A stretch of DNA of 64,000 bases, from contig CALKGG010000002.1 of assembly GCA_938084885.1 (NCBI GenBank), positions 1 to 64,000 on the forward strand. The letters run 5' to 3'. The stretch is from an uncultured Acidimicrobiales bacterium. GTDB taxonomy: Bacteria; Actinomycetota; Acidimicrobiia; Acidimicrobiales; SHLQ01. Of the stretch, positions 1 to 64,000 are shown piece after piece. A program made the translations under genes and the position numbers. The notes under the pieces were generated by a model, which was not told the DNA's origin, did no database searches, and was given only the letters and a program-made list of their open reading frames with translations. Each line of letters opens with the position of its first letter. The first letter of the stretch is position 1.

Positions 1-492
1 ATTCGCAATTGTCGAGCACCGGTGATCGCCGCCATCGATGGTCCTGCTCACGGCGGCGGACTCGAGCTCGCCCTCGCATGCGATATTCGAATCGCATCGG
101 CTCGCGCCACGTTCGCAGCTTCCGGTGTGAACATGGGTCTAATCGCGAGCGTCCCGGCGCTCGCCGCTGTCGTTGGAAGCACCCGCGCCTCACTGATGCT
201 GCTCACGGGACGGCCGATCGACGCGGATATGGCAGCTGCATGGGCAATGGTGTCGCTCCTCGACGACACCCCGCAGGTTCGCGCCGAGGCTCTGGCCCGT
301 GACATTGCTGGCAAAGCACCGCTCGCCGTCGAAGCCAACAAGGCGGCACTCGGGTCATTTGGATTGGTCAATCGAGAGCAACACGAAACCATCGTGAGCG
401 AGATGTTCGCAAACCTCGAACAATCTGCGGATCACCGCGAAGCAGTCGAGGCCTTCTTGCAAAAACGGCCGCCCGTATTCGGCCGGTTGTAG
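1..492 (+). CDS. Enoyl-CoA hydratase/isomerase family protein, 5' end missing
   Basis: The reading frame is open from base 1, so the gene starts before the window; only the C-terminal ~163 residues are present. The visible part carries the crotonase-fold signature with a GGGLELALACD stretch, which in this family forms the oxyanion hole that stabilises the acyl-CoA thioester enolate. A later segment (APLAVEANKAAL) matches the helical C-terminal part of enoyl-CoA hydratases. The substrate cannot be told from this fragment; fatty-acid or amino-acid side-chain degradation are the usual roles. The stop lies only a few bases from the convergent 3' end of the HelD-like gene, so the two genes meet tail to tail. 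Confidence 0.88.
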   Translation: MRNCRAPVIAAIDGPAHGGGLELALACDIRIASARATFAASGVNMGLIASVPALAAVVGSTRASLMLLTGRPIDADMAAAWAMVSLLDDTPQVRAEALARDIAGKAPLAVEANKAALGSFGLVNREQHETIVSEMFANLEQSADHREAVEAFLQKRPPVFGRL

Positions 493-498
493 CGAACG

Positions 499-1308
499 TC
501 AGTCGCTCAGCACATCGGGAAGCTCCCGAGCGTGAAGGATGACAAGCCGATCGGTTGTTCGAGTAATTGCGACATAGAGCAGCCCGAGCCCGTGTGACGC
601 CTCGAGGATCTCGGCCGGTTCGACCACCACGACGCCGTCGAACTCCATCCCCTTCGATGCGCCCGGTGTGTGGACACGAATGTGCGGGTGGTCGATCTCG
701 ATTTGGTGGACGCTGAGGATCGCCACCCTGCCACCATCGACCAAGTCGACGAGTTCACGCGCCGCAAGAACCGCCTCGGCGGTTGCATCGTCGACACGCC
801 GAACCTCGACCCGGTGACCTGATGAACGGATCGCGACGGGTTGGGACAGCGTTGGGTCAAGCTTGGCCAGGACCCGTTCGGCGTAGGGCGTGACCTCTTC
901 AGGAGACCGGTAGTTGGTCGACAGATCGAAGCGGGCAACGTCACCAAATTCTGCTGGCAGCAAGTCGTCCCACGACCCTGCGGCACCGGTCGTCCGCTGT
1001 GCGACATCGCCGACAATCGTCATCGAATGACCTCGGGAGCGTCGTCCGATCATGCGCCACTGCATCGGTGTTAGATCTTGGGCTTCATCGATGATCACAT
1101 GACCGAATCTCCACGACCGCTCGCCCTGTGACCGCTCCTCGATCGTGAGCGTGTCGGCGAGTTCGAAGTAGTCGTCGGCTTCAAGTTCGGCGATCGGCAG
1201 CCCATCGGGATCGGATACGATCTCGCCGGTCACCTCATCGCGGACAGGAAAGTTGAGGTGTTTCTCCTTCTTCAGCGCCGAGCCGACCGCGTGTTCGTCA
1301 ATACCCAT
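499..1308 (-). CDS. HelD-like RNA polymerase-associated ATPase, C-terminal part (after in-frame TAG)
   Basis: This 269-residue ORF carries the second half of a UvrD/Rep-type (superfamily 1) motor: Walker B DEAQD at about residues 74-78, a motif III region ending IVGDVAQ, an STNYRSPEE segment and the C-terminal LLYVAITRTTDRLVIL motif VI. It is in the same frame as the ORF upstream and separated from it only by TAG and one CTG codon before its ATG. A GAGGAG sequence about 12 bases before that ATG could serve as a ribosome binding site. By itself it lacks Walker A and cannot be a working ATPase; it must either pair with the N-terminal part, be joined to it by readthrough, or be a remnant. A sequencing error is also possible. 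Confidence 0.8.
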   Translation of the reverse strand: MGIDEHAVGSALKKEKHLNFPVRDEVTGEIVSDPDGLPIAELEADDYFELADTLTIEERSQGERSWRFGHVIIDEAQDLTPMQWRMIGRRSRGHSMTIVGDVAQRTTGAAGSWDDLLPAEFGDVARFDLSTNYRSPEEVTPYAERVLAKLDPTLSQPVAIRSSGHRVEVRRVDDATAEAVLAARELVDLVDGGRVAILSVHQIEIDHPHIRVHTPGASKGMEFDGVVVVEPAEILEASHGLGLLYVAITRTTDRLVILHARELPDVLSD

Positions 1309-1311
1309 CAG

Positions 1312-2958
1312 CTACACCCACTCCTCTTCCTCGTCACCCTCACGCCACGAGTCGTAACTCTCAATCTCGGGTTCGCCAGGCTCGGGTTCGAGCGTCTCTT
1401 CGTCATCAACGCCGTCGATGTCGGGGTCGTCGCCACGGAGTTCGTCGACGGTGAAGACGTCGGCCTCATCGGCAAACTCGTGTTCCATGTCGGTCTCGAC
1501 GTCGGTCGCCTCCGACACGTCGCCGAGCAACCACAACAGTTCGTCGAGGAGGGGAACGTCGCTGCGGTCCCATCGGCGTCGCCACAGTTCTTTCTCGCGC
1601 GCACGGGGGCGATAGAGGAGCCCGACCGACCGCTCGTCAAGCCCCGCGGCCTTGACGGCTCGGCCCAACAACGCTCGAGAACCAAGGAGGTCATTGAGCA
1701 TTTGTTCTGGGCTGAGCACCGGCCAGTGACGTTCCATGAACAGCGAGATGTCTGGTGAATGCGCGAGAGACGCCCGGATATCGTCGCGGCCGCCAAAGCC
1801 CGGTTCATGCGCTTCGCGAGCAACGTGTTCGACGAGCAGTTGCCGCAACACTCCCGAACCAGCATTGTGCGTGGTCTGACGATCGGCCAGAGACACGAAC
1901 CGTTCCAGCAGCTCGATCGGAATCACGACGCGAAGGCTGCCGTACCAGACCGTCAGCGGTTCCTTCGGTCGACGACGTCGGTTGTTGACCGCGGAGGCCA
2001 ATAGGTCAGCCATTGGCGCACTGCCCTTAAGTTCGGCAATCTCTTCGGAACCGTCGGGGTTGGTGAGTACGCCGGGGAAGAGCCGGTCGGCGGTCACCGA
2101 CACCACACCGCTCTCGCCAAGCGACGGCAACACATCGGAGATGTATGTGAGGAACTCCGGGCTCGGCCCAACAATCAACACGCCGGTTTCGGCAAGCGCG
2201 GCGCGATCGGCATACAGCAAATAGGCGGCTCGATGCAGCGCCACGACGGTCTTGCCGGTGCCCGGCCCGCCCTGCACGAGCAGAGGTCCCTTCGCTGAGG
2301 CTCGAATGACCGCGTCTTGTTCGGCCTGGATTGTTGCAACGACCGATTGCATTCGGCCTTCGCTTCGGGCCGCCAAAATTTCGAGGAGCGCAGCTTCGCC
2401 CCGCAGCGTCGTGTTCTCCGGGATGCGATTCGGGTCGAAGACCTCATCGCTGTAATTGGTGAGCTCGCTACCGGTGTAGTGCAGGTGTCGTCGGTGCGAA
2501 ACGCCCAACGGTTCAAGCGGCGTTGCCCGGTAGAACGGTTCGGCTGCGGGCGCCCGCCAGTCGATCAGGTAGACCTCGTCACCATCGATAACGCTCATAC
2601 GTCCGATGTAGTCAGTGCCCCACTCGTCGGTCGTTAGTCGGCCAAACGCAAGGGCATCGCCCGCGGCTTCGAGTTCTCGGACTCGTTTCCAGGCGAGCAG
2701 CGTTCGCCCCGCGGCCGCACGAGCCGTCGCTGCTTCCACCGCTGCCTCGGAGTCCTCGTCACCAACCTCAGCCTCGGTTTCTCGCGGGCCTTCCTCGGAC
2801 AGAAACGACGCTTCGTCAGCTAAACCGGTTGCATACCGGCGGGCCGATTCGATGTGATCGCGATGGGCCTGCTGAATCCGACGGACAGCCGCCTGCTCGC
2901 GCGCGAGTTCGTCGAGCGATGCAACGTCACGATCTGCGTCTTGGCGAGGGCTCTGCAC
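1312..2958 (-). CDS. HelD-like RNA polymerase-associated ATPase, N-terminal part
   Basis: The product resembles actinobacterial HelD/HelR proteins, superfamily 1 motors that strip stalled RNA polymerase from DNA. Visible are an N-terminal coiled-coil-forming segment (ELAREQAAVRRIQ), the HelD-typical YIGRMSV and LIDWRAPAAEPFYRAT stretches, and Walker A GGPGTGKT about 230 residues from the chosen start. The protein ends in a very acidic run (GDEEEEWV) followed by TAG, and the rest of the motor continues in frame just downstream. The start is uncertain: the frame is open to 3048, but relatives begin shortly before the ELAREQ segment, which favours the GTG at 2958. The first gene of the divergent dehydrogenase operon begins about 130 bases away. 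Confidence 0.8.
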   Translation of the reverse strand: MQSPRQDADRDVASLDELAREQAAVRRIQQAHRDHIESARRYATGLADEASFLSEEGPRETEAEVGDEDSEAAVEAATARAAAGRTLLAWKRVRELEAAGDALAFGRLTTDEWGTDYIGRMSVIDGDEVYLIDWRAPAAEPFYRATPLEPLGVSHRRHLHYTGSELTNYSDEVFDPNRIPENTTLRGEAALLEILAARSEGRMQSVVATIQAEQDAVIRASAKGPLLVQGGPGTGKTVVALHRAAYLLYADRAALAETGVLIVGPSPEFLTYISDVLPSLGESGVVSVTADRLFPGVLTNPDGSEEIAELKGSAPMADLLASAVNNRRRRPKEPLTVWYGSLRVVIPIELLERFVSLADRQTTHNAGSGVLRQLLVEHVAREAHEPGFGGRDDIRASLAHSPDISLFMERHWPVLSPEQMLNDLLGSRALLGRAVKAAGLDERSVGLLYRPRAREKELWRRRWDRSDVPLLDELLWLLGDVSEATDVETDMEHEFADEADVFTVDELRGDDPDIDGVDDEETLEPEPGEPEIESYDSWREGDEEEEWV

Positions 2959-3089
2959 CCCTCTAGCAAACCACCTTTCGCCGGTGTTCCAGCCAACCCC
3001 GCACGAACTTCCACGGTTCCTGACTCGCCAAGGAAAGACCGCGACCACGCATCAACGCACAGATTCGAATCTCGTGGGATACTCGCCGC

Positions 3090-4052
3090 ATGAAAATTGG
3101 ATTCATCGGTCTTGGAAATGTTGGCGCCAAACTCGCTGGTTCGGTGTTGCGCAACGGTCACGACCTCATGGTTAGAGATTTGGACCGGTCGGCCGCTCAG
3201 CCGTTCCTCGATGCAGGAGCCAGTTGGGCAGAATCTCCCAAAGAGATGGCAGAAGCGTGTGACGTCGTCATTACGTGTCTGCCGTCGCCGGCGGCAAGCG
3301 CAGCAGTGCTGGAGGCAGAAGACGGAATCATCGCCGGACTTGCCCCAGGCAAGGTGTGGATGGAGATGAGCACGACCGACGAAGCCGAAGTGAAACGTCT
3401 TGCGCAAAAGGTCCTCGAGGTCGGAGCAGAGCCGGTGGATTGTCCCGTGTCGGGAGGCTGCCATCGTGCGGCCACAGGCAACATCGCGATCTTCGCCGGC
3501 TGTGAACGAAGCACGTTCGAAAAGATCATGCCGGTGCTCACCACCTTGGGGCGTCGGGTCTTGCACACCGGTAATGTCGGAACCGCGTCGACATTGAAGG
3601 TCATGACCAACTATCTCGCCACCGCCAATTTGCTGTCGGTATGTGAGGCGCTCATTACCTCCAAAGCTGCTGGCATGGACCTCAACACCACCTATGAGGC
3701 CATTGCGATTTCCAGCGGAAATTCCTTCGTGCACGAAACCGAAGGCCAAGTCATTCTCAACGGCAGCCGCGATATCAACTTCACGATGGACCTCGTGAAG
3801 AAGGACATTGGACTGTTCCAAGCCATCGCCGATCGCCACGAGGTTCCACTCGAGATCAGCCCGCTGATGATCGAAATCTTTAACGACGGCATCGAACGAT
3901 TCGGCGAACGTGAGTGGTCGCCGAATATCATCAAGCGTCTCGAGGAGGCCACAGGCCTCAGCGTCCTCGCGCCGGGCTTTCCGGCAGAAATATCCGATGA
4001 CGAACCCGAAGAGCCGGGCTATGAAGTCATCCCAACAGGCAGGAATACGTAG
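3090..4052 (+). CDS. NAD(P)-dependent beta-hydroxyacid dehydrogenase (3-hydroxyisobutyrate dehydrogenase family)
   Basis: 320 residues. The N-terminus has a Rossmann dinucleotide-binding motif (GFIGLGNVG), followed by the family's substrate-binding signature around residue 115 (DCPVSGGCHRAATG) and the catalytic-lysine helix (KVMTNYLATANLL) near residue 170. The family reversibly oxidises short beta-hydroxyacids such as 3-hydroxyisobutyrate, tartronate semialdehyde and related compounds; the actual substrate is not evident. The C-terminus runs about 25 residues past the usual fold end and is acidic (SDDEPEEPGYE). The stop codon is followed immediately by the GTG of a PLP enzyme, so the pair is surely one transcript and probably one pathway. 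Confidence 0.87.
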   Translation: MKIGFIGLGNVGAKLAGSVLRNGHDLMVRDLDRSAAQPFLDAGASWAESPKEMAEACDVVITCLPSPAASAAVLEAEDGIIAGLAPGKVWMEMSTTDEAEVKRLAQKVLEVGAEPVDCPVSGGCHRAATGNIAIFAGCERSTFEKIMPVLTTLGRRVLHTGNVGTASTLKVMTNYLATANLLSVCEALITSKAAGMDLNTTYEAIAISSGNSFVHETEGQVILNGSRDINFTMDLVKKDIGLFQAIADRHEVPLEISPLMIEIFNDGIERFGEREWSPNIIKRLEEATGLSVLAPGFPAEISDDEPEEPGYEVIPTGRNT

Positions 4053-5270
4053 GTGACAATCCTTGGCGGGACGTCGGTAGAACAGCTCACGCTCGACGAG
4101 ATCGAATACCAACGCTCTCTTACTCCGGGCACCGAGAACGTCATCCACTTCAACCATGCGGGTAGCTCGCTGCCAACCCAGGGCGTCCTCGACACACAGC
4201 TCGACTATTTGACGTACGAGGCCGCTATTGGCGGCTATGAGGCATCCGGCCAAACCCAGTCGACGACCAACGCCGTGTATGACTCGATCGCTGAACTCAT
4301 CGGCGCATCTCGCCATGAGATCTCACGAGCTGAACATGCCACGGTCGCATGGAATGCGGCGTTTTGGTCTTTGCCGATGGCATCGGGCCAGCGGATCGTC
4401 ACCGCCGACGCCGAGTATGGCGCGAACGCTGTCGCCTTTCTTCGGGCGCAAGAGCGGTATGGCGTCACGATCGAGATTGTTCGTAGCGGATCAGATGGGT
4501 CGGTCGATCTCGACGCGATGGAGGCAACCTTGTCCGGCGATGTTGCCGTCGTTGCGTTAACCCATGTGCCAACAAATGGTGGGCTCATCAACCCGGCCGC
4601 CGAGGTCGGCAAGATGACGACAGCCGCGGGCGTCCCGTACTTGCTCGATGCGTGTCAGTCGGCTGGCCAGATCGCGCTCGACGTCACCGAACTGGGATGC
4701 GACTTCCTGACCGCAACCGGCCGCAAGTTTCTTCGCGGGCCGCGGGGAACCGGCTTCTTGTATGTGTCGGAGAACCGACTATCGGGTCTTGTGCCAGATC
4801 AGCCGGACCATCATGGCGCACCATGGGTCGCCGCCGATAGGTATGCATTGCGCGACGATGCCCGCCGTTTCGAACATTGGGAGTTCAACCATGCGGCCTG
4901 GCACGGGTTGGGTGCCGCGGTGGACCATGCAACGTTGCTCGGTGTGGATCGCATCGAGGCAACGGTGCAACAACGTGCATTGGAGTTGCGAGACGCTCTT
5001 CACGAGCACGGCTTTGTGACGTTTGATGTCGGCGAGCACAAATGCGGAATCGTTACCACGGTTTGCCCTGGCAAAGATCCAGTGGAGGTCAAGTCTGCGC
5101 TCGCCGAGCAGTCAATACACGTGTCGGTAACCACGCCCGACTCGACGTGGTGGGACGCGCTGCGGCGCGACCTATCCGAAATGCTGCGTCTGTCGGTTCA
5201 CTACATCACGACTCGCGACGAGATCGATCTTGCGGTCGACGCGCTCGTTCGTATTCGTGATGGAGCGTGA
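4053..5270 (+). CDS. Class V aminotransferase-fold PLP enzyme (cysteine desulfurase / isopenicillin-N-epimerase-like)
   Basis: 405 residues, GTG start directly after the stop of the dehydrogenase, with AGGAA eight bases upstream inside the previous gene. Features of aminotransferase class V: NHAGSSLPT near residue 31 (phosphate/substrate loop), LLDACQSAGQ with the Asp that contacts the PLP ring nitrogen near residue 205, and ATGRKFLRGPRGTGFLYV around residues 225-242, where the Lys would form the Schiff base. Relatives include cysteine desulfurases, sulfoxide lyases and epimerases. No catalytic Cys loop typical of IscS/SufS could be recognised. The pairing with a beta-hydroxyacid dehydrogenase suggests catabolism of an amino acid or sulfur amino compound, which is inference only. 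Confidence 0.82.
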   Translation: MTILGGTSVEQLTLDEIEYQRSLTPGTENVIHFNHAGSSLPTQGVLDTQLDYLTYEAAIGGYEASGQTQSTTNAVYDSIAELIGASRHEISRAEHATVAWNAAFWSLPMASGQRIVTADAEYGANAVAFLRAQERYGVTIEIVRSGSDGSVDLDAMEATLSGDVAVVALTHVPTNGGLINPAAEVGKMTTAAGVPYLLDACQSAGQIALDVTELGCDFLTATGRKFLRGPRGTGFLYVSENRLSGLVPDQPDHHGAPWVAADRYALRDDARRFEHWEFNHAAWHGLGAAVDHATLLGVDRIEATVQQRALELRDALHEHGFVTFDVGEHKCGIVTTVCPGKDPVEVKSALAEQSIHVSVTTPDSTWWDALRRDLSEMLRLSVHYITTRDEIDLAVDALVRIRDGA

Positions 5271-5301
5271 TATCGAAGAACAGCGCGTGGGAGAGATCGT
5301 G

Positions 5302-5775
5302 TTACTTCGCGTTGTCGAGCCAGCGGCGGGCGCGATGGTCGCCCTTTTCGTCCGATGACGCAAAGGCAGCGAAACGTTCGTTGAACTCGAGATCGTCGAT
5401 ATCGAAGTCCATCGAGAGCTCGTCAGGACGCTTTGCCGGTGGCGAAGCCGCGAAAGCGTCGAGTGTTGCGTCGAGAAAGAGCACTGCGTCGTCGACGACG
5501 GGCTCTTGGAGTCGTAGCTCAGCCATCAGAACGTGTTGGCGCATTTGGAGGGCGTCGATCTTCTTTTCGATCCGATCGAGCTCGGCGTGGCGGTCGTCGA
5601 TCTCCTTCGTCGACAACTTGTGTGGCTCGTCGACGGGCACGGTGTCTTCGACTGTTTGAGCCGTCTGGTCGAGTGATGACTGTGTCCGGTCGCTGAGGTC
5701 GATGATCTCTTCGGAGATCTTCTCGTTGGTCACGATGTCGTCTTCTACGTTTTTGTTGCGCTTAAAGAACTTCAC
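5302..5775 (-). CDS. Hypothetical acidic coiled-coil protein
   Basis: 157 residues with no recognised domain. The N-terminus is basic (MKFFKRNKN), followed by a long acidic, polar segment and a probable coiled coil with heptad spacing around residues 60-95 (DDRHAELDRIEKKIDALQMRQHV in part). The end is again charged. No signal peptide or membrane segment is seen, so a cytoplasmic location is likely. It is convergent with the PLP enzyme gene and divergent from the pirin gene. The ATG is the first start of the frame; codon use looks like that of neighbours. Function unknown. Confidence 0.6.
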   Translation of the reverse strand: MKFFKRNKNVEDDIVTNEKISEEIIDLSDRTQSSLDQTAQTVEDTVPVDEPHKLSTKEIDDRHAELDRIEKKIDALQMRQHVLMAELRLQEPVVDDAVLFLDATLDAFAASPPAKRPDELSMDFDIDDLEFNERFAAFASSDEKGDHRARRWLDNAK

Positions 5776-5902
5776 GAGGGCCTATCGGACGATGTTTTTG
5801 GGACATGAGCCGTTTGACCTATATGGGTCAGTGCGTCCTTCGAGCCAATGCTGTTGCCAATTGGCCCTTCAATGATGACGAGAAACCGCCTAGCCTCAAG
5901 GG

Positions 5903-6928
5903 ATGGAATCGAACACTGATGGCGTTGTCCTTGCAACGGTCGAACTTGGCTCGCAGTGGCCAACGCTCGACCCGTTCCTGTTTTGCGCGCACCACGACGA
6001 TGACTATCCCGAAGGTGATGGTTCGCTGGGTCCAGCTGCGTTGCTTGGAGGCAGGGCGATCGGCCAGGACTTCAGTAATACCGATGGCTGGAGCATGTAT
6101 CACGGCTCGACGGTTCCCGGCTTCCCGCAGCATCCGCATCGGGGGTTTGAGACGATCACGTACTGTCGGCACGGCTATATCGATCATTCCGATTCGATGG
6201 GGGCAACAGCTCGCTTCGGTCGCGGCGATGTGCAGTGGATGACCGCCGGTGGTGGCGTGGTTCATTCCGAGATGTTTCCGCTCATCAACACCGAGAGCCG
6301 CAACTTGACCGAACTGTTCCAGATCTGGTTGAACCTGCCTGCCGCCGACAAGATGGTCGATGCCTACTTCACGATGTTCTGGGACGAGGATGTCCCAAAG
6401 GTCGAGCTTCCCGATGGAGGTGTGGTGACCGTGCTCGCGGGAACACTCGACGAGGCAACGGCGCCATCACCTCCGCCGAATTCGTGGGCAGCTCGCCACG
6501 AAGCGCACATTGGCTTGTGGCACATCGTCCTGCCGGCGCACGCGTCGTGGACAATCCCCGCGACCGCCGAGACGAGCGGCCGCATGCTCTATCTGTTCGA
6601 GGGCGATGGTTTGACCGTTGACGGCACTGCATACCCCCAAGACACCGGTATGCAGTTGGTCCCGAATGCGGACATCACGATCACGTCGGGAGATCAGCCG
6701 ACCGAGGCGCTGTTGATGCAGGGCACGCCGATTGGTGAACCGGTCATGCAATACGGACCGTTCGTGATGAATACCCGTGAGGAGATCCAGCAAGCAATTT
6801 CGGATTATCAGCGCACGCAATTCGGTGGTTGGCCGTGGGAGTCAGATGATCCAACGCATGCAGCGCACGACGACCGCTTCGCCATCCACGCCGACGGCAC
6901 CAAAGACCAACCCCGAGAAGTCTTCTAA
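5903..6928 (+). CDS. Pirin family protein
   Basis: 341 residues with the bicupin architecture of pirins. The first cupin shows the metal-binding pattern HPHRGFET, then DHSDSMG and the GGGVVHSEMFP signature, giving His/His/His/Glu ligands for one iron, as in bacterial and human pirin. A second, degenerate cupin with a typical pirin C-terminal segment (FVMNTREEIQQAISDYQ) follows. Pirins are cytoplasmic; some have quercetin 2,3-dioxygenase activity, others act as redox-sensing regulators. An extra insertion (YPEGDGSLGP) near the N-terminus is common among relatives. The gene stands alone between a hypothetical gene and the convergent DUF3179 lipoprotein, so context does not fix the role. Confidence 0.9.
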   Translation: MESNTDGVVLATVELGSQWPTLDPFLFCAHHDDDYPEGDGSLGPAALLGGRAIGQDFSNTDGWSMYHGSTVPGFPQHPHRGFETITYCRHGYIDHSDSMGATARFGRGDVQWMTAGGGVVHSEMFPLINTESRNLTELFQIWLNLPAADKMVDAYFTMFWDEDVPKVELPDGGVVTVLAGTLDEATAPSPPPNSWAARHEAHIGLWHIVLPAHASWTIPATAETSGRMLYLFEGDGLTVDGTAYPQDTGMQLVPNADITITSGDQPTEALLMQGTPIGEPVMQYGPFVMNTREEIQQAISDYQRTQFGGWPWESDDPTHAAHDDRFAIHADGTKDQPREVF

Positions 6929-6996
6929 GCCCGAGCGAGCCAAGAGCGGGAAAGATCGCCTGAGATAGAGCCAGGCAATGCATTTCCCTTGCCGGG

Positions 6997-8457
6997 CTAT
7001 ACCTCAGGCCAGAGCTCGGTTCCTTCGTTGAATTGGCTCCAAGCAAACCAGAAGGACTGGTGACCAGCAATGTCGTTCCCGTCGGCGTCGACGGCCTTGA
7101 TGCCGCTGCCAGAGAGCACGATGGTGATGCCGTTGACTTCGATGGTTTGTCCTGCTTGCAGTGCGCCGACGGCGGAATCCACGTGGAACGCAATCGGCGT
7201 GCCATCTTCTTGGATGATGCCGAGGACATCCTCTTGTACATCGAGGCGGGGGTCGACATCGCCAATGGGGAAGATTGGTCCTTCGGCATCGCGGCCGTTG
7301 CGGAAGTCGAAGTCCCGGCCGAGGGCGAGCTCCTCGACGAGCACATCGGTGTTCGGGTTCTCTTCAACCCAGGCGCCCCAGGTTGACGTGACGACGGTGT
7401 GCTGTTCGAGCTGAATGCCGGCTTCACGGAATGGACCGGTCTGTGCGTTCCCGAGGAAGGTGTCAAAGATTGATCCAGTGTTGAGTTCGTACATCACCTT
7501 GTTCGACCGGGTGAGCAACCCTGAGGTGCGCAGAATTGGACGCTCGAAACCGTCGAGGTTGTCGGTGTCGGTAAACCACAGTTGCGCCGAACCGCAGAGG
7601 GTGCAGTACGGAATCGCGAAGTCTCGGCCGCCGAGTGAGTCGTTGACCATTTCGCGCACTTCCATTATCTGGCGTGGGTAGGCGCGGGCTTCGCCGTTGA
7701 TGACGACGCCGAATATGACGTCATCGTCTTCAAGCCATGCGGCTTCTGATGCGGGCTGTGTCTCGGGGTTATCGACCGCAGGGATGCAATTGCAGGTGGT
7801 CCCTGGAGTTTCGTTGTAGGGCTGGTCGTCGATTCGCACGCCACCCCAAGAAACAAGTCGCCAGTCGACGGATCCTTCTGGGTCAAAGAATGGTTGCCAG
7901 TCGATGAGGATTGAGCTGAAAATGGCGCGCTTGGCATCGATGTAGTTCGGCGGCTCCGGAATATCCCAAGCAATCATGGTCGCCGTGATCTCGTTCCAGT
8001 CACGAGGGCTGAAGTCTTGGCCCAAGAGGTTGCCTGAAGCGTCGGCGAGGGCTCCAGCGCGACCGGGATCTCGGCTGAAGCGAAGAATGTCGGCGAGCAC
8101 CCACACCACTCGTGGGTCTTCGCTTTGGCCGAGCAGGGCGATTGCGTCGAGTTGTTCGCCGGTGAACGGAATTTCGTCGATATCGGTTGATGTGATCAGT
8201 TCGATCGCGGCAGCGTGCTCTGGGGAGAGGTCGCCCTCGGGCACAGCTGGCGCGGGACCAAAGTCTTGTTGTTGGCCAACGGGGAGATCGAATACGAACT
8301 CTCCCGGTTCGGCGTCGTCGCCGGCGCTGCTGTTGTCCCCGGTGGAGGCCGCCTCGGCGTCACTGGTTGCATCGGGAGAAGCTGAATTGTTTGTCGAAGA
8401 CGAACATGCAGCAACGATCACCACGATGACCGCGAGAAGAGCAAGCAATTTTCCCAT
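6997..8457 (-). CDS. DUF3179 domain lipoprotein
   Basis: 486 residues. The N-terminus is a lipoprotein signal (hydrophobic run then IVAACSS, Cys at residue 18), followed by a Ser/Asp/Ala-rich linker of about 45 residues that places the domain outside the membrane. The DUF3179 part has its conserved features: VINGEARAYP near residue 255, FAIPYCTLCGSA near 295 with the CxxC pair, and an RTSGLL segment. A second cysteine pair (TCNC) lies before it. No activity is established for DUF3179; the cysteine pairs and neighbouring cytochrome c would fit a redox or metal-related envelope function, which is inference. Transcribed divergently from the DUF2231 membrane protein with a ~110 bp shared upstream region. 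Confidence 0.85.
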   Translation of the reverse strand: MGKLLALLAVIVVIVAACSSSTNNSASPDATSDAEAASTGDNSSAGDDAEPGEFVFDLPVGQQQDFGPAPAVPEGDLSPEHAAAIELITSTDIDEIPFTGEQLDAIALLGQSEDPRVVWVLADILRFSRDPGRAGALADASGNLLGQDFSPRDWNEITATMIAWDIPEPPNYIDAKRAIFSSILIDWQPFFDPEGSVDWRLVSWGGVRIDDQPYNETPGTTCNCIPAVDNPETQPASEAAWLEDDDVIFGVVINGEARAYPRQIMEVREMVNDSLGGRDFAIPYCTLCGSAQLWFTDTDNLDGFERPILRTSGLLTRSNKVMYELNTGSIFDTFLGNAQTGPFREAGIQLEQHTVVTSTWGAWVEENPNTDVLVEELALGRDFDFRNGRDAEGPIFPIGDVDPRLDVQEDVLGIIQEDGTPIAFHVDSAVGALQAGQTIEVNGITIVLSGSGIKAVDADGNDIAGHQSFWFAWSQFNEGTELWPEV

Positions 8458-8571
8458 TCGATCAGTATGAGGCGCGGTCGTTGCCGACAGAAGGACTGAC
8501 AGGGGATCGTTTCGCAGGTTGTCATATGTCTTCGCGACACAACTTTGGTGGTCGTACTACGCTCTCGCTCC

Positions 8572-9015
8572 ATGGAGATGTTGTTTGGCTTGCCCGCACA
8601 CCCACTCGTCACACACTTCCCGGTGGTGGGCATTCCCCTCGTATCGATCGCGGCGATCGTGCTCGTCCTCCGCCCATCCAAAGTGTCCGAATACGGGCTA
8701 TTGGTTGCAGGTTTTGGTGTCTTGACCGCTGTCGCGACCGTCTTGGCGGCGTCGAGCGGCGAGGCCTTCGCCGAACTTTTGTCGAGCGGTGAAGCTATCG
8801 ACAAGCACCGAGAGCTTGGCGAGACGCTTCGTCTCTTGTCAATTCTTCAATCCCTCGCACTTGTGGCAATGACAGTGACTGGTCGCAGGGACGTGTCGAA
8901 GACCGTGTCGATGGTCATCTCGGCTGTCGTTGTCCTCACCTCGGTACTTGCGTTGATCTGGGTTATCCGGACGGGCCACGAGGGGGCGTCACAAAGCTGG
9001 GGATTCTTGTCATAA
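8572..9015 (+). CDS. DUF2231 family integral membrane protein
   Basis: 147 residues from the ATG chosen because relatives start just before the GLPAHPLVTHFP signature; an in-frame start 27 bases upstream would only add an unconserved MVVVLRSRS. The family has four membrane segments and conserved histidines; here HP and HF lie in the first helix region and TGHEGA at the end of the fourth, a pattern often found in proteins coupled to haem or redox systems. It sits between a DUF3179 lipoprotein (divergent) and a cytochrome c lipoprotein 57 bases downstream on the same strand, so it is probably co-transcribed with the cytochrome. Exact function unknown. Confidence 0.82.
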   Translation: MEMLFGLPAHPLVTHFPVVGIPLVSIAAIVLVLRPSKVSEYGLLVAGFGVLTAVATVLAASSGEAFAELLSSGEAIDKHRELGETLRLLSILQSLALVAMTVTGRRDVSKTVSMVISAVVVLTSVLALIWVIRTGHEGASQSWGFLS

Positions 9016-9072
9016 GTCGCAGGGCGGCTGAACTGTCATAAAGTTGTCAGGTCACTAGTAGGAGCACGTCTT

Positions 9073-9666
9073 ATGAGAAACCGATTCTTCATTCCGCTCA
9101 TCCTCGCGATGTCGTTGATCGCTGCTGCGTGCGGTAGCGCTGCCGACACAGCGACCGAAGGGCTGAACGAAGCTGGCCAGGCGGTCGAAGAGCTCGCCGA
9201 CGACACCGTGGAGGAACCGGCCGAAGAAGCCGACGCTGAGCCCGAAACGACCGAAGAGGCCCCCGAAACCACCGAACAAGCTGAGGTAACAACGACCGAG
9301 GCGCCCGAAGACACCGAGCCTCCGGCGGATGAAACAACGGTTCCGGCGCCCGAAGAAGACGCAGAACAAGACACGGGCGACGACGTCGAGGAAGCACCGT
9401 CGACAACCGAAGCCGTTGTCGACGATGTCCCGGCAGCACCGATCGATGGCCAGGCCATTTACGAATCGAACTGCACCCGTTGTCACGCGAGTGATGGCAG
9501 CGGTGGTCGTGGGCCAAGCCTCCAGGGCATCGCTGCTGAGCAACCCGATCAATCGGCAGGTATTGCCCAAACAACAGGTGGCGGCGGTGGCATGCCCGCA
9601 TTCGGCGAGCGCCTGACCGCCGAAGAGATCCAAGCGACGATCGATTACATCTGGGATACCTTCTAA
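9073..9666 (+). CDS. Monohaem cytochrome c lipoprotein with long acidic linker
   Basis: 197 residues. Lipoprotein signal with lipobox ending IAAAC (Cys20), then a ~110-residue Glu/Thr/Pro/Ala-rich linker with almost no hydrophobics, then a compact cytochrome c domain. Haem attachment motif CTRCH is at 134-138 and the likely axial Met at 174 (GGGGMPAFG). The C-terminal helix (AEEIQATIDYIWD) is typical of class I cytochromes c. It would be tethered outside the membrane as a small electron shuttle; the linker gives reach through the wall. A good AGGAG lies ten bases before the ATG. Upstream neighbour is a DUF2231 membrane protein, downstream an acyl-CoA synthetase 13 bases away. Confidence 0.92.
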   Translation: MRNRFFIPLILAMSLIAAACGSAADTATEGLNEAGQAVEELADDTVEEPAEEADAEPETTEEAPETTEQAEVTTTEAPEDTEPPADETTVPAPEEDAEQDTGDDVEEAPSTTEAVVDDVPAAPIDGQAIYESNCTRCHASDGSGGRGPSLQGIAAEQPDQSAGIAQTTGGGGGMPAFGERLTAEEIQATIDYIWDTF

Positions 9667-9679
9667 GCTCCCGGACGGT

Positions 9680-11101
9680 ATGAACGGGAACTTCTTTGAT
9701 CTGCTTCGTGCGCACTGGGCCGTAGCCCCGGATCGAGAGTTTCTCGTTCCTTCGACGGGCCCACCGGTCACATACCGGGAACTCGATGTGCGCTGCGCGG
9801 CCTTTGCTCGCGTCTTGCGCGACCGGGAAGTGCAACCCGGTGATCGAGTTGTGGTCCAGATCGATAAGTCACCAGACGCTGTCGCGATCTACCTTGCGTG
9901 CTTGCGAATCGGTGCGATCTATGTCCCGTTGAATACGGCCTATACCGATAGTGAAGTCGACTATTTCATCGACGATGCCGCGCCGCGGACCACGATTCGT
10001 AACGCCGATATGGCCGGCCTCACCGCGGCCGCCGACACTGCTGAACCGTGGATGGGTTGCCAAACGCGTCTCGCCGACGACCTTGCCGCCATGGTCTACA
10101 CCAGTGGGACGACGGGCCGGTCCAAGGGCGCCATGCTCACCCACGCAAACTTGGCAACGAATGCCCTCACATTGCATGCCATCTGGCGATTCGCTCCCGG
10201 CGATGTGCTGCTCCACATCTTGCCGATCTACCACGTGCACGGCCTGTTCGTTGCGCTACATACCGCCATGCTCAACGCGAGCACCGTGCTATTTCAGACA
10301 CGGTTCACGGTCGACGACACTCTCGAATTGCTCCCCGAAGCAACCGTCATGATGGGTGTTCCAACCCATTACATTCGCCTGCTCGACGACCCGCGTTTCG
10401 GACAAGACACGTGTGCAAACATGCGGCTGTTCACGTCGGGTTCGGCGCCGATGACCGAGGCCGTACATGCCAGTTTCACCGAACGCACCGGACACACGAT
10501 TCTCGAACGTTACGGGATGTCGGAGTGCGGGATGATCACGTCGAATCCCTATGAGGGTGAGCGAACGCCCGGAACTGTTGGCTACCCGCTGCCCGGCGTT
10601 CAGATTCGGGTGATGGACAACGACGTCGACTGCCCGGCTGGCGACGTTGGCATTGTGCACGTTCGGGGCCCGAACGTTTTTGCTGGCTACTGGCGACAAG
10701 ATGACAAGACCGACGAGGCGCACCAGGACGGATGGTTTGTGACCGGCGATGTTGGTTCGGTCGATACTGAGGGACGCCTGACGCTCGAAGGACGTGCTGG
10801 CGACATGATCATCTCAGGAGGCCTCAATGTGTATCCCAAAGAGATCGAGATGGCATTGGACGAGTGCAACGGCGTACATGAGTCTGCAGTTGTTGGCCTC
10901 CCCCATCCCGACCTCGGCGAGCAGGTTGTGGCCTTTGTTGTCGCCGACGGAACAACATCGCTGACCGCACACGAGCTTCAGAGCACGCTCAGATCACAGC
11001 TCGCGCCCTTTAAGGTTCCAAAGTCGATTCGCCTGCTCGACGAGCTTCCACGCAACTCGATGGGCAAAGTGCAGAAGGTGGCGCTGCGAAACAATCCGTG
11101 A
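9680..11101 (+). CDS. AMP-forming acyl-CoA synthetase, malonyl-CoA synthetase (MatB)-like
   Basis: 473 residues, short for an acyl-CoA synthetase and in the MatB size range. Motifs in order: P-loop-like YTSGTTGRSKG at 140-150, LPIYHVHGLFVAL around 195, adenylate loop ERYGMSECGMITSNPYEGER near 285, hinge GD near 355, and C-terminal catalytic Lys at about 463 (SMGKVQK). The HVHGLF and MITSNPYEGER stretches are close to those of malonate-CoA ligases, which make malonyl-CoA from malonate, ATP and CoA. Methylmalonate or another short diacid is possible. Cytoplasmic. It follows the cytochrome gene closely, but a shared function is not obvious. Confidence 0.82.
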   Translation: MNGNFFDLLRAHWAVAPDREFLVPSTGPPVTYRELDVRCAAFARVLRDREVQPGDRVVVQIDKSPDAVAIYLACLRIGAIYVPLNTAYTDSEVDYFIDDAAPRTTIRNADMAGLTAAADTAEPWMGCQTRLADDLAAMVYTSGTTGRSKGAMLTHANLATNALTLHAIWRFAPGDVLLHILPIYHVHGLFVALHTAMLNASTVLFQTRFTVDDTLELLPEATVMMGVPTHYIRLLDDPRFGQDTCANMRLFTSGSAPMTEAVHASFTERTGHTILERYGMSECGMITSNPYEGERTPGTVGYPLPGVQIRVMDNDVDCPAGDVGIVHVRGPNVFAGYWRQDDKTDEAHQDGWFVTGDVGSVDTEGRLTLEGRAGDMIISGGLNVYPKEIEMALDECNGVHESAVVGLPHPDLGEQVVAFVVADGTTSLTAHELQSTLRSQLAPFKVPKSIRLLDELPRNSMGKVQKVALRNNP

Positions 11102-11154
11102 GTCGTTCTTCCTACTTTGTTCAAGAAATCTGAACGTGGTCCGATAAGGATGAG

Positions 11155-11535
11155 GTGGAACGTCGAATAGCTCGCCGATACGTAACCGACATGGTGCTTA
11201 GCGTATGGATTCCGCGCCAAGGATCCCTTGGGCGTGCGAAGACCGCCGAAGTGCCGGTTGCTGATTTGTCGATGTTCGGTGCGTCGGTCTTGGCAAAGAA
11301 ATCTGATCGTCTTGCACGAGGCAAGGTTGTGCAGGTCACGATCGATGATCAGACCACGACAGCCATTGTTCGCTCCGAGATTCCAAACGAGAACTCGAAG
11401 CAGAGCCGATACGGGCTCGAATTCATTCAGCCCACCGATGAGTTTCTTGACCGAATCCGTCACGTCACCGAAACCGCTCGCCGGATTCAGGGCGAAGACA
11501 TTCGCGAAGAACAACTCTGGTTGCGTTCAAGCTAG
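11155..11535 (+). CDS. PilZ domain protein, probable c-di-GMP receptor
   Basis: 126 residues. The N-terminus has ERRIARR, fitting the RxxxR half of the PilZ nucleotide-binding motif, and DLSMFGAS about 35 residues later fits the (D/N)xSxxG half. The rest is the expected beta-barrel followed by a C-terminal helix. PilZ domains bind cyclic di-GMP and relay it to motility, secretion or polysaccharide synthesis. No partner domain is fused. GTG start with AAGGA five bases upstream. Stand-alone between the acyl-CoA synthetase and the PAP2-type gene; no cyclase or phosphodiesterase is found in the window. Confidence 0.78.
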   Translation: MERRIARRYVTDMVLSVWIPRQGSLGRAKTAEVPVADLSMFGASVLAKKSDRLARGKVVQVTIDDQTTTAIVRSEIPNENSKQSRYGLEFIQPTDEFLDRIRHVTETARRIQGEDIREEQLWLRSS

Positions 11536-11604
11536 ACACCAACGACTAGCCCTCACCGCTGGCCGCTCTAACGACATTGTCCACGGCGCGCTACCTTTTG
11601 AGCT

Positions 11605-12411
11605 GTGTGGCTTCCATGGGAATACGGCCTCGGACTCGCAGCAGCACTTTTCGTCGTCGCTCTGAGAACTGAACGTTCCGCCCCCAAGCTTCACGCGCTC
11701 GCGAACGAAGCGGCGATCATCTCGGTGCTCTATTCGCTCTGGCAGTTCGCCGGAAAGCTCTCATTGCTCGGGATCGACGATGCCCTCACCCGCGGCGCGC
11801 AGATCTGGAGACTTGAGCGAGCATTGTTCTTGCCAAGCGAGCTCGCCCTCCAAAATTGGATGGTTCCATCGTCGTTCTGGACGCAGTTTGCCAACTTGTA
11901 TTACGCCATTGCGCACGTGCCTGCGATGGGGGTGTTTTTGGTGTGGCTGTTTCTTCGTCACCGTTCGTCGTACGCGACGTGGAGGAACGCTCTCGCGATC
12001 GTCACCGGGGTGTCGCTGCTCATTCAGCTCGTGCCTGTCGCGCCGCCCCGTCTGACCACCGAGACCGGCATGATCGACACTGGTCTGCAATACGGCCAAT
12101 CCGTCTACGGGGTGCTCGGTCGTGGAATCGCCGGTCAGCTCCAAGCAATGCCATCGATTCATGTCGCGTGGGCCGCGGTGATTGGTTGGGGCGTATGGCG
12201 CGCATCGAGCAGTGGGTGGCGGTGGATTGGGCCCGCCCATTTCGTCATCACGTTCTTCGTCGTTGCCCTGACGGGGAATCACTACTGGCTCGATGGCATC
12301 GTGGCCATGGTGCTGCTCGTCGGAGCTCGTTGGGCGGGCGAACACTTGGCGCAGTGGACAACGTCGCGCAAGGCCGTCGAACCCGCGCCAGTTCCGGTGG
12401 GGGTTTCGTGA
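11605..12411 (+). CDS. PAP2-superfamily membrane enzyme (Aur1/Ipt1-type)
   Basis: 268 residues with about six membrane helices. The C-terminal half has MPSIHVAWA (His186) and GNHYWLD (His226), the two histidine motifs of the PAP2 fold that handle phosphoryl transfer on lipid phosphates at the outer membrane face, and VAPPRL near 146 as in the actinobacterial inositolphosphotransferase-like branch. Substrates in this branch are phosphatidylinositol-type or polyprenyl phosphates. GTG start; its stop TGA overlaps the GTG of the following NamZ-like gene by four bases (GTGA), so both are translationally coupled. Confidence 0.8.
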   Translation: MWLPWEYGLGLAAALFVVALRTERSAPKLHALANEAAIISVLYSLWQFAGKLSLLGIDDALTRGAQIWRLERALFLPSELALQNWMVPSSFWTQFANLYYAIAHVPAMGVFLVWLFLRHRSSYATWRNALAIVTGVSLLIQLVPVAPPRLTTETGMIDTGLQYGQSVYGVLGRGIAGQLQAMPSIHVAWAAVIGWGVWRASSSGWRWIGPAHFVITFFVVALTGNHYWLDGIVAMVLLVGARWAGEHLAQWTTSRKAVEPAPVPVGVS

Positions 12412-13805
12412 GGGCCGGGTTGTTTCTGGTAGCGCTCACCCTGGTTCTCATCAGTTGCGGAACACGCGATGTTGGCAACAGCACAGCCCCCAGCGACCGT
12501 GCGAGTAGCACGTCGATCGAATCGACCTCCCAGCCTCCTGACACGACCGCACCAACGGCCGTTCCTCCCACAACAGCTCCGACCACATCACCACCGTCGA
12601 CAACAACGACCACCGAGTCGCCAGCAATTGTGGTGCGTACTGGCGCTCAACGGCTCGTCGATTCTGACTTTGCTCAATTCAGTGGACAACAGATTGGGTT
12701 GATCGCCCATCAGAATTCGATCGTCGATGGCGGACACCTGAGCGACGCCATTGCCGAATCCTCCGCAGTTGAATTGGCTGCCTTGTTCGGACCCGAACAC
12801 GGGGTTCGCGGCGACGCTGATGCTGGTGTGTACGTCAACGACGATACCGACCCCGAAACGGGAGCTCCCGTTTTCAGCCTCTTTGGACCAACCCGCAAAC
12901 CAACCCCGGCCATGCTCGCCAACGTCGACGTGTTGCTCTACGACCTCCAAGATGTCGGTACCCGGTATTACACCTACATCTCGACGATGGGCCTTGCAAT
13001 GCAGGCCGCCGCCGAAGCGGGCATTCCCTTCGTCGTCCTCGACCGGCCAAACCCGCTCGGTGGACAGGTCGGAGGCGGCGTGCTCGACCAAGGTTCGGCG
13101 TCGTTCGTTGGCCAGTACGCAATCCCCGACGTCTACGGGTTGACGAGTGGAGAGCTTGCCAACTTCATTCTTTCCACCGATGCGCTCTCGGGCATCGACG
13201 GCCTCCAACTCGAGATTATCGAGCTACAGGGATGGGATCATTCGATGGTCTGGGACGACACCAACCTCGAGTGGGTGCCGCCAAGCCCGGCAATCACCAC
13301 TCCCGACGCTGCGCTTGTGTATCCGGCAACCATCTACTTCGAAGCAACGAACCTGTCCTATGGCCGCGGGACAGAGATTCCGTTTCAGATCGTGGGGGCT
13401 CCTTGGCTCGACGCTGACGCTGCTGCTCGCGAGCTCAACTCGCGGGGGCTCGATGGCGTCACCTTCACCGCCACCGAGATGACTCCGGAGCTGCTTGCGG
13501 GGATGACGGTCGAGCCGATCTATCTGAACGAGACGCTTCCAGCGATCCAACTTCATGTGACCAACCCGACGTCGATCCAACCAACCGTCGTCGGTGTACA
13601 TCTACTCGAGGTCATGTTCGACGCCGCAGCAGCTGCGGGCGTCGATCCGTTGTCTCGTCCCGAGTGGCTCGATCAACTGTCGGGGAGTTCACGATTGCGC
13701 CAAGCGCTGACGTCGTTGGTCGCCGCCGAAGACATCGTCTCTCAACAGTTCGACGAGCGAGCCGACATCACCGTTGCGCTCGAGCAGGCGCGGTTGTACG
13801 AGTAG
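12408..13805 (+). CDS. NamZ-like exo-beta-N-acetylmuramidase (DUF1343) lipoprotein
   Basis: 465 residues from the GTG that overlaps the preceding stop; the open frame reaches further upstream but only this start gives a lipoprotein signal (hydrophobic run, then LISC with Cys17). A Ser/Thr/Pro-rich linker of ~45 residues follows. The DUF1343 core shows GPEHGVRG near residue 125, YDLQDVGTRYYTY near 175, and DRPNPLGG near 210. Members of this family, such as B. subtilis NamZ, release terminal MurNAc from peptidoglycan fragments. Surface-anchored wall recycling is the likely role. Coupling to a PAP2-type membrane enzyme suggests an envelope operon. Confidence 0.88.
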   Translation: MRAGLFLVALTLVLISCGTRDVGNSTAPSDRASSTSIESTSQPPDTTAPTAVPPTTAPTTSPPSTTTTTESPAIVVRTGAQRLVDSDFAQFSGQQIGLIAHQNSIVDGGHLSDAIAESSAVELAALFGPEHGVRGDADAGVYVNDDTDPETGAPVFSLFGPTRKPTPAMLANVDVLLYDLQDVGTRYYTYISTMGLAMQAAAEAGIPFVVLDRPNPLGGQVGGGVLDQGSASFVGQYAIPDVYGLTSGELANFILSTDALSGIDGLQLEIIELQGWDHSMVWDDTNLEWVPPSPAITTPDAALVYPATIYFEATNLSYGRGTEIPFQIVGAPWLDADAAARELNSRGLDGVTFTATEMTPELLAGMTVEPIYLNETLPAIQLHVTNPTSIQPTVVGVHLLEVMFDAAAAAGVDPLSRPEWLDQLSGSSRLRQALTSLVAAEDIVSQQFDERADITVALEQARLYE

Positions 13806-13820
13806 AGGCTGTGCGTCGCG

Positions 13821-14141
13821 TTACGCCGTCACGCGTGTTGGCAACTGCGAACCAAGCATCGCGTAGACACGACTCGACAGCATGTAGATCGCGACGCTGT
13901 TGAGCGCAGCGCTCGCAAACCAGATGACGTATGCCCAGGTGTTCGACTCGAAGATCTCGATACCAGCGAAACTCAGCACCAGCGTGAACAGCACGCTAAA
14001 GGGTGCAGTGATGTAGGTGGCGTGGGTCCCTTCCTCGAGCAGGAATTCGTCGGCGGCAATATCACTGCCGGCAAAGAAGGCAAACGCAAACAGCACGAGG
14101 TACACAAGGACGGTAACCAGGGCATTCCGGTTGATCTTCAT
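13821..14141 (-). CDS. Small integral membrane protein, unknown function
   Basis: 106 residues with about three hydrophobic segments (residues ~8-25, ~42-62 and ~66-90) separated by short polar loops, one of them acidic (EFLLEEGTH). No domain is recognised. It is convergent with the NamZ-like gene and followed downstream by the 3' region of glpD on the same strand. The ATG gives a good short basic N-terminus (MKINRN) in keeping with an inside-positive membrane protein. Coding status is inferred from the coherent membrane pattern and lack of a better frame. Confidence 0.62.
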   Translation of the reverse strand: MKINRNALVTVLVYLVLFAFAFFAGSDIAADEFLLEEGTHATYITAPFSVLFTLVLSFAGIEIFESNTWAYVIWFASAALNSVAIYMLSSRVYAMLGSQLPTRVTA

Positions 14142-14253
14142 AGGAAAACTTTACGGTCAGATCGAGCGCAACGTGAGGGCTCCGCTAATTCTTCACCGCC
14201 GATTCATATCTGCTGTGACCGTCGACCCGCACCCACCGCCGCTTGAGCAAACG

Positions 14254-15885
14254 TTAGCCCGGAGCGAGGACTGAGTCTTTGTGCTCGAGGTAGGCCGCAA
14301 GCTTGGCTTCGCCATCCTCGCCAAAGAGAATATTTGCCACCTCGGCGAGGCCATTGCCCTCCCGGATCTTCTCGTTTCGAACAACGAGATCGATCTTTGA
14401 CCGGCGCAACATGAAGTCCTCGAGGTGGGTCACCATCTCGTGTCGCGCTGCGTGATGCAGTTCCGCACGGATGTAGTCGGCGGAAGCCAGGATGTCTTCG
14501 CCCATTGCCGGATCTTCACGGATCTCGTCGAGCATCGCGAACGCTCGACGACCGTAGCGGCGCCAGAGTCGTTCGCTCAACGGTTCGACGCCTTGCTTGT
14601 GGCGCAGCTCGTCGAGCTTCATCCGCTTGGCTTGGGCCATAAAGTCGGCGCGAACCTCGTCGGTAGGTTCGCCGTACCAGTCGCCAAGATCGGGATCGAG
14701 CGCAAATCCGAGCTTCTCGACTTCGTCGGCGACTTCTTCGCCAACGTTGAGGCAATCGGTGATCTTGCCACCGAAGATCGTGATGATCCGGCGTTCCAGA
14801 TCGAGATCGATCTCGTGTTTGCGAGACAGCGTCGTCCAATCGATGTCTTCTCGATCGTTTCCATCGTTGAGCACGACCAGCGGTCGAACCCCGCAGCGTT
14901 CCGAGATGATGTCGCCAATCGTGAGCGGCTTTTCGAGGTCGAGTCGGTCGTTGATCTGCTCGAGCAAAAACTCGCGATCTTCGACGGTGACGTCGGTGAA
15001 TGGTGTTTGTACTCGAGTATCGGTTGTGCCAATGACCGACCGCTGACCCATGGGGATCACGTAGAAGAGTCGTTGGGTGTCATCGAAGAAGGCGAGCACA
15101 CGTTCGTTCTCGGTGAGCCGTGGAACCACCAAGTGGATGCCCTTCGAGTACACGATGCGATGCTCGGTTTCGTTCTCCCACTTTTTGTTCAGCTCGTCGA
15201 CGAACGGGCCAGCAGCGTTGATGATGGCCTTTGCGGTGAGCTGGTGAGTTTGGTCGGTTTCGAGGTCGCGGACCTCAACGTTCCAGTTGGCTCCGTGTTG
15301 CGTCGCCGACGTCATCTCGACGTAGTTCGCTGCAGTCGCGCCAGCTTCGATTGCTTGACGCACAAAATTGAAGACGAAGCGACTGTCATTGTCGCGCAGG
15401 TATGCGTCGTAGTATTCGATCCCGCCACGCACGTTGTCGATCTTGACAACAGGCTCTTGTTCTTTGATTTCCTGGGGACCAAGAAACTGTGGTCGGTGGG
15501 TCTGGAAGTTGCCGATTGCCCAGTATGCCGAGCTGCCGAGTGCGGCGAGCCAAGGCGGGAATGGCGACGTCTGGTCGAGTGCGGCGAGAAAACCCAACTG
15601 TGTGATGTTCGATGGGTACGCCTTGAGCAGCCGGTTTCGGCTCATCGAGAGCTTGCGGACCAAGTTGAGCTCGTAGTTGCTGAGGTACTTGAAACCACCC
15701 CACGCCAGGTTGGACGACGACGAGCTCGTAAAGCCAGCCCAGTCGCCACGATCAATAATCGCGACATCGAGACCGCGTCCAGCGAGGACCGCAGCAGACA
15801 CCGCACCATTGATGCCACCGCCGACGACCAACACGTCAAACGTCCCGCCATCCAAACGCTTCATGTTGCTGCTTCGGAGTTCCAT
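14254..15885 (-). CDS. glpD: Glycerol-3-phosphate dehydrogenase, FAD-dependent
   Basis: 543 residues from the ATG at 15885. The N-terminal FAD-binding Rossmann motif GGGINGA is at about 23-29, followed by the DAO-fold segments SSSSSNLAWGGFKYL and, in the middle, IINAAGPFVDEL; a TTDT motif and the C-terminal helical domain (residues ~400-520) typical of bacterial GlpD follow. The enzyme oxidises sn-glycerol 3-phosphate to dihydroxyacetone phosphate at the inner membrane face and passes electrons to quinones. No glpK or glpF lies in the window. It is divergent from the truncated haemoglobin gene with ~60 bases between starts. Confidence 0.92.
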   Translation of the reverse strand: MELRSSNMKRLDGGTFDVLVVGGGINGAVSAAVLAGRGLDVAIIDRGDWAGFTSSSSSNLAWGGFKYLSNYELNLVRKLSMSRNRLLKAYPSNITQLGFLAALDQTSPFPPWLAALGSSAYWAIGNFQTHRPQFLGPQEIKEQEPVVKIDNVRGGIEYYDAYLRDNDSRFVFNFVRQAIEAGATAANYVEMTSATQHGANWNVEVRDLETDQTHQLTAKAIINAAGPFVDELNKKWENETEHRIVYSKGIHLVVPRLTENERVLAFFDDTQRLFYVIPMGQRSVIGTTDTRVQTPFTDVTVEDREFLLEQINDRLDLEKPLTIGDIISERCGVRPLVVLNDGNDREDIDWTTLSRKHEIDLDLERRIITIFGGKITDCLNVGEEVADEVEKLGFALDPDLGDWYGEPTDEVRADFMAQAKRMKLDELRHKQGVEPLSERLWRRYGRRAFAMLDEIREDPAMGEDILASADYIRAELHHAARHEMVTHLEDFMLRRSKIDLVVRNEKIREGNGLAEVANILFGEDGEAKLAAYLEHKDSVLAPG

Positions 15886-15943
15886 TCCCAAAGTGTATCT
15901 TCGTCCAGACCCGGCCCAAAGAAACGACGTCTAACCTGAAGCC

Positions 15944-16318
15944 ATGAGCGAACCGGTATCGATCTTTGAAGCTGTCGGCGGCACTCCTTGGTTTGCGGCG
16001 ATGATCGACCGCTTCTACGACGCTGTCGAAACCGACCTCCTTCTCCGTCCGTTGTATCCAGATGACCTCACCGAATCGCGCCAGCACATGGTGTTGTTCC
16101 TCCAGCAGTACTTCGGTGGACCCACCACCTACTCAGATCAACGCGGACACCCGCGCCTTCGGATGCGCCATGCGCCGTTCGTCATCACCACCGCCGAAAA
16201 GGACGCCTGGCTCAAACACATGCTCGCCGCGGTGCGCAGCGGCGACCTTCACCCCGAGATAGAGCAACGCATGGTCGACTACTTCGACATGGCCGCCAGC
16301 CATCTTGTGAACACGTAG
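15944..16318 (+). CDS. Truncated haemoglobin, group II (GlbO type)
   Basis: 124 residues, full length for a 2-on-2 globin. VGGTPWFAAMIDRFYDAV is the usual N-terminal helix pair, RMRHAPF places the proximal haem His at residue 76, and the following helix with DAWLKHM carries the Trp (G8) found in group II and III. Group II is assigned from overall similarity to GlbO; roles include oxygen handling and detoxification of nitric oxide or peroxide. Cytoplasmic. It shares a short divergent promoter region with glpD. Its stop codon is inside a large inverted repeat that may end the transcript. Confidence 0.88.
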   Translation: MSEPVSIFEAVGGTPWFAAMIDRFYDAVETDLLLRPLYPDDLTESRQHMVLFLQQYFGGPTTYSDQRGHPRLRMRHAPFVITTAEKDAWLKHMLAAVRSGDLHPEIEQRMVDYFDMAASHLVNT

Positions 16319-16358
16319 TCGACGTTGGCCTCCGGCCCAATTGTCGACGACTACGTGT
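16311..16358 (+). terminator. Inverted repeat over the end of the haemoglobin gene
   Basis: Eleven bases at 16311-16321 pair perfectly with 16348-16358, and an inner TTGGCC/GGCCCAA pairing closes the loop. The hairpin begins inside the last codons of the haemoglobin gene. There is no run of T afterwards on the plus strand, so if it terminates it is not a textbook intrinsic terminator; it may act on both strands or protect the mRNA end. Confidence 0.4.
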
Positions 16359-16365
16359 GGAGCTC

Positions 16366-16449
16366 GCGCCCTTCGGGAATTGTTCATTCGCCGCGCAGGC
16401 TTGCATCGCACCCTTCGGGGAGCGTTCATTCGCCACGCAGGCTTGCATC
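16366..16449. repeat. Two tandem 42-bp imperfect repeats
   Basis: Unit one is 16366-16407 and unit two 16408-16449; they differ at only a few positions and share the cores CCCTTCGGG and CGCAGGCTTGCATC. They lie between the haemoglobin 3' hairpin and the terminator of the tRNA pair. They are too few and without spacers to be CRISPR. The sequence can be translated on either strand but no start, ribosome site or homologous protein is apparent, so I treat it as non-coding. Confidence 0.6.
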
Positions 16450-16464
16450 GCGCGAAGCGGTCGG

Positions 16465-16503
16465 AAAAGGCGAAGAGACCACCGCGTGTGCGATGGTCTC
16501 TTC
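16465..16503 (-). terminator. Intrinsic terminator of the tRNA-Asp/tRNA-Phe transcript
   Basis: On the minus strand, GAAGAGACCA (16503-16494) pairs perfectly over ten bases with its complement at 16481-16472 around a 12-base loop, and is followed by GCCTTTTCC. It starts 13 bases after the CCA end of tRNA-Phe. This is a well-formed Rho-independent terminator for the two tRNA genes. Confidence 0.78.
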
Positions 16504-16515
16504 ATTCGATGGCGA

Positions 16516-16591
16516 TGGTGGTCAGGCCCGGCGTCGATCCGGGGACCTACCGCTTTTCAGGCGGTCGCTCTGCCAACTGAGCTACCTGACC
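16516..16591 (-). tRNA. tRNA-Phe (GAA), CCA encoded
   Basis: 76 bases folding into a full cloverleaf: acceptor GGTCAGG/CCTGACC with discriminator A and an encoded CCA, D arm AGCTCAGTTGGCAGAGC-type, anticodon stem ACCGC/GCGGT around loop CTGAAAA giving anticodon GAA, and T arm with GATCGA-type loop. It lies 12 bases downstream of tRNA-Asp on the same strand and is followed by a strong terminator. Confidence 0.96.
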
Positions 16592-16603
16592 AGAATTTTC
16601 TTG

Positions 16604-16678
16604 CGGTCCCGACGAGATTTGAACTCGCGACCTCCGCCTTGACAGGGCGGCGTGAACTCCTGACTTCACCACGGGACC
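16604..16678 (-). tRNA. tRNA-Asp (GTC), CCA not encoded
   Basis: 75 bases with acceptor GGTCCCG/CGGGACC, discriminator G followed by CAA so that CCA must be added by the nucleotidyltransferase, anticodon stem CCGCC/GGCGG around CTGTCAA giving anticodon GTC, and a T arm with TTCAAAT loop. It is transcribed first, ahead of tRNA-Phe. The Asp-Phe order is common in Actinobacteria, where tRNA-Glu often precedes it; no tRNA-Glu was found upstream here. Confidence 0.95.
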
Positions 16679-16804
16679 TAACTAACCACTCTTCCCGAAG
16701 GTCGAGCGGAGAACAGATTACCGCCCCTGACGAACGAATCCACGCGTGGCGGCAGTTCTCTTTTGAATACGACATAAATCGGCGCCGTGCATCAAGATAG
16801 AGAA

Positions 16805-17305
16805 ATGGAACGTTGGACGTGTCCGAAGTGTGATCGGGTGTTCGGGAAAGTCAACCAAAGCCACCTCACATGCGAGCCCGGATTCACGATCGACGAGTAC
16901 TTTTCTCAGGCCCGACCATTCGAGCGCCCAATTTTTGACGCGGTCATATCTCGGATTGGCGACCTCGAAGGCCTCATCATCGACCCACTCCCGGTCGGTA
17001 TCTTGTTGAAGAACGGGCCAATGTTTGCCGAGCTCCGTCCCAAGACAAAATGGACCGCCGTTGGGTTCTCTCTCGGTCGCAAGGTGGAGAGCGGCCGGTT
17101 CTCACGCAAAGTTTCGAGCTTCGGAAAGAAGCACTTCCATGTCATCAACATTACCAACCCGGCCGAGATCGATGATGAGCTGGTCGACTGGCTTCTCGAG
17201 GCGTATCACCTTGCGGGCGGAACCAGTGGTCAACGTCTTTGTGACAACACCGATCAGAGCGGCGACGGGATGGCGCCAGACGACATCGACGACATCTTCG
17301 ATTAA
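16805..17305 (+). CDS. DUF5655-like protein with N-terminal zinc finger
   Basis: 166 residues from the ATG at 16805 (another ATG 18 bases upstream adds MHQDRE). The N-terminus has a zinc-finger pattern C-x2-C-x10-H-x2-C (Cys6, Cys9, His20, Cys23). The rest resembles DUF5655: FERPIFDAVISRI, then a beta-rich stretch with ILLKNGPMFAELRPKTKW, and a C-terminal helix (DDELVDWLLEAYHLA). DUF5655 domains occur in putative transport or DNA-modification associated proteins but have no settled role. The acidic tail (DDIDDIFD) is unusual. Stand-alone and convergent with purM. Confidence 0.65.
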   Translation: MERWTCPKCDRVFGKVNQSHLTCEPGFTIDEYFSQARPFERPIFDAVISRIGDLEGLIIDPLPVGILLKNGPMFAELRPKTKWTAVGFSLGRKVESGRFSRKVSSFGKKHFHVINITNPAEIDDELVDWLLEAYHLAGGTSGQRLCDNTDQSGDGMAPDDIDDIFD

Positions 17306-17312
17306 CCGTCGC

Positions 17313-18362
17313 CTATTGGCTGACCGTCACTGCCTCGCCGAGATGCACGACGCTCGTGCCCGCGGTGATCTCGCCGATTTGGGTGGCGGGGTGACCGTGC
17401 TCGAGCAGGAGGTCACACACCGCATCGACCTGTGCTGACGGCACGACGAGGGTCATGCCGATTCCCATGTTGAACGTACGAAACATCTCGTTCGTGGCAA
17501 CGTTTCCGAGCCGCTGGAGTTCGGTGAAGATCGGTGGCACTCCCCACGTCGACGTGTCGATCTGCGCATCGGCGTTCTTTGGGAGCACCCGGTTAAGGTT
17601 GCCGGGGAGGCCACCACCGGTGATGTGAGCAACCGCTCGGACATCGAATGCTTGGGCGACAGCGAGAACGGCTGGTGTGTAGATGACCGATGGTTCGAGC
17701 AGCACGTCGGCGACGGTTGCATCCGCGCCATCCCATGCCGGGTCGTCGAGCGAGCGACCCGCTGTTTCGAACATGATCTTGCGCACGAGTGAGAACCCGT
17801 TCGATCGGAGGTTGGGCGATGAGATGCCAACAATGGCGTCGCCGACCTCGACGTTCTCACCCGTGATCACGTCCGACCGTTTCACCGCTCCGACCGAGAA
17901 CCCAACAAGATCGAACTCGCCCGGCTCCATGACGCCGGGATGCTCTGCCATCTCCCCGCCGACGAGCGCACAGTTTGCCTGACGGCAACCGTCGGCCACT
18001 CCCCCGACGAGCTCTTCCATTTGTTCAGCGTCGAGCGCGCCGACCGAGACGTAGTCCAGAAAGAACAGTGGCTCGGCTCCTTGGCAGACGAGGTCGTCGA
18101 CGCACATCGCAACGAGATCGATGCCGATCGTGTCGAAGCGGCCGGCCATCGTCGCCACGAGGGCTTTCGTACCCACACCGTCGGTTGCCGACACCAGCAT
18201 CGAGCCGTCGTGGCCCGCAGCGCCAAGGTCGAATAACCCACCGAACCCGCCAATACCACCGGTGACCCCAGGCCGATTAGTCGACGCCACGAGCGGCTTG
18301 ATGCGTTCGACGGCGTCCTCGCCAGCCTCGATATCTACGCCGGCATCCTTGTAGCTACTCAT
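17313..18362 (-). CDS. purM: Phosphoribosylformylglycinamidine cyclo-ligase
   Basis: 349 residues, normal length. Makes aminoimidazole ribonucleotide from FGAM and ATP (fifth purine step) in the cytoplasm. Signatures include SYKDAGVDIEAG at the N-terminus, the ATP-binding DGVGTK at 61-66, CVDDLVCQGAEPLFFLDY near 105, ALVGGEMAEHPG near 160 and the C-terminal HITGGGLPGNLNRVLP near 245. It is the last of the purL-purF-purM run on the minus strand, 22 bases after purF, and very probably co-transcribed with both. Confidence 0.97.
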   Translation of the reverse strand: MSSYKDAGVDIEAGEDAVERIKPLVASTNRPGVTGGIGGFGGLFDLGAAGHDGSMLVSATDGVGTKALVATMAGRFDTIGIDLVAMCVDDLVCQGAEPLFFLDYVSVGALDAEQMEELVGGVADGCRQANCALVGGEMAEHPGVMEPGEFDLVGFSVGAVKRSDVITGENVEVGDAIVGISSPNLRSNGFSLVRKIMFETAGRSLDDPAWDGADATVADVLLEPSVIYTPAVLAVAQAFDVRAVAHITGGGLPGNLNRVLPKNADAQIDTSTWGVPPIFTELQRLGNVATNEMFRTFNMGIGMTLVVPSAQVDAVCDLLLEHGHPATQIGEITAGTSVVHLGEAVTVSQ

Positions 18363-18384
18363 GGCTTCCTAACCAGTCCCCTTT

Positions 18385-19866
18385 TCAAGAGAACAGTGTG
18401 TCGTTCGATGTGGCTTCGCGATTTCCCTGCAAGGAACGGGCAATCGTGCTCGTCTGGTGGCGCTCTTCACCCGACTCGAGCACGTTTTTCGACAGGTTGA
18501 CCGGGATGTCGATGGGATAGTTCCCGGTCAGGCAGGCATCACAAAAGCCGGCGTTGACCGCACCGATCGAGTCGACCATCGCGTCGAGATGCAAGTACGA
18601 GATCGAGTCACAACCGATGTACTCCCGAATTTCATCGACTGTCAGGTTTGCGGCGAGCAACTCGCTGCGAGTCCCGGTGTCCATACCGTAGAAGCACGGC
18701 CAGCGATACGGTGGCGACGAGATGCGGAGGTGGACCTCGGTGGCTCCAGCCCCGCGAAGCATTGCGACCATGGCCTTTGTGGTCGTGCCGCGAACGATCG
18801 AATCGTCGACCACGACCAATCGTTTGCCAGCAATATTTTCAGTGAGCGGGTTGAGTTTCATCCGCACACCGAGCGCTCGAAGCTCTTGGCTTGGAGCAAT
18901 GAACGTGCGCCCGATGTATCGGTTCTTCACCAGGCCATGACCAAATGGAATGCCGCTCGCTCGGGCAAACCCCTCGGCGGCCGGAATCCCGGACTCGGGA
19001 ACACCCATGACGAGATCTGCCTCGACGGGCGCCTGTTCGGCCAAGCTCTCGCCCATGCGAACACGAGCCTGGTGCACGTTCTGTCCGTAGAGGCGAGTGT
19101 CGGGTCGAGCAAAATAGACGAACTCGAAGATGCACAGTTTCGGATCGACAACGCTTTCGTCGAACGGACGAAGTGACGTCACGCCGAACTCGTCGATGAT
19201 GACCATTTCGCCCGGGTCGAGCTCGCGAACAAACGACGCCCCGACCACATCGAACGCCGGATTCTCCGACGCCAACACCCAGCCACCACCATCGAGGCGA
19301 CCAAGCGAAAGGGGGCGAAAACCGTTCGGGTCACGCACGCCAATGATCTGTCGCTGATCCATCACCGAAAAACAGAACGCACCCCGCAACTTCGGAAGCA
19401 CCTGCTGCATGGCATGAAGGAGCGGATTCGTTGCGTCCTTCGAACCGTTGAACATCTCGAATGCGACCAGCTCCCCCACAAGATCGGAGTCGCTCGCAAC
19501 GGTGCCTGGCAACATTCCAGCATCGGAGGCCAGCTCTTCGGTGTTGACGAGGTTTCCGTTGTGACCAAGCGCGAACTGGAGGTCGCCAGAACCGCGGTAA
19601 ATCGGTTGGGCGTTTCGCCACTGTGAATGACCAGTGGTCGAGTAACGGGTCTGGCCAACAGCGATGTCTCCGGGTAAGGACGTGAGCGCACGATCGTCGA
19701 ACACGTTCGAGACCAACCCCATCTCTTTGACGACCATGACATCTTCGAAATTGCTCACCGCCATGCCCGCAGACTCTTGCCCTCGGTGCTGGAGGGCGTA
19801 GAGACCCAGATATGTGAGGTGCGCGACCATTCGCCCTGGTGCATAAACCCCGAAGATGCCGCACAT
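18385..19866 (-). CDS. purF: Amidophosphoribosyltransferase
   Basis: 493 residues. Catalyses the committed step of purine synthesis, PRPP plus glutamine to phosphoribosylamine. MCGIFGVY places the glutaminase nucleophile Cys2 right after Met; the phosphoribosyltransferase PRPP loop VVVDDSIVRGTT is at 351-362. Cys245 (CIFEFVYFARPD), a Cys in the RWPCFYG stretch, and a C-terminal FCDAC fit the four ligands of the [4Fe-4S] cluster of the B. subtilis-type enzyme, so an oxygen-labile cluster is predicted. It lies three bases after purL, indicating coupled translation. Feedback inhibition by AMP/GMP is usual for the family. Confidence 0.97.
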   Translation of the reverse strand: MCGIFGVYAPGRMVAHLTYLGLYALQHRGQESAGMAVSNFEDVMVVKEMGLVSNVFDDRALTSLPGDIAVGQTRYSTTGHSQWRNAQPIYRGSGDLQFALGHNGNLVNTEELASDAGMLPGTVASDSDLVGELVAFEMFNGSKDATNPLLHAMQQVLPKLRGAFCFSVMDQRQIIGVRDPNGFRPLSLGRLDGGGWVLASENPAFDVVGASFVRELDPGEMVIIDEFGVTSLRPFDESVVDPKLCIFEFVYFARPDTRLYGQNVHQARVRMGESLAEQAPVEADLVMGVPESGIPAAEGFARASGIPFGHGLVKNRYIGRTFIAPSQELRALGVRMKLNPLTENIAGKRLVVVDDSIVRGTTTKAMVAMLRGAGATEVHLRISSPPYRWPCFYGMDTGTRSELLAANLTVDEIREYIGCDSISYLHLDAMVDSIGAVNAGFCDACLTGNYPIDIPVNLSKNVLESGEERHQTSTIARSLQGNREATSNDTLFS

Positions 19867-19869
19867 GAT

Positions 19870-22059
19870 CTAGAGGGCTCCCATTGCCTTTGGAAGCTTG
19901 GTCCGGAAGGTTTCCTCGGCGTTCGCCAACGATCCTTCGATAAGACCCTTGAACGAGATCTGATCTCCCTGCGCTAACCCGAGCCGGGTGATTGGGACGC
20001 CCATTGACTCGGCCATGTTCTCGACGATCTGCATGTTGTCGGGAGCCACCGCAACCACCACTCGCGAAGGCGCCTCGGAGAACAACTGATCATGATTCTT
20101 GATGCGGGCGGCAATGACCCCAACCCCGCCGGCGATCGCCATCTCGGCAATCGCCAGACCGAGACCACCAGCGCCAATGTCGTGTACGGCCGAAACCACA
20201 CCGCCCGAGACGAGCTTGCGGGTCACCTCCGCGACACGTAAATGCATCTCGTAGTCAAGCTCTGGAAGGTCGCCGCCGATCGCGCCATTCGCCCGGGCCC
20301 AAAGCGACCCTCCAAGGCCAGTGCCTTCGGGGCCGAGCACGATGATGCGGTGGCCTTCGGTCAACGCCATGCCCGGTGGGATGTGCTCGATCTGTTCGGT
20401 CATGCCGAGGGTTCCAACGACCGGTGTTGGATCGATGTTCTTGCCGTTTGCCTCGTTGTACAGACTGACGTTGCCGCCCACCACGGGAACGTTGAACTCG
20501 GTGCATGCTTCGGCCATACCGTCGACGGCTTGGCTGAGCTGCCACATGGTCACTGGATGCTCGGGGTTGCCGAAGTTCAGATTGTTGACCAGCGCCAGAG
20601 GTTTAGCCCCGACGCATGCCAAGTTCAGGATGGATTCGGCGACGGTCATCGCGGCGCCACGAAACGGGTTCACAATGCACCAGTGATGGTTGCCGTCAGT
20701 CGTCAGACCAATGCCTCGGCCGGTGTCGACGTTGGTGGTTGGATGCTTGAGCCGAAGCAGCGTTGCATCGTTTCCCGGCCCAATGACCGTGTTGAGAAAT
20801 AGTTGACTGTCGTACTGGTTGTGCACCCACGACGTGTCCATCAATAGGTCGCTCAGATCCGCCCAGAGGTCGGCGGGCGCATCGAGGTCGGCTGGGTCGA
20901 TTTCGCTCGAGCGATCGGGCACTTCCATTGGCCGGTCGTAGAGCGGTGCTGCATCGTGCAGCGATGATGCCGGAATGTTCGCAAGCTCTTCGCCGTCCCA
21001 CCCGTCAAGGATTCGAAGGTCGCCACCCTCGACGACCTTGCCAACGACCGAGGCCTGCACTTCCCACTTCGCACACAGTTCGAGCACGCGGTCGACGCCG
21101 TCGGGTTCGACAATTGCGAGCATCCGTTCCTGGCTCTCACTCGTCATGACTTCGAAGGGCTCCATGCCATCTTGGCGACGATGCACCGCAGTGACATCGA
21201 CATCCATACCCATGCCGCCGCGAGACGCCGTTTCGGACGTTGCGCACACAAACCCGGCGCCACCGAGGTCCTGAATACCAACGACGAGACCTTCGTTGAG
21301 CAGTTCGAGACACGCCTCGATGAGGCGCTTCTCCTCGTAGGGGTCGCCTACCTGAACGCTCGGCCGCTTGGCGCTTTCATCTTGGGAATCATCGAATCCG
21401 GCCGAGGCCAAAACGCTCACGCCGCCGATGCCGTCACGGCCGGTCGATGAGCCAAAGAGTATGGCCACATTTCCAAGCCCGGTCGCTTCGCCTAACACGA
21501 GTCGTTCCGTTGGCATGGTGCCCAGGCAAAAGACGTTGACGAGCGGGTTGCCTGCGTAGGTCTCGTCGAAAATGGTCTCGCCGCCGACCGTGGGCACACC
21601 CACCGAGTTTCCATAACCGGAGATGCCACTGACGACGCCTTCGGCAATCCAGCGGCTGCGTGCATCGTCGATCGGTCCGAAGCGCAGCGGGTCCATCAGC
21701 GCTATCGGGCGAGCGCCCATGGTAAAGATGTCGCGCAAGATACCACCTGCACCGGTCGCTGCACCCTGATAGGGCTCGATGGCCGACGGATGGTTGTGGC
21801 TTTCGATTCGGAACGCGCCGGCGATTCCATCGCCGAGATCGACCACACCCGCGTTCTCACCGGGCCCAACAAGCACCCAAGGGGCTTCGGTGGGAAGACG
21901 CTTGAGGTGAATGCGGGACGACTTGTAGGAGCAGTGCTCGGACCACATTACCGAATACATCGAGAGCTCGAGAGGATTGGCCTCCCGACCAAGAATCTCA
22001 TCGATCGATTCGGCTTCGTCGTCGGTCAGTCCAAGGGCGCGATGCAAAGGCTCAGCCAT
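19870..22059 (-). CDS. purL: Phosphoribosylformylglycinamidine synthase, large subunit (small type)
   Basis: 729 residues from the ATG at 22059 (an upstream in-frame TTG is less likely). It is the short PurL that works with PurQ and PurS to convert FGAR to FGAM. Conserved parts: [15 protein letters not shown] near the N-terminus, [24 protein letters not shown] with the catalytic His, IGGKDG-like [22 protein letters not shown]-type and [11 protein letters not shown]-type segments of the two PurM-like halves. PurQ and PurS are encoded 3.8 kb away on the same strand, beyond a two-component system and an oxidoreductase. The sensor kinase gene ends 34 bases upstream. Confidence 0.96.
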
Positions 22060-22093
22060 GGGTGCCAACCTAACGGTCCGCTCTCAACGATGG

Positions 22094-23488
22094 TCAATTA
22101 GGCGCTGTGACGTTCGTAAAATCTCTTGTTCGCAGGCGCACCTCGACGGCCGCTCCGCCGAGCGTGTCGGATTCGTCGATCCGGACGTCGCCGCCGTGGG
22201 CAATCGCAATCTGCGACACGATGCTGAGACCAAGGCCGGTGCCACCGTCATTGCGAGCTCGCGACTCGTCGAGGCGTGTGAACCGCTCGAAGACTCGCTC
22301 ACGATGCTCGAGCGGTATGCCAGGCCCGTCATCGGCAACGGTGAGCACAACAGCGTGCGCATCCTCGCCCGACAGTGATAACGCAATCCGCTCGTCACCA
22401 TGACGAACAGCGTTGTCGACCACGTTCCGAACGAGCCGTCCAAGGTCGGTTCGCGAACCAACTACCGTGACCGGCTCGATGCCGGACAAGTCGACGCGTA
22501 GCGAGGTCGTTGCCGAAACCAGCTCGGCCTCAGCAAAGAGGAGCTCGTCAAGCGACACAGGCACCGCGTCGACCAATCGGTGTTCGTCAAGATGTGATGC
22601 CAAAAACAGCAGGTTGTCGACGAGATCGCCCAAGCGATCGGTCTCGCCGGTGAGTTTGGCCTTGATCGATTGCCAGTCATTTCCGCTGCTACTGCTGGTC
22701 TCTAGCAATGCGCGAATATTCGCGACCGGACTCTTTAGTTCGTGGGACGCATCGGAGCTGAACTGTCGGATAGCGACGTCGTGAGATTCGAGTCGGTCGA
22801 GCATGTCGTTGACCGTATGTGCAAGATCTTCGATCTCATCGCCGGACTCGGGCACGGGTACCCGATCGAACAAGGTCGTTCCGGTGATCGACGAGGCGCG
22901 CTCCTGGATCGATGCGACCGGCTGCAATGCTCGGCCTGTAATGAACCAGACCAAAGCGCCGACGATGGCGACCATCACCGGAACAGCAAACGCAAACAGG
23001 CGTGCAAGTCCGCCGACCGTCTCATCGATCGTCTCGAGCTCGGCACCGGCAAGAACGACTTGACCGGCACTCGATTGCCCGCTTGCCAAACGAAGTTCCA
23101 TTCGTTCGACTTCGATCTCATCGGGCTTTCGTTCTTCGACAAGAAGCTCGACGGTGATAACTCGACCAATTGGATCAGGAACAGGATTTTCGAGAGGAAA
23201 GATCGCTCCGCCTTGGGCGGTCGCGTTGCCATCGATATCGCCGATCCATACGAACGCTTCGTCTTGTAGCACCGTGGTCAGCAACGATTTATCGCCGCCG
23301 TTGTCGACAAGCCCTACCCGATCAGCAACCTGTTGTTCAAGTGACACATCGAGATTGCTCGTGAGCTGACCCCTGTAGGCCTGAAGAAGCAAAAAGCTGC
23401 CGGCGACGAGCGTGAGCAGGACGATGGTCATGGCGAGCAGCGTCGAACGGCCTCGGATCGACCGACGGAAACGGCGCAATTTATCCAC
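22094..23488 (-). CDS. Membrane sensor histidine kinase
   Basis: 464 residues from a GTG that overlaps the response-regulator stop by eight bases; an ATG 30 bases upstream is possible but the shorter start gives the usual basic N-terminus before the first helix. Membrane helices at about 17-37 and 162-183 flank a ~125-residue extracytoplasmic sensor region without recognised fold. Then HAMP, HisKA with phospho-acceptor His249 (DASHELKSPVANIR), and HATPase_c with N box (NVVDNAVRHG), DDGPGIP and GGTGLGLSIV. It would phosphorylate the regulator encoded just before it. The probable target is the divergent ferric-reductase-like gene. Confidence 0.92.
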   Translation of the reverse strand: MDKLRRFRRSIRGRSTLLAMTIVLLTLVAGSFLLLQAYRGQLTSNLDVSLEQQVADRVGLVDNGGDKSLLTTVLQDEAFVWIGDIDGNATAQGGAIFPLENPVPDPIGRVITVELLVEERKPDEIEVERMELRLASGQSSAGQVVLAGAELETIDETVGGLARLFAFAVPVMVAIVGALVWFITGRALQPVASIQERASSITGTTLFDRVPVPESGDEIEDLAHTVNDMLDRLESHDVAIRQFSSDASHELKSPVANIRALLETSSSSGNDWQSIKAKLTGETDRLGDLVDNLLFLASHLDEHRLVDAVPVSLDELLFAEAELVSATTSLRVDLSGIEPVTVVGSRTDLGRLVRNVVDNAVRHGDERIALSLSGEDAHAVVLTVADDGPGIPLEHRERVFERFTRLDESRARNDGGTGLGLSIVSQIAIAHGGDVRIDESDTLGGAAVEVRLRTRDFTNVTAPN

Positions 23489-24158
23489 CAGACGGATCCA
23501 GCATGTATCCAGCGCCACGAACCGTCACGATCGCCGACCTATCGAAGGGTGCGTCGATCTTTTTGCGCAGCGAACCCACGTAGACCTCGACGATGTTGGG
23601 GCCGCCATCGAAATCGAAATCCCATACGTGTTCGAGCAACGTCTGTTTAGAAACGGCTTCGCCCCGGTGGGTGAGCAAGTACTCAAGGATTGCGAACTCT
23701 CTCGGCGTCACATCGATCGACGCATCACCGCGACGTACCTCGTGGGTGACCGGGTCAAGGACAAGATCGCCGGCATCGAGGCGAACAGGTTTGGTTGTTC
23801 CTTTCCGTCGTAGCAACGATCGCACTCGCGCCAATAACACGACGAACGCAAACGGCTTTGTCAGATAGTCATCTGCGCCTGTGTCGAGACCTTCGGCTTC
23901 GTCGAGGTGCCCATCTTTTGCAGTGAGCATGAGTATCGGCGTCCAATCATCTCGTTCACGCAAGGTCCGACAGACTTTGAAACCATTGAGCTTGGGCAGC
24001 ATCAAGTCGAGAATGATCGCGTCGTAGTCCGCTTCGGAGGCATACCACAGCGCCTCCTCTCCGTCACTTGCAACATCGATGGCGAAGCCCTCGTTCTCCA
24101 ACCCGTCGCGGAGCGATTCGGCCATGACGACTTCGTCTTCGACTACCAGCAGGCGCAT
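23481..24158 (-). CDS. OmpR/PhoB-family response regulator
   Basis: 225 residues. Receiver domain at 1-115 with acidic pocket ED near residue 7-8, phospho-acceptor Asp51 (AIILDLMLPKLNG), conserved Thr (MLTAKDG) and Lys in YLTKPFAF. A winged-helix DNA-binding domain follows (VDVTPREFAILEYL-type, then VEVYVGSLRKKID and VRGAGYML near the end). OmpR-type regulators bind tandem repeats spaced by about one helical turn; two such pairs lie between this gene and the divergent oxidoreductase gene. First gene of an RR-HK pair and overlapping the kinase. Confidence 0.93.
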   Translation of the reverse strand: MRLLVVEDEVVMAESLRDGLENEGFAIDVASDGEEALWYASEADYDAIILDLMLPKLNGFKVCRTLRERDDWTPILMLTAKDGHLDEAEGLDTGADDYLTKPFAFVVLLARVRSLLRRKGTTKPVRLDAGDLVLDPVTHEVRRGDASIDVTPREFAILEYLLTHRGEAVSKQTLLEHVWDFDFDGGPNIVEVYVGSLRKKIDAPFDRSAIVTVRGAGYMLDPSGG

Positions 24159-24162
24159 AGGC

Positions 24163-24240
24163 TCACCTTAGGACGGCCGGTCGAGTTGTGAGACGGCGCG
24201 TAACGCCACCGGTGGCTCCTAGTGCGGTCTTGGTCTCCAT
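24163..24240 (-). CDS. Possible 25-residue leader peptide ahead of the response regulator
   Basis: A short frame (METKTALGATGG..., ending RPAVLR) starts at ATG 24240 with AAAGG about nine bases upstream and ends with TGA four bases before the response-regulator ATG; its last codons form the AAGGTGAG that can act as ribosome site for the regulator. Such an arrangement can couple translation of the regulator to that of the leader. It has no homology I can recognise, is rich in Thr/Arg, and may be fortuitous. Confidence 0.25.
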   Translation of the reverse strand: METKTALGATGGVTRRLTTRPAVLR

Positions 24241-24298
24241 CTGTCTTGCCTTTCGTTGGCCACACCGAGCGGTGGGTTAGTCACCATGACGACCGCTC

Positions 24299-24358
24299 GC
24301 TGAAGAATCGCTGAAGACGCGAACCACTGTCGATCGAAGCCTTCAGCGAATCTTCAGC
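24299..24358. promoter_or_regulatory. Probable response-regulator operator: direct and inverted GCTGAAGA repeats
   Basis: GCTGAAGA occurs at 24299-24306 and again at 24310-24317 (spacing 11 bp); the complementary form occurs at 24340-24347 (one mismatch at the outer base) and 24351-24358 (again 11 bp apart). The two pairs are in opposite orientation with about 22 bp between them. OmpR-family dimers bind direct repeats with this spacing, and the region separates the RR-HK genes from the ferric-reductase-like gene, whose ATG is only 22 bp from the last repeat. Confidence 0.7.
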
Positions 24359-24380
24359 TACTGCTTGTCATGCTGGCATC

Positions 24381-25796
24381 ATGTCAAACATTCGTTCCTT
24401 CCTTCTCGGCACTAGAGCCGATTGGCACCTCACCCCAACGTGGATTCGCATGCCGAAGTTGTCGCTGCATTGGCTTGGACCACTAGCGATGGTCTTCTCG
24501 GTCATTGTTGGGTGGTTCGCCTTCACCGGGACCACCGGTCTCGATCAGGCCAGCACGTTCTCCATGTGGTTCGGCGCATCATCGATCGTGCTCATGTCGT
24601 GGAGCTTCATCTTGGCGCTCCGCCTCTCGTTTCTGGAGCGGTTCTGGGGCGGCCTCGACTCGATGTATCGAGGTCATCGTTGGGCTGGCGCACTCGCAAT
24701 TCCGGCAATGCTCTTGCACACCCAAATCGAACCCGATACCAAAGGCGCTCAGCTCGTTGCGGGAGCGAGCAGGTCTGTTGCAGATGCTGCCGAAGACCTC
24801 GCCGAAACTGGCGAGCTCATGTTGTACGGACTCATTGGCGTAAGCCTTGCTCGCCTCATCCCCTACCGCTGGTGGAAGTGGACCCACAAACTGTTCGGCC
24901 TGCCGTTTGCGTTTGCGAGCTGGCACTTCTTCACCGCAATGAAGCCCTACGACAACGCGTCGCCTTGGGGCTGGTGGTTCACCGGCTTCATGGTGGCCGG
25001 ACTCGTTGCATGGATAGCTCGAGTTGTCGTCCGTGACGCCGTAGCCCAAGGCACGAAATACACCGTTGTCGAGAGCGAGCACGTTGGTTCACTCACTCGA
25101 ATCGAACTGGCCCCTGACGGTGACGCCCTTCGGTTTTCGCCGGGTCAGTTCGCCTGGCTGCGCTTCGGTGCTCGAGGCATGCGAGAACCGCATCCTTTCT
25201 CGATCGCGAGCAGTCCGAATTCTGACCATCTCGTGTTCTACATACGTCACCTCGGCGACTGGAGTGACCAACTTCCCGACACGGACCTCGTTGGGGCAAG
25301 CGTTCGAGTCGAAGGACCATACGGGGAGTTCACACCGACCTCTGATCGTCACGACCAGACCGTGTGGATCGCTGGCGGTGTCGGTATCACCCCGTTCCTC
25401 GCTTCACTCGATGGCCTGCGCTCCACCGACCGCGCTCCGACCGTGCTCTATGCCTGCAAGTCTGTCGAGAACGACCCATTGGTCGATCTGCTTCGGGCGG
25501 CCGAAGCCGACGGGCGGATCAAACTCCACCTCTACACCTCTGGTTCGAGGTTGACTCCCGATGCTCTCGATTCGCTCTTCCCAGCAGGTATGGAAGATCA
25601 CCACGTTGCGTTGTGTGGGCCATCCGGGCTCGTTCGAGACATGGCAATGGGCGCAAGTGCTCGAGGTGCCCGCTCGATCGAAACCGAGGACTTCGACATT
25701 CGTCAGGGCTTTGGGCCCGAGCGATCACGAGAGATCCAAGCCACAACTGCACACGTCATCGACGCAGCAACGAGCTTTCGTACCAGCAAGGCCTAA
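24381..25796 (+). CDS. Ferric-reductase-like transmembrane flavo-haem oxidoreductase
   Basis: 471 residues in two halves. The N-terminal half has about six membrane helices; His99 and His113 in one helix and His169 and His182 in another give the spacing of the two-haem ligand pattern of ferric reductase/NADPH-oxidase-like domains. The C-terminal half is a ferredoxin-NADP reductase module with an FAD motif (PHPFSIAS at ~271-278), GPYGEFT near 312 and an NAD(P) motif GGVGITPFLA at ~332-341. It would move electrons from cytosolic NAD(P)H across the membrane to iron, oxygen or another acceptor. Repeats upstream suggest control by the neighbouring two-component system. Confidence 0.87.
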   Translation: MSNIRSFLLGTRADWHLTPTWIRMPKLSLHWLGPLAMVFSVIVGWFAFTGTTGLDQASTFSMWFGASSIVLMSWSFILALRLSFLERFWGGLDSMYRGHRWAGALAIPAMLLHTQIEPDTKGAQLVAGASRSVADAAEDLAETGELMLYGLIGVSLARLIPYRWWKWTHKLFGLPFAFASWHFFTAMKPYDNASPWGWWFTGFMVAGLVAWIARVVVRDAVAQGTKYTVVESEHVGSLTRIELAPDGDALRFSPGQFAWLRFGARGMREPHPFSIASSPNSDHLVFYIRHLGDWSDQLPDTDLVGASVRVEGPYGEFTPTSDRHDQTVWIAGGVGITPFLASLDGLRSTDRAPTVLYACKSVENDPLVDLLRAAEADGRIKLHLYTSGSRLTPDALDSLFPAGMEDHHVALCGPSGLVRDMAMGASARGARSIETEDFDIRQGFGPERSREIQATTAHVIDAATSFRTSKA

Positions 25797-25833
25797 CCGT
25801 GAACCCCGGCTGAAATGCTTGGATCGACCAGTA

Positions 25834-26508
25834 CTAAACGGCTGCACCGACCGAGTCGAGAATGCTCTGCAAGAGCACGTTGCCGTCGGTCGATCCAAGC
25901 AAGGCGTGGCTGGCACGCTCGGGGTGCGGCATAAGCCCGACGACGTTGCGCTCCGCATTGCACACGCCCGCAATGTCGCCGACCGAACCGTTCGGGTTGG
26001 GGACGTACGTCAGCACGATCTGATCGTTTGCTTTGAGCTCGGCGAGCGTTTCGGGACTACACGTGTAGTTACCCTCGAAATGATTGATTGGAATGTTCAG
26101 CTCTTGGCCGACCTCGGCGGCCGACGTGAGTGCCGAGTTCGTCGACGCCACCTTCAGTATCTGCCAGTCGTTGATGAACTTCAGTCCTGCGTTCTTTTGC
26201 AGGGCTCCTGGAAGCAGACCAGCTTCGGTCAGCACCTGAAATCCATTGCAGATCCCAATGACTGGCATGCCGTTGTTGGCAGCCGCAACAACCGCGTCCA
26301 TGATCGGGCTAAATCGAGCGATCGCTCCCGGACGCAGGTAGTCGCCGTGGGCGAAACCGCCAGCGATGATGACCGCATCGCTATCGCCAAGCGACGCATC
26401 GCCGTGCCACAGGATTTCGCCTTGGCCTCCAAGAGCGTCGATTGCTTCGACCGTATCGAACTCGCAGTTGGTGCCAGGGAAACGGACGACGCCGACCTTC
26501 GCCGCCAT
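25834..26508 (-). CDS. purQ: Phosphoribosylformylglycinamidine synthase, glutaminase subunit
   Basis: 224 residues of class I glutamine amidotransferase. Nucleophile Cys87 sits in GICNGFQ and His195/Glu197 in MPHPE complete the triad; the N-terminus VRFPGTNCE is PurQ-specific. It supplies ammonia to PurL in a complex with PurS. Its ATG shares one base with the purS stop (TAATG), so it is translationally coupled. The 3' end faces the ferric-reductase-like gene. Confidence 0.97.
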   Translation of the reverse strand: MAAKVGVVRFPGTNCEFDTVEAIDALGGQGEILWHGDASLGDSDAVIIAGGFAHGDYLRPGAIARFSPIMDAVVAAANNGMPVIGICNGFQVLTEAGLLPGALQKNAGLKFINDWQILKVASTNSALTSAAEVGQELNIPINHFEGNYTCSPETLAELKANDQIVLTYVPNPNGSVGDIAGVCNAERNVVGLMPHPERASHALLGSTDGNVLLQSILDSVGAAV

Positions 26509-26771
26509 TAGTTGGCCTCGGCCAATTCAACAATGGTGATCGACGCGTCTTCGATCACCGGGTTCGTCAAGAACTTCTCGCACACCTCGCCAAGCTGTGC
26601 CTCAGCTGAAGCCGCGTCGTCGGCCTCGATGTCGAGGTGGATACTCTTGCCTGCTCGGACACCAGAGATGCCATCGAAGCCGAGTGTCGGGAGTGCACGC
26701 TCGATCGTCGAACCCTGAGGGTCGGCAATACCGGGGTGCAATTGAACGTCGATCACGGCGTGAAACTTCAT
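26508..26771 (-). CDS. purS: Phosphoribosylformylglycinamidine synthase subunit PurS
   Basis: 87 residues, full size. PurS dimers bridge PurQ and PurL and are needed for ammonia channelling in organisms with the small PurL. Conserved HPGIADPQGSTIERALPTLG and the VRAGKSIHLDI stretch are seen. First gene of a purS-purQ pair; 82 bases separate it from purC upstream on the same strand. Confidence 0.95.
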   Translation of the reverse strand: MKFHAVIDVQLHPGIADPQGSTIERALPTLGFDGISGVRAGKSIHLDIEADDAASAEAQLGEVCEKFLTNPVIEDASITIVELAEAN

Positions 26772-26853
26772 GGTTCGAACCTATCTTGTCGTGCAGATAT
26801 TTGTAGCGGAATGATGGAGTTGGTTGGAGAGAACAGGACCGCTCACCGACGGT

Positions 26854-27729
26854 TCAGACCCAATTGGAGAATGACCGTCCAGTCAACCGCTCGTAGCCTT
26901 CGACATATCGTTCGGCGGCACTGGCGATCACACTGTCGGGAACTGGCGGCGGCGGCGGGGTCTTGTCCCACTCGAGCGAATCGAGAAAATCGCGCACTGG
27001 CTGCTTGTCGAAACTTGGAGGCGTCGCCCCCGGTTCCCACTGATCGGCAGGCCAGAACCGCGAGCTGTCGGGGGTCAACACTTCGTCGGCGATCACGAGT
27101 TCGCCGTCTATCAATCCCAGCTCGAATTTGGTGTCGGCAATGATGATTCCGCGTTCGGCGGCGTAGTCGGCTGCCCGACTGTAAAGCTCAAGAGAGATGT
27201 CGCGGGCTTTGGCTGCCAGTTCGGCGCCGACCATGTCGACTGCTCGTTCATACGAGATGTTCTCGTCGTGAAGGCCATCTTGGGCTTTGGTCGACGGCGT
27301 GAACAGCGGCTCGGACAGTTTCGCGCTCTTCGACAACCCGGTCTCGACGCTCACGCCATGGATCGTCCCGGTGTCGTCGTATTCCTTCCACGCCGAGCCA
27401 GCAACATAGCCGCGAACAATGCACTCGATCGGCAGCATCTCGGCTTTACGAACGTGCATTGTCCGACCCGCAAGCTCGGGATCTTTCGCCCCATCGGGGA
27501 AGTCGGCAATGTTGGTACTGATGAGGTGGTTGGGCGCCACGTCGGCGAGCTGCTCGAACCAAAAGGCGGAGATAGCAGTCAGGACCCGTCCCTTGTCTGG
27601 AACGGGTTCGGCCATGACAACGTCGAACGCCGATAGCCGGTCGCTCGCCACGATGAGCAACGTGCCGTCCCCAGCGTCGTACATCTCCCGAACTTTTCCG
27701 GCGTACAGGTGGGGAAGGTCAACCGTCAC
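26854..27729 (-). CDS. purC: Phosphoribosylaminoimidazole-succinocarboxamide synthase
   Basis: 291 residues. Joins CAIR and aspartate with ATP to give SAICAR. Conserved segments: LYAGKVREMYD at the N-terminus, VASDRLSAFDVVMAEPVPDKG near 28-50, VECIVRGYVAGSAWKEY-type near 105, and DTKFELG with EVLTPDSSRFW near 200-225. The length and the extended C-terminus (KPVRDFLDSLEW-type) are those of the larger PurC form found in Actinobacteria and yeast. Cytoplasmic; lies in the purA-D-B-C-S-Q run. Confidence 0.96.
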   Translation of the reverse strand: MTVDLPHLYAGKVREMYDAGDGTLLIVASDRLSAFDVVMAEPVPDKGRVLTAISAFWFEQLADVAPNHLISTNIADFPDGAKDPELAGRTMHVRKAEMLPIECIVRGYVAGSAWKEYDDTGTIHGVSVETGLSKSAKLSEPLFTPSTKAQDGLHDENISYERAVDMVGAELAAKARDISLELYSRAADYAAERGIIIADTKFELGLIDGELVIADEVLTPDSSRFWPADQWEPGATPPSFDKQPVRDFLDSLEWDKTPPPPPVPDSVIASAAERYVEGYERLTGRSFSNWV

Positions 27730-27797
27730 GTCGTCAAACCTATTCGCGCAATTGAACCAATGCCTCGACGAAAGACTGTGACTTCGGCGATTCGTCG

Positions 27798-29219
27798 CTA
27801 CAGGATCTCCCCGGGTCGGTAGCTCGCTGCTTCGGGGTCGGCGTCGACCAACGCTCGTACCCGCTGCTCGATTGCCTGCACCTGCTCGGGAGCCAAACCA
27901 GCAAGGGTGATCGGGTTCGAGATCGCAGCGTCGAGTTCGGCCGGGTCGACAGGAAACCGGTCGTCTGCGTCGAGGCGGGCGAGGAGGTCGTTCGCGCTCA
28001 GGCCCCGTTCACGCATGTCGAGGGCAACAGCGACCGCATGCTCTTTGATTGCCTCGTGCGCCTCTTCTCGACCAGCGCCCGTTTTGACCGCAGCCATCAG
28101 CAACTTCGTCGTCGACAGGAACGGAAGGTAACGCTCGAGCTCACGGTCAATGACCGCAGGGAACGCTCCGAACTCATCAAGGATTGTAAGGAACGTTTCG
28201 AACATGCCGTCGATGGCGAAGAATGCGTCAGGTAGGGCAACGCGCCGCACCACCGAACAGCTGACATCGCCTTCGTTCCATTGATCGCCGGCGAGCGAAC
28301 CCACCATGGTCACGTGGCCGCGAAGGATCGCCTGAAATCCTCCGACGCGTTCAGACGAGCGGGCGTTCATCTTGTGTGGCATTGCCGACGAGCCCACTTG
28401 GCCTTCTTTGAAACCTTCGGTCACGACCTCTTGGCCCGCCATCAGACGCAACGTGTTGCAGAAGCTTGCCGGACCAGAACACACCTGAAGCAGCGCAGAG
28501 ACAACATCGAAGTCGAGCGAGCGAGGGTAGACCTGACCAACACTGTCGAGCGACGCGTCGAAGCCGAGATGGGCAACCACGCGTTGCTCGAGATCGGCCA
28601 CGGTCGCCGCGTCACCGAGCAGATCGAGAAGATCTTGCTGGGTTCCCATTGGGCCCTTGATGCCACGCAACGGGTAGCGCGAAATGAGTTCATCGACACG
28701 AGCGTGCGCCTGAAGCAACTCTTCGGTCGCCGACGCGAACCGTTTGCCAAGTGTCGTCACCTGTGCCGCCACATTGTGGCTTCGCCCGGCCATAGCGAGG
28801 TCAGAATATTCGACTGCTCGCTCGGTCAATCGAGCCAGGGTCGCGACCATGCGAGCTCGCACAAGCTCGAGACCACGACGAATCTGCAATTGTTCGACGT
28901 TCTCGGTGAGATCGCGCGACGTCATGCCCTTATGAATGTGCTCATGACCAGCAAGGACACTGAACTCTTCGATTCGAGCCTTCACATCGTGGCGGGTCAC
29001 GAGTTCCCGCTCGGCAATCGACGAAAGGTCGACCTGGTCGACGACTGCCTCGTAGGCCTCGACGACGCCGTCGGGCACATCGACGCCGAGCTCGGCTTGT
29101 GCTTTCAACACCGCAATCCAAAGCTCGCGCTCAAGGACGATCTTTGCCTCGGGCGACCAAATGGCCACCATGTCGGCACTGGCATAACGGCCTGCGAGAA
29201 CATTGCCGATGGCGTTCAC
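27798..29219 (-). CDS. purB: Adenylosuccinate lyase
   Basis: 473 residues from the GTG at 29219, chosen because AGGAG sits six bases upstream; an in-frame TTG lies two codons before. Belongs to the fumarase/aspartase superfamily and splits both SAICAR and adenylosuccinate, releasing fumarate. Visible: HEHIHKGMTSRDLTENVEQ with the catalytic His region, and the superfamily signature VGSSAMPHKMNARSSER near 295. The gene follows purD within about ten bases. Its N-terminal segment (YASADMVAIWSPEAKI) is characteristic of the family. Confidence 0.96.
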   Translation of the reverse strand: MNAIGNVLAGRYASADMVAIWSPEAKIVLERELWIAVLKAQAELGVDVPDGVVEAYEAVVDQVDLSSIAERELVTRHDVKARIEEFSVLAGHEHIHKGMTSRDLTENVEQLQIRRGLELVRARMVATLARLTERAVEYSDLAMAGRSHNVAAQVTTLGKRFASATEELLQAHARVDELISRYPLRGIKGPMGTQQDLLDLLGDAATVADLEQRVVAHLGFDASLDSVGQVYPRSLDFDVVSALLQVCSGPASFCNTLRLMAGQEVVTEGFKEGQVGSSAMPHKMNARSSERVGGFQAILRGHVTMVGSLAGDQWNEGDVSCSVVRRVALPDAFFAIDGMFETFLTILDEFGAFPAVIDRELERYLPFLSTTKLLMAAVKTGAGREEAHEAIKEHAVAVALDMRERGLSANDLLARLDADDRFPVDPAELDAAISNPITLAGLAPEQVQAIEQRVRALVDADPEAASYRPGEIL

Positions 29220-29228
29220 GGACAACTC

Positions 29229-30458
29229 CTAAGAATCGATTGCTTGGTTTGCGATATCGGACCTGTACTGCATGCCCGGCCACGAAATCTTGCTGACGCC
29301 GCGATATGCGCGAGCCACTGCCTCGTCCATCGTGGGCCCGCGACCCACCACGTTGAGCACTCGCCCACCACCGGTGATGAGTGAACCGGCGGCGTTGGTC
29401 TTGACCCCCGCTGCGTATACCGAAACCCCGTCGAGATTCCGAGCGTCATCGAGCCCCTCGATAACATCTCCGGTTCGCGCCGACGCTGGATATCCCTCGC
29501 TGGCACAGACGACCGTGACGACAGCATCGTCAGAAAACGTTGGTGTGGATTCGATGTTTCCGGCAGCTGCTTGGCTGAGCAGCTGCACCAGATCGGAGTC
29601 GATTCGTGGCAAAACGACCTGGGTTTCTGGATCGCCGAACCGCACGTTGTACTCGAGCATTTTGGGTCCGCTACCGGTGAGCATCAGCCCGGCAAAGAGC
29701 GTGCCTCGATAGTCGATACCCCGTCGCCGCAACTCTGCGAGTGTCGGCTCGATCGCGTCGCGCATAATCACGTCGACCAGAGTGGGATCGGCCCAGGGAA
29801 GCGGCGTGTAGGCGCCCATGCCACCAGTGTTTGGACCTCGGTCGCCATCGAAGATTCGCTTGTGGTCTTGGGCGGGAGCCAGTGCGACTGCTTTCGTGCC
29901 GTCGCAGATCGCAAAGACCGATACCTCGGGGCCGACCAGTCCTTCTTCGATGACCACGGTCGATCCTGCAGCGCCGAACGCATCGCCAGAGAGGTATTCG
30001 TGGATTGCAGCTTCGGCCTCGACTCGGTCGTTGGTGACCAGCACACCCTTGCCGGCAGCCAACCCATCGGTCTTGATAACGAACGGGGCGGTCATCGTGT
30101 CGAGGAACGTAACCGCCGGGCCGGGTTCGGTGAACGACCCGTGCGCTGCCGTGGGAACACCCGCAGCCACGAGCAGCTCCTTCATGTATGCCTTGCTGCC
30201 CTCGAGCTGGGCACCGTCGGCTCCGGGCCCAAAGACCAGCTTGCCTTGTGCGCGGAGCTCGTCGGCGAGACCGTCGACGAGAGGGATCTCTGGCCCGATA
30301 ACAAACAGGTCGGCGTCGAGCTCGATCGCCGGTGTGGCCACCGAACCTGGGATACCGGGGTTTCCCGGAGTGACGATGACTTCGCTCGCCGTGCGCGACA
30401 GCACGTCGGCGAGCGCGTGCTCGCGTCCTCCGGATCCAACGACGACAACTCGGGTCAT
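29229..30458 (-). CDS. purD: Phosphoribosylamine-glycine ligase
   Basis: 409 residues, an ATP-grasp enzyme making glycinamide ribonucleotide from phosphoribosylamine, glycine and ATP. The N-terminus VVVVGSGGREHALA is diagnostic; PFVIKTDGLAAGKGV near 120 is the ATP-grasp loop and NVRFGDPETQVVLPRI near 275 carries metal ligands. Thirteen bases after purA and a few bases before purB, so in one operon. ATG start. Confidence 0.97.
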   Translation of the reverse strand: MTRVVVVGSGGREHALADVLSRTASEVIVTPGNPGIPGSVATPAIELDADLFVIGPEIPLVDGLADELRAQGKLVFGPGADGAQLEGSKAYMKELLVAAGVPTAAHGSFTEPGPAVTFLDTMTAPFVIKTDGLAAGKGVLVTNDRVEAEAAIHEYLSGDAFGAAGSTVVIEEGLVGPEVSVFAICDGTKAVALAPAQDHKRIFDGDRGPNTGGMGAYTPLPWADPTLVDVIMRDAIEPTLAELRRRGIDYRGTLFAGLMLTGSGPKMLEYNVRFGDPETQVVLPRIDSDLVQLLSQAAAGNIESTPTFSDDAVVTVVCASEGYPASARTGDVIEGLDDARNLDGVSVYAAGVKTNAAGSLITGGGRVLNVVGRGPTMDEAVARAYRGVSKISWPGMQYRSDIANQAIDS

Positions 30459-30470
30459 CGAGACCAGCTC

Positions 30471-31751
30471 CTATTGGTTGAAGGTGAGGACTTGCGTACG
30501 GCCCGGACCAACACCGACCATCGTGACTGGCATACCGCACTGCTCTTGCAGGAACGTGAGGTAGTCGTCGGCTTCTTGGGGAAGCTCGGAACGGTCGGTG
30601 ACCCCGGTGAGGTCAGTCTTCCAGCCGGGAAGCGTTTCGTAAATGGGCTTCACGTTGTGGAGCACCGTCTGGTGATACGGGAAGTCGTCGAGACGTTGAC
30701 CCTCGTGTTCATAGCCAACGCACACCTTGATCTCGTCCAGCTGGTCGAGCACATCGAGCTTCACGATTGCGAGCTCAGAAAGCGAATTCACCCGGCGGGC
30801 GTATCGCATCATGACGCAGTCGAAGTATCCCGGACGACGCTTACGGCCGGTGTTCGTGCCGTACTCGTGACCAACATCGACGATGTGATCGCCGACCTCG
30901 TCAAACAGCTCGGTCGGGAACGGACCGGCACCCACACGGGTGATGTACGCCTTGGCAACACCGACGACTCGATCGACATACATGGGACCGACGCCTGAAC
31001 CAACGCAGGCGCCGCCCGCGGTCGGGTTCGATGAGGTCACGAATGGGTACGTACCGTGGTCGAGGTCGAGGAAGGTTGCTTGCGCTCCCTCGAGGAGAAC
31101 ATCATCTCCGGCTTCGAGGCGTTCGTGTACAAGAGAGATTGCGTCGATGACGAGCGGTGCGATCTTCGGCTGATATTCGTTCAGGAACGTCGACGCGATC
31201 TCGTCAATATCAAACGCGAGCTTGTTGTACACCCGGGTCATGATTGGGTTGAGCTGGTTGAGGACGACCTCGAGCTTCTCCCGGAAGATCTTCTCGTCGA
31301 GAAGATCCTGCACCCGAAGACCTGTGCGCATCGACTTGTCGGCGTATGCCGGGCCAATTCCGCGCTTTGTCGTGCCGAGCTTGTTCTTTCCCAAGTGGCG
31401 TTCTTGCAGAGCGTCGAGGCTCTGGTGATACGGAAAGATCAGATGGGCGTTGCCGCTGACCCGAAGACGAGAGGTGTCGACGCCTTTGGACTCGAGCATC
31501 TCCATCTCTTTGATGAGGACGCCGGCGTCAACGACGACACCATTTCCAATCACCGGAGTGATGTGCGGATAGAGCACTCCGGAAGGAACGAGTTGGAGTG
31601 CGAAACTCTCACCGTCGACGACGATGGTGTGTCCCGCGTTGTGGCCGCCCTGAAAGCGCACCACCGTTGACATATCACGAGCGAGAAGGTCGGTGAACTT
31701 ACCTTTGCCTTCGTCGCCCCACTGTGTCCCAACAATGACTGTTGCGCCCAT
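30471..31751 (-). CDS. purA: Adenylosuccinate synthetase
   Basis: 426 residues. Condenses IMP and aspartate using GTP on the way to AMP. The GTP-binding loop [10 protein letters not shown] is at about 9-18 with the catalytic Asp, NAGHTI near 38 carries the catalytic His, and [11 protein letters not shown] near 125 and [14 protein letters not shown] near 300 are the remaining signatures. First gene of the purA-purD-purB-purC-purS-purQ series on this strand. The 127 bp before it contain no obvious gene. Confidence 0.97.
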
Positions 31752-31878
31752 GGGCTGTCCTCTCAGTCGAAAATCCGACTGGCGAAGCTTATCGGCAGAC
31801 GTTCATGACACCCTTACCCGGGGGCACCGACTCCGGTCACAAAGACGCCAAAGCCGGTGCCCGCTGGGCGAAAAGGGC

Positions 31879-32940
31879 TTATCCGGTAAAGGTTGGGTTT
31901 CCTGGCTGCACCTGAGCAACAGGTGCGGTGACGACCTCGGAAAGAACCTCGGGCGTTGGCACAACCGCTGCTGGAGCAGGGTCGGCTGGATCAGCATCTG
32001 ACGAATCGTTGTCACTTGGATTGGTAATTGTCTCGTCGAGAACATCGGTTGGAATGTCTTCGGGAAGGTCAACGATTTGGTCTGGAGCGTTGCAGTCGAT
32101 GTCGACGAGGACATCGACGGAAACATCGGACGGGAAGGTGATGACCTTGACGCCGGTGGTTTCAACAACCTCGATTGCATCTTCTTGCCCGTCGGCGGTC
32201 ACCGACATGATGCAGAGGTGCTCAGCTGGGTACTCGACGGTGCATTCGGTTCCGGGTGCGACTGGATCGACGACGAGATCGACTGCCGTACCTTCACTGG
32301 ATTGCAGGTCGCCATCGCCGCACACAACAGAGACGACCGATGGGTCCAGGTTCTCTGAGTCAAAATCGACGGTGATGCTGGATTCGAGGTTGACGGGCGC
32401 ATCGCCGGTCGGGGTTGCTCCAAGGCAGACCGGTCGAACCGAGTTCGGTGAGGCAGCTCCAGGAGCGATGTGCACGAGGCGAACCGACGTCGCGGCAGCT
32501 TCGAGGGTGACCTCACCAATGGAACCGGACCACAGCCCAATTCGGACCTCGTCTTCAACGTCAGCGGTGGTATCGGTCGTTGCGAGGACCGAGCCGTCGG
32601 CGGCGAGGAATTGGGCAAACCACTGTTCTTCGGATTGGTTGACCACATCGCGGCCTTCGTATCCGTCGGTTGACACTGCGGAAATCTCGTAGGTTCCTGC
32701 AGCGAGATCGTAGTTGTACGTGCGCTCAGTTGGGCCGGACGACACCAGGTGGTTGTCGAGGTCGGCGGATCCGAAGTACTCGGTGCCGAACTGGATTGGA
32801 TTGTCGCTGGAGCAATCCGCTGTTGGTCCGGATTGCGCGCTTACCGCGGCACCGACCGTGATCAACGAAGCAGCAAGAAGCAGTACGGCCCCTACGCCGA
32901 CCGCCGCCTTCTTGCGGCCGAGTTGTGTTGTGGAGTTCAT
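31879..32940 (-). CDS. Secreted protein of unknown function
   Basis: 353 residues from the ATG at 32940, preceded by GGGAAAGG; the open frame extends 102 bases further but lacks a ribosome site and would bury the signal peptide. A Sec signal (KKAAVGVGAVLLL... with AVSAQS as likely cleavage region) is followed by a beta-rich, Cys-containing ectodomain. Pieces such as VRLVHIAPGA resemble DUF4397-type repeats, but I could not assign the fold. The last ~70 residues are Asp/Pro/Ala/Val-rich and disordered. No sortase motif or C-terminal anchor is seen. Confidence 0.7.
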   Translation of the reverse strand: MNSTTQLGRKKAAVGVGAVLLLAASLITVGAAVSAQSGPTADCSSDNPIQFGTEYFGSADLDNHLVSSGPTERTYNYDLAAGTYEISAVSTDGYEGRDVVNQSEEQWFAQFLAADGSVLATTDTTADVEDEVRIGLWSGSIGEVTLEAAATSVRLVHIAPGAASPNSVRPVCLGATPTGDAPVNLESSITVDFDSENLDPSVVSVVCGDGDLQSSEGTAVDLVVDPVAPGTECTVEYPAEHLCIMSVTADGQEDAIEVVETTGVKVITFPSDVSVDVLVDIDCNAPDQIVDLPEDIPTDVLDETITNPSDNDSSDADPADPAPAAVVPTPEVLSEVVTAPVAQVQPGNPTFTG

Positions 32941-33132
32941 TGAGAACCTTTCCCTTTTTCGCCCATTGGTTCCCTCGTCGTGAAGGAGGATGTGGAGACG
33001 TACCTTAGGCACGTTCGACCAGAGCTTCCGCGCGAAATTCACACATAGTCAAATCCCATCGCGGATATTTCGCGTTCGGTCGCGTTTGATTGCGTTTGTG
33101 TTGCGCCAACGAGCCGCGCAGATTTGCGTCTC

Positions 33133-35619
<2,487 letters not shown>

Positions 35620-35680
35620 ATCTCTCTCCTAACACGGTGTTGTGACGCTGGCCGGACTTCACTCGACCAGACCGCCAAAA

Positions 35681-35701
35681 CCTGAGTACAGGTGACTCAA
35701 C
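35681..35701. promoter_or_regulatory. HAIR operator (HspR site) upstream of clpB
   Basis: CCTGAGT-N7-ACTCAAC matches the HAIR consensus CTTGAGT-N7-ACTCAAG at 12 of 14 positions with the exact 7-base spacer. It lies about 62 bases before clpB, where an HspR dimer would block the promoter. hspR is encoded in the window and dnaK has a matching site. Confidence 0.75.
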
Positions 35702-35731
35702 TTCGCAGCCGCTCAGTTATTCCCCACCGCC

Positions 35732-35774
35732 GCTACCGGTAGATTTGGGGTCTGACCCCAAATGTGCCGGTAGC
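35732..35774. repeat. Palindromic repeat, copy 1 (GGGGTCTGACCCC core)
   Basis: A 43-bp near-perfect palindrome centred on TTTGGGGTCTGACCCCAAA with CTACCGG/CCGGTAG outer arms. It starts 11 bases after the stop of the MocR-type gene on the minus strand. A second copy, identical in orientation and differing at only one or two positions, is at 37810-37851 at the other end of the MocR/flavin-protein pair. It could act as terminator, as a REP-like element, or mark the border of an inserted module. Confidence 0.8.
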
Positions 35775-35784
35775 GGGCTTGGTC

Positions 35785-37089
35785 TCACATCGAGCGTGAG
35801 TGTCCAGCCGTTGAATCCTGAGTCCCAATTGCTCGAGCAAGCTCGTCGATCTGGTCGACGCTGAGGTTGCTTATCGTCACTCGAACCGCCGCAGCAGACT
35901 CCACCCGGTAGGCGTCGGCGGCGCGAATCGCAAAGGCGGCGCTCCGAGCCGCTTGGACAGTTGCCTGTTCGTCCGAGGTCGGAATCCACACGTTGATGCC
36001 CGACCGTCCCGAGGCGTGCACACCATGCTCCGCAAGTGCCTCGATGAGACATCCTCGACGTTCGGTATATGAAGCAGCAGCTTGTCGAACGAGCTTGGTG
36101 GTGGCCTGGCTCGTTAGGAGATAAGCAGCCGCCCGCTGTAAAAGATGGCTGATCCAACCCGGCCCGTTGCTAACAGCCACCGCAACCCGGCCGATCGTGG
36201 TTGCATCCCCGACCGATATCGAGATACGCAGGTCGGGTCCCAGGGATTTACCGAGCGAGCGGATCGTTGCATGGCGGGTTCCGGGCGGCGTCAACCCTTG
36301 CCAGTCCACACCGCTGATCGCACCTGCATGGTCATCCTGGATCAGTAATAGTTCGGGATGCCGGCTGAGACTGTCTGACAGCACAGCCGCCCGCTGTTTC
36401 GTGAACGCAGCTCCGGTCGGGTTCTGCGCTCGTGGTGTCACGATGAGCGCTGCGAGCTGTTTTGACAGCGCAGTCTCCAGGGCGTCGGGGGTGATTCCCT
36501 CTTCATCGACAGTCAGGGGTACCAGCTCAAGGCCGGCTGAGCGAACAAGTTGATGTACGGGAATGTGTCCGGGGTCTTCGACGCCGACTCGATCGCCGGG
36601 ACGAAGATCGTTCGCCGCCAGAATCTTCTCAATTGCGTCCATCGCTCCCGAAGTGACGACCATATTAGTTGCGTCGATGTCGTCGGCTTCGAACATGTCA
36701 CGTGCAGCCGTAGCAAAACTCTCATCGATCAGCGGATCGCCATACGCAATCTGAGAGCCCTCAGTCGCTGCAGCGAAGGCCGGTGCCAGATCGGGAAGAA
36801 GCGCAGGGTCAGGTGAACCGCGGAGCGCGTCAACGACCCCGTCGGGAACGGATGCCAGCTGGCTCAAGGTAGGACGACTGAGGGGAGCAACGATGGTTCC
36901 CTGGCGCCCTCGACCCAACACCACTCCCCTGTCCCGGAGCTGTTTGTACGCGGCGGCGACCGTGTTGGGTGACACATCGAGCTCGGAGGCAAGCTTGCGT
37001 ACCGACGGAAGTCGATCACCTGGTACACGATCGCCTGCGGCTACCTCAGCCTCCACCTGCCGGCGAATGCTTGTTGCTGTCGTCTTCAT
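35785..37089 (-). CDS. MocR-type regulator: GntR winged helix fused to PLP aminotransferase fold
   Basis: 434 residues. Residues 1-70 form a GntR-type winged helix (RLPSVRKLASELDVSPNTVAAAYKQL) and the rest a type I aminotransferase fold with the PLP lysine in RSLGKSLGPDLR near 270 and aspartate/tyrosine contacts in LLIQDDHAG. MocR proteins sense PLP or amino compounds through the aminotransferase domain rather than turn over substrate; PdxR is the best-known. The gene is divergent from a flavin-binding PNPOx-family gene, the classical regulator-target layout. Operator-like repeats fill the intergenic region. A palindrome follows the stop. Confidence 0.88.
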   Translation of the reverse strand: MKTTATSIRRQVEAEVAAGDRVPGDRLPSVRKLASELDVSPNTVAAAYKQLRDRGVVLGRGRQGTIVAPLSRPTLSQLASVPDGVVDALRGSPDPALLPDLAPAFAAATEGSQIAYGDPLIDESFATAARDMFEADDIDATNMVVTSGAMDAIEKILAANDLRPGDRVGVEDPGHIPVHQLVRSAGLELVPLTVDEEGITPDALETALSKQLAALIVTPRAQNPTGAAFTKQRAAVLSDSLSRHPELLLIQDDHAGAISGVDWQGLTPPGTRHATIRSLGKSLGPDLRISISVGDATTIGRVAVAVSNGPGWISHLLQRAAAYLLTSQATTKLVRQAAASYTERRGCLIEALAEHGVHASGRSGINVWIPTSDEQATVQAARSAAFAIRAADAYRVESAAAVRVTISNLSVDQIDELARAIGTQDSTAGHSRSM

Positions 37090-37097
37090 GATCTACG

Positions 37098-37133
37098 ATT
37101 GTATCAGATGAACTAGTAATTGTACTAGTACAA
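37098..37133. promoter_or_regulatory. Probable MocR operator between the divergent genes
   Basis: ATTGTA occurs at 37098 and again at 37119 (21 bp apart, two helical turns), ACTAGTA at 37112 and 37124, and TTGTACTAGTACAA at 37120-37133 is a perfect 14-bp palindrome. The segment lies directly upstream of both the MocR-type gene and the PNPOx-family gene, overlapping where promoters must be. MocR dimers bind repeats with such spacing. Confidence 0.6.
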
Positions 37134-37145
37134 ATTGGAGAGATC

Positions 37146-37832
37146 ATGACACCGAGCAGCAATGGCCCCACGAAGAGGACCACGGTGCGAAGGGGAAAGA
37201 ACCGCGCTGTCTACGACGCGGACAAGGTGAGCGACATCTTGGCGGCCGGAGTAATCGCCCATGTCGGCGTGACGACCGAAGAGGGACCCATTGTTCTTCC
37301 GATGGCGTACGGCGTTCATGACGATGAAATTTTCATCCACGGCGCCGTGGCCAACGCGATGATGAAGGCGGGACGCAGCCTTGACGTGTGCATCACAATC
37401 ACCATCGTGGACGGACTGGTGGTTGCGCGAACCCCGTTTCACAACTCAATGAACTACCGCTCCGTTGTGGTGCGAGGTGTAGCAACGGCGATCGACGAAC
37501 CTGCCGAGAAGATGACAGCGCTCAAGGTCATCAACGATCACATCGCACCCATCTGGGATACCGCCCGAGCTCCCAGCGAAAGCGACTTCAAGAAAACACT
37601 GGTCCTCGCTGTTCCCCTCACAGAGGTGTCAGCAAAGGTCCGTGGTGAGGGTCCGGTCGACGAAGAGATCGATATGGACGGACCTCATTGGGCAGGAGTT
37701 GTGCCGCTTACGAGCACGTGGGGCACCGCAATAGAGGACCCCAACCAACGGGGCAATCCCGAAACCCCGGCCGCTGTGACATCGCTCGCTGGTCAAGACG
37801 CGCACCGCACTACCGGCAGATTTGGGGTCTGA
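37146..37832 (+). CDS. Pyridoxamine 5'-phosphate oxidase-family flavin-binding protein
   Basis: 228 residues with the split-barrel flavin fold: AGVIAHVGVTTEEGPIVLPMAYG near the N-terminus, IFIHGAVANAMM, VCITITIVDGLVVAR and YRSVVVRGVATAI are typical of the NimA-like branch of the family. Members bind FMN or F420; a true PLP-forming oxidase is less likely from these motifs. Divergent from the MocR-type gene. The stop codon TGA is part of the GGGGTCTGACCCC palindrome, so the last residues (TTGRFGV) are encoded by the repeat. Confidence 0.8.
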   Translation: MTPSSNGPTKRTTVRRGKNRAVYDADKVSDILAAGVIAHVGVTTEEGPIVLPMAYGVHDDEIFIHGAVANAMMKAGRSLDVCITITIVDGLVVARTPFHNSMNYRSVVVRGVATAIDEPAEKMTALKVINDHIAPIWDTARAPSESDFKKTLVLAVPLTEVSAKVRGEGPVDEEIDMDGPHWAGVVPLTSTWGTAIEDPNQRGNPETPAAVTSLAGQDAHRTTGRFGV

Positions 37833-37851
37833 CCCCAAATGTGCCGGTAGC
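37810..37851. repeat. Palindromic repeat, copy 2, overlapping the end of the PNPOx-family gene
   Basis: Near-identical to the element at 35732-35774 and in the same orientation, with CTACCGGCAGA replacing CTACCGGTAGA. The gene's TGA stop lies at the palindrome centre. The two copies bracket about 2.0 kb holding exactly one regulator and one target gene. Confidence 0.8.
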
Positions 37852-37868
37852 AGGGTTTTGGCGGCGGG

Positions 37869-38705
37869 TTAGGTCTTCTTTGCCGCCTGGTTGGCCCGGC
37901 GTTCCGCTCCGGCCGCAGCCAAGGCTTCGGTGTCGTCGAGCGACATATAGGTCTCTCGCCAGTCTTGCGGTCCCGTCCACTCGACCGGGATCACCACACT
38001 CGATTGAGGAAGCACCGCTGCTTCAGCAAACCGAAGGGCCGCTGTCAAGATCCGGCGTTGCTGCTCGGCGTCGCCGGACGGACCGACCGGGTTACCGAGC
38101 GGCAGGTCGGTAAACGCGAACCTTGGCACCGCAATCTCGTCGACGATGTCTCGGGCAGAGCCAATGATGAGCGTCGGAATTCCCTCGGCTTCGAGATGTC
38201 GTGCAGTCAGACTCACGGTCTGGTGGCAGACGGGTCAAAGCGGCGTCAGGACGGCCAGATCAACACCATCGTCGGCAAGCGCCTCGCGAATCGTTTCCGC
38301 CCATTTGTTCGTTCGACGTTGGCTATAAATCGTGGGGATGCCGGCAAAGCGCGGAGCGAGCGAACCAATGACGCCGTCGGCGGCCAGAGCGGCCAGATGA
38401 TCGAGCGGCAAGTACGCACCGAGGTCGTCGGTGTCGGTCGCACCTTTGTGCCACGACAGATGCTCAGTAGCCAACGACGCAGGGGCAGGTTGTGAGCGTG
38501 CCGTGTACGGCGAGAGCGGAGCGTCAGGCGAAAGCGACGCCGTCGTGACCAGGCCCACTCGACATTGCGACAGCGGCTTTGTGAAGGGTGTGAAGGGAGC
38601 GTTGGTGTGTGTGGCCCAGCGATACGGCGCATCGTAGCCTTGCGCGGCGTAGTACTCGCGAGACTTGTCGATGTAGCTCACAAACGTCCGGTGCGCCTTG
38701 GTCAT
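37869..38705 (-). CDS. Selenoprotein of the glycine/sarcosine/betaine/D-proline reductase B (PrdB/GrdB) family, Sec at in-frame TGA
   Basis: The frame is interrupted by a single TGA at 38235-38237 but both sides are homologous and in phase: before it ...LAVLTPL, after it PVCHQTVSLTARHLEAEGIPTL. Reading TGA as selenocysteine gives LTPL-U-PVCHQT, the redox U-x-x-C motif of this family, where many relatives have Cys at the U position. Total 278 residues from ATG 38705, Sec at about 157. The N-terminal part (YIDKSREYYAAQGYDAPYRW) and PFTPFTKPLSQCRVGLVTT also fit the family. A hairpin follows the TGA. Possible role: reductive cleavage or redox chemistry on an amino compound; the substrate is unknown. 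No selA, selB, selC or selD lies in the window. Confidence 0.85.
38202..38228 (-). promoter_or_regulatory. Candidate bacterial SECIS hairpin
   Basis: On the minus strand, beginning six bases after the in-frame TGA, TGC pairs with GCA, then a 3x3 internal loop, then CAGAC pairs perfectly with GTCTG around the five-base loop CGTGA. Position and size suit a bacterial SECIS read by SelB. The sequence also encodes protein, so pairing is a compromise; I could not compute its stability. Confidence 0.5.
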
Positions 38706-38823
38706 ACCCAATCATGGCCGATGCAAGTGCAACATGTCGTCAGCGAGCCTCTCGCCGCCTCAGGAGCGAAGAATAGGTCATTCGGCCTATGCACAAAATA
38801 CCCAATGACGTCGATCATCGGAC

Positions 38824-40029
38824 ATGCTCAAGAAGTCCTGCGCCGTGGTTTGTATCTGCCTGCTCTCCATCCTTGGACTTACAGCCACCGCCGGAGCGCA
38901 ATCGGCGTCGTCGACGCTACGGATCGAGGAAGGAACAACCGGCGCAGGATTCTGCGGCGTAGACGGCTGGATTCACAACAACCACGCGGGCTTCACCGGC
39001 GAGGGCTTTGCCAATACGCAAAACCAGCTCGGTAACGGAATCGACTATGCAATCTATGTCGACGAAGCAGGGAGCTACGACTTCGAATTCGGATATGCCC
39101 TCCACGGACCTGAACGCTCGGCGGAAATTCTCGTCGCCGGAGTCGCGCACCCGTTCGTCTTCGAAGGCACCGGCGCGTGGACGAACTACCAGACATCGCC
39201 AATTCAGACCCTCCAACTTCCCGCAGGTGTGCACACGCTTCGACTCGTTGGAACCGGTAGCCAGGCCCTTCCGAACCTCGACTGGGTGAACATCACCGGC
39301 GGTTCGGTTACCGAGGCACCGTGCAATGCAAACTCCAACGCGGCAACACTCGAACTTCTCTCACCAAACTCGATCGACTGGGTTGCTGGCTCGACGGGCT
39401 GGTTGAACCTGACGCTGACCTCCGATGTCACTGTTAGCAACGTGTCCGCATCGGTCATCGACAGCTCGGCTGGTGTCTCGTTCGACTACCCCGGTAGCGC
39501 CGATTCGTCGTCCCTTAGCCAAGACTCGACACTGTCGCCATCAGAAATCGACTACAGCTCGATCAACTTCACGACGCCATCAGCAGAAGGAATTGCGACG
39601 GCGACTATTCAGATCAACTTTGAGTGGCTCGGCGTTCAACACTCGGTCGTCGAAACGCTCGAGTTCTCCAACGTCAATTATGAAGGTGAAGACTTCGCAA
39701 TTCTGACCGAATCGGGTGAGCTCACTACCTCGCTCGATGCGCCCGAAGGGAACTGGTTGGAGTTGAACTACCTTGGTCTCTCGCCAGTGAACAGCCACCT
39801 GGAAGTGTCGGTCGACGGCCCGTTGGACGCGTATCACCCGCAGGGCACCTACACCGGTCTTCACTACGACGCCCACCTTCACGGCGGCGAGCGCGATGTC
39901 GCCCGAGTGTGGTTTGATCCAGCAACGTTGGATGCGGGCAGCTTCACACTCACCGTCAGCATCGAGTACGTCGACGCCAACGGTGAAGCAAAGACGACCT
40001 CACATGACGTCGTCGTGCTCGTCAGCTAG
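38824..40029 (+). CDS. Secreted carbohydrate-binding-module-like protein
   Basis: 401 residues. Sec signal peptide (ICLLSILGLTATAGAQS), then a jelly-roll domain of about 130 residues resembling CBM6/CBM35 modules: YAIYVDEAGSYDFEFGYAL, EILVAG and TLQLPAGVHTLRLV, ending in LDWVNITGG, the usual strand with a ligand-contacting Asp. The remaining ~250 residues are beta-rich with Ig-like character and no recognised catalytic residues. The protein is probably exported and binds polysaccharide or a surface. No anchor motif was seen. Stand-alone, convergent with purK. Confidence 0.7.
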   Translation: MLKKSCAVVCICLLSILGLTATAGAQSASSTLRIEEGTTGAGFCGVDGWIHNNHAGFTGEGFANTQNQLGNGIDYAIYVDEAGSYDFEFGYALHGPERSAEILVAGVAHPFVFEGTGAWTNYQTSPIQTLQLPAGVHTLRLVGTGSQALPNLDWVNITGGSVTEAPCNANSNAATLELLSPNSIDWVAGSTGWLNLTLTSDVTVSNVSASVIDSSAGVSFDYPGSADSSSLSQDSTLSPSEIDYSSINFTTPSAEGIATATIQINFEWLGVQHSVVETLEFSNVNYEGEDFAILTESGELTTSLDAPEGNWLELNYLGLSPVNSHLEVSVDGPLDAYHPQGTYTGLHYDAHLHGGERDVARVWFDPATLDAGSFTLTVSIEYVDANGEAKTTSHDVVVLVS

Positions 40030-40085
40030 CTCCCACAGCGACGACGGTCTCTTCGATAGTTGGCACCGCCGCCGACTCGTGCTCC

Positions 40086-41165
40086 TCAAAGAATCCGGTT
40101 GATGTGGCCCATTTTGCGGCCCGGTTTGGTTTCGGCTTTGCCGTAGGCGTGCACCGCGACGCCCGCCTCCTGCACACGGGCTGCGATCGAATCGATCTCG
40201 TCACCAATCACGTTCTCCATCACTACATCGTGCTGTCGTGATGGGTCGCCGAGCGACCAACCAGCCACAGCGCGGATGTGTTGTTCGAACTGGTCGACAG
40301 CGCAGCCGTTCTGCGTCCAGTGACCCGAGTTATGAACCCTCGGGGCGATCTCGTTGACGACCAAACCGTTTGCCGTAACAAAGAGTTCGACGCCGATCAC
40401 ACCGACATAGTCGAGAGCCTCGAGGATGGTCGATGCGACCTCAACCGCGTTCGCAGCAACGGATTCATCGACCGGTGCGGGGATCGTGGTGGTGCGCAGG
40501 ATGCCGTCGACGTGGACGTTGTGCCCCGGATCGAAACAGGCAACGGCCCCGGTCATTGACCGTGCCGCGATAACCGAGATCTCGAGATCGAAGTCGACGA
40601 AACCTTCGAGCACTGCAGGTGCAGCGTTGAGCGCAGCGAATGCGTCGGCCAGTTGATGTTCGTTCGTGAGTCGAGCTTGGCCCTTCCCGTCGTAGCCGAA
40701 GCGGCGCGTCTTGAGAATTGCTGGCAACCCAACCGTGCCAACGCCAGCTTCGAGGTCGGCCAACGAGTCGACCGTCGCGAACGGCGCGATGGTCAAGCCA
40801 ATCGATTCGAGGAAGCGTTTTTCGGTGAGGCGGTCCTGGCTGGTGGCAAGGGCATTGCGACCCGGACGGATGGGAGCTAGTGATTCGAGCAGATCGAGCG
40901 CAGCCGTCGGGACGTTCTCGAACTCGTATGTCATAACGTCGACCGACTCGCCAAAGGCCCGTAACGCTGCTTCGTCGTCATAGGACGCCGTCGTCACAAA
41001 CTCACAAACATGACCAGCAGGCGGTGCAGCGCCAGGTTCGAAGATGTGGCAGCGCAAGCCCAACCGTGAGGCCGCCACCGACAGCATCCGACCGAGCTGT
41101 CCGCCACCCAAGATTCCAACGATCGATCCTGGAGCGAGTGCGTGAGTCATTGCTGGTTCAGTCAT
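40086..41165 (-). CDS. purK: 5-(carboxyamino)imidazole ribonucleotide synthase
   Basis: 359 residues from ATG 41165, which overlaps the purE stop; another ATG 15 bases later is equally plausible. ATP-grasp enzyme that carboxylates AIR with bicarbonate and ATP to N5-CAIR for PurE. N-terminal [24 protein letters not shown] loop near 155, and [14 protein letters not shown] near 285 are characteristic. Cytoplasmic. Forms a purE-purK pair downstream of the dnaK operon on the same strand, away from the other purine genes. Confidence 0.96.
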
Positions 41166-41646
41166 TGGTTGGGGCTTCGGGTATCGACGCCGACAAGGCC
41201 TGTCGCCATGCATCGAGCCGCTCCCCCAAGGCGGGATTGCCCGTCGCCAAAATACCGGCTGCCATCAAACCCGCGTTCGCCGCGCCAGCAGCACCGATGG
41301 CCATCGTGGCAACCGGAAAACCCTTTGGCATTTGCACGATCGAGTAGAGGCTGTCGACACCGGACAACGCCTTACTTTGCACCGGCACACCAATGACTGG
41401 GACACGCGTCTTCGACGCCATCATCCCCGGCAAATGAGCTGCACCACCTGCACCTGCGATGATCGCTTTCAGACCGCGCGAAACTGCGGTTGTCCCGTAG
41501 TCCCACAACCGGTCCGGTGTTCGGTGCGCCGACACGATGCGTGTCTCGTACCCGACCTCGAGTTCGTCGAGAATTGCCGCCGCTTCTTTCATGGTGGGCC
41601 AGTCGGACTGGCTCCCCATAATGATCCCGATTTCGATGCTGGCCAT
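41158..41646 (-). CDS. purE: N5-carboxyaminoimidazole ribonucleotide mutase
   Basis: 162 residues from the ATG at 41646; relatives start just before [11 protein letters not shown], so the longer frame upstream is not used. Class I PurE, converting N5-CAIR to CAIR with the partner PurK. Signatures: [19 protein letters not shown] with the catalytic His, and [11 protein letters not shown]. The stop overlaps purK by eight bases. A short intergenic region separates it from hspR upstream. Confidence 0.97.
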
Positions 41647-41734
41647 CTCTACTCCTGGCGGGTGGACGTTGAGGATCCTAGTCGTTTGACCGCGAGCACA
41701 AAGACGTGGCGGCACGACGCGTCAGTGCCACTCG

Positions 41735-42109
41735 TTAGCGCTCTTTGTAGACGGTCACTGTTTGGCGGAGGGGCACGAGATCTCGACGGGTACTTCGCTC
41801 TGCTTGTCTGACGGCTTCGTCAACGGTCCGTGATTTCGATTCGTGTCTCGCCAGTTCGGCTTCGAGCGCGGCAACTCGATACTCGAGGTCGAGGACGCGT
41901 TTTACGCCGACCAGGTTCATACCCTCCGAGGTGAGTTCGGAGATCCGTTGAAGCAGCGCAATGTCGGCGTCGCTGTATCGACGCGATCCGCCTGAGGTCC
42001 GCGCTGGTTGCACGAGGCCCTTGCGCTCATAGATGCGAAGGGTCTGTGGGTGCATGCCGGACAGTTCGGCGGCAACCGAGATGACATACACCGCCTTGCG
42101 CCGCGCCAT
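41735..42109 (-). CDS. hspR: HspR heat-shock repressor (MerR family)
   Basis: 124 residues. N-terminal MerR-type winged helix (VYVISVAAELSGMHPQTLRIYERKGLV, then GGSRRYSDADI) followed by a coiled coil (about 75-105). HspR represses dnaK and clpB operons through HAIR sites with DnaK as co-repressor in actinobacteria. It is the last gene of dnaK-grpE-dnaJ-hspR, starting two bases after dnaJ. HAIR sequences upstream of dnaK and clpB in this window make its targets visible. Confidence 0.93.
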   Translation of the reverse strand: MARRKAVYVISVAAELSGMHPQTLRIYERKGLVQPARTSGGSRRYSDADIALLQRISELTSEGMNLVGVKRVLDLEYRVAALEAELARHESKSRTVDEAVRQAERSTRRDLVPLRQTVTVYKER

Positions 42110-42111
42110 CG

Positions 42112-43050
42112 TTACACCCTCGGCGCAGGCTCAGAGACTTTAGCCAGCTCCTCGATAAGGGCGCGCTCTTCGGCGCCAGGGTTCTCTGGGACATGCACAT
42201 TGACCGTGGCGAGAAGATCACCAGTACCAGACGTACCTTGTACCCCTCGTCCACGAACACGGAACACCCGACCGGACTGTGTCCCGGCCGGAATCTTTAC
42301 CGTGACCGAGGTTCCGTTCAACGTCGGCAACTTGACCTTGGCGCCCAGCGTTGCTTCGGCAAAGGTGATTGGAACAGCAACGAGCAAATCGAGACCGTCT
42401 CGTTCGAACCGGTCGTGAGGTTGGATGGTGATCGTGACCAGCAGATCGCCGGGTTCGCCACCTTCACGCGAACGGGCCCCTTTGCCTCCGACGCGAATGC
42501 GTTGACCGTCAGAAACACCGGGAGGGATTCGCACGTTGACTTCCATGGGCCGCTCGAGCGCCTCGGAATTAATGCGAACCGATTTGGTGACACCGTGCAC
42601 TGCCTCATCGAACGAGAGTGTCAGCCGAGTCTTGAGGTCGGTGCCGGGCATCGGGCCGAAGCCGCCGAACCCGCCACGGCTCGATCCGCCGCCTCGCGCT
42701 CCCCCAAAGAGACCGCCGAGCAGATCGGACAAGTCGCCGAGGTCCCCCGCATCGCGAGCACCTCCGGGAAAACCGCCTTGTCCCCCACCTGGAAAACCGC
42801 CGCCGAAGCCTCCGCCAAGCCGACGAAACTCGTCATACTTTTTGCGTGAACCTTCGTCGCCGACAACGTCATATGCGCCGGAGATCTCTTTGAACTTCTC
42901 CTCGGCTTTGGTGTCACCGGGGTTTGCGTCGGGGTGATATTTGCGGGCGAGATTTCGATACGCCTTGGTTATCTCTTTGGTTGAAGCAGTCGCACTGACC
43001 CCAAGAACCTTGTAGTAGTCCTTCTCCATCCATTCACGTTGGCCATCCAT
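42112..43050 (-). CDS. DnaJ-type co-chaperone without the zinc-finger domain
   Basis: 312 residues from ATG 43050, with a strong AGGAGGTGA ahead. J domain at ~10-75 with HPD at 39-41, a Gly/Phe-rich linker (about 75-125), then the two peptide-binding beta domains. The cysteine-rich zinc-finger repeats (CxxCxGxG) normally placed after the linker are absent; there is no Cys in that region. The architecture is that of class B Hsp40/CbpA. As the only J-protein in this dnaK operon it should stimulate DnaK ATP hydrolysis. Often named dnaJ by position, though its domain content differs. Confidence 0.9.
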   Translation of the reverse strand: MDGQREWMEKDYYKVLGVSATASTKEITKAYRNLARKYHPDANPGDTKAEEKFKEISGAYDVVGDEGSRKKYDEFRRLGGGFGGGFPGGGQGGFPGGARDAGDLGDLSDLLGGLFGGARGGGSSRGGFGGFGPMPGTDLKTRLTLSFDEAVHGVTKSVRINSEALERPMEVNVRIPPGVSDGQRIRVGGKGARSREGGEPGDLLVTITIQPHDRFERDGLDLLVAVPITFAEATLGAKVKLPTLNGTSVTVKIPAGTQSGRVFRVRGRGVQGTSGTGDLLATVNVHVPENPGAEERALIEELAKVSEPAPRV

Positions 43051-43087
43051 ATCTCACCTCCTCGTACCTAGAACGCCGACCCCACGA

Positions 43088-43768
43088 TCAGCCAACAACC
43101 TTCACCATTGCGGGTCGCACAACTCGACCCTTCCACAGGTAACCGGCTCGAAAGATCTCGGCGATGACCGGACCTTCAGCATCACCGTCACCTGGCTCGT
43201 GCATGACAGCTTCGTGCTGCTCAGGGTCGAACGGTTCGCCGTCGGCGGGGGCCAACAGTTCGAGTCCGTTCTTCTCGAGCTCGCCAATGAGCGCACTTCT
43301 GATTGGACCTGCCGCAGAATCGGGATCCTGCACCAACGCTGAATCGCACGCGTCGAGCACGGGAAGCAAATCGCGAACTAGGCCTGCTGATTGAGCAGCA
43401 GCAGTTTCGTTTACTCGCTTCTCCGACTGCTTGCGAAAGTTCGCAAAGTCGGCGGCCAAACGTTGAGAATCGGCGAGGTAGGAATCGCGTTCAGCCCGAA
43501 TGGTCTCGAGCTCGCCAGCATCGATCTCGTCAGCGTCGTCATCGACGTCGAGAGTGTCGTCAGAAAGACCGGCAGCCTCCGCGTCATCGTCGGACGCAAA
43601 GTTCAACGAGATCTTCTTCTTTTTCGCTTCGCCATTAGGTGCGTCGTCGGCGTCGGCTTCAGCCTTGGAAGTTGCGCTGGACGGGGCCTTTGCGGCCTCG
43701 GCCGCGTCACGCCCCTCCATCACCTCATCGACGAGCGCGTCGATGGCTGACTTGTCGTCATCACTCAT
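43088..43768 (-). CDS. grpE: GrpE nucleotide exchange factor
   Basis: 226 residues from ATG 43768, which overlaps the dnaK stop by eight bases. The first ~85 residues are acidic and disordered, then the long dimerising helix ([27 protein letters not shown] in part) and the C-terminal beta domain with HEAVMHEPG and [16 protein letters not shown]. It releases ADP from DnaK. Second gene of dnaK-grpE-dnaJ-hspR. The N-terminal extension is longer than in most GrpE proteins. Confidence 0.93.
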
Positions 43769-45611
43769 TCTCGTCGTCAGCCTCTGGTTCATCTTCGATG
43801 ATCTCGGCGTCGACGACATCGTCTTGGGCTCCGTCGACAGGATCGCCTTCGGACGGATCAGCATTCTGCGAAGCGGCCTCTTCGTAGAGACGCTGCGAGA
43901 AGCCCTGCGAAGCAGTCATGAGCGCTTCGGTCTTGTCCTTGATGTCCTCGATGTCCTCGCCAGCGAGCGAAGTCTTTAGGTCGGCAAGCTTGCCTTCGAC
44001 ATCTGCCTTTTCGTCGCCCTCGAACTTCTCGCCCTGATCGCGGAGCAGCTTTTCGGTTTGGTAGACGAGCGAGTCGGCGTTGTTGCGTACCTCGGCTTCA
44101 GAGCGACGGCGGGCGTCCTCTTCGGCATGGGCTTCGGCGTCGCGGACCATCTGATCAATGACGTCGTTGTCGAGAGAGCTCTGACCTGTGATGGTCATTG
44201 ACTGCTCAGCGTTTGTCGCCCGGTCCTTTGCGGACACGTGGACGATGCCGTTTGCGTCGATGTCGAAGGTGACCTCGATCTGTGGCACGCCGCGCGGTGC
44301 AGGTGGCAGATCGACAAGTTGGAACTTGCCGAGCGTCTTGTTGTAAGCCGACATGTCGCGTTCGCCCTGAAGCACGTGGATCTCGACCGACGGCTGGTTG
44401 TCGTCGGCGGTCGTGAACACCTCGGTGCGCTTGGTTGGAATGGTCGTGTTGCGCTCGATGAGCTTGGTCATCACGCCACCCTTGGTTTCAATACCGAGCG
44501 ACAACGGGGTCACATCGAGGAGGAGGACATCTTTGACCTCGCCCTTCAACACGCCGGCCTGGACAGCAGCGCCAACGGCGACCACTTCGTCGGGGTTCAC
44601 GGTCTTGTTCGGCTCGTTACCCGTGAGCTCGTGGACGAGCTCGGCCACGGCGGGCATGCGGGTGGATCCGCCGACGAGGATGACGTGGTCGACCTCGCCC
44701 TTGGTCAGCCCGGCATCCTTGATGGCTTGTTCGAACGGCACGCGGGTGCGCTGGAGCAAGTCCGAGGTCAGCTCTTCGAACTTCGAACGGCTAAGGCTGT
44801 AGTCGAGGTGAAGTGGCCCGGCGTCGGTGGCGGTGATGAACGGCAGATTGATTTGGGTCTGCTGCACCTGGGAGAGTTCGATCTTGGCCTTCTCGGCTGC
44901 TTCCTTCAGTCGCTGGCCAGCCATGGAGTCGGCGCCAAGATCGACACCGTGGTCGTTCTTGAAGCTGGTGACGAGCCAGTCGATGACGGCCTCGTCCCAG
45001 TCGTCGCCGCCGAGGCTGGTGTCGCCGTGCGTCGAGCGCACTTCGAACACGCCATCGCCAATCTCGAGAACCGAGACATCGAAGGTGCCGCCGCCGAGGT
45101 CGAACACGAGGATTGTTTGGTCTTCGTCGCCGGCTTTGTCGAGGCCGTAGGCCAGGGCTGCAGCGGTTGGTTCGTTGATGATGCGGAGCACTTCGAGACC
45201 AGCGACCGTGCCGGCTTCTTGGGTCGCGGTGCGCTGTGCGTCATCGAAGTAGGCGGGAACGGTAATGACGGCCTGTGTCACCGATTCGCCGAGGTAGGCC
45301 TCGGCGTCGCGCTTGAGCTTCATGAGCGTGCGAGCCGAAATCTCTTGCGACGTGTAGTTCTTGCCGTCGATGTCGATCTTCCAGCCAGTGCCCATATGGC
45401 GCTTGACCGAACGAATCGTCCGCTCTGGGTTAGTGATTGCTTGACGCTTCGCCACTTCGCCTACGAGGACTTCGCCATCTTTTGCGAATGCGACGACCGA
45501 TGGGGTCGTGCGCGATCCTTCTGAGTTTGCAATCACGACGGGGTCGCCGCCCTCGAGGACGCTGACCACTGAGTTCGTGGTTCCGAGGTCGATACCTACT
45601 GCCTTGGACAT
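43761..45611 (-). CDS. dnaK: Hsp70 chaperone DnaK
   Basis: 616 residues from ATG 45611 with AGGAGCAAC upstream; the longer in-frame start would lie upstream of the operator and is rejected. N-terminal [14 protein letters not shown], Hsp70 signatures ([15 protein letters not shown] near 165-190 and [13 protein letters not shown] near 305-320), substrate-binding domain with the [13 protein letters not shown] loop, and a lid ending in an acidic tail (DDENE). HAIR operator 41-61 bases before the start. First gene of the heat-shock operon. Confidence 0.97.
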
Positions 45612-45651
45612 GTGTAGTTGCTCCTGAATATCTGCTGGGGAGAAGTGAAGA

Positions 45652-45672
45652 CTTGCGTGGACGAGACTCAAG
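45652..45672. promoter_or_regulatory. HAIR operator (HspR site) upstream of dnaK
   Basis: CTTGCGT-N7-ACTCAAG matches the HAIR consensus CTTGAGT-N7-ACTCAAG at 13 of 14 positions with the correct spacer. It lies about 41-61 bases upstream of the dnaK ATG, consistent with autoregulation of the operon that encodes HspR. Confidence 0.85.
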
Positions 45673-45850
45673 TCTACGGGGCGCTTGCCCAACGCGAACG
45701 ACCGTATGGTCATTGCGCTGTTACGCCCGTTCGAATCGGGTCAATCCTTAGTCGATCACGCTCAACTTGTACTCCACCAGATCTATTCCCACCACTCGAC
45801 AAACTTTCTTGCCGTCACCAAATCCTCAGACTCGTCGCGCGTGTGTTCGA

Positions 45851-45900
45851 TCCACAGGTGCCTGTGGATTCGGTGGATAACGTTCTTCGCTTCGTTATCC
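45851..45900. terminator. Pair of hairpins downstream of gpmI
   Basis: TCCACAG (45851-45857) pairs with CTGTGGA (45862-45868) and GGATAACG (45875-45882) with CGTTATCC (45893-45900). They lie just beyond the 3' end of gpmI on its strand and before the dnaK promoter region. No T-run follows, so termination is only likely. The stems also contain DnaA-box-like sequence (TTATCCACC). Confidence 0.4.
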
Positions 45901-45908
45901 CCCGGGCC

Positions 45909-47528
45909 TCACGCAAGGAGGCTTGTGTCGTAGTCGTTGGGCGCGTTGTAGCCGAGAAGGTTCACGAGCGTGGCAGCGACGTTGCTCAAGCCAGCATCTT
46001 CGATGTTTGCAAGTTCGAGTGTGTCCTCATTGGTTGGATCGTAAATCGCAAATGGGACCGGCGAAAGCGTATGGCTCGTAAGGGGCGTCTTCACCCCGTT
46101 CTTCTCGGTGTACATGATGTCGGCGTTTCCGTGATCGGCAGTAAAGACCAACGCGCCGCCGAGTTCATCAATGACCTCGAGCAGCCGATCCATGCAGTCT
46201 TCGAGCACGCGAATTGCTTCGATCGTTGCGTTCAAGTCGCCGGTGTGGCCGACCATGTCAGGGTTCGGAAAGTTGAGGCGACCCCAGTCGTAATCACCGG
46301 ATCGGAGCATGTCGATTGTTTGCTCGGTGATCTCGATGAGCTTCATTGCCGGCGTCTTATTGAACTCGACATTGTCAGACGGAATCTCGATGTAGGTCTC
46401 GAGCGACTCATCGATATAGCCCGACTTATTACCGTTCCAGAAGTACGTGACGTGTCCAAACTTCTGCGTCTCGCTAATAGCGAAGCTCCGGAGTCCGGCC
46501 GCGCACAAAAACTCGCTGACCGTCCGATCGATCGCCGGTGGTTCGACCAAGTAGTTCGTTGGCACAAAGGCATCGCCGTCGTATTGCAACAGGCCAACAA
46601 AGTTGACGTCGGGGTTTGACCCGCGGTCAAAGTACGGGAAGTCGACGTCGTCGTATGCCTGGCTGATCTCGATCGCGCGGTCTCCGCGAAAGTTGAACAA
46701 CACAACGCCGTCGCCGTTGGCCATGGCACCCACCGGAGCGCCATCACCATCGACGACGACAAACTCGTCGAGGTACTGATCACCCGAGTCGGATTCTCCG
46801 TACATGGTCTCGACCGCTTCGATCGCCGATGCGAACTGTCGACCTATGCCATGGGTGTGTGCGTTGTAGCCCCGTTCGACCATTGGCCAGTCGGCGCCAT
46901 AGCGATCCATCGTGATCGTCATTCGGCCACCACCGGAGCCAATTCGGAAGTTCGCTCCGTCGTGAGCGGCGTTGATCTCGGCGAGGACCGCTTCGGTTGC
47001 GTCGATGTAGCGCAGAGCAGAGCGGATTTCGACGTCGCGACCGTCGTGCAAGATGTGTACCGCGCAGCTCGTCACACCCGACGCCGCAGCTTCGCGCAAC
47101 ATTGCGTAGAGGTGGTCGGTGTGGGAATGCACGTTGCCATCGGAATGCAGGCCAACAAAATGCAGCGTGCCGGTGGAGCCAGCGGCAATTACCGATGTCC
47201 AGGCTTGGCCGTCAAACATCGATCGGTCGTCAATGGCCTTGTTGACCAGCTTCGCTCCTTGCGCAAAGACCCGGCCAGCTCCAAGGGCATTGTGTCCAAC
47301 CTCGCTGTTACCCATGTCGCCGTTGGTGGGCAAGCCAACCGCGGTGCCGTGGGCAAGCAACTCCCGCGACAATTTCGACGTGGTGAGCGCATCGATGCGG
47401 GGGCTATCGGCTTGCGCAATTGCGTTGCTTGGGTCGTTTGGGGCACACCCAAAGCCATCGGCGATGACGACGAGTAACGGTCCCGGTCGTTCAATTGGAT
47501 TGTCGGGCCTACTCAGCGAGATCGTCAT
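45909..47528 (-). CDS. gpmI: 2,3-bisphosphoglycerate-independent phosphoglycerate mutase
   Basis: 539 residues, the normal length. Alkaline-phosphatase superfamily enzyme with two metals, interconverting 3- and 2-phosphoglycerate. Metal-binding Asp in VIADGFG near 23, phosphoserine in GDMGNSEVGHN near 72, HVFSDGNVHSH-like HSDGNVHSHTDH near 127 and the C-terminal FTADHGNAD. Cytoplasmic glycolysis/gluconeogenesis. It stands alone here, ahead of dnaK in the same direction but separated by hairpins. The ATG is supported by the family N-terminus. Confidence 0.95.
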   Translation of the reverse strand: MTISLSRPDNPIERPGPLLVVIADGFGCAPNDPSNAIAQADSPRIDALTTSKLSRELLAHGTAVGLPTNGDMGNSEVGHNALGAGRVFAQGAKLVNKAIDDRSMFDGQAWTSVIAAGSTGTLHFVGLHSDGNVHSHTDHLYAMLREAAASGVTSCAVHILHDGRDVEIRSALRYIDATEAVLAEINAAHDGANFRIGSGGGRMTITMDRYGADWPMVERGYNAHTHGIGRQFASAIEAVETMYGESDSGDQYLDEFVVVDGDGAPVGAMANGDGVVLFNFRGDRAIEISQAYDDVDFPYFDRGSNPDVNFVGLLQYDGDAFVPTNYLVEPPAIDRTVSEFLCAAGLRSFAISETQKFGHVTYFWNGNKSGYIDESLETYIEIPSDNVEFNKTPAMKLIEITEQTIDMLRSGDYDWGRLNFPNPDMVGHTGDLNATIEAIRVLEDCMDRLLEVIDELGGALVFTADHGNADIMYTEKNGVKTPLTSHTLSPVPFAIYDPTNEDTLELANIEDAGLSNVAATLVNLLGYNAPNDYDTSLLA

Positions 47529-47632
47529 GACCCCACCATAGCTTTGCGAGATCGGTCAGACTGGCTGGGTAGAGGCGAGCCAACAGTCACTCGTTCCATA
47601 CGCTGCACCACCCAAACGAGGAGTCACGCACC

Positions 47633-47935
47633 ATGACACGACCAGACAAACTGTCGCCTACTGAGGTTGCCGAAGCCGTGGCATTGCTCCACGTCGACTG
47701 GGAGGTGATCGATGGTCGCCTTCGACGTCAGCTTGTGTTTTCGGACTTTGTCGAGGCGTTCAGCTTCATGTCGGCAGTGGCGTTGCATGCCGAAGCCGCC
47801 GATCATCATCCGAACTGGTCGAATGTCTACAACCGAGTCGACATCGATCTGTTCACCCACGATGTCGACGCAATTACGAGCCTCGATCTCGAGCTTGCTG
47901 TCAAAATCGATGCTGCTGCGAGTCGTGCCCGCTAG
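47633..47935 (+). CDS. 4a-hydroxytetrahydrobiopterin dehydratase (PCD/DCoH family)
   Basis: 100 residues, full size. The conserved pattern HAEAADHHPNWSNVYNRV near 51-68 contains the His-His-Pro motif of the active site that dehydrates the 4a-carbinolamine of pterin cofactors. The family also has regulatory members. No aromatic amino-acid hydroxylase is seen nearby. Plus strand, convergent with dnaN whose stop is eight bases away. The ATG is confirmed by homology of the KLSP start region. Confidence 0.9.
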   Translation: MTRPDKLSPTEVAEAVALLHVDWEVIDGRLRRQLVFSDFVEAFSFMSAVALHAEAADHHPNWSNVYNRVDIDLFTHDVDAITSLDLELAVKIDAAASRAR

Positions 47936-47943
47936 CCGTGTGA

Positions 47944-49035
47944 CTACGAGACGCGAACCGGCATGAGGAGGTAGAGGAAATCTTCTGAATCGCTGCCGCG
48001 CATGATGGCAGGCTTGACAGAGTCGACGGTTTGTAACGTGATCTCTTCGCTCGGAGTGACATCGATACCGTCGAGCAAGTAGTCGGGGTTGAAGGCCACG
48101 GTCAGGTCGTCGCCTTCGTAGTTTGCATCGAGAACTTCCTGAGCCTGACCAACATCTTGGGTCACCGCAACGAGTTCCAACCCGTTCTCGCTCATGTTCA
48201 GGCGAATTGGTGTTGCCTCTTGAGCCATCAGTCGGACACGGCGAACCGCGTCGAGCAGTTCGGCACGATTAACGGTCAGCACGTTTGGATAGGAGTCGGG
48301 GATAAGCCCTCGATAGTTCGGGAACTCTCCCTCGATGAGGCGGGTCACTACTTCGGTCCCACCAACGGTGAACCGGGCATCTCGCTCACCGAGTCGGAGC
48401 GACACTTGGTCGTTCTCGCCAAAGACACGGCTGAGCTCGGCCAACGCACGCGACGGCACGAGAACGGACTGATCGCCCGAAAGCACCGACGTGCCGGGAA
48501 GATCCCGCACGGCCAAACGATATGAATCGGTCGAGACCAAGCGGAGGCCCTCGCCTTCGGCGGCCATAAGCACACCGGTGAGAATTGGTCGGGAATCATC
48601 GGCCGACGCTGCTTTAACGACCTGCTTGAGCGACGCGGAAAGATCCGATGCGTTGAGCACGACCTCTTCGCCTTCGGGGTCACCGAGTCGAGGGAAGTCA
48701 TCGGCGGGAATGGTTCTCATCGAGAACTCCGACCGGCCAGCGGTGATCTGCACTTCTTCGCCTTCGATCACAAAGTCGACCGCACCAGGGCCGAGTGCCC
48801 GCACGATGTCGGCAATGAGCTTCGATGGAATGACCACTACCCCATCGGTGTCACCAGCGACGGTGACGTTTTGGCTGATCGTCAAGTCGAGGTCAGAACC
48901 AGTGACGGTGAGCTCGTCTCCGGTGAGTTCGAGGTGAAGTCCTGACAAGGCAATGTTGCCGGCACGACCGCCAACAGCACGTCCGGTTGTGCTCAGTGCT
49001 TCGAGTAGGACATCACGTTCACATCGGAATTTCAT
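47944..49035 (-). CDS. dnaN: DNA polymerase III beta clamp
   Basis: 363 residues in three repeated clamp domains (about 1-120, 125-240, 245-363). N-terminal MKFRCERDVLLEAL, RGLIPDSYPN linker and the C-terminal LLMPVRV are diagnostic. The ring clamps polymerase to DNA; its cleft also recruits other replication proteins. It follows dnaA on the same strand with 280 bp between. Downstream comes a convergent pterin gene, not recF, which is unlike the usual order. Confidence 0.97.
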   Translation of the reverse strand: MKFRCERDVLLEALSTTGRAVGGRAGNIALSGLHLELTGDELTVTGSDLDLTISQNVTVAGDTDGVVVIPSKLIADIVRALGPGAVDFVIEGEEVQITAGRSEFSMRTIPADDFPRLGDPEGEEVVLNASDLSASLKQVVKAASADDSRPILTGVLMAAEGEGLRLVSTDSYRLAVRDLPGTSVLSGDQSVLVPSRALAELSRVFGENDQVSLRLGERDARFTVGGTEVVTRLIEGEFPNYRGLIPDSYPNVLTVNRAELLDAVRRVRLMAQEATPIRLNMSENGLELVAVTQDVGQAQEVLDANYEGDDLTVAFNPDYLLDGIDVTPSEEITLQTVDSVKPAIMRGSDSEDFLYLLMPVRVS

Positions 49036-49315
49036 CGTTCCACATCTCTTTGAAGGTCAGGATCGGATTCGGTAATAGGAGGAAGTAGGTGTGTGGATTG
49101 TGGACGATAGCCGCTGGCGACTGATTTTTGAACGATGTCGCGTCCACTCCTTATCCACCGCCATCCACAGATCGGTGTGGATCGAACACCCGCGCGGTGG
49201 ATGAAGCGTTGCTGAACCACAGGTTCAACGTCAAACCCCACAGGCGAGGTCCCAGGAGTTTTGTTGGTTATGCACAGGTAATCCACACCTGTGAACACTC
49301 GCCGCGCGATTACCG
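49036..49315. other. oriC-like region between dnaA and dnaN
   Basis: This 280-bp gap holds a cluster of DnaA boxes (consensus TTATCCACA). One-mismatch copies are TTATCCACC at 49151, TTATGCACA at 49268 and TAATCCACA at 49279; two-mismatch copies include TGTGGATTG at 49092, CCATCCACA at 49161 and TGTGGATCG at 49176. The dnaA-dnaN gap is the origin in mycobacteria and streptomycetes. No gene fits here. Confidence 0.7.
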
Positions 49316-50713
49316 TCACCGTTTGTTGTTCTTTATCCGATTGGTCAACTCGGTGACCTGGTCATAAATCTCGCGTCGTTCGGCCATCAACTTGCCGATC
49401 TTGTCGACCGCGTGAATGACTGTCGTGTGGTCGCGTCCACCGAACTCTCGAGCAATGGCCGGATACGACAGGTCCGTGGCTTCGCGAAACACGTACATGG
49501 CGACCTGACGAGCTGTGACCAGGGGACGGCGCCGGCTCGCGCCGATGATGTCATCGATGCTGAAGCCGAACATTTCGGAGGTGTGCTCGAGAATGATCGA
49601 CGGGGTGATCTGGCGAGGCTGGTTCGTGGTGAGCATGTCCCCGAGCACTCGCTGACACATATCGACGCTCAGCAGCTCGCCCGTGAGGTTCGCATACGCC
49701 GTGACTCGGATGAGTGCACCTTCGAGCTCGCGAATGTTGTCGGTGACCCGCTCGGCAATGAACATCAAGGTGTCGTGCGGAATCTCTGCATTCGATAGCT
49801 CGGCCTTCTTTTGGAGAATCGCAAGGCGGGTCTCGACGTCGGGCGGCTGAATGTCGGTCATCAAGCCCATCTTGAAACGGCTCCGAAGACGATCTTCCAG
49901 CGTGGAGATGCTGTCGGGAGGTCGGTCAGATGTGAGCACGATTTGGCTGTTGGCCTGGTGCAGTTGATTGAACGTGTGGAAGAACTCCTCTTGGAGGCCT
50001 TCCTTACCCTCGACGAATTGGATGTCGTCGACGAGCAGAACATCGATGTCGCGGTAGGTGCGCTTGAACTGAATCGTCGTGTTCTGTCGAATGGCATCGA
50101 CGAACTCGTTCAAGAAGGTCTCGGTCGACACGTACCGAACGGTGAAATGTGGGTAGTGGGTATTGACGTAACTTTCGATTGCTCGGAGCAAGTGGGTTTT
50201 GCCAAGCCCAGCGTCGCCATAGATAAACAGTGGGTTGTACGACTTTGCCGGCGTCTCAGCAACCGATAATGCCGCGGCATGGGCGAAGCGGTTACCGGTT
50301 CCGGTCACGAAGTCTTCGAAGGTATAGCGGCTGGCTGGTTCTGGCGTCGGCGGTGGTGTCACGGGGAGCGGCTCGGCGGCGACCTCAGGAAGTTGCACGG
50401 CGATGCGCGGCGTCTCCTTTGTGAGGTCGATCACCGTCGAGTTCAAACCGAGCAACGTCTGCTCGTCCATGCGAACCTTGAATTCCATTGCGATCGGGCC
50501 ACTGCTGGATTCCGCGAGTGCATCGCGGACAATGGCAAGGTAGCGCGCCTCGATGCGGTCTTTGACTACTCGCGAGGGGACAGCGACGGTGAGTTCGTTT
50601 TCGGTCAGGTCGATCGCTTCGAGTTCTCGAAATGTTGTATTCCAAACAACTTCGGAGACTTGGGCCTTTATGAGCTCTGAGCATGTCTCCCAGAGTGAAT
50701 TCGCATTTTGCAA
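49316..50713 (-). CDS. dnaA: Chromosomal replication initiator DnaA
   Basis: 465 residues if started at TTG 50713, which gives MQNANSLWETC, the usual distance before the LWETCSEL helix; TTG 50740 would add nine residues but lies inside a DnaA-box-like sequence. Domain I (1-80), short Pro-rich domain II, AAA+ domain III with Walker A GDAGLGKT near 166-173 and VDDIQFVEGKEG, and domain IV with GGRDHTTVIHAVDKI, the box-recognition signature. It binds the repeats on either side of its gene. Confidence 0.96.
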   Translation of the reverse strand: MQNANSLWETCSELIKAQVSEVVWNTTFRELEAIDLTENELTVAVPSRVVKDRIEARYLAIVRDALAESSSGPIAMEFKVRMDEQTLLGLNSTVIDLTKETPRIAVQLPEVAAEPLPVTPPPTPEPASRYTFEDFVTGTGNRFAHAAALSVAETPAKSYNPLFIYGDAGLGKTHLLRAIESYVNTHYPHFTVRYVSTETFLNEFVDAIRQNTTIQFKRTYRDIDVLLVDDIQFVEGKEGLQEEFFHTFNQLHQANSQIVLTSDRPPDSISTLEDRLRSRFKMGLMTDIQPPDVETRLAILQKKAELSNAEIPHDTLMFIAERVTDNIRELEGALIRVTAYANLTGELLSVDMCQRVLGDMLTTNQPRQITPSIILEHTSEMFGFSIDDIIGASRRRPLVTARQVAMYVFREATDLSYPAIAREFGGRDHTTVIHAVDKIGKLMAERREIYDQVTELTNRIKNNKR

Positions 50714-50740
50714 CGTGTGTGTCCCAACTGATATCCACAA

Positions 50741-51098
50741 TGCCCTCCACAGGTGTGGACAGCACGTCTGATCCGCGCGGTGTCAATGTTTTTAAACGCA
50801 GAGCCGATGTGGATAACCACCGTTTCGTGTCATTAACCGCGCGACGTTCGCGCGCGATTGCGTCCCGTGTCGAATCGCGCGTGGAAAACGTGTGGAAATC
50901 TCCAAGCGCTTGTGAGTATCGACAAGTCGGAGCTGTTGGACGCAGAAAGCCGACGTCGCAAGGTTGTTTCGCGCGGCTATGCGCTCGTAGTCTTGTTGGG
51001 TTCTCTCACGCGACGGCGAGTGCGTCCCTTTTCGACACCCCGACATCCCATCGTTCGGGCAGGCATCGTCTATTGCTCACATGATTCGGAGAAGATGA
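50741..51098. other. dnaA/rpmH divergent region with DnaA boxes
   Basis: About 358 bp without a gene. It holds the promoters of dnaA (leftward) and rpmH (rightward). A perfect DnaA box TGTGGATAA is at 50808-50816, an AT-rich patch TTTTTAAAC just before it at about 50789, and further box-like CCACAGGTGTGG near 50751 and TGTGGAAAT near 50891. It may be a second part of the origin or a DnaA autoregulatory site. The segment 50840-50920 has repeated CGCG runs. Confidence 0.6.
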
Positions 51099-51233
51099 AT
51101 GAAGCGCACATACCAACCAAACGTCCGCAAGCGGGCCAAGAAGCACGGCTTCCGGTCTCGCATGTCGACTCGCGCCGGCCGCGAGATCATCAAGAACCGC
51201 CGTCGTAAGGGTCGGCACAAGCTGACAGCTTGA
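51099..51233 (+). CDS. rpmH: Ribosomal protein bL34
   Basis: 44 residues, too short for typical ORF lists: [18 protein letters not shown], then [12 protein letters not shown] and [11 protein letters not shown] at the end. It is very basic and matches bL34 almost throughout. The ATG at 51099 is chosen over one four bases earlier because that one is out of frame. AGGAGAAG-like GGAGAAG is placed upstream. The stop overlaps the rnpA start. First gene of rpmH-rnpA-yidD-yidC-jag-rsmG. Confidence 0.97.
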
Positions 51234-51586
51234 TAGCAGGGATCTCGGATCGGGCGGTATTTACCGCGATTCGGATTCGGGGCACCCACGTCCGTACTGG
51301 TGACCTCAGGATGCGCTTCCTTTGCGAAGGACATGGCGAATCCTCAGCAGTACCGCAGGTGGCCTACGCAATATCTCGCAAGGTCGGCAACGCGGTGACA
51401 CGTAACCGCATTCGTCGACGCCTTCGATCTCTGTTCGCCGAGGTTCTTGCCGAACAACCCGAAGTGCTCAGTGCTGCTGTCGTCGTAGCGCTACCAGGCG
51501 CTGCGAACTGCACCTATGCTGAGCTCAAAGAGCAGGTGCTCAAGTTGATAGAAAAGATTGAAAAATCAACGGAATCCGCCCCATGA
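51230..51586 (+). CDS. rnpA: Ribonuclease P protein component
   Basis: 118 residues from TTG 51230, overlapping the rpmH stop by four bases (TTGA). Contains the RNR basic motif region [20 protein letters not shown] near 63-81 that binds the catalytic RNA. It matures tRNA 5' ends. The N-terminus is a little short and unusual ([15 protein letters not shown]), but no better start exists. Stop overlaps yidD. Confidence 0.92.
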
Positions 51587-51804
51587 AGTCGGCGGTTCGC
51601 GGAGTGATCCACGTGTATCAAGCGTGGTCGGCGTCGCGCCCACCAGCGTGTCGATTTACTCCCACCTGCTCTCACTACACCGATGAAGCCATCGCCGAAC
51701 ATGGGTTGCTACCCGGTTCTTGGCTAGGCATGAAGCGGATCTGTCGATGTCACCCGTGGGGTGGCCACGGCCTTGATCCAGTACCTCCTCGAAAGGCGAA
51801 CTGA
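51583..51804 (+). CDS. yidD: Membrane protein insertion efficiency factor YidD
   Basis: 73 residues. Conserved [19 protein letters not shown] and the [15 protein letters not shown] end are diagnostic of this small membrane-associated protein that aids YidC. Start overlaps the rnpA stop (ATGA) and its own stop shares a base with the yidC ATG, so four genes are translationally chained. Length is typical. Confidence 0.95.
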
Positions 51805-52958
51805 TGTTCGATCTTATTGCGAACGTGTTGTCGTTTCTCTACGACATCAATAACTCCTACGTTGTAGCAATTGTCCTGTTGACACTCATCGTGCTGGTAG
51901 TCGCCACGCCGTTGACGCTGCAAGGTACGAAGTCGATGCTCAAAATGCAGCTGCTTCAGCCTGAGCTCAAGGAAATTCAGAACAAGTACGGCAAGGATCA
52001 GCGCGATGAGATGAACGCTGAGCTGATGGAGTTCTACAAAGAGAATCAGATCAACCCGGTCGGTGGCTGTGTCCCGATGTTGTTCCAGATTCCGGTCTTT
52101 CTTGTGCTCTACCGGGTGATTCTGGGTGTCACCCGTCGCGCAACGCCGACAGGTATTGAGCTTGGCGAGGTCGTTGGCAGCCTGCGGGCCGGCGCGGATC
52201 CGGTGTTGGTAGACACCGCCGAAACCCTCAATTTCAACCCGGCATTTGTCAACGAGGACTCGCAGCTCTTCCGTGACCTTTCCTCGACAAACGTGATGGA
52301 GAGCATTGGTTTCGATCTCGCCCGTTCGGCGAGCCAGGTGCTCGGTGATGGCATTGTTCCAGCTCTCCCCTACTTGATCCTCGTGCTGGTTGTCGGTGCG
52401 AGTGGTTTCATTCAGCACCGAATGATTCGAGCTCGCAACACGGGCGCGGCAGCCAACCCAACCCAAGAACTAATCATGAAGTACATCCCGTTCATGTTGC
52501 CGATCTTTTCGTTCACGCTTCCGGCCGCCATCGTCTTTTACTTCCTCGTTTCAAACCTGTACCGGATTGGCCAGCAGGCATACATCACTCGTTCGTTCTA
52601 TGGCAGTGACGATTCGCTCGGTGCTCAGATTCGTCAGCAGCGCGAAGATGACGACAAGGCAGGCAAGGGCAAGGGCGGCGGCAAAGGTCCCAAAGACGTT
52701 TCCGGCAACGGTAAGGGCAGTGGGAAAGGCACCAAGGCAGGTTCCAGCAACAGTAAGGGCAGTGGGAAAGGCACCAAGGGTGGCGGCAAAGGTCCCAGCA
52801 AAGGCGGAAGCGGGGCCAATGGTGGCAAGAGTGGCCGACATAAGAAATCTCCAGCGGCTGCGGGCGCAAGCACCGCACCCGGACGAAACAGAAGTGGCAG
52901 AGATGCAAGCGTTCGCGCTTCAGCTGCCCCCAAAGCACGTAAGCAAAAGAAGAGGTAA
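51804..52958 (+). CDS. yidC: Membrane protein insertase YidC/OxaA with Gly/Lys-rich tail
   Basis: 384 residues. Membrane helices near 15-37, ~90-115, ~185-207 and ~225-250, with a long extracytoplasmic loop between the second and third (residues ~115-180). It inserts and folds membrane proteins with or without SecYEG. NPVGGCVPMLFQIPVFLVLYRV is the conserved hydrophilic-groove region. The cytosolic tail after ~290 is extremely Lys/Gly/Ser-rich (KGKGGGKGPK and so on), including a 42-bp direct repeat in the DNA at 52711 and 52753, and probably contacts ribosomal RNA. Confidence 0.95.
   Translation: MFDLIANVLSFLYDINNSYVVAIVLLTLIVLVVATPLTLQGTKSMLKMQLLQPELKEIQNKYGKDQRDEMNAELMEFYKENQINPVGGCVPMLFQIPVFLVLYRVILGVTRRATPTGIELGEVVGSLRAGADPVLVDTAETLNFNPAFVNEDSQLFRDLSSTNVMESIGFDLARSASQVLGDGIVPALPYLILVLVVGASGFIQHRMIRARNTGAAANPTQELIMKYIPFMLPIFSFTLPAAIVFYFLVSNLYRIGQQAYITRSFYGSDDSLGAQIRQQREDDDKAGKGKGGGKGPKDVSGNGKGSGKGTKAGSSNSKGSGKGTKGGGKGPSKGGSGANGGKSGRHKKSPAAAGASTAPGRNRSGRDASVRASAAPKARKQKKR
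52711..52779 (+). repeat. Direct repeat within the yidC tail
   Basis: A 27-bp segment (GTAAGGGCAGTGGGAAAGGC plus seven bases) occurs at 52711-52737 and 52753-52779, period 42 bp, encoding KGSGKGTK twice. It likely arose by slippage or unequal exchange and lengthens the basic tail. Confidence 0.75.
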
Positions 52959-52961
52959 TAC

Positions 52962-53993
52962 ATGGATTGGATCACCACGTCGGGGCGCACGCTCCACGAG
53001 GCGAAGAGTAACGCGCTCGATCAGCTCGGAATCGTTGCAGACGAGGCCGAGTTCGACGTCGTCAACGATGTCGAAAAGGGCTTGTTTGGGCGAGTGAAGA
53101 CCGAAGCGCGTGTTCGCGCGCGTGTTCGACCGCGTCAGATACCTGAGAAGGATGAGCGAAGCCAACGTCGCCGCGGTTCTGGATCGAAGGGCGGCAGTCG
53201 TCGAAACAGTAAGCCTCGAGAGAGTTCGAGCCAGGGCGGCGGATCAGGCCAGTCCAACGATGGACAGTCATCGAAGGGCGCGCAGTCGAAGAACCAGCGA
53301 GGCGGAGATTCGCAGAGGAACTCACCAAAGTCGAACGCTGGTTCAGAGAAGGCGGGACCACACAGCGAAAAGGCACAGAGTGGCAACACCGCACGCAATG
53401 ACGGTGCTGGCCAGTCGGAAAACAACAATCGCAACAAAAGCCGCAACCGCGGTGGAGCTAACCAAGCCGCGGCAGCTGCCTCAGCAGCACCAAGAAGAGA
53501 GAAGAAGGCAGTGGAGACCGAAATCAGCAGGGAAGACCAGGAGCGCATCGCTCAGGAGTTTCTCGAAGGCGTCCTTGGTGCGTTCGAGATGAGTGGAGAG
53601 GTCGCTGTTGCTCCCGAGCCCGCTGACGATGGTGCGATCGAAGTGACGGTTACCGGTCAGGAACTTGGCCTGCTCGTTGGGCAAAAGGGTGTGACCCTCA
53701 ACTCGCTCCAAGAGCTAACTCGCACGGTTGTGCAGCGCAAGGCCGACGGTGCAAAGACCGATCGTCTTCGGGTCGATGTCGCCGGGTACCGTGCGCGCCG
53801 CACCGCAGCGCTCCAAGAGTTTGCGACAAAGATTGCACACGATGTGGTGGAGTCGGGTAACGAGAAACTTCTCGAGCCAATGGGCCCCGCGGACCGCAAG
53901 GTTGTCCACGACACCGTCAACGACATCGAAGGAGTCGAGACCGGTTCTGAAGGTGAAGAGCCTCGCCGACGTGTCGTTATTCGCCCTGTGTGA
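52962..53993 (+). CDS. jag: Jag/KhpB (EloR)-type RNA-binding protein
   Basis: 343 residues in three parts. Residues 1-50 are the Jag_N domain (WITTSGRTLHEAKSNALDQL, EAEFDVVNDVEKGLFG). Residues ~60-180 are a disordered Gly/Ser/Asn/Lys/Arg-rich linker. The C-terminal half has a KH domain (VTGQELGLLVGQKGVTLNSLQEL) and an R3H domain (MGPADRKVVHDTVND with the RxxxH pattern). KhpB/EloR controls elongation and division via RNA in several Gram-positives. Starts three bases after yidC. Confidence 0.93.
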   Translation: MDWITTSGRTLHEAKSNALDQLGIVADEAEFDVVNDVEKGLFGRVKTEARVRARVRPRQIPEKDERSQRRRGSGSKGGSRRNSKPRESSSQGGGSGQSNDGQSSKGAQSKNQRGGDSQRNSPKSNAGSEKAGPHSEKAQSGNTARNDGAGQSENNNRNKSRNRGGANQAAAAASAAPRREKKAVETEISREDQERIAQEFLEGVLGAFEMSGEVAVAPEPADDGAIEVTVTGQELGLLVGQKGVTLNSLQELTRTVVQRKADGAKTDRLRVDVAGYRARRTAALQEFATKIAHDVVESGNEKLLEPMGPADRKVVHDTVNDIEGVETGSEGEEPRRRVVIRPV

Positions 53994-54005
53994 TAATTAG
54001 AGGGC

Positions 54006-54617
54006 ATGCGCCCAATCGATGAACTGCTCCGCGAAGGAATTATTGCTGGACAGTTCGGTGGTGAGAACAAACCTCATGGCGACAACGCCATGGGGTTTGT
54101 TGCTTTTTCAGATGATCCCGACAAGACCTTTGTCGGCCATGTCGTCGACATTGGCAGCGGCGCCGGGCTTCCGGCACTCGTGTTGGCGGACGCATTTCCC
54201 AATACGACCTGGACCTTGGTTGAACGTCGAGTCGGGCGAACGGATTTACTTCGACGAGCCGTGCACCGTCTTGGGATGGACGACCGTGTCGAGATCCGTA
54301 GTGAGGACGTTGCGGTTGCTGCCCGTTCCGAACTGCGTGGTTGTGCCGACTGGGTGACCGCTCGCTCCTTCGGGCCACCCGGTGACACTGCAGAATGCGC
54401 GGCGCCATTTCTTCGTGCTGGCGGTCAACTCTTGACGAGTGAGCCGTTCGACGGAGACATCCCGGGTCGTTGGCCTGCGGCGGGTCTCGATCGAGTGGAC
54501 TTGGAATTCGCTGGAGACTGGACAACATCCGCGGGGCGATACATCCGACTGACTCGAGGTGACGGGTCAATCGACGATCTTCCCCGCAAAGGCAGCCGCA
54601 AGAAGTTGTTGTTCTAG
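54006..54617 (+). CDS. rsmG: 16S rRNA m7G527 methyltransferase
   Basis: 203 residues. SAM-binding motif VDIGSGAGLPALVLA near 41-55, VERRVGRTDLLRRAVHRLG near 66 and VTARSFGPPGDTAECAAPFLRAGG near 115-140 are characteristic of RsmG/GidB. It methylates G527 of 16S rRNA; loss gives low-level streptomycin resistance in other species. Twelve bases after jag, last gene of the rpmH operon. The parS sites follow. Confidence 0.94.
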   Translation: MRPIDELLREGIIAGQFGGENKPHGDNAMGFVAFSDDPDKTFVGHVVDIGSGAGLPALVLADAFPNTTWTLVERRVGRTDLLRRAVHRLGMDDRVEIRSEDVAVAARSELRGCADWVTARSFGPPGDTAECAAPFLRAGGQLLTSEPFDGDIPGRWPAAGLDRVDLEFAGDWTTSAGRYIRLTRGDGSIDDLPRKGSRKKLLF

Positions 54618-54684
54618 TCCGTCAACCCACATCACCTGCGAACGCGAAAGCTTCGGTTCGTGAAGAATGCGTCTCACGGCGAAG

Positions 54685-54700
54685 TGTTTCACGTGAAACA
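54685..54700. promoter_or_regulatory. parS centromere site 1
   Basis: TGTTTCACGTGAAACA, a perfect 16-bp match to the parS consensus, between rsmG and parA. ParB nucleates here and spreads to organise the origin region. Confidence 0.97.
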
Positions 54701-54745
54701 CCAGCGCAAAGAATGTGGGGCTGCTTCCGATGTGTGGTTGTGGAG

Positions 54746-54761
54746 TGTTTCACGTGAAACA
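54746..54761. promoter_or_regulatory. parS centromere site 2
   Basis: A second perfect TGTTTCACGTGAAACA, 45 bp from the first, about 100 bases before parA. Its flanks extend the symmetry (GAG...CTC). Confidence 0.97.
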
Positions 54762-54859
54762 CTCCAATCCCTGTTGTTTGTGTGGTTGAAGTAGGCCGTG
54801 TGGACAGATTCGTTCACTGTTCCCCACCACTGCCGAGAAGTGCGGTACGGTGTGGGCAT

Positions 54860-55975
54860 ATGAGTTCAGCACAAGTGATCGCGGAATCATCCACGCGGGT
54901 GATCGCAATAGCGAACCAAAAAGGCGGGGTCGGCAAGACCACGACTACCGTAAATCTAGGAGCGGCGCTAGCCGAGATGGGTCAACGGGTTCTTCTCATT
55001 GATCTTGATCCCCAGGCGAATGCTTCGACTGGTTTGGGGATCAATCCTCGAGCGATCGAGAAGAACATGTACGACGTGCTTCTTGGCGATACTCCACTCG
55101 AAGACACCCTTGAGCCCGCGGCCGATGTCGAAGGCTTGTTTGTGGCTCCGTCGAGCTTGGACCTTGCTGGAGCAGAGATCGAGCTCGTTCCTGGGTTTAA
55201 CCGAGAACGACGATTGATCGACGCCCTTTCCCCGATCGTCGATGACTACGACTTTGTTTTCATTGATTGCCCGCCTTCCCTCGGCCTTTTGACGATTAAC
55301 GCTCTCGTTGCGGCAACTGAGGTTCTGGTTCCAATTCAGTGCGAGTACTACGCACTTGAGGGTGTGGGCCAATTGGTTCGAAATGTCGAACTCGTGCGCA
55401 AGAGCCTCAACCAATCGTTGGAGATCTCGACGATCGTGCTCGTGATGTACGACGCTCGAACGAAACTTGCTGGCCAAGTTGTTGATGAGGTCAGAGCGCA
55501 CTTTGGTGAGATCGTCTGCAAGATTGTGATTCCGCGGGTAGTCCGTCTTTCGGAGGCGCCATCGTACGGTCAGCCCATCACGGTCTTTGATCCGGAGAAT
55601 CGCGGGGCACAGGCATATCGAGATCTGGCAAATGAGGTACTTGGCAACGAGCTTGATCTCGACGAACCTCCAGTGTCAGCTGCGCCTGCGCCGGGCCTTG
55701 GCTTAGGTCCATCGCTCGAGGGGGATTCTGTTGATCCGGTGGTCGATGAGGCCTTCGGCGTCGATGACGACCACGATGACGATGAAGACGGCCCCAACGG
55801 CGACATCGGCGACGAATACGTGGGGGAGCACAGCGAAGCTGCGCAGGACAGCGAAGCTGCGCAGGACAGTGAAGCTGGACAAGACAGTGAAGCTGGACAA
55901 GACAGCAAAGCTGCGCAGGACAGTGAAGCTGCGCAAGACAGCAACCGACCTGAAGACCGTGAGGGAGAACACTAA
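54860..55975 (+). CDS. parA: Chromosome partition ATPase ParA with repeat-bearing acidic tail
   Basis: 371 residues from ATG 54860; a frame start 78 bases upstream would lack homology. ParA core about 1-265: deviant Walker A KGGVGKTTT at 21-29, DLDPQANASTGLG, VFIDCPPSLGLLT and SEAPSYGQPI. It binds DNA non-specifically as an ATP dimer and moves ParB-parS complexes. The last ~100 residues are a very acidic, disordered extension ending in six hexapeptide repeats of the SEAAQD type. Its stop overlaps parB by one base. Confidence 0.95.
   Translation: MSSAQVIAESSTRVIAIANQKGGVGKTTTTVNLGAALAEMGQRVLLIDLDPQANASTGLGINPRAIEKNMYDVLLGDTPLEDTLEPAADVEGLFVAPSSLDLAGAEIELVPGFNRERRLIDALSPIVDDYDFVFIDCPPSLGLLTINALVAATEVLVPIQCEYYALEGVGQLVRNVELVRKSLNQSLEISTIVLVMYDARTKLAGQVVDEVRAHFGEIVCKIVIPRVVRLSEAPSYGQPITVFDPENRGAQAYRDLANEVLGNELDLDEPPVSAAPAPGLGLGPSLEGDSVDPVVDEAFGVDDDHDDDEDGPNGDIGDEYVGEHSEAAQDSEAAQDSEAGQDSEAGQDSKAAQDSEAAQDSNRPEDREGEH
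55832..55939 (+). repeat. Six tandem 18-bp repeats in parA
   Basis: Units at 55832, 55850, 55868, 55886, 55904 and 55922, each 18 bp on the theme AGCGAAGCTGCGCAGGAC, with variants (GGACAA for GCGCAG; AGTGAA, AGCAAA). They encode SEAAQD, SEAAQD, SEAGQD, SEAGQD, SKAAQD, SEAAQD. Length change in whole units keeps the frame. Confidence 0.95.
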
Positions 55976-56877
55976 TGAATCGTCCTAGTGGATTGGGACG
56001 CGGCCTTGGAGCCCTAATTCCGTCCGACGTCACCGACGATCCAGGCGCCACGTTTCAGACAGTCGCCGTTGCATCCATCCATCCAAATCAGTACCAGCCG
56101 CGCGGTCACTTCGATGAAGAGACGCTCGACTCCCTCGCGAACTCCGTGCGCGAATTGGGGGTGCTTCAGCCGTTGCTGGTCCGCAAGGATGGTGACGGCT
56201 ATGAGCTGATCGCTGGCGAGCGTCGGTGGCGTGCCGCCAAGCGTGCTGGCTTGCAAGATGTTCCGGTTATTGTTCGCGATGCGGACGATACTGCGTCACT
56301 TGAGCAGGCGCTGGTAGAAAACCTGCATCGCCAGGACTTGAACGCGATTGAAGAGGCGGCGGCCTATCAGCAGCTCGTCGACGACTTCGATTTCACCCAG
56401 GCAAAGATTGCGAAACGGGTCGGAAAGTCTCGATCGTCGGTCGCGAACATTCTTCGGTTGCTCTCGCTGCCACCGGCGGTACAACGGTTGGTGTCGGAGA
56501 ATCGTCTGAGTGCTGGTCACGCCCGCGCCATCATTGCGGTTGATGATGAGGCCGAGCAGGTGCGAATTGCTGAGCGCATCGTTGCCGAAGACTTGACTGT
56601 CCGAGATGTAGAGCGTCTGATGAAGGGCGAGTCTGTCGGACGCGATGCACCTGCGCCGACGACCAATAGCGGTGATCGCACCGAGCCCAAGCCGGCAACG
56701 ACACCGCAATCGCCTGGCACAACAAGGCCTGCCGCGATCCTCGAGCTCGAGCGCCTGCTGTCTGAGCAGTTGGATACGAGTGTGAGCATCTCGCTTGGTA
56801 CAAAGAAAGGCAAGGTCGTTATCGACTACGCCGACCTCAACGATCTTGAGCGGGTGTATCGAATCATCGCCCGCTAA
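55975..56877 (+). CDS. parB: Chromosome partition protein ParB
   Basis: 300 residues. N-terminal RPSGLGRGLGALIP, ParB/Srx CTPase domain with RGHFDEETLDSLANSVRELGVLQPL and GERRWRAAK near 80-90, the parS-binding helix-turn-helix (TQAKIAKRVGKSRSSVANILRLLSLP) near 145-165, and C-terminal dimerisation domain. It binds the two parS sites upstream. Overlaps parA stop by one base. Convergent with the CwlM-like gene 24 bases away. Confidence 0.97.
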   Translation: MNRPSGLGRGLGALIPSDVTDDPGATFQTVAVASIHPNQYQPRGHFDEETLDSLANSVRELGVLQPLLVRKDGDGYELIAGERRWRAAKRAGLQDVPVIVRDADDTASLEQALVENLHRQDLNAIEEAAAYQQLVDDFDFTQAKIAKRVGKSRSSVANILRLLSLPPAVQRLVSENRLSAGHARAIIAVDDEAEQVRIAERIVAEDLTVRDVERLMKGESVGRDAPAPTTNSGDRTEPKPATTPQSPGTTRPAAILELERLLSEQLDTSVSISLGTKKGKVVIDYADLNDLERVYRIIAR

Positions 56878-56901
56878 ACACACACTCGAACGTATGTTCG
56901 G

Positions 56902-57930
56902 TTACCGTTGTTTGGCGAGTCCGATATCGGTTGCGTGTGTCGCGATGCTCGGCACGGCAACCCAGCGGAGCAATGCATCTTGAATCGCCGTCGCGACCTC
57001 TCGCCGTTCGTTCGCGAGCGAGTCTCGCGGGCCTAAACGAAACACGACTGCAGGCATGCGCGTCTCGCGCAAGACCGGAGTACGGCTTCCCTCGACCGTG
57101 CCCGGAATACGAAGCGCCAGCGATAGTTCGTCGATCGCGAAGTTGGCCAGGTCCTTACCGCCGTAACTCGAATATGAGTCGGTTTCGTAGAACGATGCCT
57201 CGCACGTCTCTTCTGGCACGGCCATGAGGCCAATGTAGAGCTCCGCGTCGAACTGGTTTGCTGCTCGAGCGTGCGTCGAGCCATCTCTGTGGTGCAAGAG
57301 CAACACCCGTGCGCCCGCCTTGCGAAGCTCCTTGCCGAGCTCTCCAGCCACGATAGGGGAGTAGCCGAAGTCGCCAATGACGAGGCGCCGCCCCACAATG
57401 CCCTTTGGGCCGTTACGAAGGCGCTCTTGTTCGCGGATTGCAGCGATTGGACGGGCAGCATTGGCAGAAAGGCGAAGGCGGGTAAGGGTCGCGACGGTTG
57501 TCGGACCAGCAACACCATCGACCGGTAGCCCAGCATTTCGTTGGAAATCGGCAACGCCGGCTTCGGTCTGTGGACCAAAGATGCCGTCGATCCAACCGCT
57601 ATCGAAGCCAAGACTGCCAAGAAGAAGCTGGAGTTCGGCAACATCGTCGCCTCGCATCATCGGGGTACGGCGACACAACAGTCGACCACCGAAGTAGTGC
57701 GCGGCTTCATCGAGCGACTTCCACGTTTCGCCGCCAACCACCCCGGTCCCCTCGAGGCCGCGCTGTCGTTGAAAGGCAACGACCGCGTCATGGGTTCGAC
57801 CACCGAACCGATCGAGGTGCAGAGACTCAACGAGGTAGCCAGCGAGCGTCAGTTGACTGTGAAGTTCAACGACCGCTTCACCAACGTCGCCACGTTCGAG
57901 GCGTGGTCGTGGCGGGCGTTCTTTCATCAT
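56902..57930 (-). CDS. CwlM-like protein: two peptidoglycan-binding domains plus amidase-like domain lacking obvious zinc ligands
   Basis: 342 residues from ATG 57930 (relatives begin near MMKERPP); the frame is open upstream but that part is not conserved. Two PG_binding_1 repeats (about 15-70 and 90-150: AVVELHSQLTLAGY, AELQLLLGSLGFDSGWIDGIFG) precede an Amidase_3-like fold. In that fold the expected first His (in the DPGHGG-type loop) is replaced by IGDFGYSP, and the later His of the strand (SLHAN type) reads YIGLMA. No signal peptide is present, as in mycobacterial CwlM, a cytoplasmic regulator of MurA. Location next to parB and trxA is that of cwlM. Confidence 0.8.
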   Translation of the reverse strand: MMKERPPRPRLERGDVGEAVVELHSQLTLAGYLVESLHLDRFGGRTHDAVVAFQRQRGLEGTGVVGGETWKSLDEAAHYFGGRLLCRRTPMMRGDDVAELQLLLGSLGFDSGWIDGIFGPQTEAGVADFQRNAGLPVDGVAGPTTVATLTRLRLSANAARPIAAIREQERLRNGPKGIVGRRLVIGDFGYSPIVAGELGKELRKAGARVLLLHHRDGSTHARAANQFDAELYIGLMAVPEETCEASFYETDSYSSYGGKDLANFAIDELSLALRIPGTVEGSRTPVLRETRMPAVVFRLGPRDSLANERREVATAIQDALLRWVAVPSIATHATDIGLAKQR

Positions 57931-58042
57931 CCCGACTGTAGTGACTAGCGAACACGAACGGGCGCAGCCCACGAGCCCGAAAACGAGCACAGACCCCGAC
58001 GCGAACGCGCCGAGGCCTGTGTCGATCGATGATTTCTGTGGA

Positions 58043-58372
58043 TCACATGTGGTTTGCGAGTTCCTCGACAATGGCGTCCTTGGACTTCGCGCCGATCATC
58101 TTTGCGACCTGCTCGCCGTTCTTGAACACGATCATCGTTGGGATGCTCATGACTTCGAATTCGCGTGCGGTGTTCGGGGCGTCATCGACGTTGAGCTTTG
58201 CAATGGTGACCGAGCCGGTGTGCTCGTCGGCAATCTCGTCGAGGATCGGCGCGATTGCCTTACACGGACCGCACCACTCTGCCCAGAAGTCGACAAGCAC
58301 AGGAGCGCCTTCAGCCGAGATCGTGTCAGCAAAGTTGGCATCGGAGAGGGTAATTACGTTTTCTGAGGCCAT
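58043..58372 (-). CDS. trxA: Thioredoxin
   Basis: 109 residues from ATG 58372 with AGAAGGAG upstream; the 46-residue upstream extension of the frame is not part of the fold. Redox motif WCGPC at 33-37, cis-Pro in SIPTMIVF near 75-82, DFWAEW start strand. Reduced by the TrxB encoded 80 bases upstream. Normal size; cytoplasmic. Confidence 0.97.
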   Translation of the reverse strand: MASENVITLSDANFADTISAEGAPVLVDFWAEWCGPCKAIAPILDEIADEHTGSVTIAKLNVDDAPNTAREFEVMSIPTMIVFKNGEQVAKMIGAKSKDAIVEELANHM

Positions 58373-58452
58373 GGGCGCTCCTTCTGGTAAGTCGTCTTCA
58401 GTGCAACCCAGCGTACGCCGTGTCGCATTCCGTTTGGTTGGCCGTACCGGTG

Positions 58453-59430
58453 TCAGTGGCCCTCGTCGTTGGCTTCCAACCAACGCTCCGCCTCGAGGGC
58501 CGCAGCACAACCAGAACCGGCTGCGGTGATGGCCTGACGGTAGTAATCATCTTGCACATCGCCTGACGCAAACACGCCCTCGATGTTTGTTGCTGTTCGA
58601 CCTGGTTGGGTCAACAGGTAGCCGTTGTCCTTCATATCGAGCTGGCCTTCGAACAATCCGGTGTTCGGCTTGTGGCCAATTGCAATGAACAGGCCTGTCA
58701 CCGCCAAATCCGAGATCGATTCGTCGAGGTTGTTCCGAATCTTGACCGACTCCAGCTTGGACTCGCCGACGTATTCGGTAACCGAGGTGTTCCACAGGAT
58801 CTCGATCTTTGGATTTGCGTGCGCGCGGTCTTGCATGATCTTCGATGCACGCAGTTCGTCGCGACGGACTACCAGATAGACCTTCGATGCGAACCGACTG
58901 AGAAAGTTTGCCTCTTCTAGGGCCGAATCGCCGCCGCCGACGACGGCGATGTCGTGATCACGGAAGAAGAAGCCGTCACAGGTTGCACACGTGGAAAGAC
59001 CGTGGCCAATCAGTTCGTTCTCGCGATCGAGGCCGAGCATGAGCGACTGGGCGCCGGTCGACACGATCACCGTCTTTGACAGGTGCGTGGGTTCAGGTGC
59101 CTCAGGGTCGCCAACCCAAATCTTGAACGGGCGCTCGGAAAGGTCGACCTTGCTGGCCTTCACCGTGCGGATGTCCGCACCGAAACGAGCAGCCTGCTGT
59201 TTGAAGTTCATCATGAGCTCGGGGCCCATGACACCCTCGGGAAAGCCGGGATAGTTCTCGACATCGGTCGTGAGCATGAGTTGTCCACCAGGCTGATCGC
59301 TCGTCGAGCTCGGCTCACCTTCGAGGACCAGGGGGGAAAGGTTGGCGCGAGCGGTGTAGATCGCTGCGGTAAGTCCTGCGGGGCCCGAACCAATGATCAC
59401 CACGTCGTGAATGGTGTCGCTGCTTGTCAT
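58453..59430 (-). CDS. trxB: Thioredoxin reductase
   Basis: 325 residues. FAD motif GSGPAGLTAAIYTARA near 13-28, redox-active CATC (ACDG-type CATCDGFFF) near 145-152, NADPH motif GGGDSALEEANFL near 165 and C-terminal FAD region VFASGDVQDDYYRQ. It passes electrons from NADPH to TrxA. With trxA on the same strand 80 bp apart, one transcript is likely. Preceded by a small membrane protein gene. Confidence 0.96.
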   Translation of the reverse strand: MTSSDTIHDVVIIGSGPAGLTAAIYTARANLSPLVLEGEPSSTSDQPGGQLMLTTDVENYPGFPEGVMGPELMMNFKQQAARFGADIRTVKASKVDLSERPFKIWVGDPEAPEPTHLSKTVIVSTGAQSLMLGLDRENELIGHGLSTCATCDGFFFRDHDIAVVGGGDSALEEANFLSRFASKVYLVVRRDELRASKIMQDRAHANPKIEILWNTSVTEYVGESKLESVKIRNNLDESISDLAVTGLFIAIGHKPNTGLFEGQLDMKDNGYLLTQPGRTATNIEGVFASGDVQDDYYRQAITAAGSGCAAALEAERWLEANDEGH

Positions 59431-59509
59431 GTCAATTCTCCTGAGTACGCGCTACGCCGAGCGTAACGTCGTTGGGGGAGCTGGCAGGGTTTCTGGAGTG
59501 TCGGGTGGG

Positions 59510-59815
59510 TTACTCGACCCGTTTGCGCCAAAAGGCCCAGCCAGCAATGGTGAAGATCAGGCCGAGAATCAGATACACCAGCCAGACGCCGAGTCCGATC
59601 GAAGAAGCGATCTGACTTAACAAATGGACGATGCCGACCAGCAGCATGATCACTGCTGGAACACCGAGAATGACGATCACAATTCCATACACGATGGCGC
59701 GTACGGCCTTCGTTGCTGGTTGGGTTGTCTTGTGCTTGACGTTGTCGACCAAGCCGACAATGGTTTCGGTCGCCTGCTGAGGCCAGTCCGGTGTCGAGTC
59801 GCTCTGCAATGACAT
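59510..59815 (-). CDS. Small phage-holin-like / DUF-type membrane protein
   Basis: 101 residues with two hydrophobic segments (about 40-62 and 70-92) after a polar N-terminus (ETIVGLVDNVKHKTT) and a basic C-terminus (WRKRVE). The pattern resembles Phage_holin_3_6-type small membrane proteins common in Actinobacteria, not true holins. Ten bases after the stop of the anti-sigma-like gene on the same strand, so perhaps in its operon. Function unknown. Confidence 0.7.
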   Translation of the reverse strand: MSLQSDSTPDWPQQATETIVGLVDNVKHKTTQPATKAVRAIVYGIVIVILGVPAVIMLLVGIVHLLSQIASSIGLGVWLVYLILGLIFTIAGWAFWRKRVE

Positions 59816-59825
59816 GCTGGGAACT

Positions 59826-60728
59826 CTAGCGAATAACTTCGCAGGTCTCTGCGTTGAGCAACCGAGTCATGTCATCGTCACCAAATTCGACGATGACGAG
59901 CTCGGCTGGACCGGCGAACGGGTCGAGCACGATCAGCGAATACGGTGTGCTGTTTGTGACTGCGGCGGAAGGGACGAGGCATTGCGGGTTGACGTTGGTG
60001 GCAAGGACCTCGTCGACATTTGATGTCGCTCGCGCTTGGAGCGTCTCGATCGCCAAGATGTCATCGCCGGCGAGTTCGGGAACGACGACGGCGGTTTGTA
60101 CGAGCTCGTCGAATTGTTCGAGAGAGGTGACGACGGCAACGTCGAGCGCGATCGCCGCACCGGCAGCTTCGCTGTTTTGCGCAGCTTCGCTGTTGTCGAG
60201 AGCCTCACCGTCGTCTGCCATTGCCTCATCCTCGTCCTCCATGGCTTCTTCGGCTTCCATGGCCTCTTCCTCGTCCTCCATTGCCTCTTCCTCGGCCGCC
60301 TCTTCCTCGGCCACCTCTACTCTTGCGTCGACTGTGACGGCGTCCGCAGCCACTTCTGCGACGTCGCCACCAGAACTGAAGATCAATGGCGTGCCGAGGA
60401 TGAAGAGCAGCACAGCTGCCGCAGCGGCAACCAACCAGCCCGTAGGAAGCCCTCGCTTGGTTTGCTCACGCTCATGGCGCTTCGCCGACAGGCTCGTAAC
60501 CTCGGGCGAAGCCGGAGTTGCTGCAGCCATCGCCGCCGCAATCGAAGCCGACCGACGTTCGGGAGTGGCATCGGGAATTGGTGTAGCGACCACATCCACG
60601 GCGGCACGGAGTGCAGTGAGACGTTGCAGTGCGTCAGGATCAGACGCAACAGACGCGACCGTCTCCGGGCTGGCTTCACCATCGATGATGGTGGACAAGA
60701 TTTCGTCGTCAAAGCGGTTAGTAGTCAT
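59826..60728 (-). CDS. Probable membrane anti-sigma factor
   Basis: 300 residues from ATG 60728, overlapping the sigma gene's stop by about eleven bases; an earlier in-frame start lies inside the sigma gene. N-terminal cytoplasmic part (~110 residues) resembles an anti-sigma domain but has no HxxxCxxC zinc motif. A membrane helix (WLVAAAAAVLLFILGT) near 105-125 is followed by a Glu/Ala/Met-rich repeat region (EEAMEDEEEA) with two SEAAQ-type repeats, then an external domain with two cysteines (PQC..., ETCEVIR). Paired with the sigma factor upstream. Confidence 0.75.
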   Translation of the reverse strand: MTTNRFDDEILSTIIDGEASPETVASVASDPDALQRLTALRAAVDVVATPIPDATPERRSASIAAAMAAATPASPEVTSLSAKRHEREQTKRGLPTGWLVAAAAAVLLFILGTPLIFSSGGDVAEVAADAVTVDARVEVAEEEAAEEEAMEDEEEAMEAEEAMEDEDEAMADDGEALDNSEAAQNSEAAGAAIALDVAVVTSLEQFDELVQTAVVVPELAGDDILAIETLQARATSNVDEVLATNVNPQCLVPSAAVTNSTPYSLIVLDPFAGPAELVIVEFGDDDMTRLLNAETCEVIR

Positions 60729-61317
60729 CGTCAGAGCCTTGTACGCCCGGTTCAGTGATCTGGTTCCCGCCACTTGTCACATCGCCAATGATGTCCGCCA
60801 ATTTTCCGCGGCCACGGGCAATTCGCGAGCGTACGGTACCCGGTGCAATATCCAAAACTTCAGCAATTTCGTCGTAGTTCAGACCGCACAAGTCGCGCAA
60901 GATCACCGGAATCTTGAAGTCCTCAGCAAGCTGATCTAGTGCGTCATCGATCACGATCTTCGCTGCGGCGGCATCGTCGATGCCCGAGGTTCCAACCACG
61001 TGTCGATGCTGCTCATCGTCATCGAGCGAATCGGCATCGCGCCGCTTTCGCCGACGAAGCTCGTCAATCGCCGCGTTCGTCGCAATCCGATACGTCCACG
61101 TCGTGAACTGCGCACGCCCATCGAAGGAATCAAGGTTCTTCACGATCGAGATAAGCGCCATCTGCGCGGCATCGTCAGCGTCTGCACCGAACCCGACCAC
61201 CTTTGCGCACACCGCCCGGAGGCGATCGTGATGCCGATCGAGCAGAATCTCGAGCGAGGCCATGTCGCCGCGCTGGGCTGCACGAATCAGCTCGCCGTCG
61301 TCGGCCAGCGTCTGCAT
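60718..61317 (-). CDS. ECF-type sigma factor (SigM-like position)
   Basis: 199 residues. Region 2 (LEILLDRHHDRLRAVCAKVVG, then QMALISIVKNLDSFDGRAQFTTWTYRIATNAAIDELRRRKR) and region 4 (EIAEVLDIAPGTVRSRIARGRGKLADII) are clear, with an acidic linker (DSLDDDEQHRH). It guides RNA polymerase to a stress regulon. It begins directly after the kinase stop (TAG then ATG) and is followed by its probable anti-sigma factor. The gene order trxA-trxB-sigma recalls sigM in mycobacteria. Confidence 0.9.
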   Translation of the reverse strand: MQTLADDGELIRAAQRGDMASLEILLDRHHDRLRAVCAKVVGFGADADDAAQMALISIVKNLDSFDGRAQFTTWTYRIATNAAIDELRRRKRRDADSLDDDEQHRHVVGTSGIDDAAAAKIVIDDALDQLAEDFKIPVILRDLCGLNYDEIAEVLDIAPGTVRSRIARGRGKLADIIGDVTSGGNQITEPGVQGSDDDY

Positions 61318-63117
61318 CTAGCCCACCAATTCGAGCTGAGCGATCCGAAGCTGCTGCTCGATAACGCCCGACTCGACGACAGCGTCATATTCCTCGATCG
61401 TCTGTTGTGGATCGATCCCGAGATCGGTGACCCAAAACAACAGGGCGGTGACGTCGCGGTCATCGACGTCGACAACAGCCGACGGACCGAGGTTGGCAAA
61501 GACACCAATTGGTTCGCCCCACTCGTCGAGGCTTGCAGCCACCGAGTTAGATGCATACAACTCGAAGGACCAGTCCTGTCGATTCGCCTCGACGACAAGG
61601 TCCCGAATGGGCCGCGGTTCCGCGAATTCCACGATGAGACCCACCCCCTCCTTGATCTGACCAAATGCGCGATCACGATATTGTTCGGTCAACCAGAACG
61701 TATCGGGATCTTCATCGAAGGGCCGTGATACTGCTTCCTCGTGCTCTTCGCCATCCCCACCTGGATCGAACGATGTCGCCCGAATTCCAGTCTCGTCGAA
61801 GGCGTCGAGCTCGATTGGAAACGGTTCGTCTTGGTCGGCATTGGCTGGCTCGTCCGTCGCGTCCGCGTTGGTTTCGGGCGTTTGGGTGTCGTCACCGTCT
61901 TCGGTTTGCTCGACGTCGGCGGTGTCACCGTCGCCAGAGAACCGTTCGATGATCGCGTCGCCCGCATCGGTCAGTAGAAACCACACGGTCGCAACGGCGG
62001 CGAGCATCAACAACAGCGAGATGATCGGACCAAGCCAACGCATTCGTGACCGGTTGCCTTTGACGTGCCGAGCCGTCGCTGGATCAGCTTTGGCGCGTTG
62101 TTTGGCCGTGGGATACGCCGGAGGCAGGTCGGTCGACCACACATTGTCTGACGGCGCTGGCGTCACCGGCGGGGTAACCACCGGTGGGCGGGGTCGAGAC
62201 GGTGGGATTGCGTGGCCTTGTTCGGTGCCGCTCAGCGGAATCGACGCGGAGGTAGGCAATCGGTCGACGATTGTTGGGTCGCCACCGTGATCGACCACAA
62301 GGCCGCCGAGCATTGCTTTCTTGAGCGCGCCCGCCCAGTCATCAGCATCGCGATATCGGTCGTCTGGTTTTCTCGCCAAGCTCTTCTGCAGAAACTCGTC
62401 GAGGGCAATTGGAAGGTCGGGGCGAAGCACTCGTGCCGACGGTGGATCCTTGCGCAACCGCTCCATAGCGCCCATGAGATCGGTGGCAGCAAACGGAACC
62501 TGGCCGCACAGCATCTCGTACAACACCGTCGACAACCCGTAGAGGTCGGTGCGGCCGTCGACCATCTGACCTTCGATTTGTTCGGGAGCCAGATACTTGA
62601 CCGTCCCAACGAGCGAACCCGTCTCGGTGTGGCCAACCGCATCGAGCGCCTTGGCGATACCAAAGTCGCTGAGCTTCACCCGCCGATCGGGTCGCACGAG
62701 GATGTTCGCGGGCTTCACATCGCGATGCACAATGCCGTTCTGATGCGCATGGCCGAGCGCGTCGGCGAGTTGTAACCCAACTTCGACAGCGTCGGCGGCA
62801 GCTAGCGTCGGCCGCTCGTTGAGGATTGTTCGCAGATCGCGACCCTCGACGAACTCCATGACGATGGCGTCGTCATCCTCGGCACCGACCGTGTCGTAAA
62901 TCGCGACGATTGCGGGGTGCGTGAGCCGGGCAGCAGCTTGCGCTTCGCTTCGAAACCGAGCCAAGACGGTCGGGTCGGCAGCGAGATGACTATGCAACAT
63001 CTTGATTGCGATGCGCCGCTCGAGTGTGTGGTCAAAACCTTCCCACACCTCGGCCATTCCACCGCTACCGACGCGCTCGCGAAGCTCGTAACGGTTGTCG
63101 AGCCTGCGGTTGGTCAT
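61318..63117 (-). CDS. Membrane Ser/Thr protein kinase with MviN-type C-terminal ectodomain
   Basis: 599 residues from ATG 63117. Kinase domain about 10-265 with GSGGMAEVW Gly loop, Lys39 (IAIKM), HRDVKPAN at 131-138, DFG at 151-153 and APEQ; all catalytic residues are present. A Pro-rich juxtamembrane part, one membrane helix (361-383), an Asp/Thr-rich linker and an external ~165-residue jelly-roll domain (FDPGGDGEEHEEAV, DPDTFWLTEQY, GVGLIVEF) follow. That domain resembles the ectodomain of mycobacterial MviN (Rv3910), which follows a pseudokinase. First gene of kinase-sigma-antisigma. Confidence 0.88.
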   Translation of the reverse strand: MTNRRLDNRYELRERVGSGGMAEVWEGFDHTLERRIAIKMLHSHLAADPTVLARFRSEAQAAARLTHPAIVAIYDTVGAEDDDAIVMEFVEGRDLRTILNERPTLAAADAVEVGLQLADALGHAHQNGIVHRDVKPANILVRPDRRVKLSDFGIAKALDAVGHTETGSLVGTVKYLAPEQIEGQMVDGRTDLYGLSTVLYEMLCGQVPFAATDLMGAMERLRKDPPSARVLRPDLPIALDEFLQKSLARKPDDRYRDADDWAGALKKAMLGGLVVDHGGDPTIVDRLPTSASIPLSGTEQGHAIPPSRPRPPVVTPPVTPAPSDNVWSTDLPPAYPTAKQRAKADPATARHVKGNRSRMRWLGPIISLLLMLAAVATVWFLLTDAGDAIIERFSGDGDTADVEQTEDGDDTQTPETNADATDEPANADQDEPFPIELDAFDETGIRATSFDPGGDGEEHEEAVSRPFDEDPDTFWLTEQYRDRAFGQIKEGVGLIVEFAEPRPIRDLVVEANRQDWSFELYASNSVAASLDEWGEPIGVFANLGPSAVVDVDDRDVTALLFWVTDLGIDPQQTIEEYDAVVESGVIEQQLRIAQLELVG

Positions 63118-63232
63118 GTGATGGTCATCGGTGCGTGTAGAGGCCACTGCATCGAAACGCTAGCGGTCGGGCTTGCTTGGGTGAGGTCGGCGAGTTGCCC
63201 GGTTGCGCCTACCGCGGACACACCGGTCATGA

Positions 63233-64000
63233 TCAGCCGCTGATCTGATATGTGATACCGATGATTCCGGGTCCGCCGTGCGTACCGATAACCGCGCCGA
63301 TGATGTCGGTGCGAGCATTCGCAACTGCCGGGATGTGGCTCAGGGTTGCGATGAAGTCATCGATATCGGTCGCATTGGAATGCAAGATAGCGAGGTTCTC
63401 GACCTCGCCGACATTCTCGAGTTGTTCCCGAACCCAGGCGAGCGATTTTTTGCGTGTGCGTTGTTTGCCAGCAGCGACAACCTCGCCGGAGCTGAGGTCG
63501 AGGAGCGGCTTGATCGACAGCATTGCGCCGAACGCTGCCTGCGCACCACCGATGCGGCCACCCTTCTTTAAGTTCTCGAGGGTGTCGAGTGTGGCGTAGA
63601 CGCGGGTGCGGTCTCGCATGTCTTCCGCAAGAGCCACGATGTCTTCGGCGCTCTTTCCTTCACGTGCGGCCTTGGCTGCACTAAGCACGATCGAACCGAG
63701 ACCGCCTGTGACCGACCTCGAGTTGATCACGTGCACTGGGATTGACACATCGTCAGATTCTGCGGCGGTGCGTGCCGATTGGATCGTTGCGGACAACGCT
63801 TCGGAAAGGTTGATGCATACAACGGCATCGGCGCCGTCGGCTGCGAGCGAGTTGAACATCTCGACGAACGCTCCCGGTGCTGGCGCGGAGGTCTCGGGCA
63901 GGTGCTCGGATGCTGCGAGCCGCCGGTAGAACTCCGGGGTCGAAAGCTCGGTCCGGTCCACGAACTCTTCGTCGCCGAAACGGATGGAGAGCGGCACGAG
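63233..64000 (-). CDS. DegV family fatty-acid-binding protein, N-terminus beyond window
   Basis: The frame remains open at the right edge; relatives start about 25-30 residues earlier. The visible 250+ residues show PLSIRFGDEEFVDR, TSAPAPGAFVEMFNSL, HVINSRSVTGGLG and the C-terminal HGGPGIIGITY, typical of DegV/FakB proteins that hold a fatty acid. In FakA/FakB systems they present fatty acids for phosphorylation. Minus strand, 115 bases before the kinase gene. No FakA in the window. Confidence 0.9.
   Translation of the reverse strand, partial: LVPLSIRFGDEEFVDRTELSTPEFYRRLAASEHLPETSAPAPGAFVEMFNSLAADGADAVVCINLSEALSATIQSARTAAESDDVSIPVHVINSRSVTGGLGSIVLSAAKAAREGKSAEDIVALAEDMRDRTRVYATLDTLENLKKGGRIGGAQAAFGAMLSIKPLLDLSSGEVVAAGKQRTRKKSLAWVREQLENVGEVENLAILHSNATDIDDFIATLSHIPAVANARTDIIGAVIGTHGGPGIIGITYQISG

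Follow-up and report, generated by a model that had tools for sequence, protein, structure and literature searches.

Two open reading frames lie in the same frame on the minus strand of the window (the whole 64,000-nucleotide stretch of Acidimicrobiales DNA that was analyzed) and are joined by a single TGA codon, and the question is whether they represent two genes, one broken gene, or one gene in which TGA encodes selenocysteine (Sec, U). The first-pass annotation had proposed the last of these; it placed both frames and the joining TGA correctly and left the strand unstated. We put the probability at roughly 0.96 that this is one selenoprotein gene, in which the UGA at 38235-38237 would be decoded as Sec to give a single-domain PrdB-like product with a U-x-x-C motif. 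Each check suggested with that annotation and carried out here, from the alignment of the junction to the search for a hairpin and for Sec genes, came out in favor of this interpretation.

A single reading frame across the TGA

Under the standard code the locus yields two fragments, as had been predicted. The upstream one (38238-38705, minus strand; residues 1-156) by itself resembles a separate hypothetical gene; as an open reading frame it spans 38235-38711 on the minus strand with a TTG start, and the ATG at 38703-38705 is the better start. The downstream one (37869-38216, minus strand) has an apparent GTG start at 38214-38216 and would not contain the U-P-V-C-H-Q motif, and the peptide PVCHQT between the TGA and this GTG is also in open frame. 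With the TGA read through, the gene occupies 37869-38705 on the minus strand, from the ATG to a TAA at 37869-37871, and encodes 278 amino acids: MTKAHRTFVSYIDKSREYYAAQGYDAPYRW...DLAVLTPL-U-PVCHQTVSLTARHLEAEGIPTL...ANQAAKKT. The TGA (38235-38237, minus strand) is residue 157 counted from the ATG and opens the U-P-V-C motif, in which Cys160 (38226-38228, minus strand), the second residue of the U-x-x-C redox pair, is an invariant column of the alignment. The residues at the junction are T-P-L-U-P-V-C-H-Q-T, so that the reading LTPL-U-PVCHQT given in the first-pass annotation is reproduced when the TGA is translated as one residue.

In profile searches the joined protein matched the PrdB model TIGR04483 with E=2.4e-22 and 79.5 bits. 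Each half also matches this model separately (33.2 bits, E=3.4e-8 for the upstream half; 22.7 bits, E=5.7e-5 for the downstream half), which bears out the claim of homology on both flanks of the TGA. Because the joined protein fits PrdB far better than either half, the gene is best regarded as one unit. Matches were also found to TIGR01918 (GrdB; E=1.4e-6) and to PF07355 (GRDB; E=1.7e-4), the latter with the joined protein just under the cut-off and the upstream half above it. A significant profile match together with a Sec/Cys residue at the U-x-x-C position places the protein in the PrdB/GrdB superfamily. The TGA falls in the same alignment column as the TGA of the Peptoclostridium acidaminophilum and Acetoanaerobium noterae PrdB genes (U-G-T-C-H), and non-selenium relatives have Cys there, so that the U indeed aligns with the Sec/Cys column.

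Two separately translated proteins, the second begun at the GTG that lies 18 nucleotides after the TGA, would account for the same pair of frames. Such a second protein would, however, miss the conserved P-V-C-H-Q located between the TGA and the GTG. P-V-C-H-Q follows the codon in all 110 homologues compared, and residues 157-162 are invariant in the alignment when Sec is counted as Cys. Moreover, the Cys homologues are one uninterrupted protein, and an AlphaFold model computed from 54 relatives is one compact, continuous domain across the junction (pLDDT 96.3, pTM 0.93). We therefore give next to no credence to two proteins, and treat the locus as one gene.

Among the 110 homologues, which range from the same genus to other phyla, the codon at position 157 is TGA in 53, TGC or TGT in 57, and nothing else in any of them. 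Of 198 genomes of the order, 70 carry the gene or a paralogue, and almost every copy has to be read through a TGA; wherever the matches in these 198 genomes contain an internal stop, it is always exactly one TGA and never TAA or TAG. On a tree built without the Sec/Cys column, the Sec and Cys states change four times. We then compared selection before and after the TGA against close relatives, and the pN/pS values of the two parts are nearly the same (0.17/0.17 for L022, 0.16/0.15 for L052, 0.22/0.24 for L023, and 0.28/0.27 for L054) at dS values of 1 to 2.7. Equal purifying selection on both sides of the TGA means that the downstream part is translated and functional. The UGA thus aligns with Sec/Cys and is flanked by conservation on both sides, the pattern used to recognize bacterial selenoproteins. 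Neither the conservation of the TGA, nor its exchange with Cys, nor the purifying selection on either side of it comes anywhere near what chance would give.

These data bear directly on a pseudogene, in which a nonsense mutation or a sequencing error would have split a once intact PrdB-like gene. Two fragments under the standard reading are what such an event would leave, but separately assembled genomes of the genus, of the order and of several phyla share this TGA, internal stops are never TAA or TAG, and equal purifying selection on both sides at dS 1 to 2.7 refutes loss of function downstream. A pseudogene is accordingly extremely improbable, and the first-pass annotation was right to call a random nonsense mutation a poor explanation for a TGA at exactly this redox residue. 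An intact gene with a translated TGA is the reading that we carry forward.

Selenocysteine machinery and the hairpin after the TGA

The components of Sec decoding were looked for family by family in the genome, which is 93% complete. SelA, SelB, SelD and tRNA-Sec are all present: contig C23 carries selA with selB immediately after it, and selD as well, and a tRNA-Sec with a UCA anticodon is found on C24 (64.3 bits; gathering threshold 47). Neither of the two findings named in the first-pass annotation as speaking against it, a lack of Sec machinery or a TGA lying off the conserved Cys/Sec position, was made.

A full-length protein would likewise result if the UGA were read as another amino acid, e.g., Trp, without selenium, through general reassignment or leaky termination. 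Yet TGA is the stop codon of 6 of 10 neighboring genes, and the genetic code is therefore not generally reassigned. Only Cys replaces the residue in relatives, the genome has the complete Sec machinery, and the codons that form the hairpin described below are kept only in TGA genes. Read-through without selenium is thus barely tenable, and the selenium reading of the TGA is very well supported.

Within the order, SelA is found in 65 of the 70 gene-bearing genomes and in 52 of the 128 others (P = 4.9e-14, Fisher's exact test, a value inflated by relatedness). The only near-complete genome that has the gene and no SelA match (G173, 97% complete) carries TGC at the position. Four others (G001, G063, G170, and G187) have a TGA-type gene and no SelA match, an absence that weighs little because these genomes are only 78-85% complete. 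The 52 genomes with SelA and no match to the gene (G004, G007, G010, and about 50 further) presumably maintain Sec decoding for other selenoproteins.

The hairpin reported at 38202-38228 is real, and consists of an apical stem-loop at 38208-38222 (minus strand) within a longer fold at about 38198-38231. The apical stem has 5 bp (CAGAC at 38218-38222 pairing with GTCTG at 38208-38212), the loop is CGTGA (38213-38217), and the spacing from the TGA to the loop is 17 nt. In its loop, stem, guanosine and spacing, the hairpin agrees with the bacterial SECIS model (PMC13188914). The longer fold has a free energy of -12 kcal/mol with a shuffle z of -1.5, and 18 of 200 shuffled sequences were as stable or more. 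Taken singly, the hairpin of this gene is not clearly beyond chance against a synonymous-codon control (P = 0.24). A SECIS-type hairpin thus follows the TGA, as the proposed SECIS check anticipated; it fits the model, and its significance comes from the comparison across relatives.

Raw hairpin energies over 42-48 nt did not differ between Sec and Cys genes, and they are uninformative because GC-rich sequence folds anyway. The two classes separated when the synonymous-codon control was applied to the short hairpin region: Sec genes fold better than their own synonymous versions (mean z -1.77; 62% with P < 0.05), whereas Cys genes do not (mean z -0.45; 9% with P < 0.05), and the difference between the classes is significant (P = 3e-11). 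The codons tell the same story. For the identical peptide HQTVSL, Sec genes use GTG in 36 of 37 cases and AGT for serine in 37 of 37, whereas Cys genes use GTC in 39 of 49 and AGC in 42 of 49, counts that are inflated by the relatedness of the sequences. Yet AGT makes up only 6% of serine codons in the Sec genes. In an independent-pairs test of Sec state against the hairpin, three to four of four pairs lay in the expected direction, a number of pairs that cannot reach significance. In six Sec relatives (L023, L024, L054, L025, L036, and L041) a SECIS-like hairpin is shifted by about 5 nt and formed by another stem (e.g., CGGUC..GACCG in L023, L024, and L054), and the sequences suggest SECIS turnover inside one family.

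Relation to proline reductase and probable function

PrdB is the closest characterized family. For Clostridium sticklandii, the D-proline reductase PrdB was recognized as a selenoenzyme by Kabisch 1999 (cited in PMC13188914). The protein encoded here shares with clostridial PrdB (TIGR04483) an identical Sec codon position, U-x-x-C-H, and about 30% identity over most of its length. In favor of a true Sec-containing D-proline reductase subunit working with a PrdA-type pyruvoyl partner are this closeness and the identical Sec position. On the other hand, the score of 79.5 bits is far below the 300-bit equivalog cut-off of TIGR04483, and the host genome contains cytochrome oxidase genes. PrdA is the pyruvoyl-bearing partner in D-proline reductase, and a search for it gave no match in this genome (G000, 93% complete) or in 11 other gene-bearing genomes, with the PrdA of Acetoanaerobium (1024 bits) and that of Peptoclostridium detected as positive controls.

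The flanks were also inspected for a partner. Clustering of neighbors was dominated by shadow ORFs, and neighbors were then checked on a hand-picked set, which included PurK, a carboxymuconolactone decarboxylase-like protein, BKACE, a CN-hydrolase, a CoA-transferase and an amidohydrolase; none of these was common, and no recurrent operon partner was recognized in the flanks of gene-bearing genomes. With a score far below the equivalog cut-off, no match to PrdA and no recurrent partner recognized, a D-proline reductase subunit is very unlikely. Since no PrdA was found, the protein is probably a free-standing relative of PrdB, that is, a UxxC selenoreductase in an oxygen-respiring actinobacterium. 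More broadly, we consider it likely that this is a PrdB-like selenoenzyme of oxygen-respiring Acidimicrobiales, SAR324, Chloroflexota and proteobacteria that acts as a reductase without the PrdA pyruvoyl subunit. If this is true, then the "proline reductase" label of metagenome surveys would be wrong for the PrdB-like selenoenzyme.

In a close relative (L052) the gene lies directly after purE-purK. In the window, a gene for a secreted protein with a CBM6 domain (38824-40029, plus strand) is located between purK and the selenoprotein gene. With purK and the selenoprotein gene adjacent in L052, the CBM6 gene was perhaps inserted in this lineage.

GrdB (PF07355; TIGR01918) is a more distant homologue over the Sec region; it differs in that its models run to about 430 positions and that GrdB works with GrdA, for which a search, run without a positive control, gave no match in the genome. 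Cys-type proteins annotated as "glycine/sarcosine/betaine reductase selenoprotein B family protein" (in Bradyrhizobium, Roseomonas, and others) share 40-46% identity and have C-P-V-C-H-Q in the same place, but differ by Cys in place of Sec and by the absence of a conserved SECIS hairpin.

In the AlphaFold model, residue 157 lies just before a helix (158-173) and after a strand (150-154). Sequence and fold searches of the PDB gave no convincing relative among solved structures; the substrate therefore cannot be read from structure, and the assignment of the active site rests on family precedent. SelB and tRNA-Sec would decode the UGA at 38235-38237 at the hairpin that begins about 12 nt downstream, and Sec157, at the N-terminal end of the helix that follows the strand, would pair with Cys160 in U-x-x-C. 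From the family and the motif, the protein is most likely a selenol/thiol reductase; in line with the proposal for PrdB/GrdB, its Sec157/Cys160 pair would alternate between the selenol/thiol and the selenenylsulfide state.

Earlier reports of the family and further copies

The PrdB-like selenoprotein family is already known, and its host range and its lack of PrdA are less known. With 42 genes, the UxxC-containing "Proline reductase PrdB" ranked third in abundance among the selenoprotein families of the Sargasso Sea survey of 2005 (PMC1088965), and the GOS survey of 2008 gave 235 members (PMC2398784). The UxxC motif, pfam07355 and the abundance in marine bacteria are alike, and these sequences very probably belong to the same family as the gene described here, a match made by description. 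As far as the available text of the two reports goes, no host or partner is given and the function is taken from the PrdB label, whereas the gene here is placed in the genome of an actinobacterial order together with Sec machinery. A literature search on PrdB-like or Acidimicrobia selenoproteins returned only surveys and unrelated papers, none of them on Acidimicrobia selenoproteins. In these surveys the family ranked with the most abundant selenoproteins of the sea, yet the searches brought up no solved structure for it. Under the standard code the locus falls into two pieces, and an annotation made in that way would overlook both the selenium dependence of these actinobacteria and one of their selenoproteins. 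The genome and its relatives offer a concrete set for asking what role a stand-alone PrdB-like selenoprotein plays.

A second PrdB/GrdB-like gene in the same genome (L001:1378-2271; contig C121, with about 7394-8161 matched) is 37% identical and also has an in-frame TGA (ALLVPV-U-PVCHQS). This brings the number of candidate selenoproteins of the PrdB/GrdB-like kind in the genome to at least two. In genomes of family f40 (G178, with L032 and C176, G152, G040, and G121), Cys-type copies stand beside TGA-type family members, and G178 additionally has a TGA-type close copy; duplication followed by a Sec-to-Cys change is a candidate explanation for these copies.
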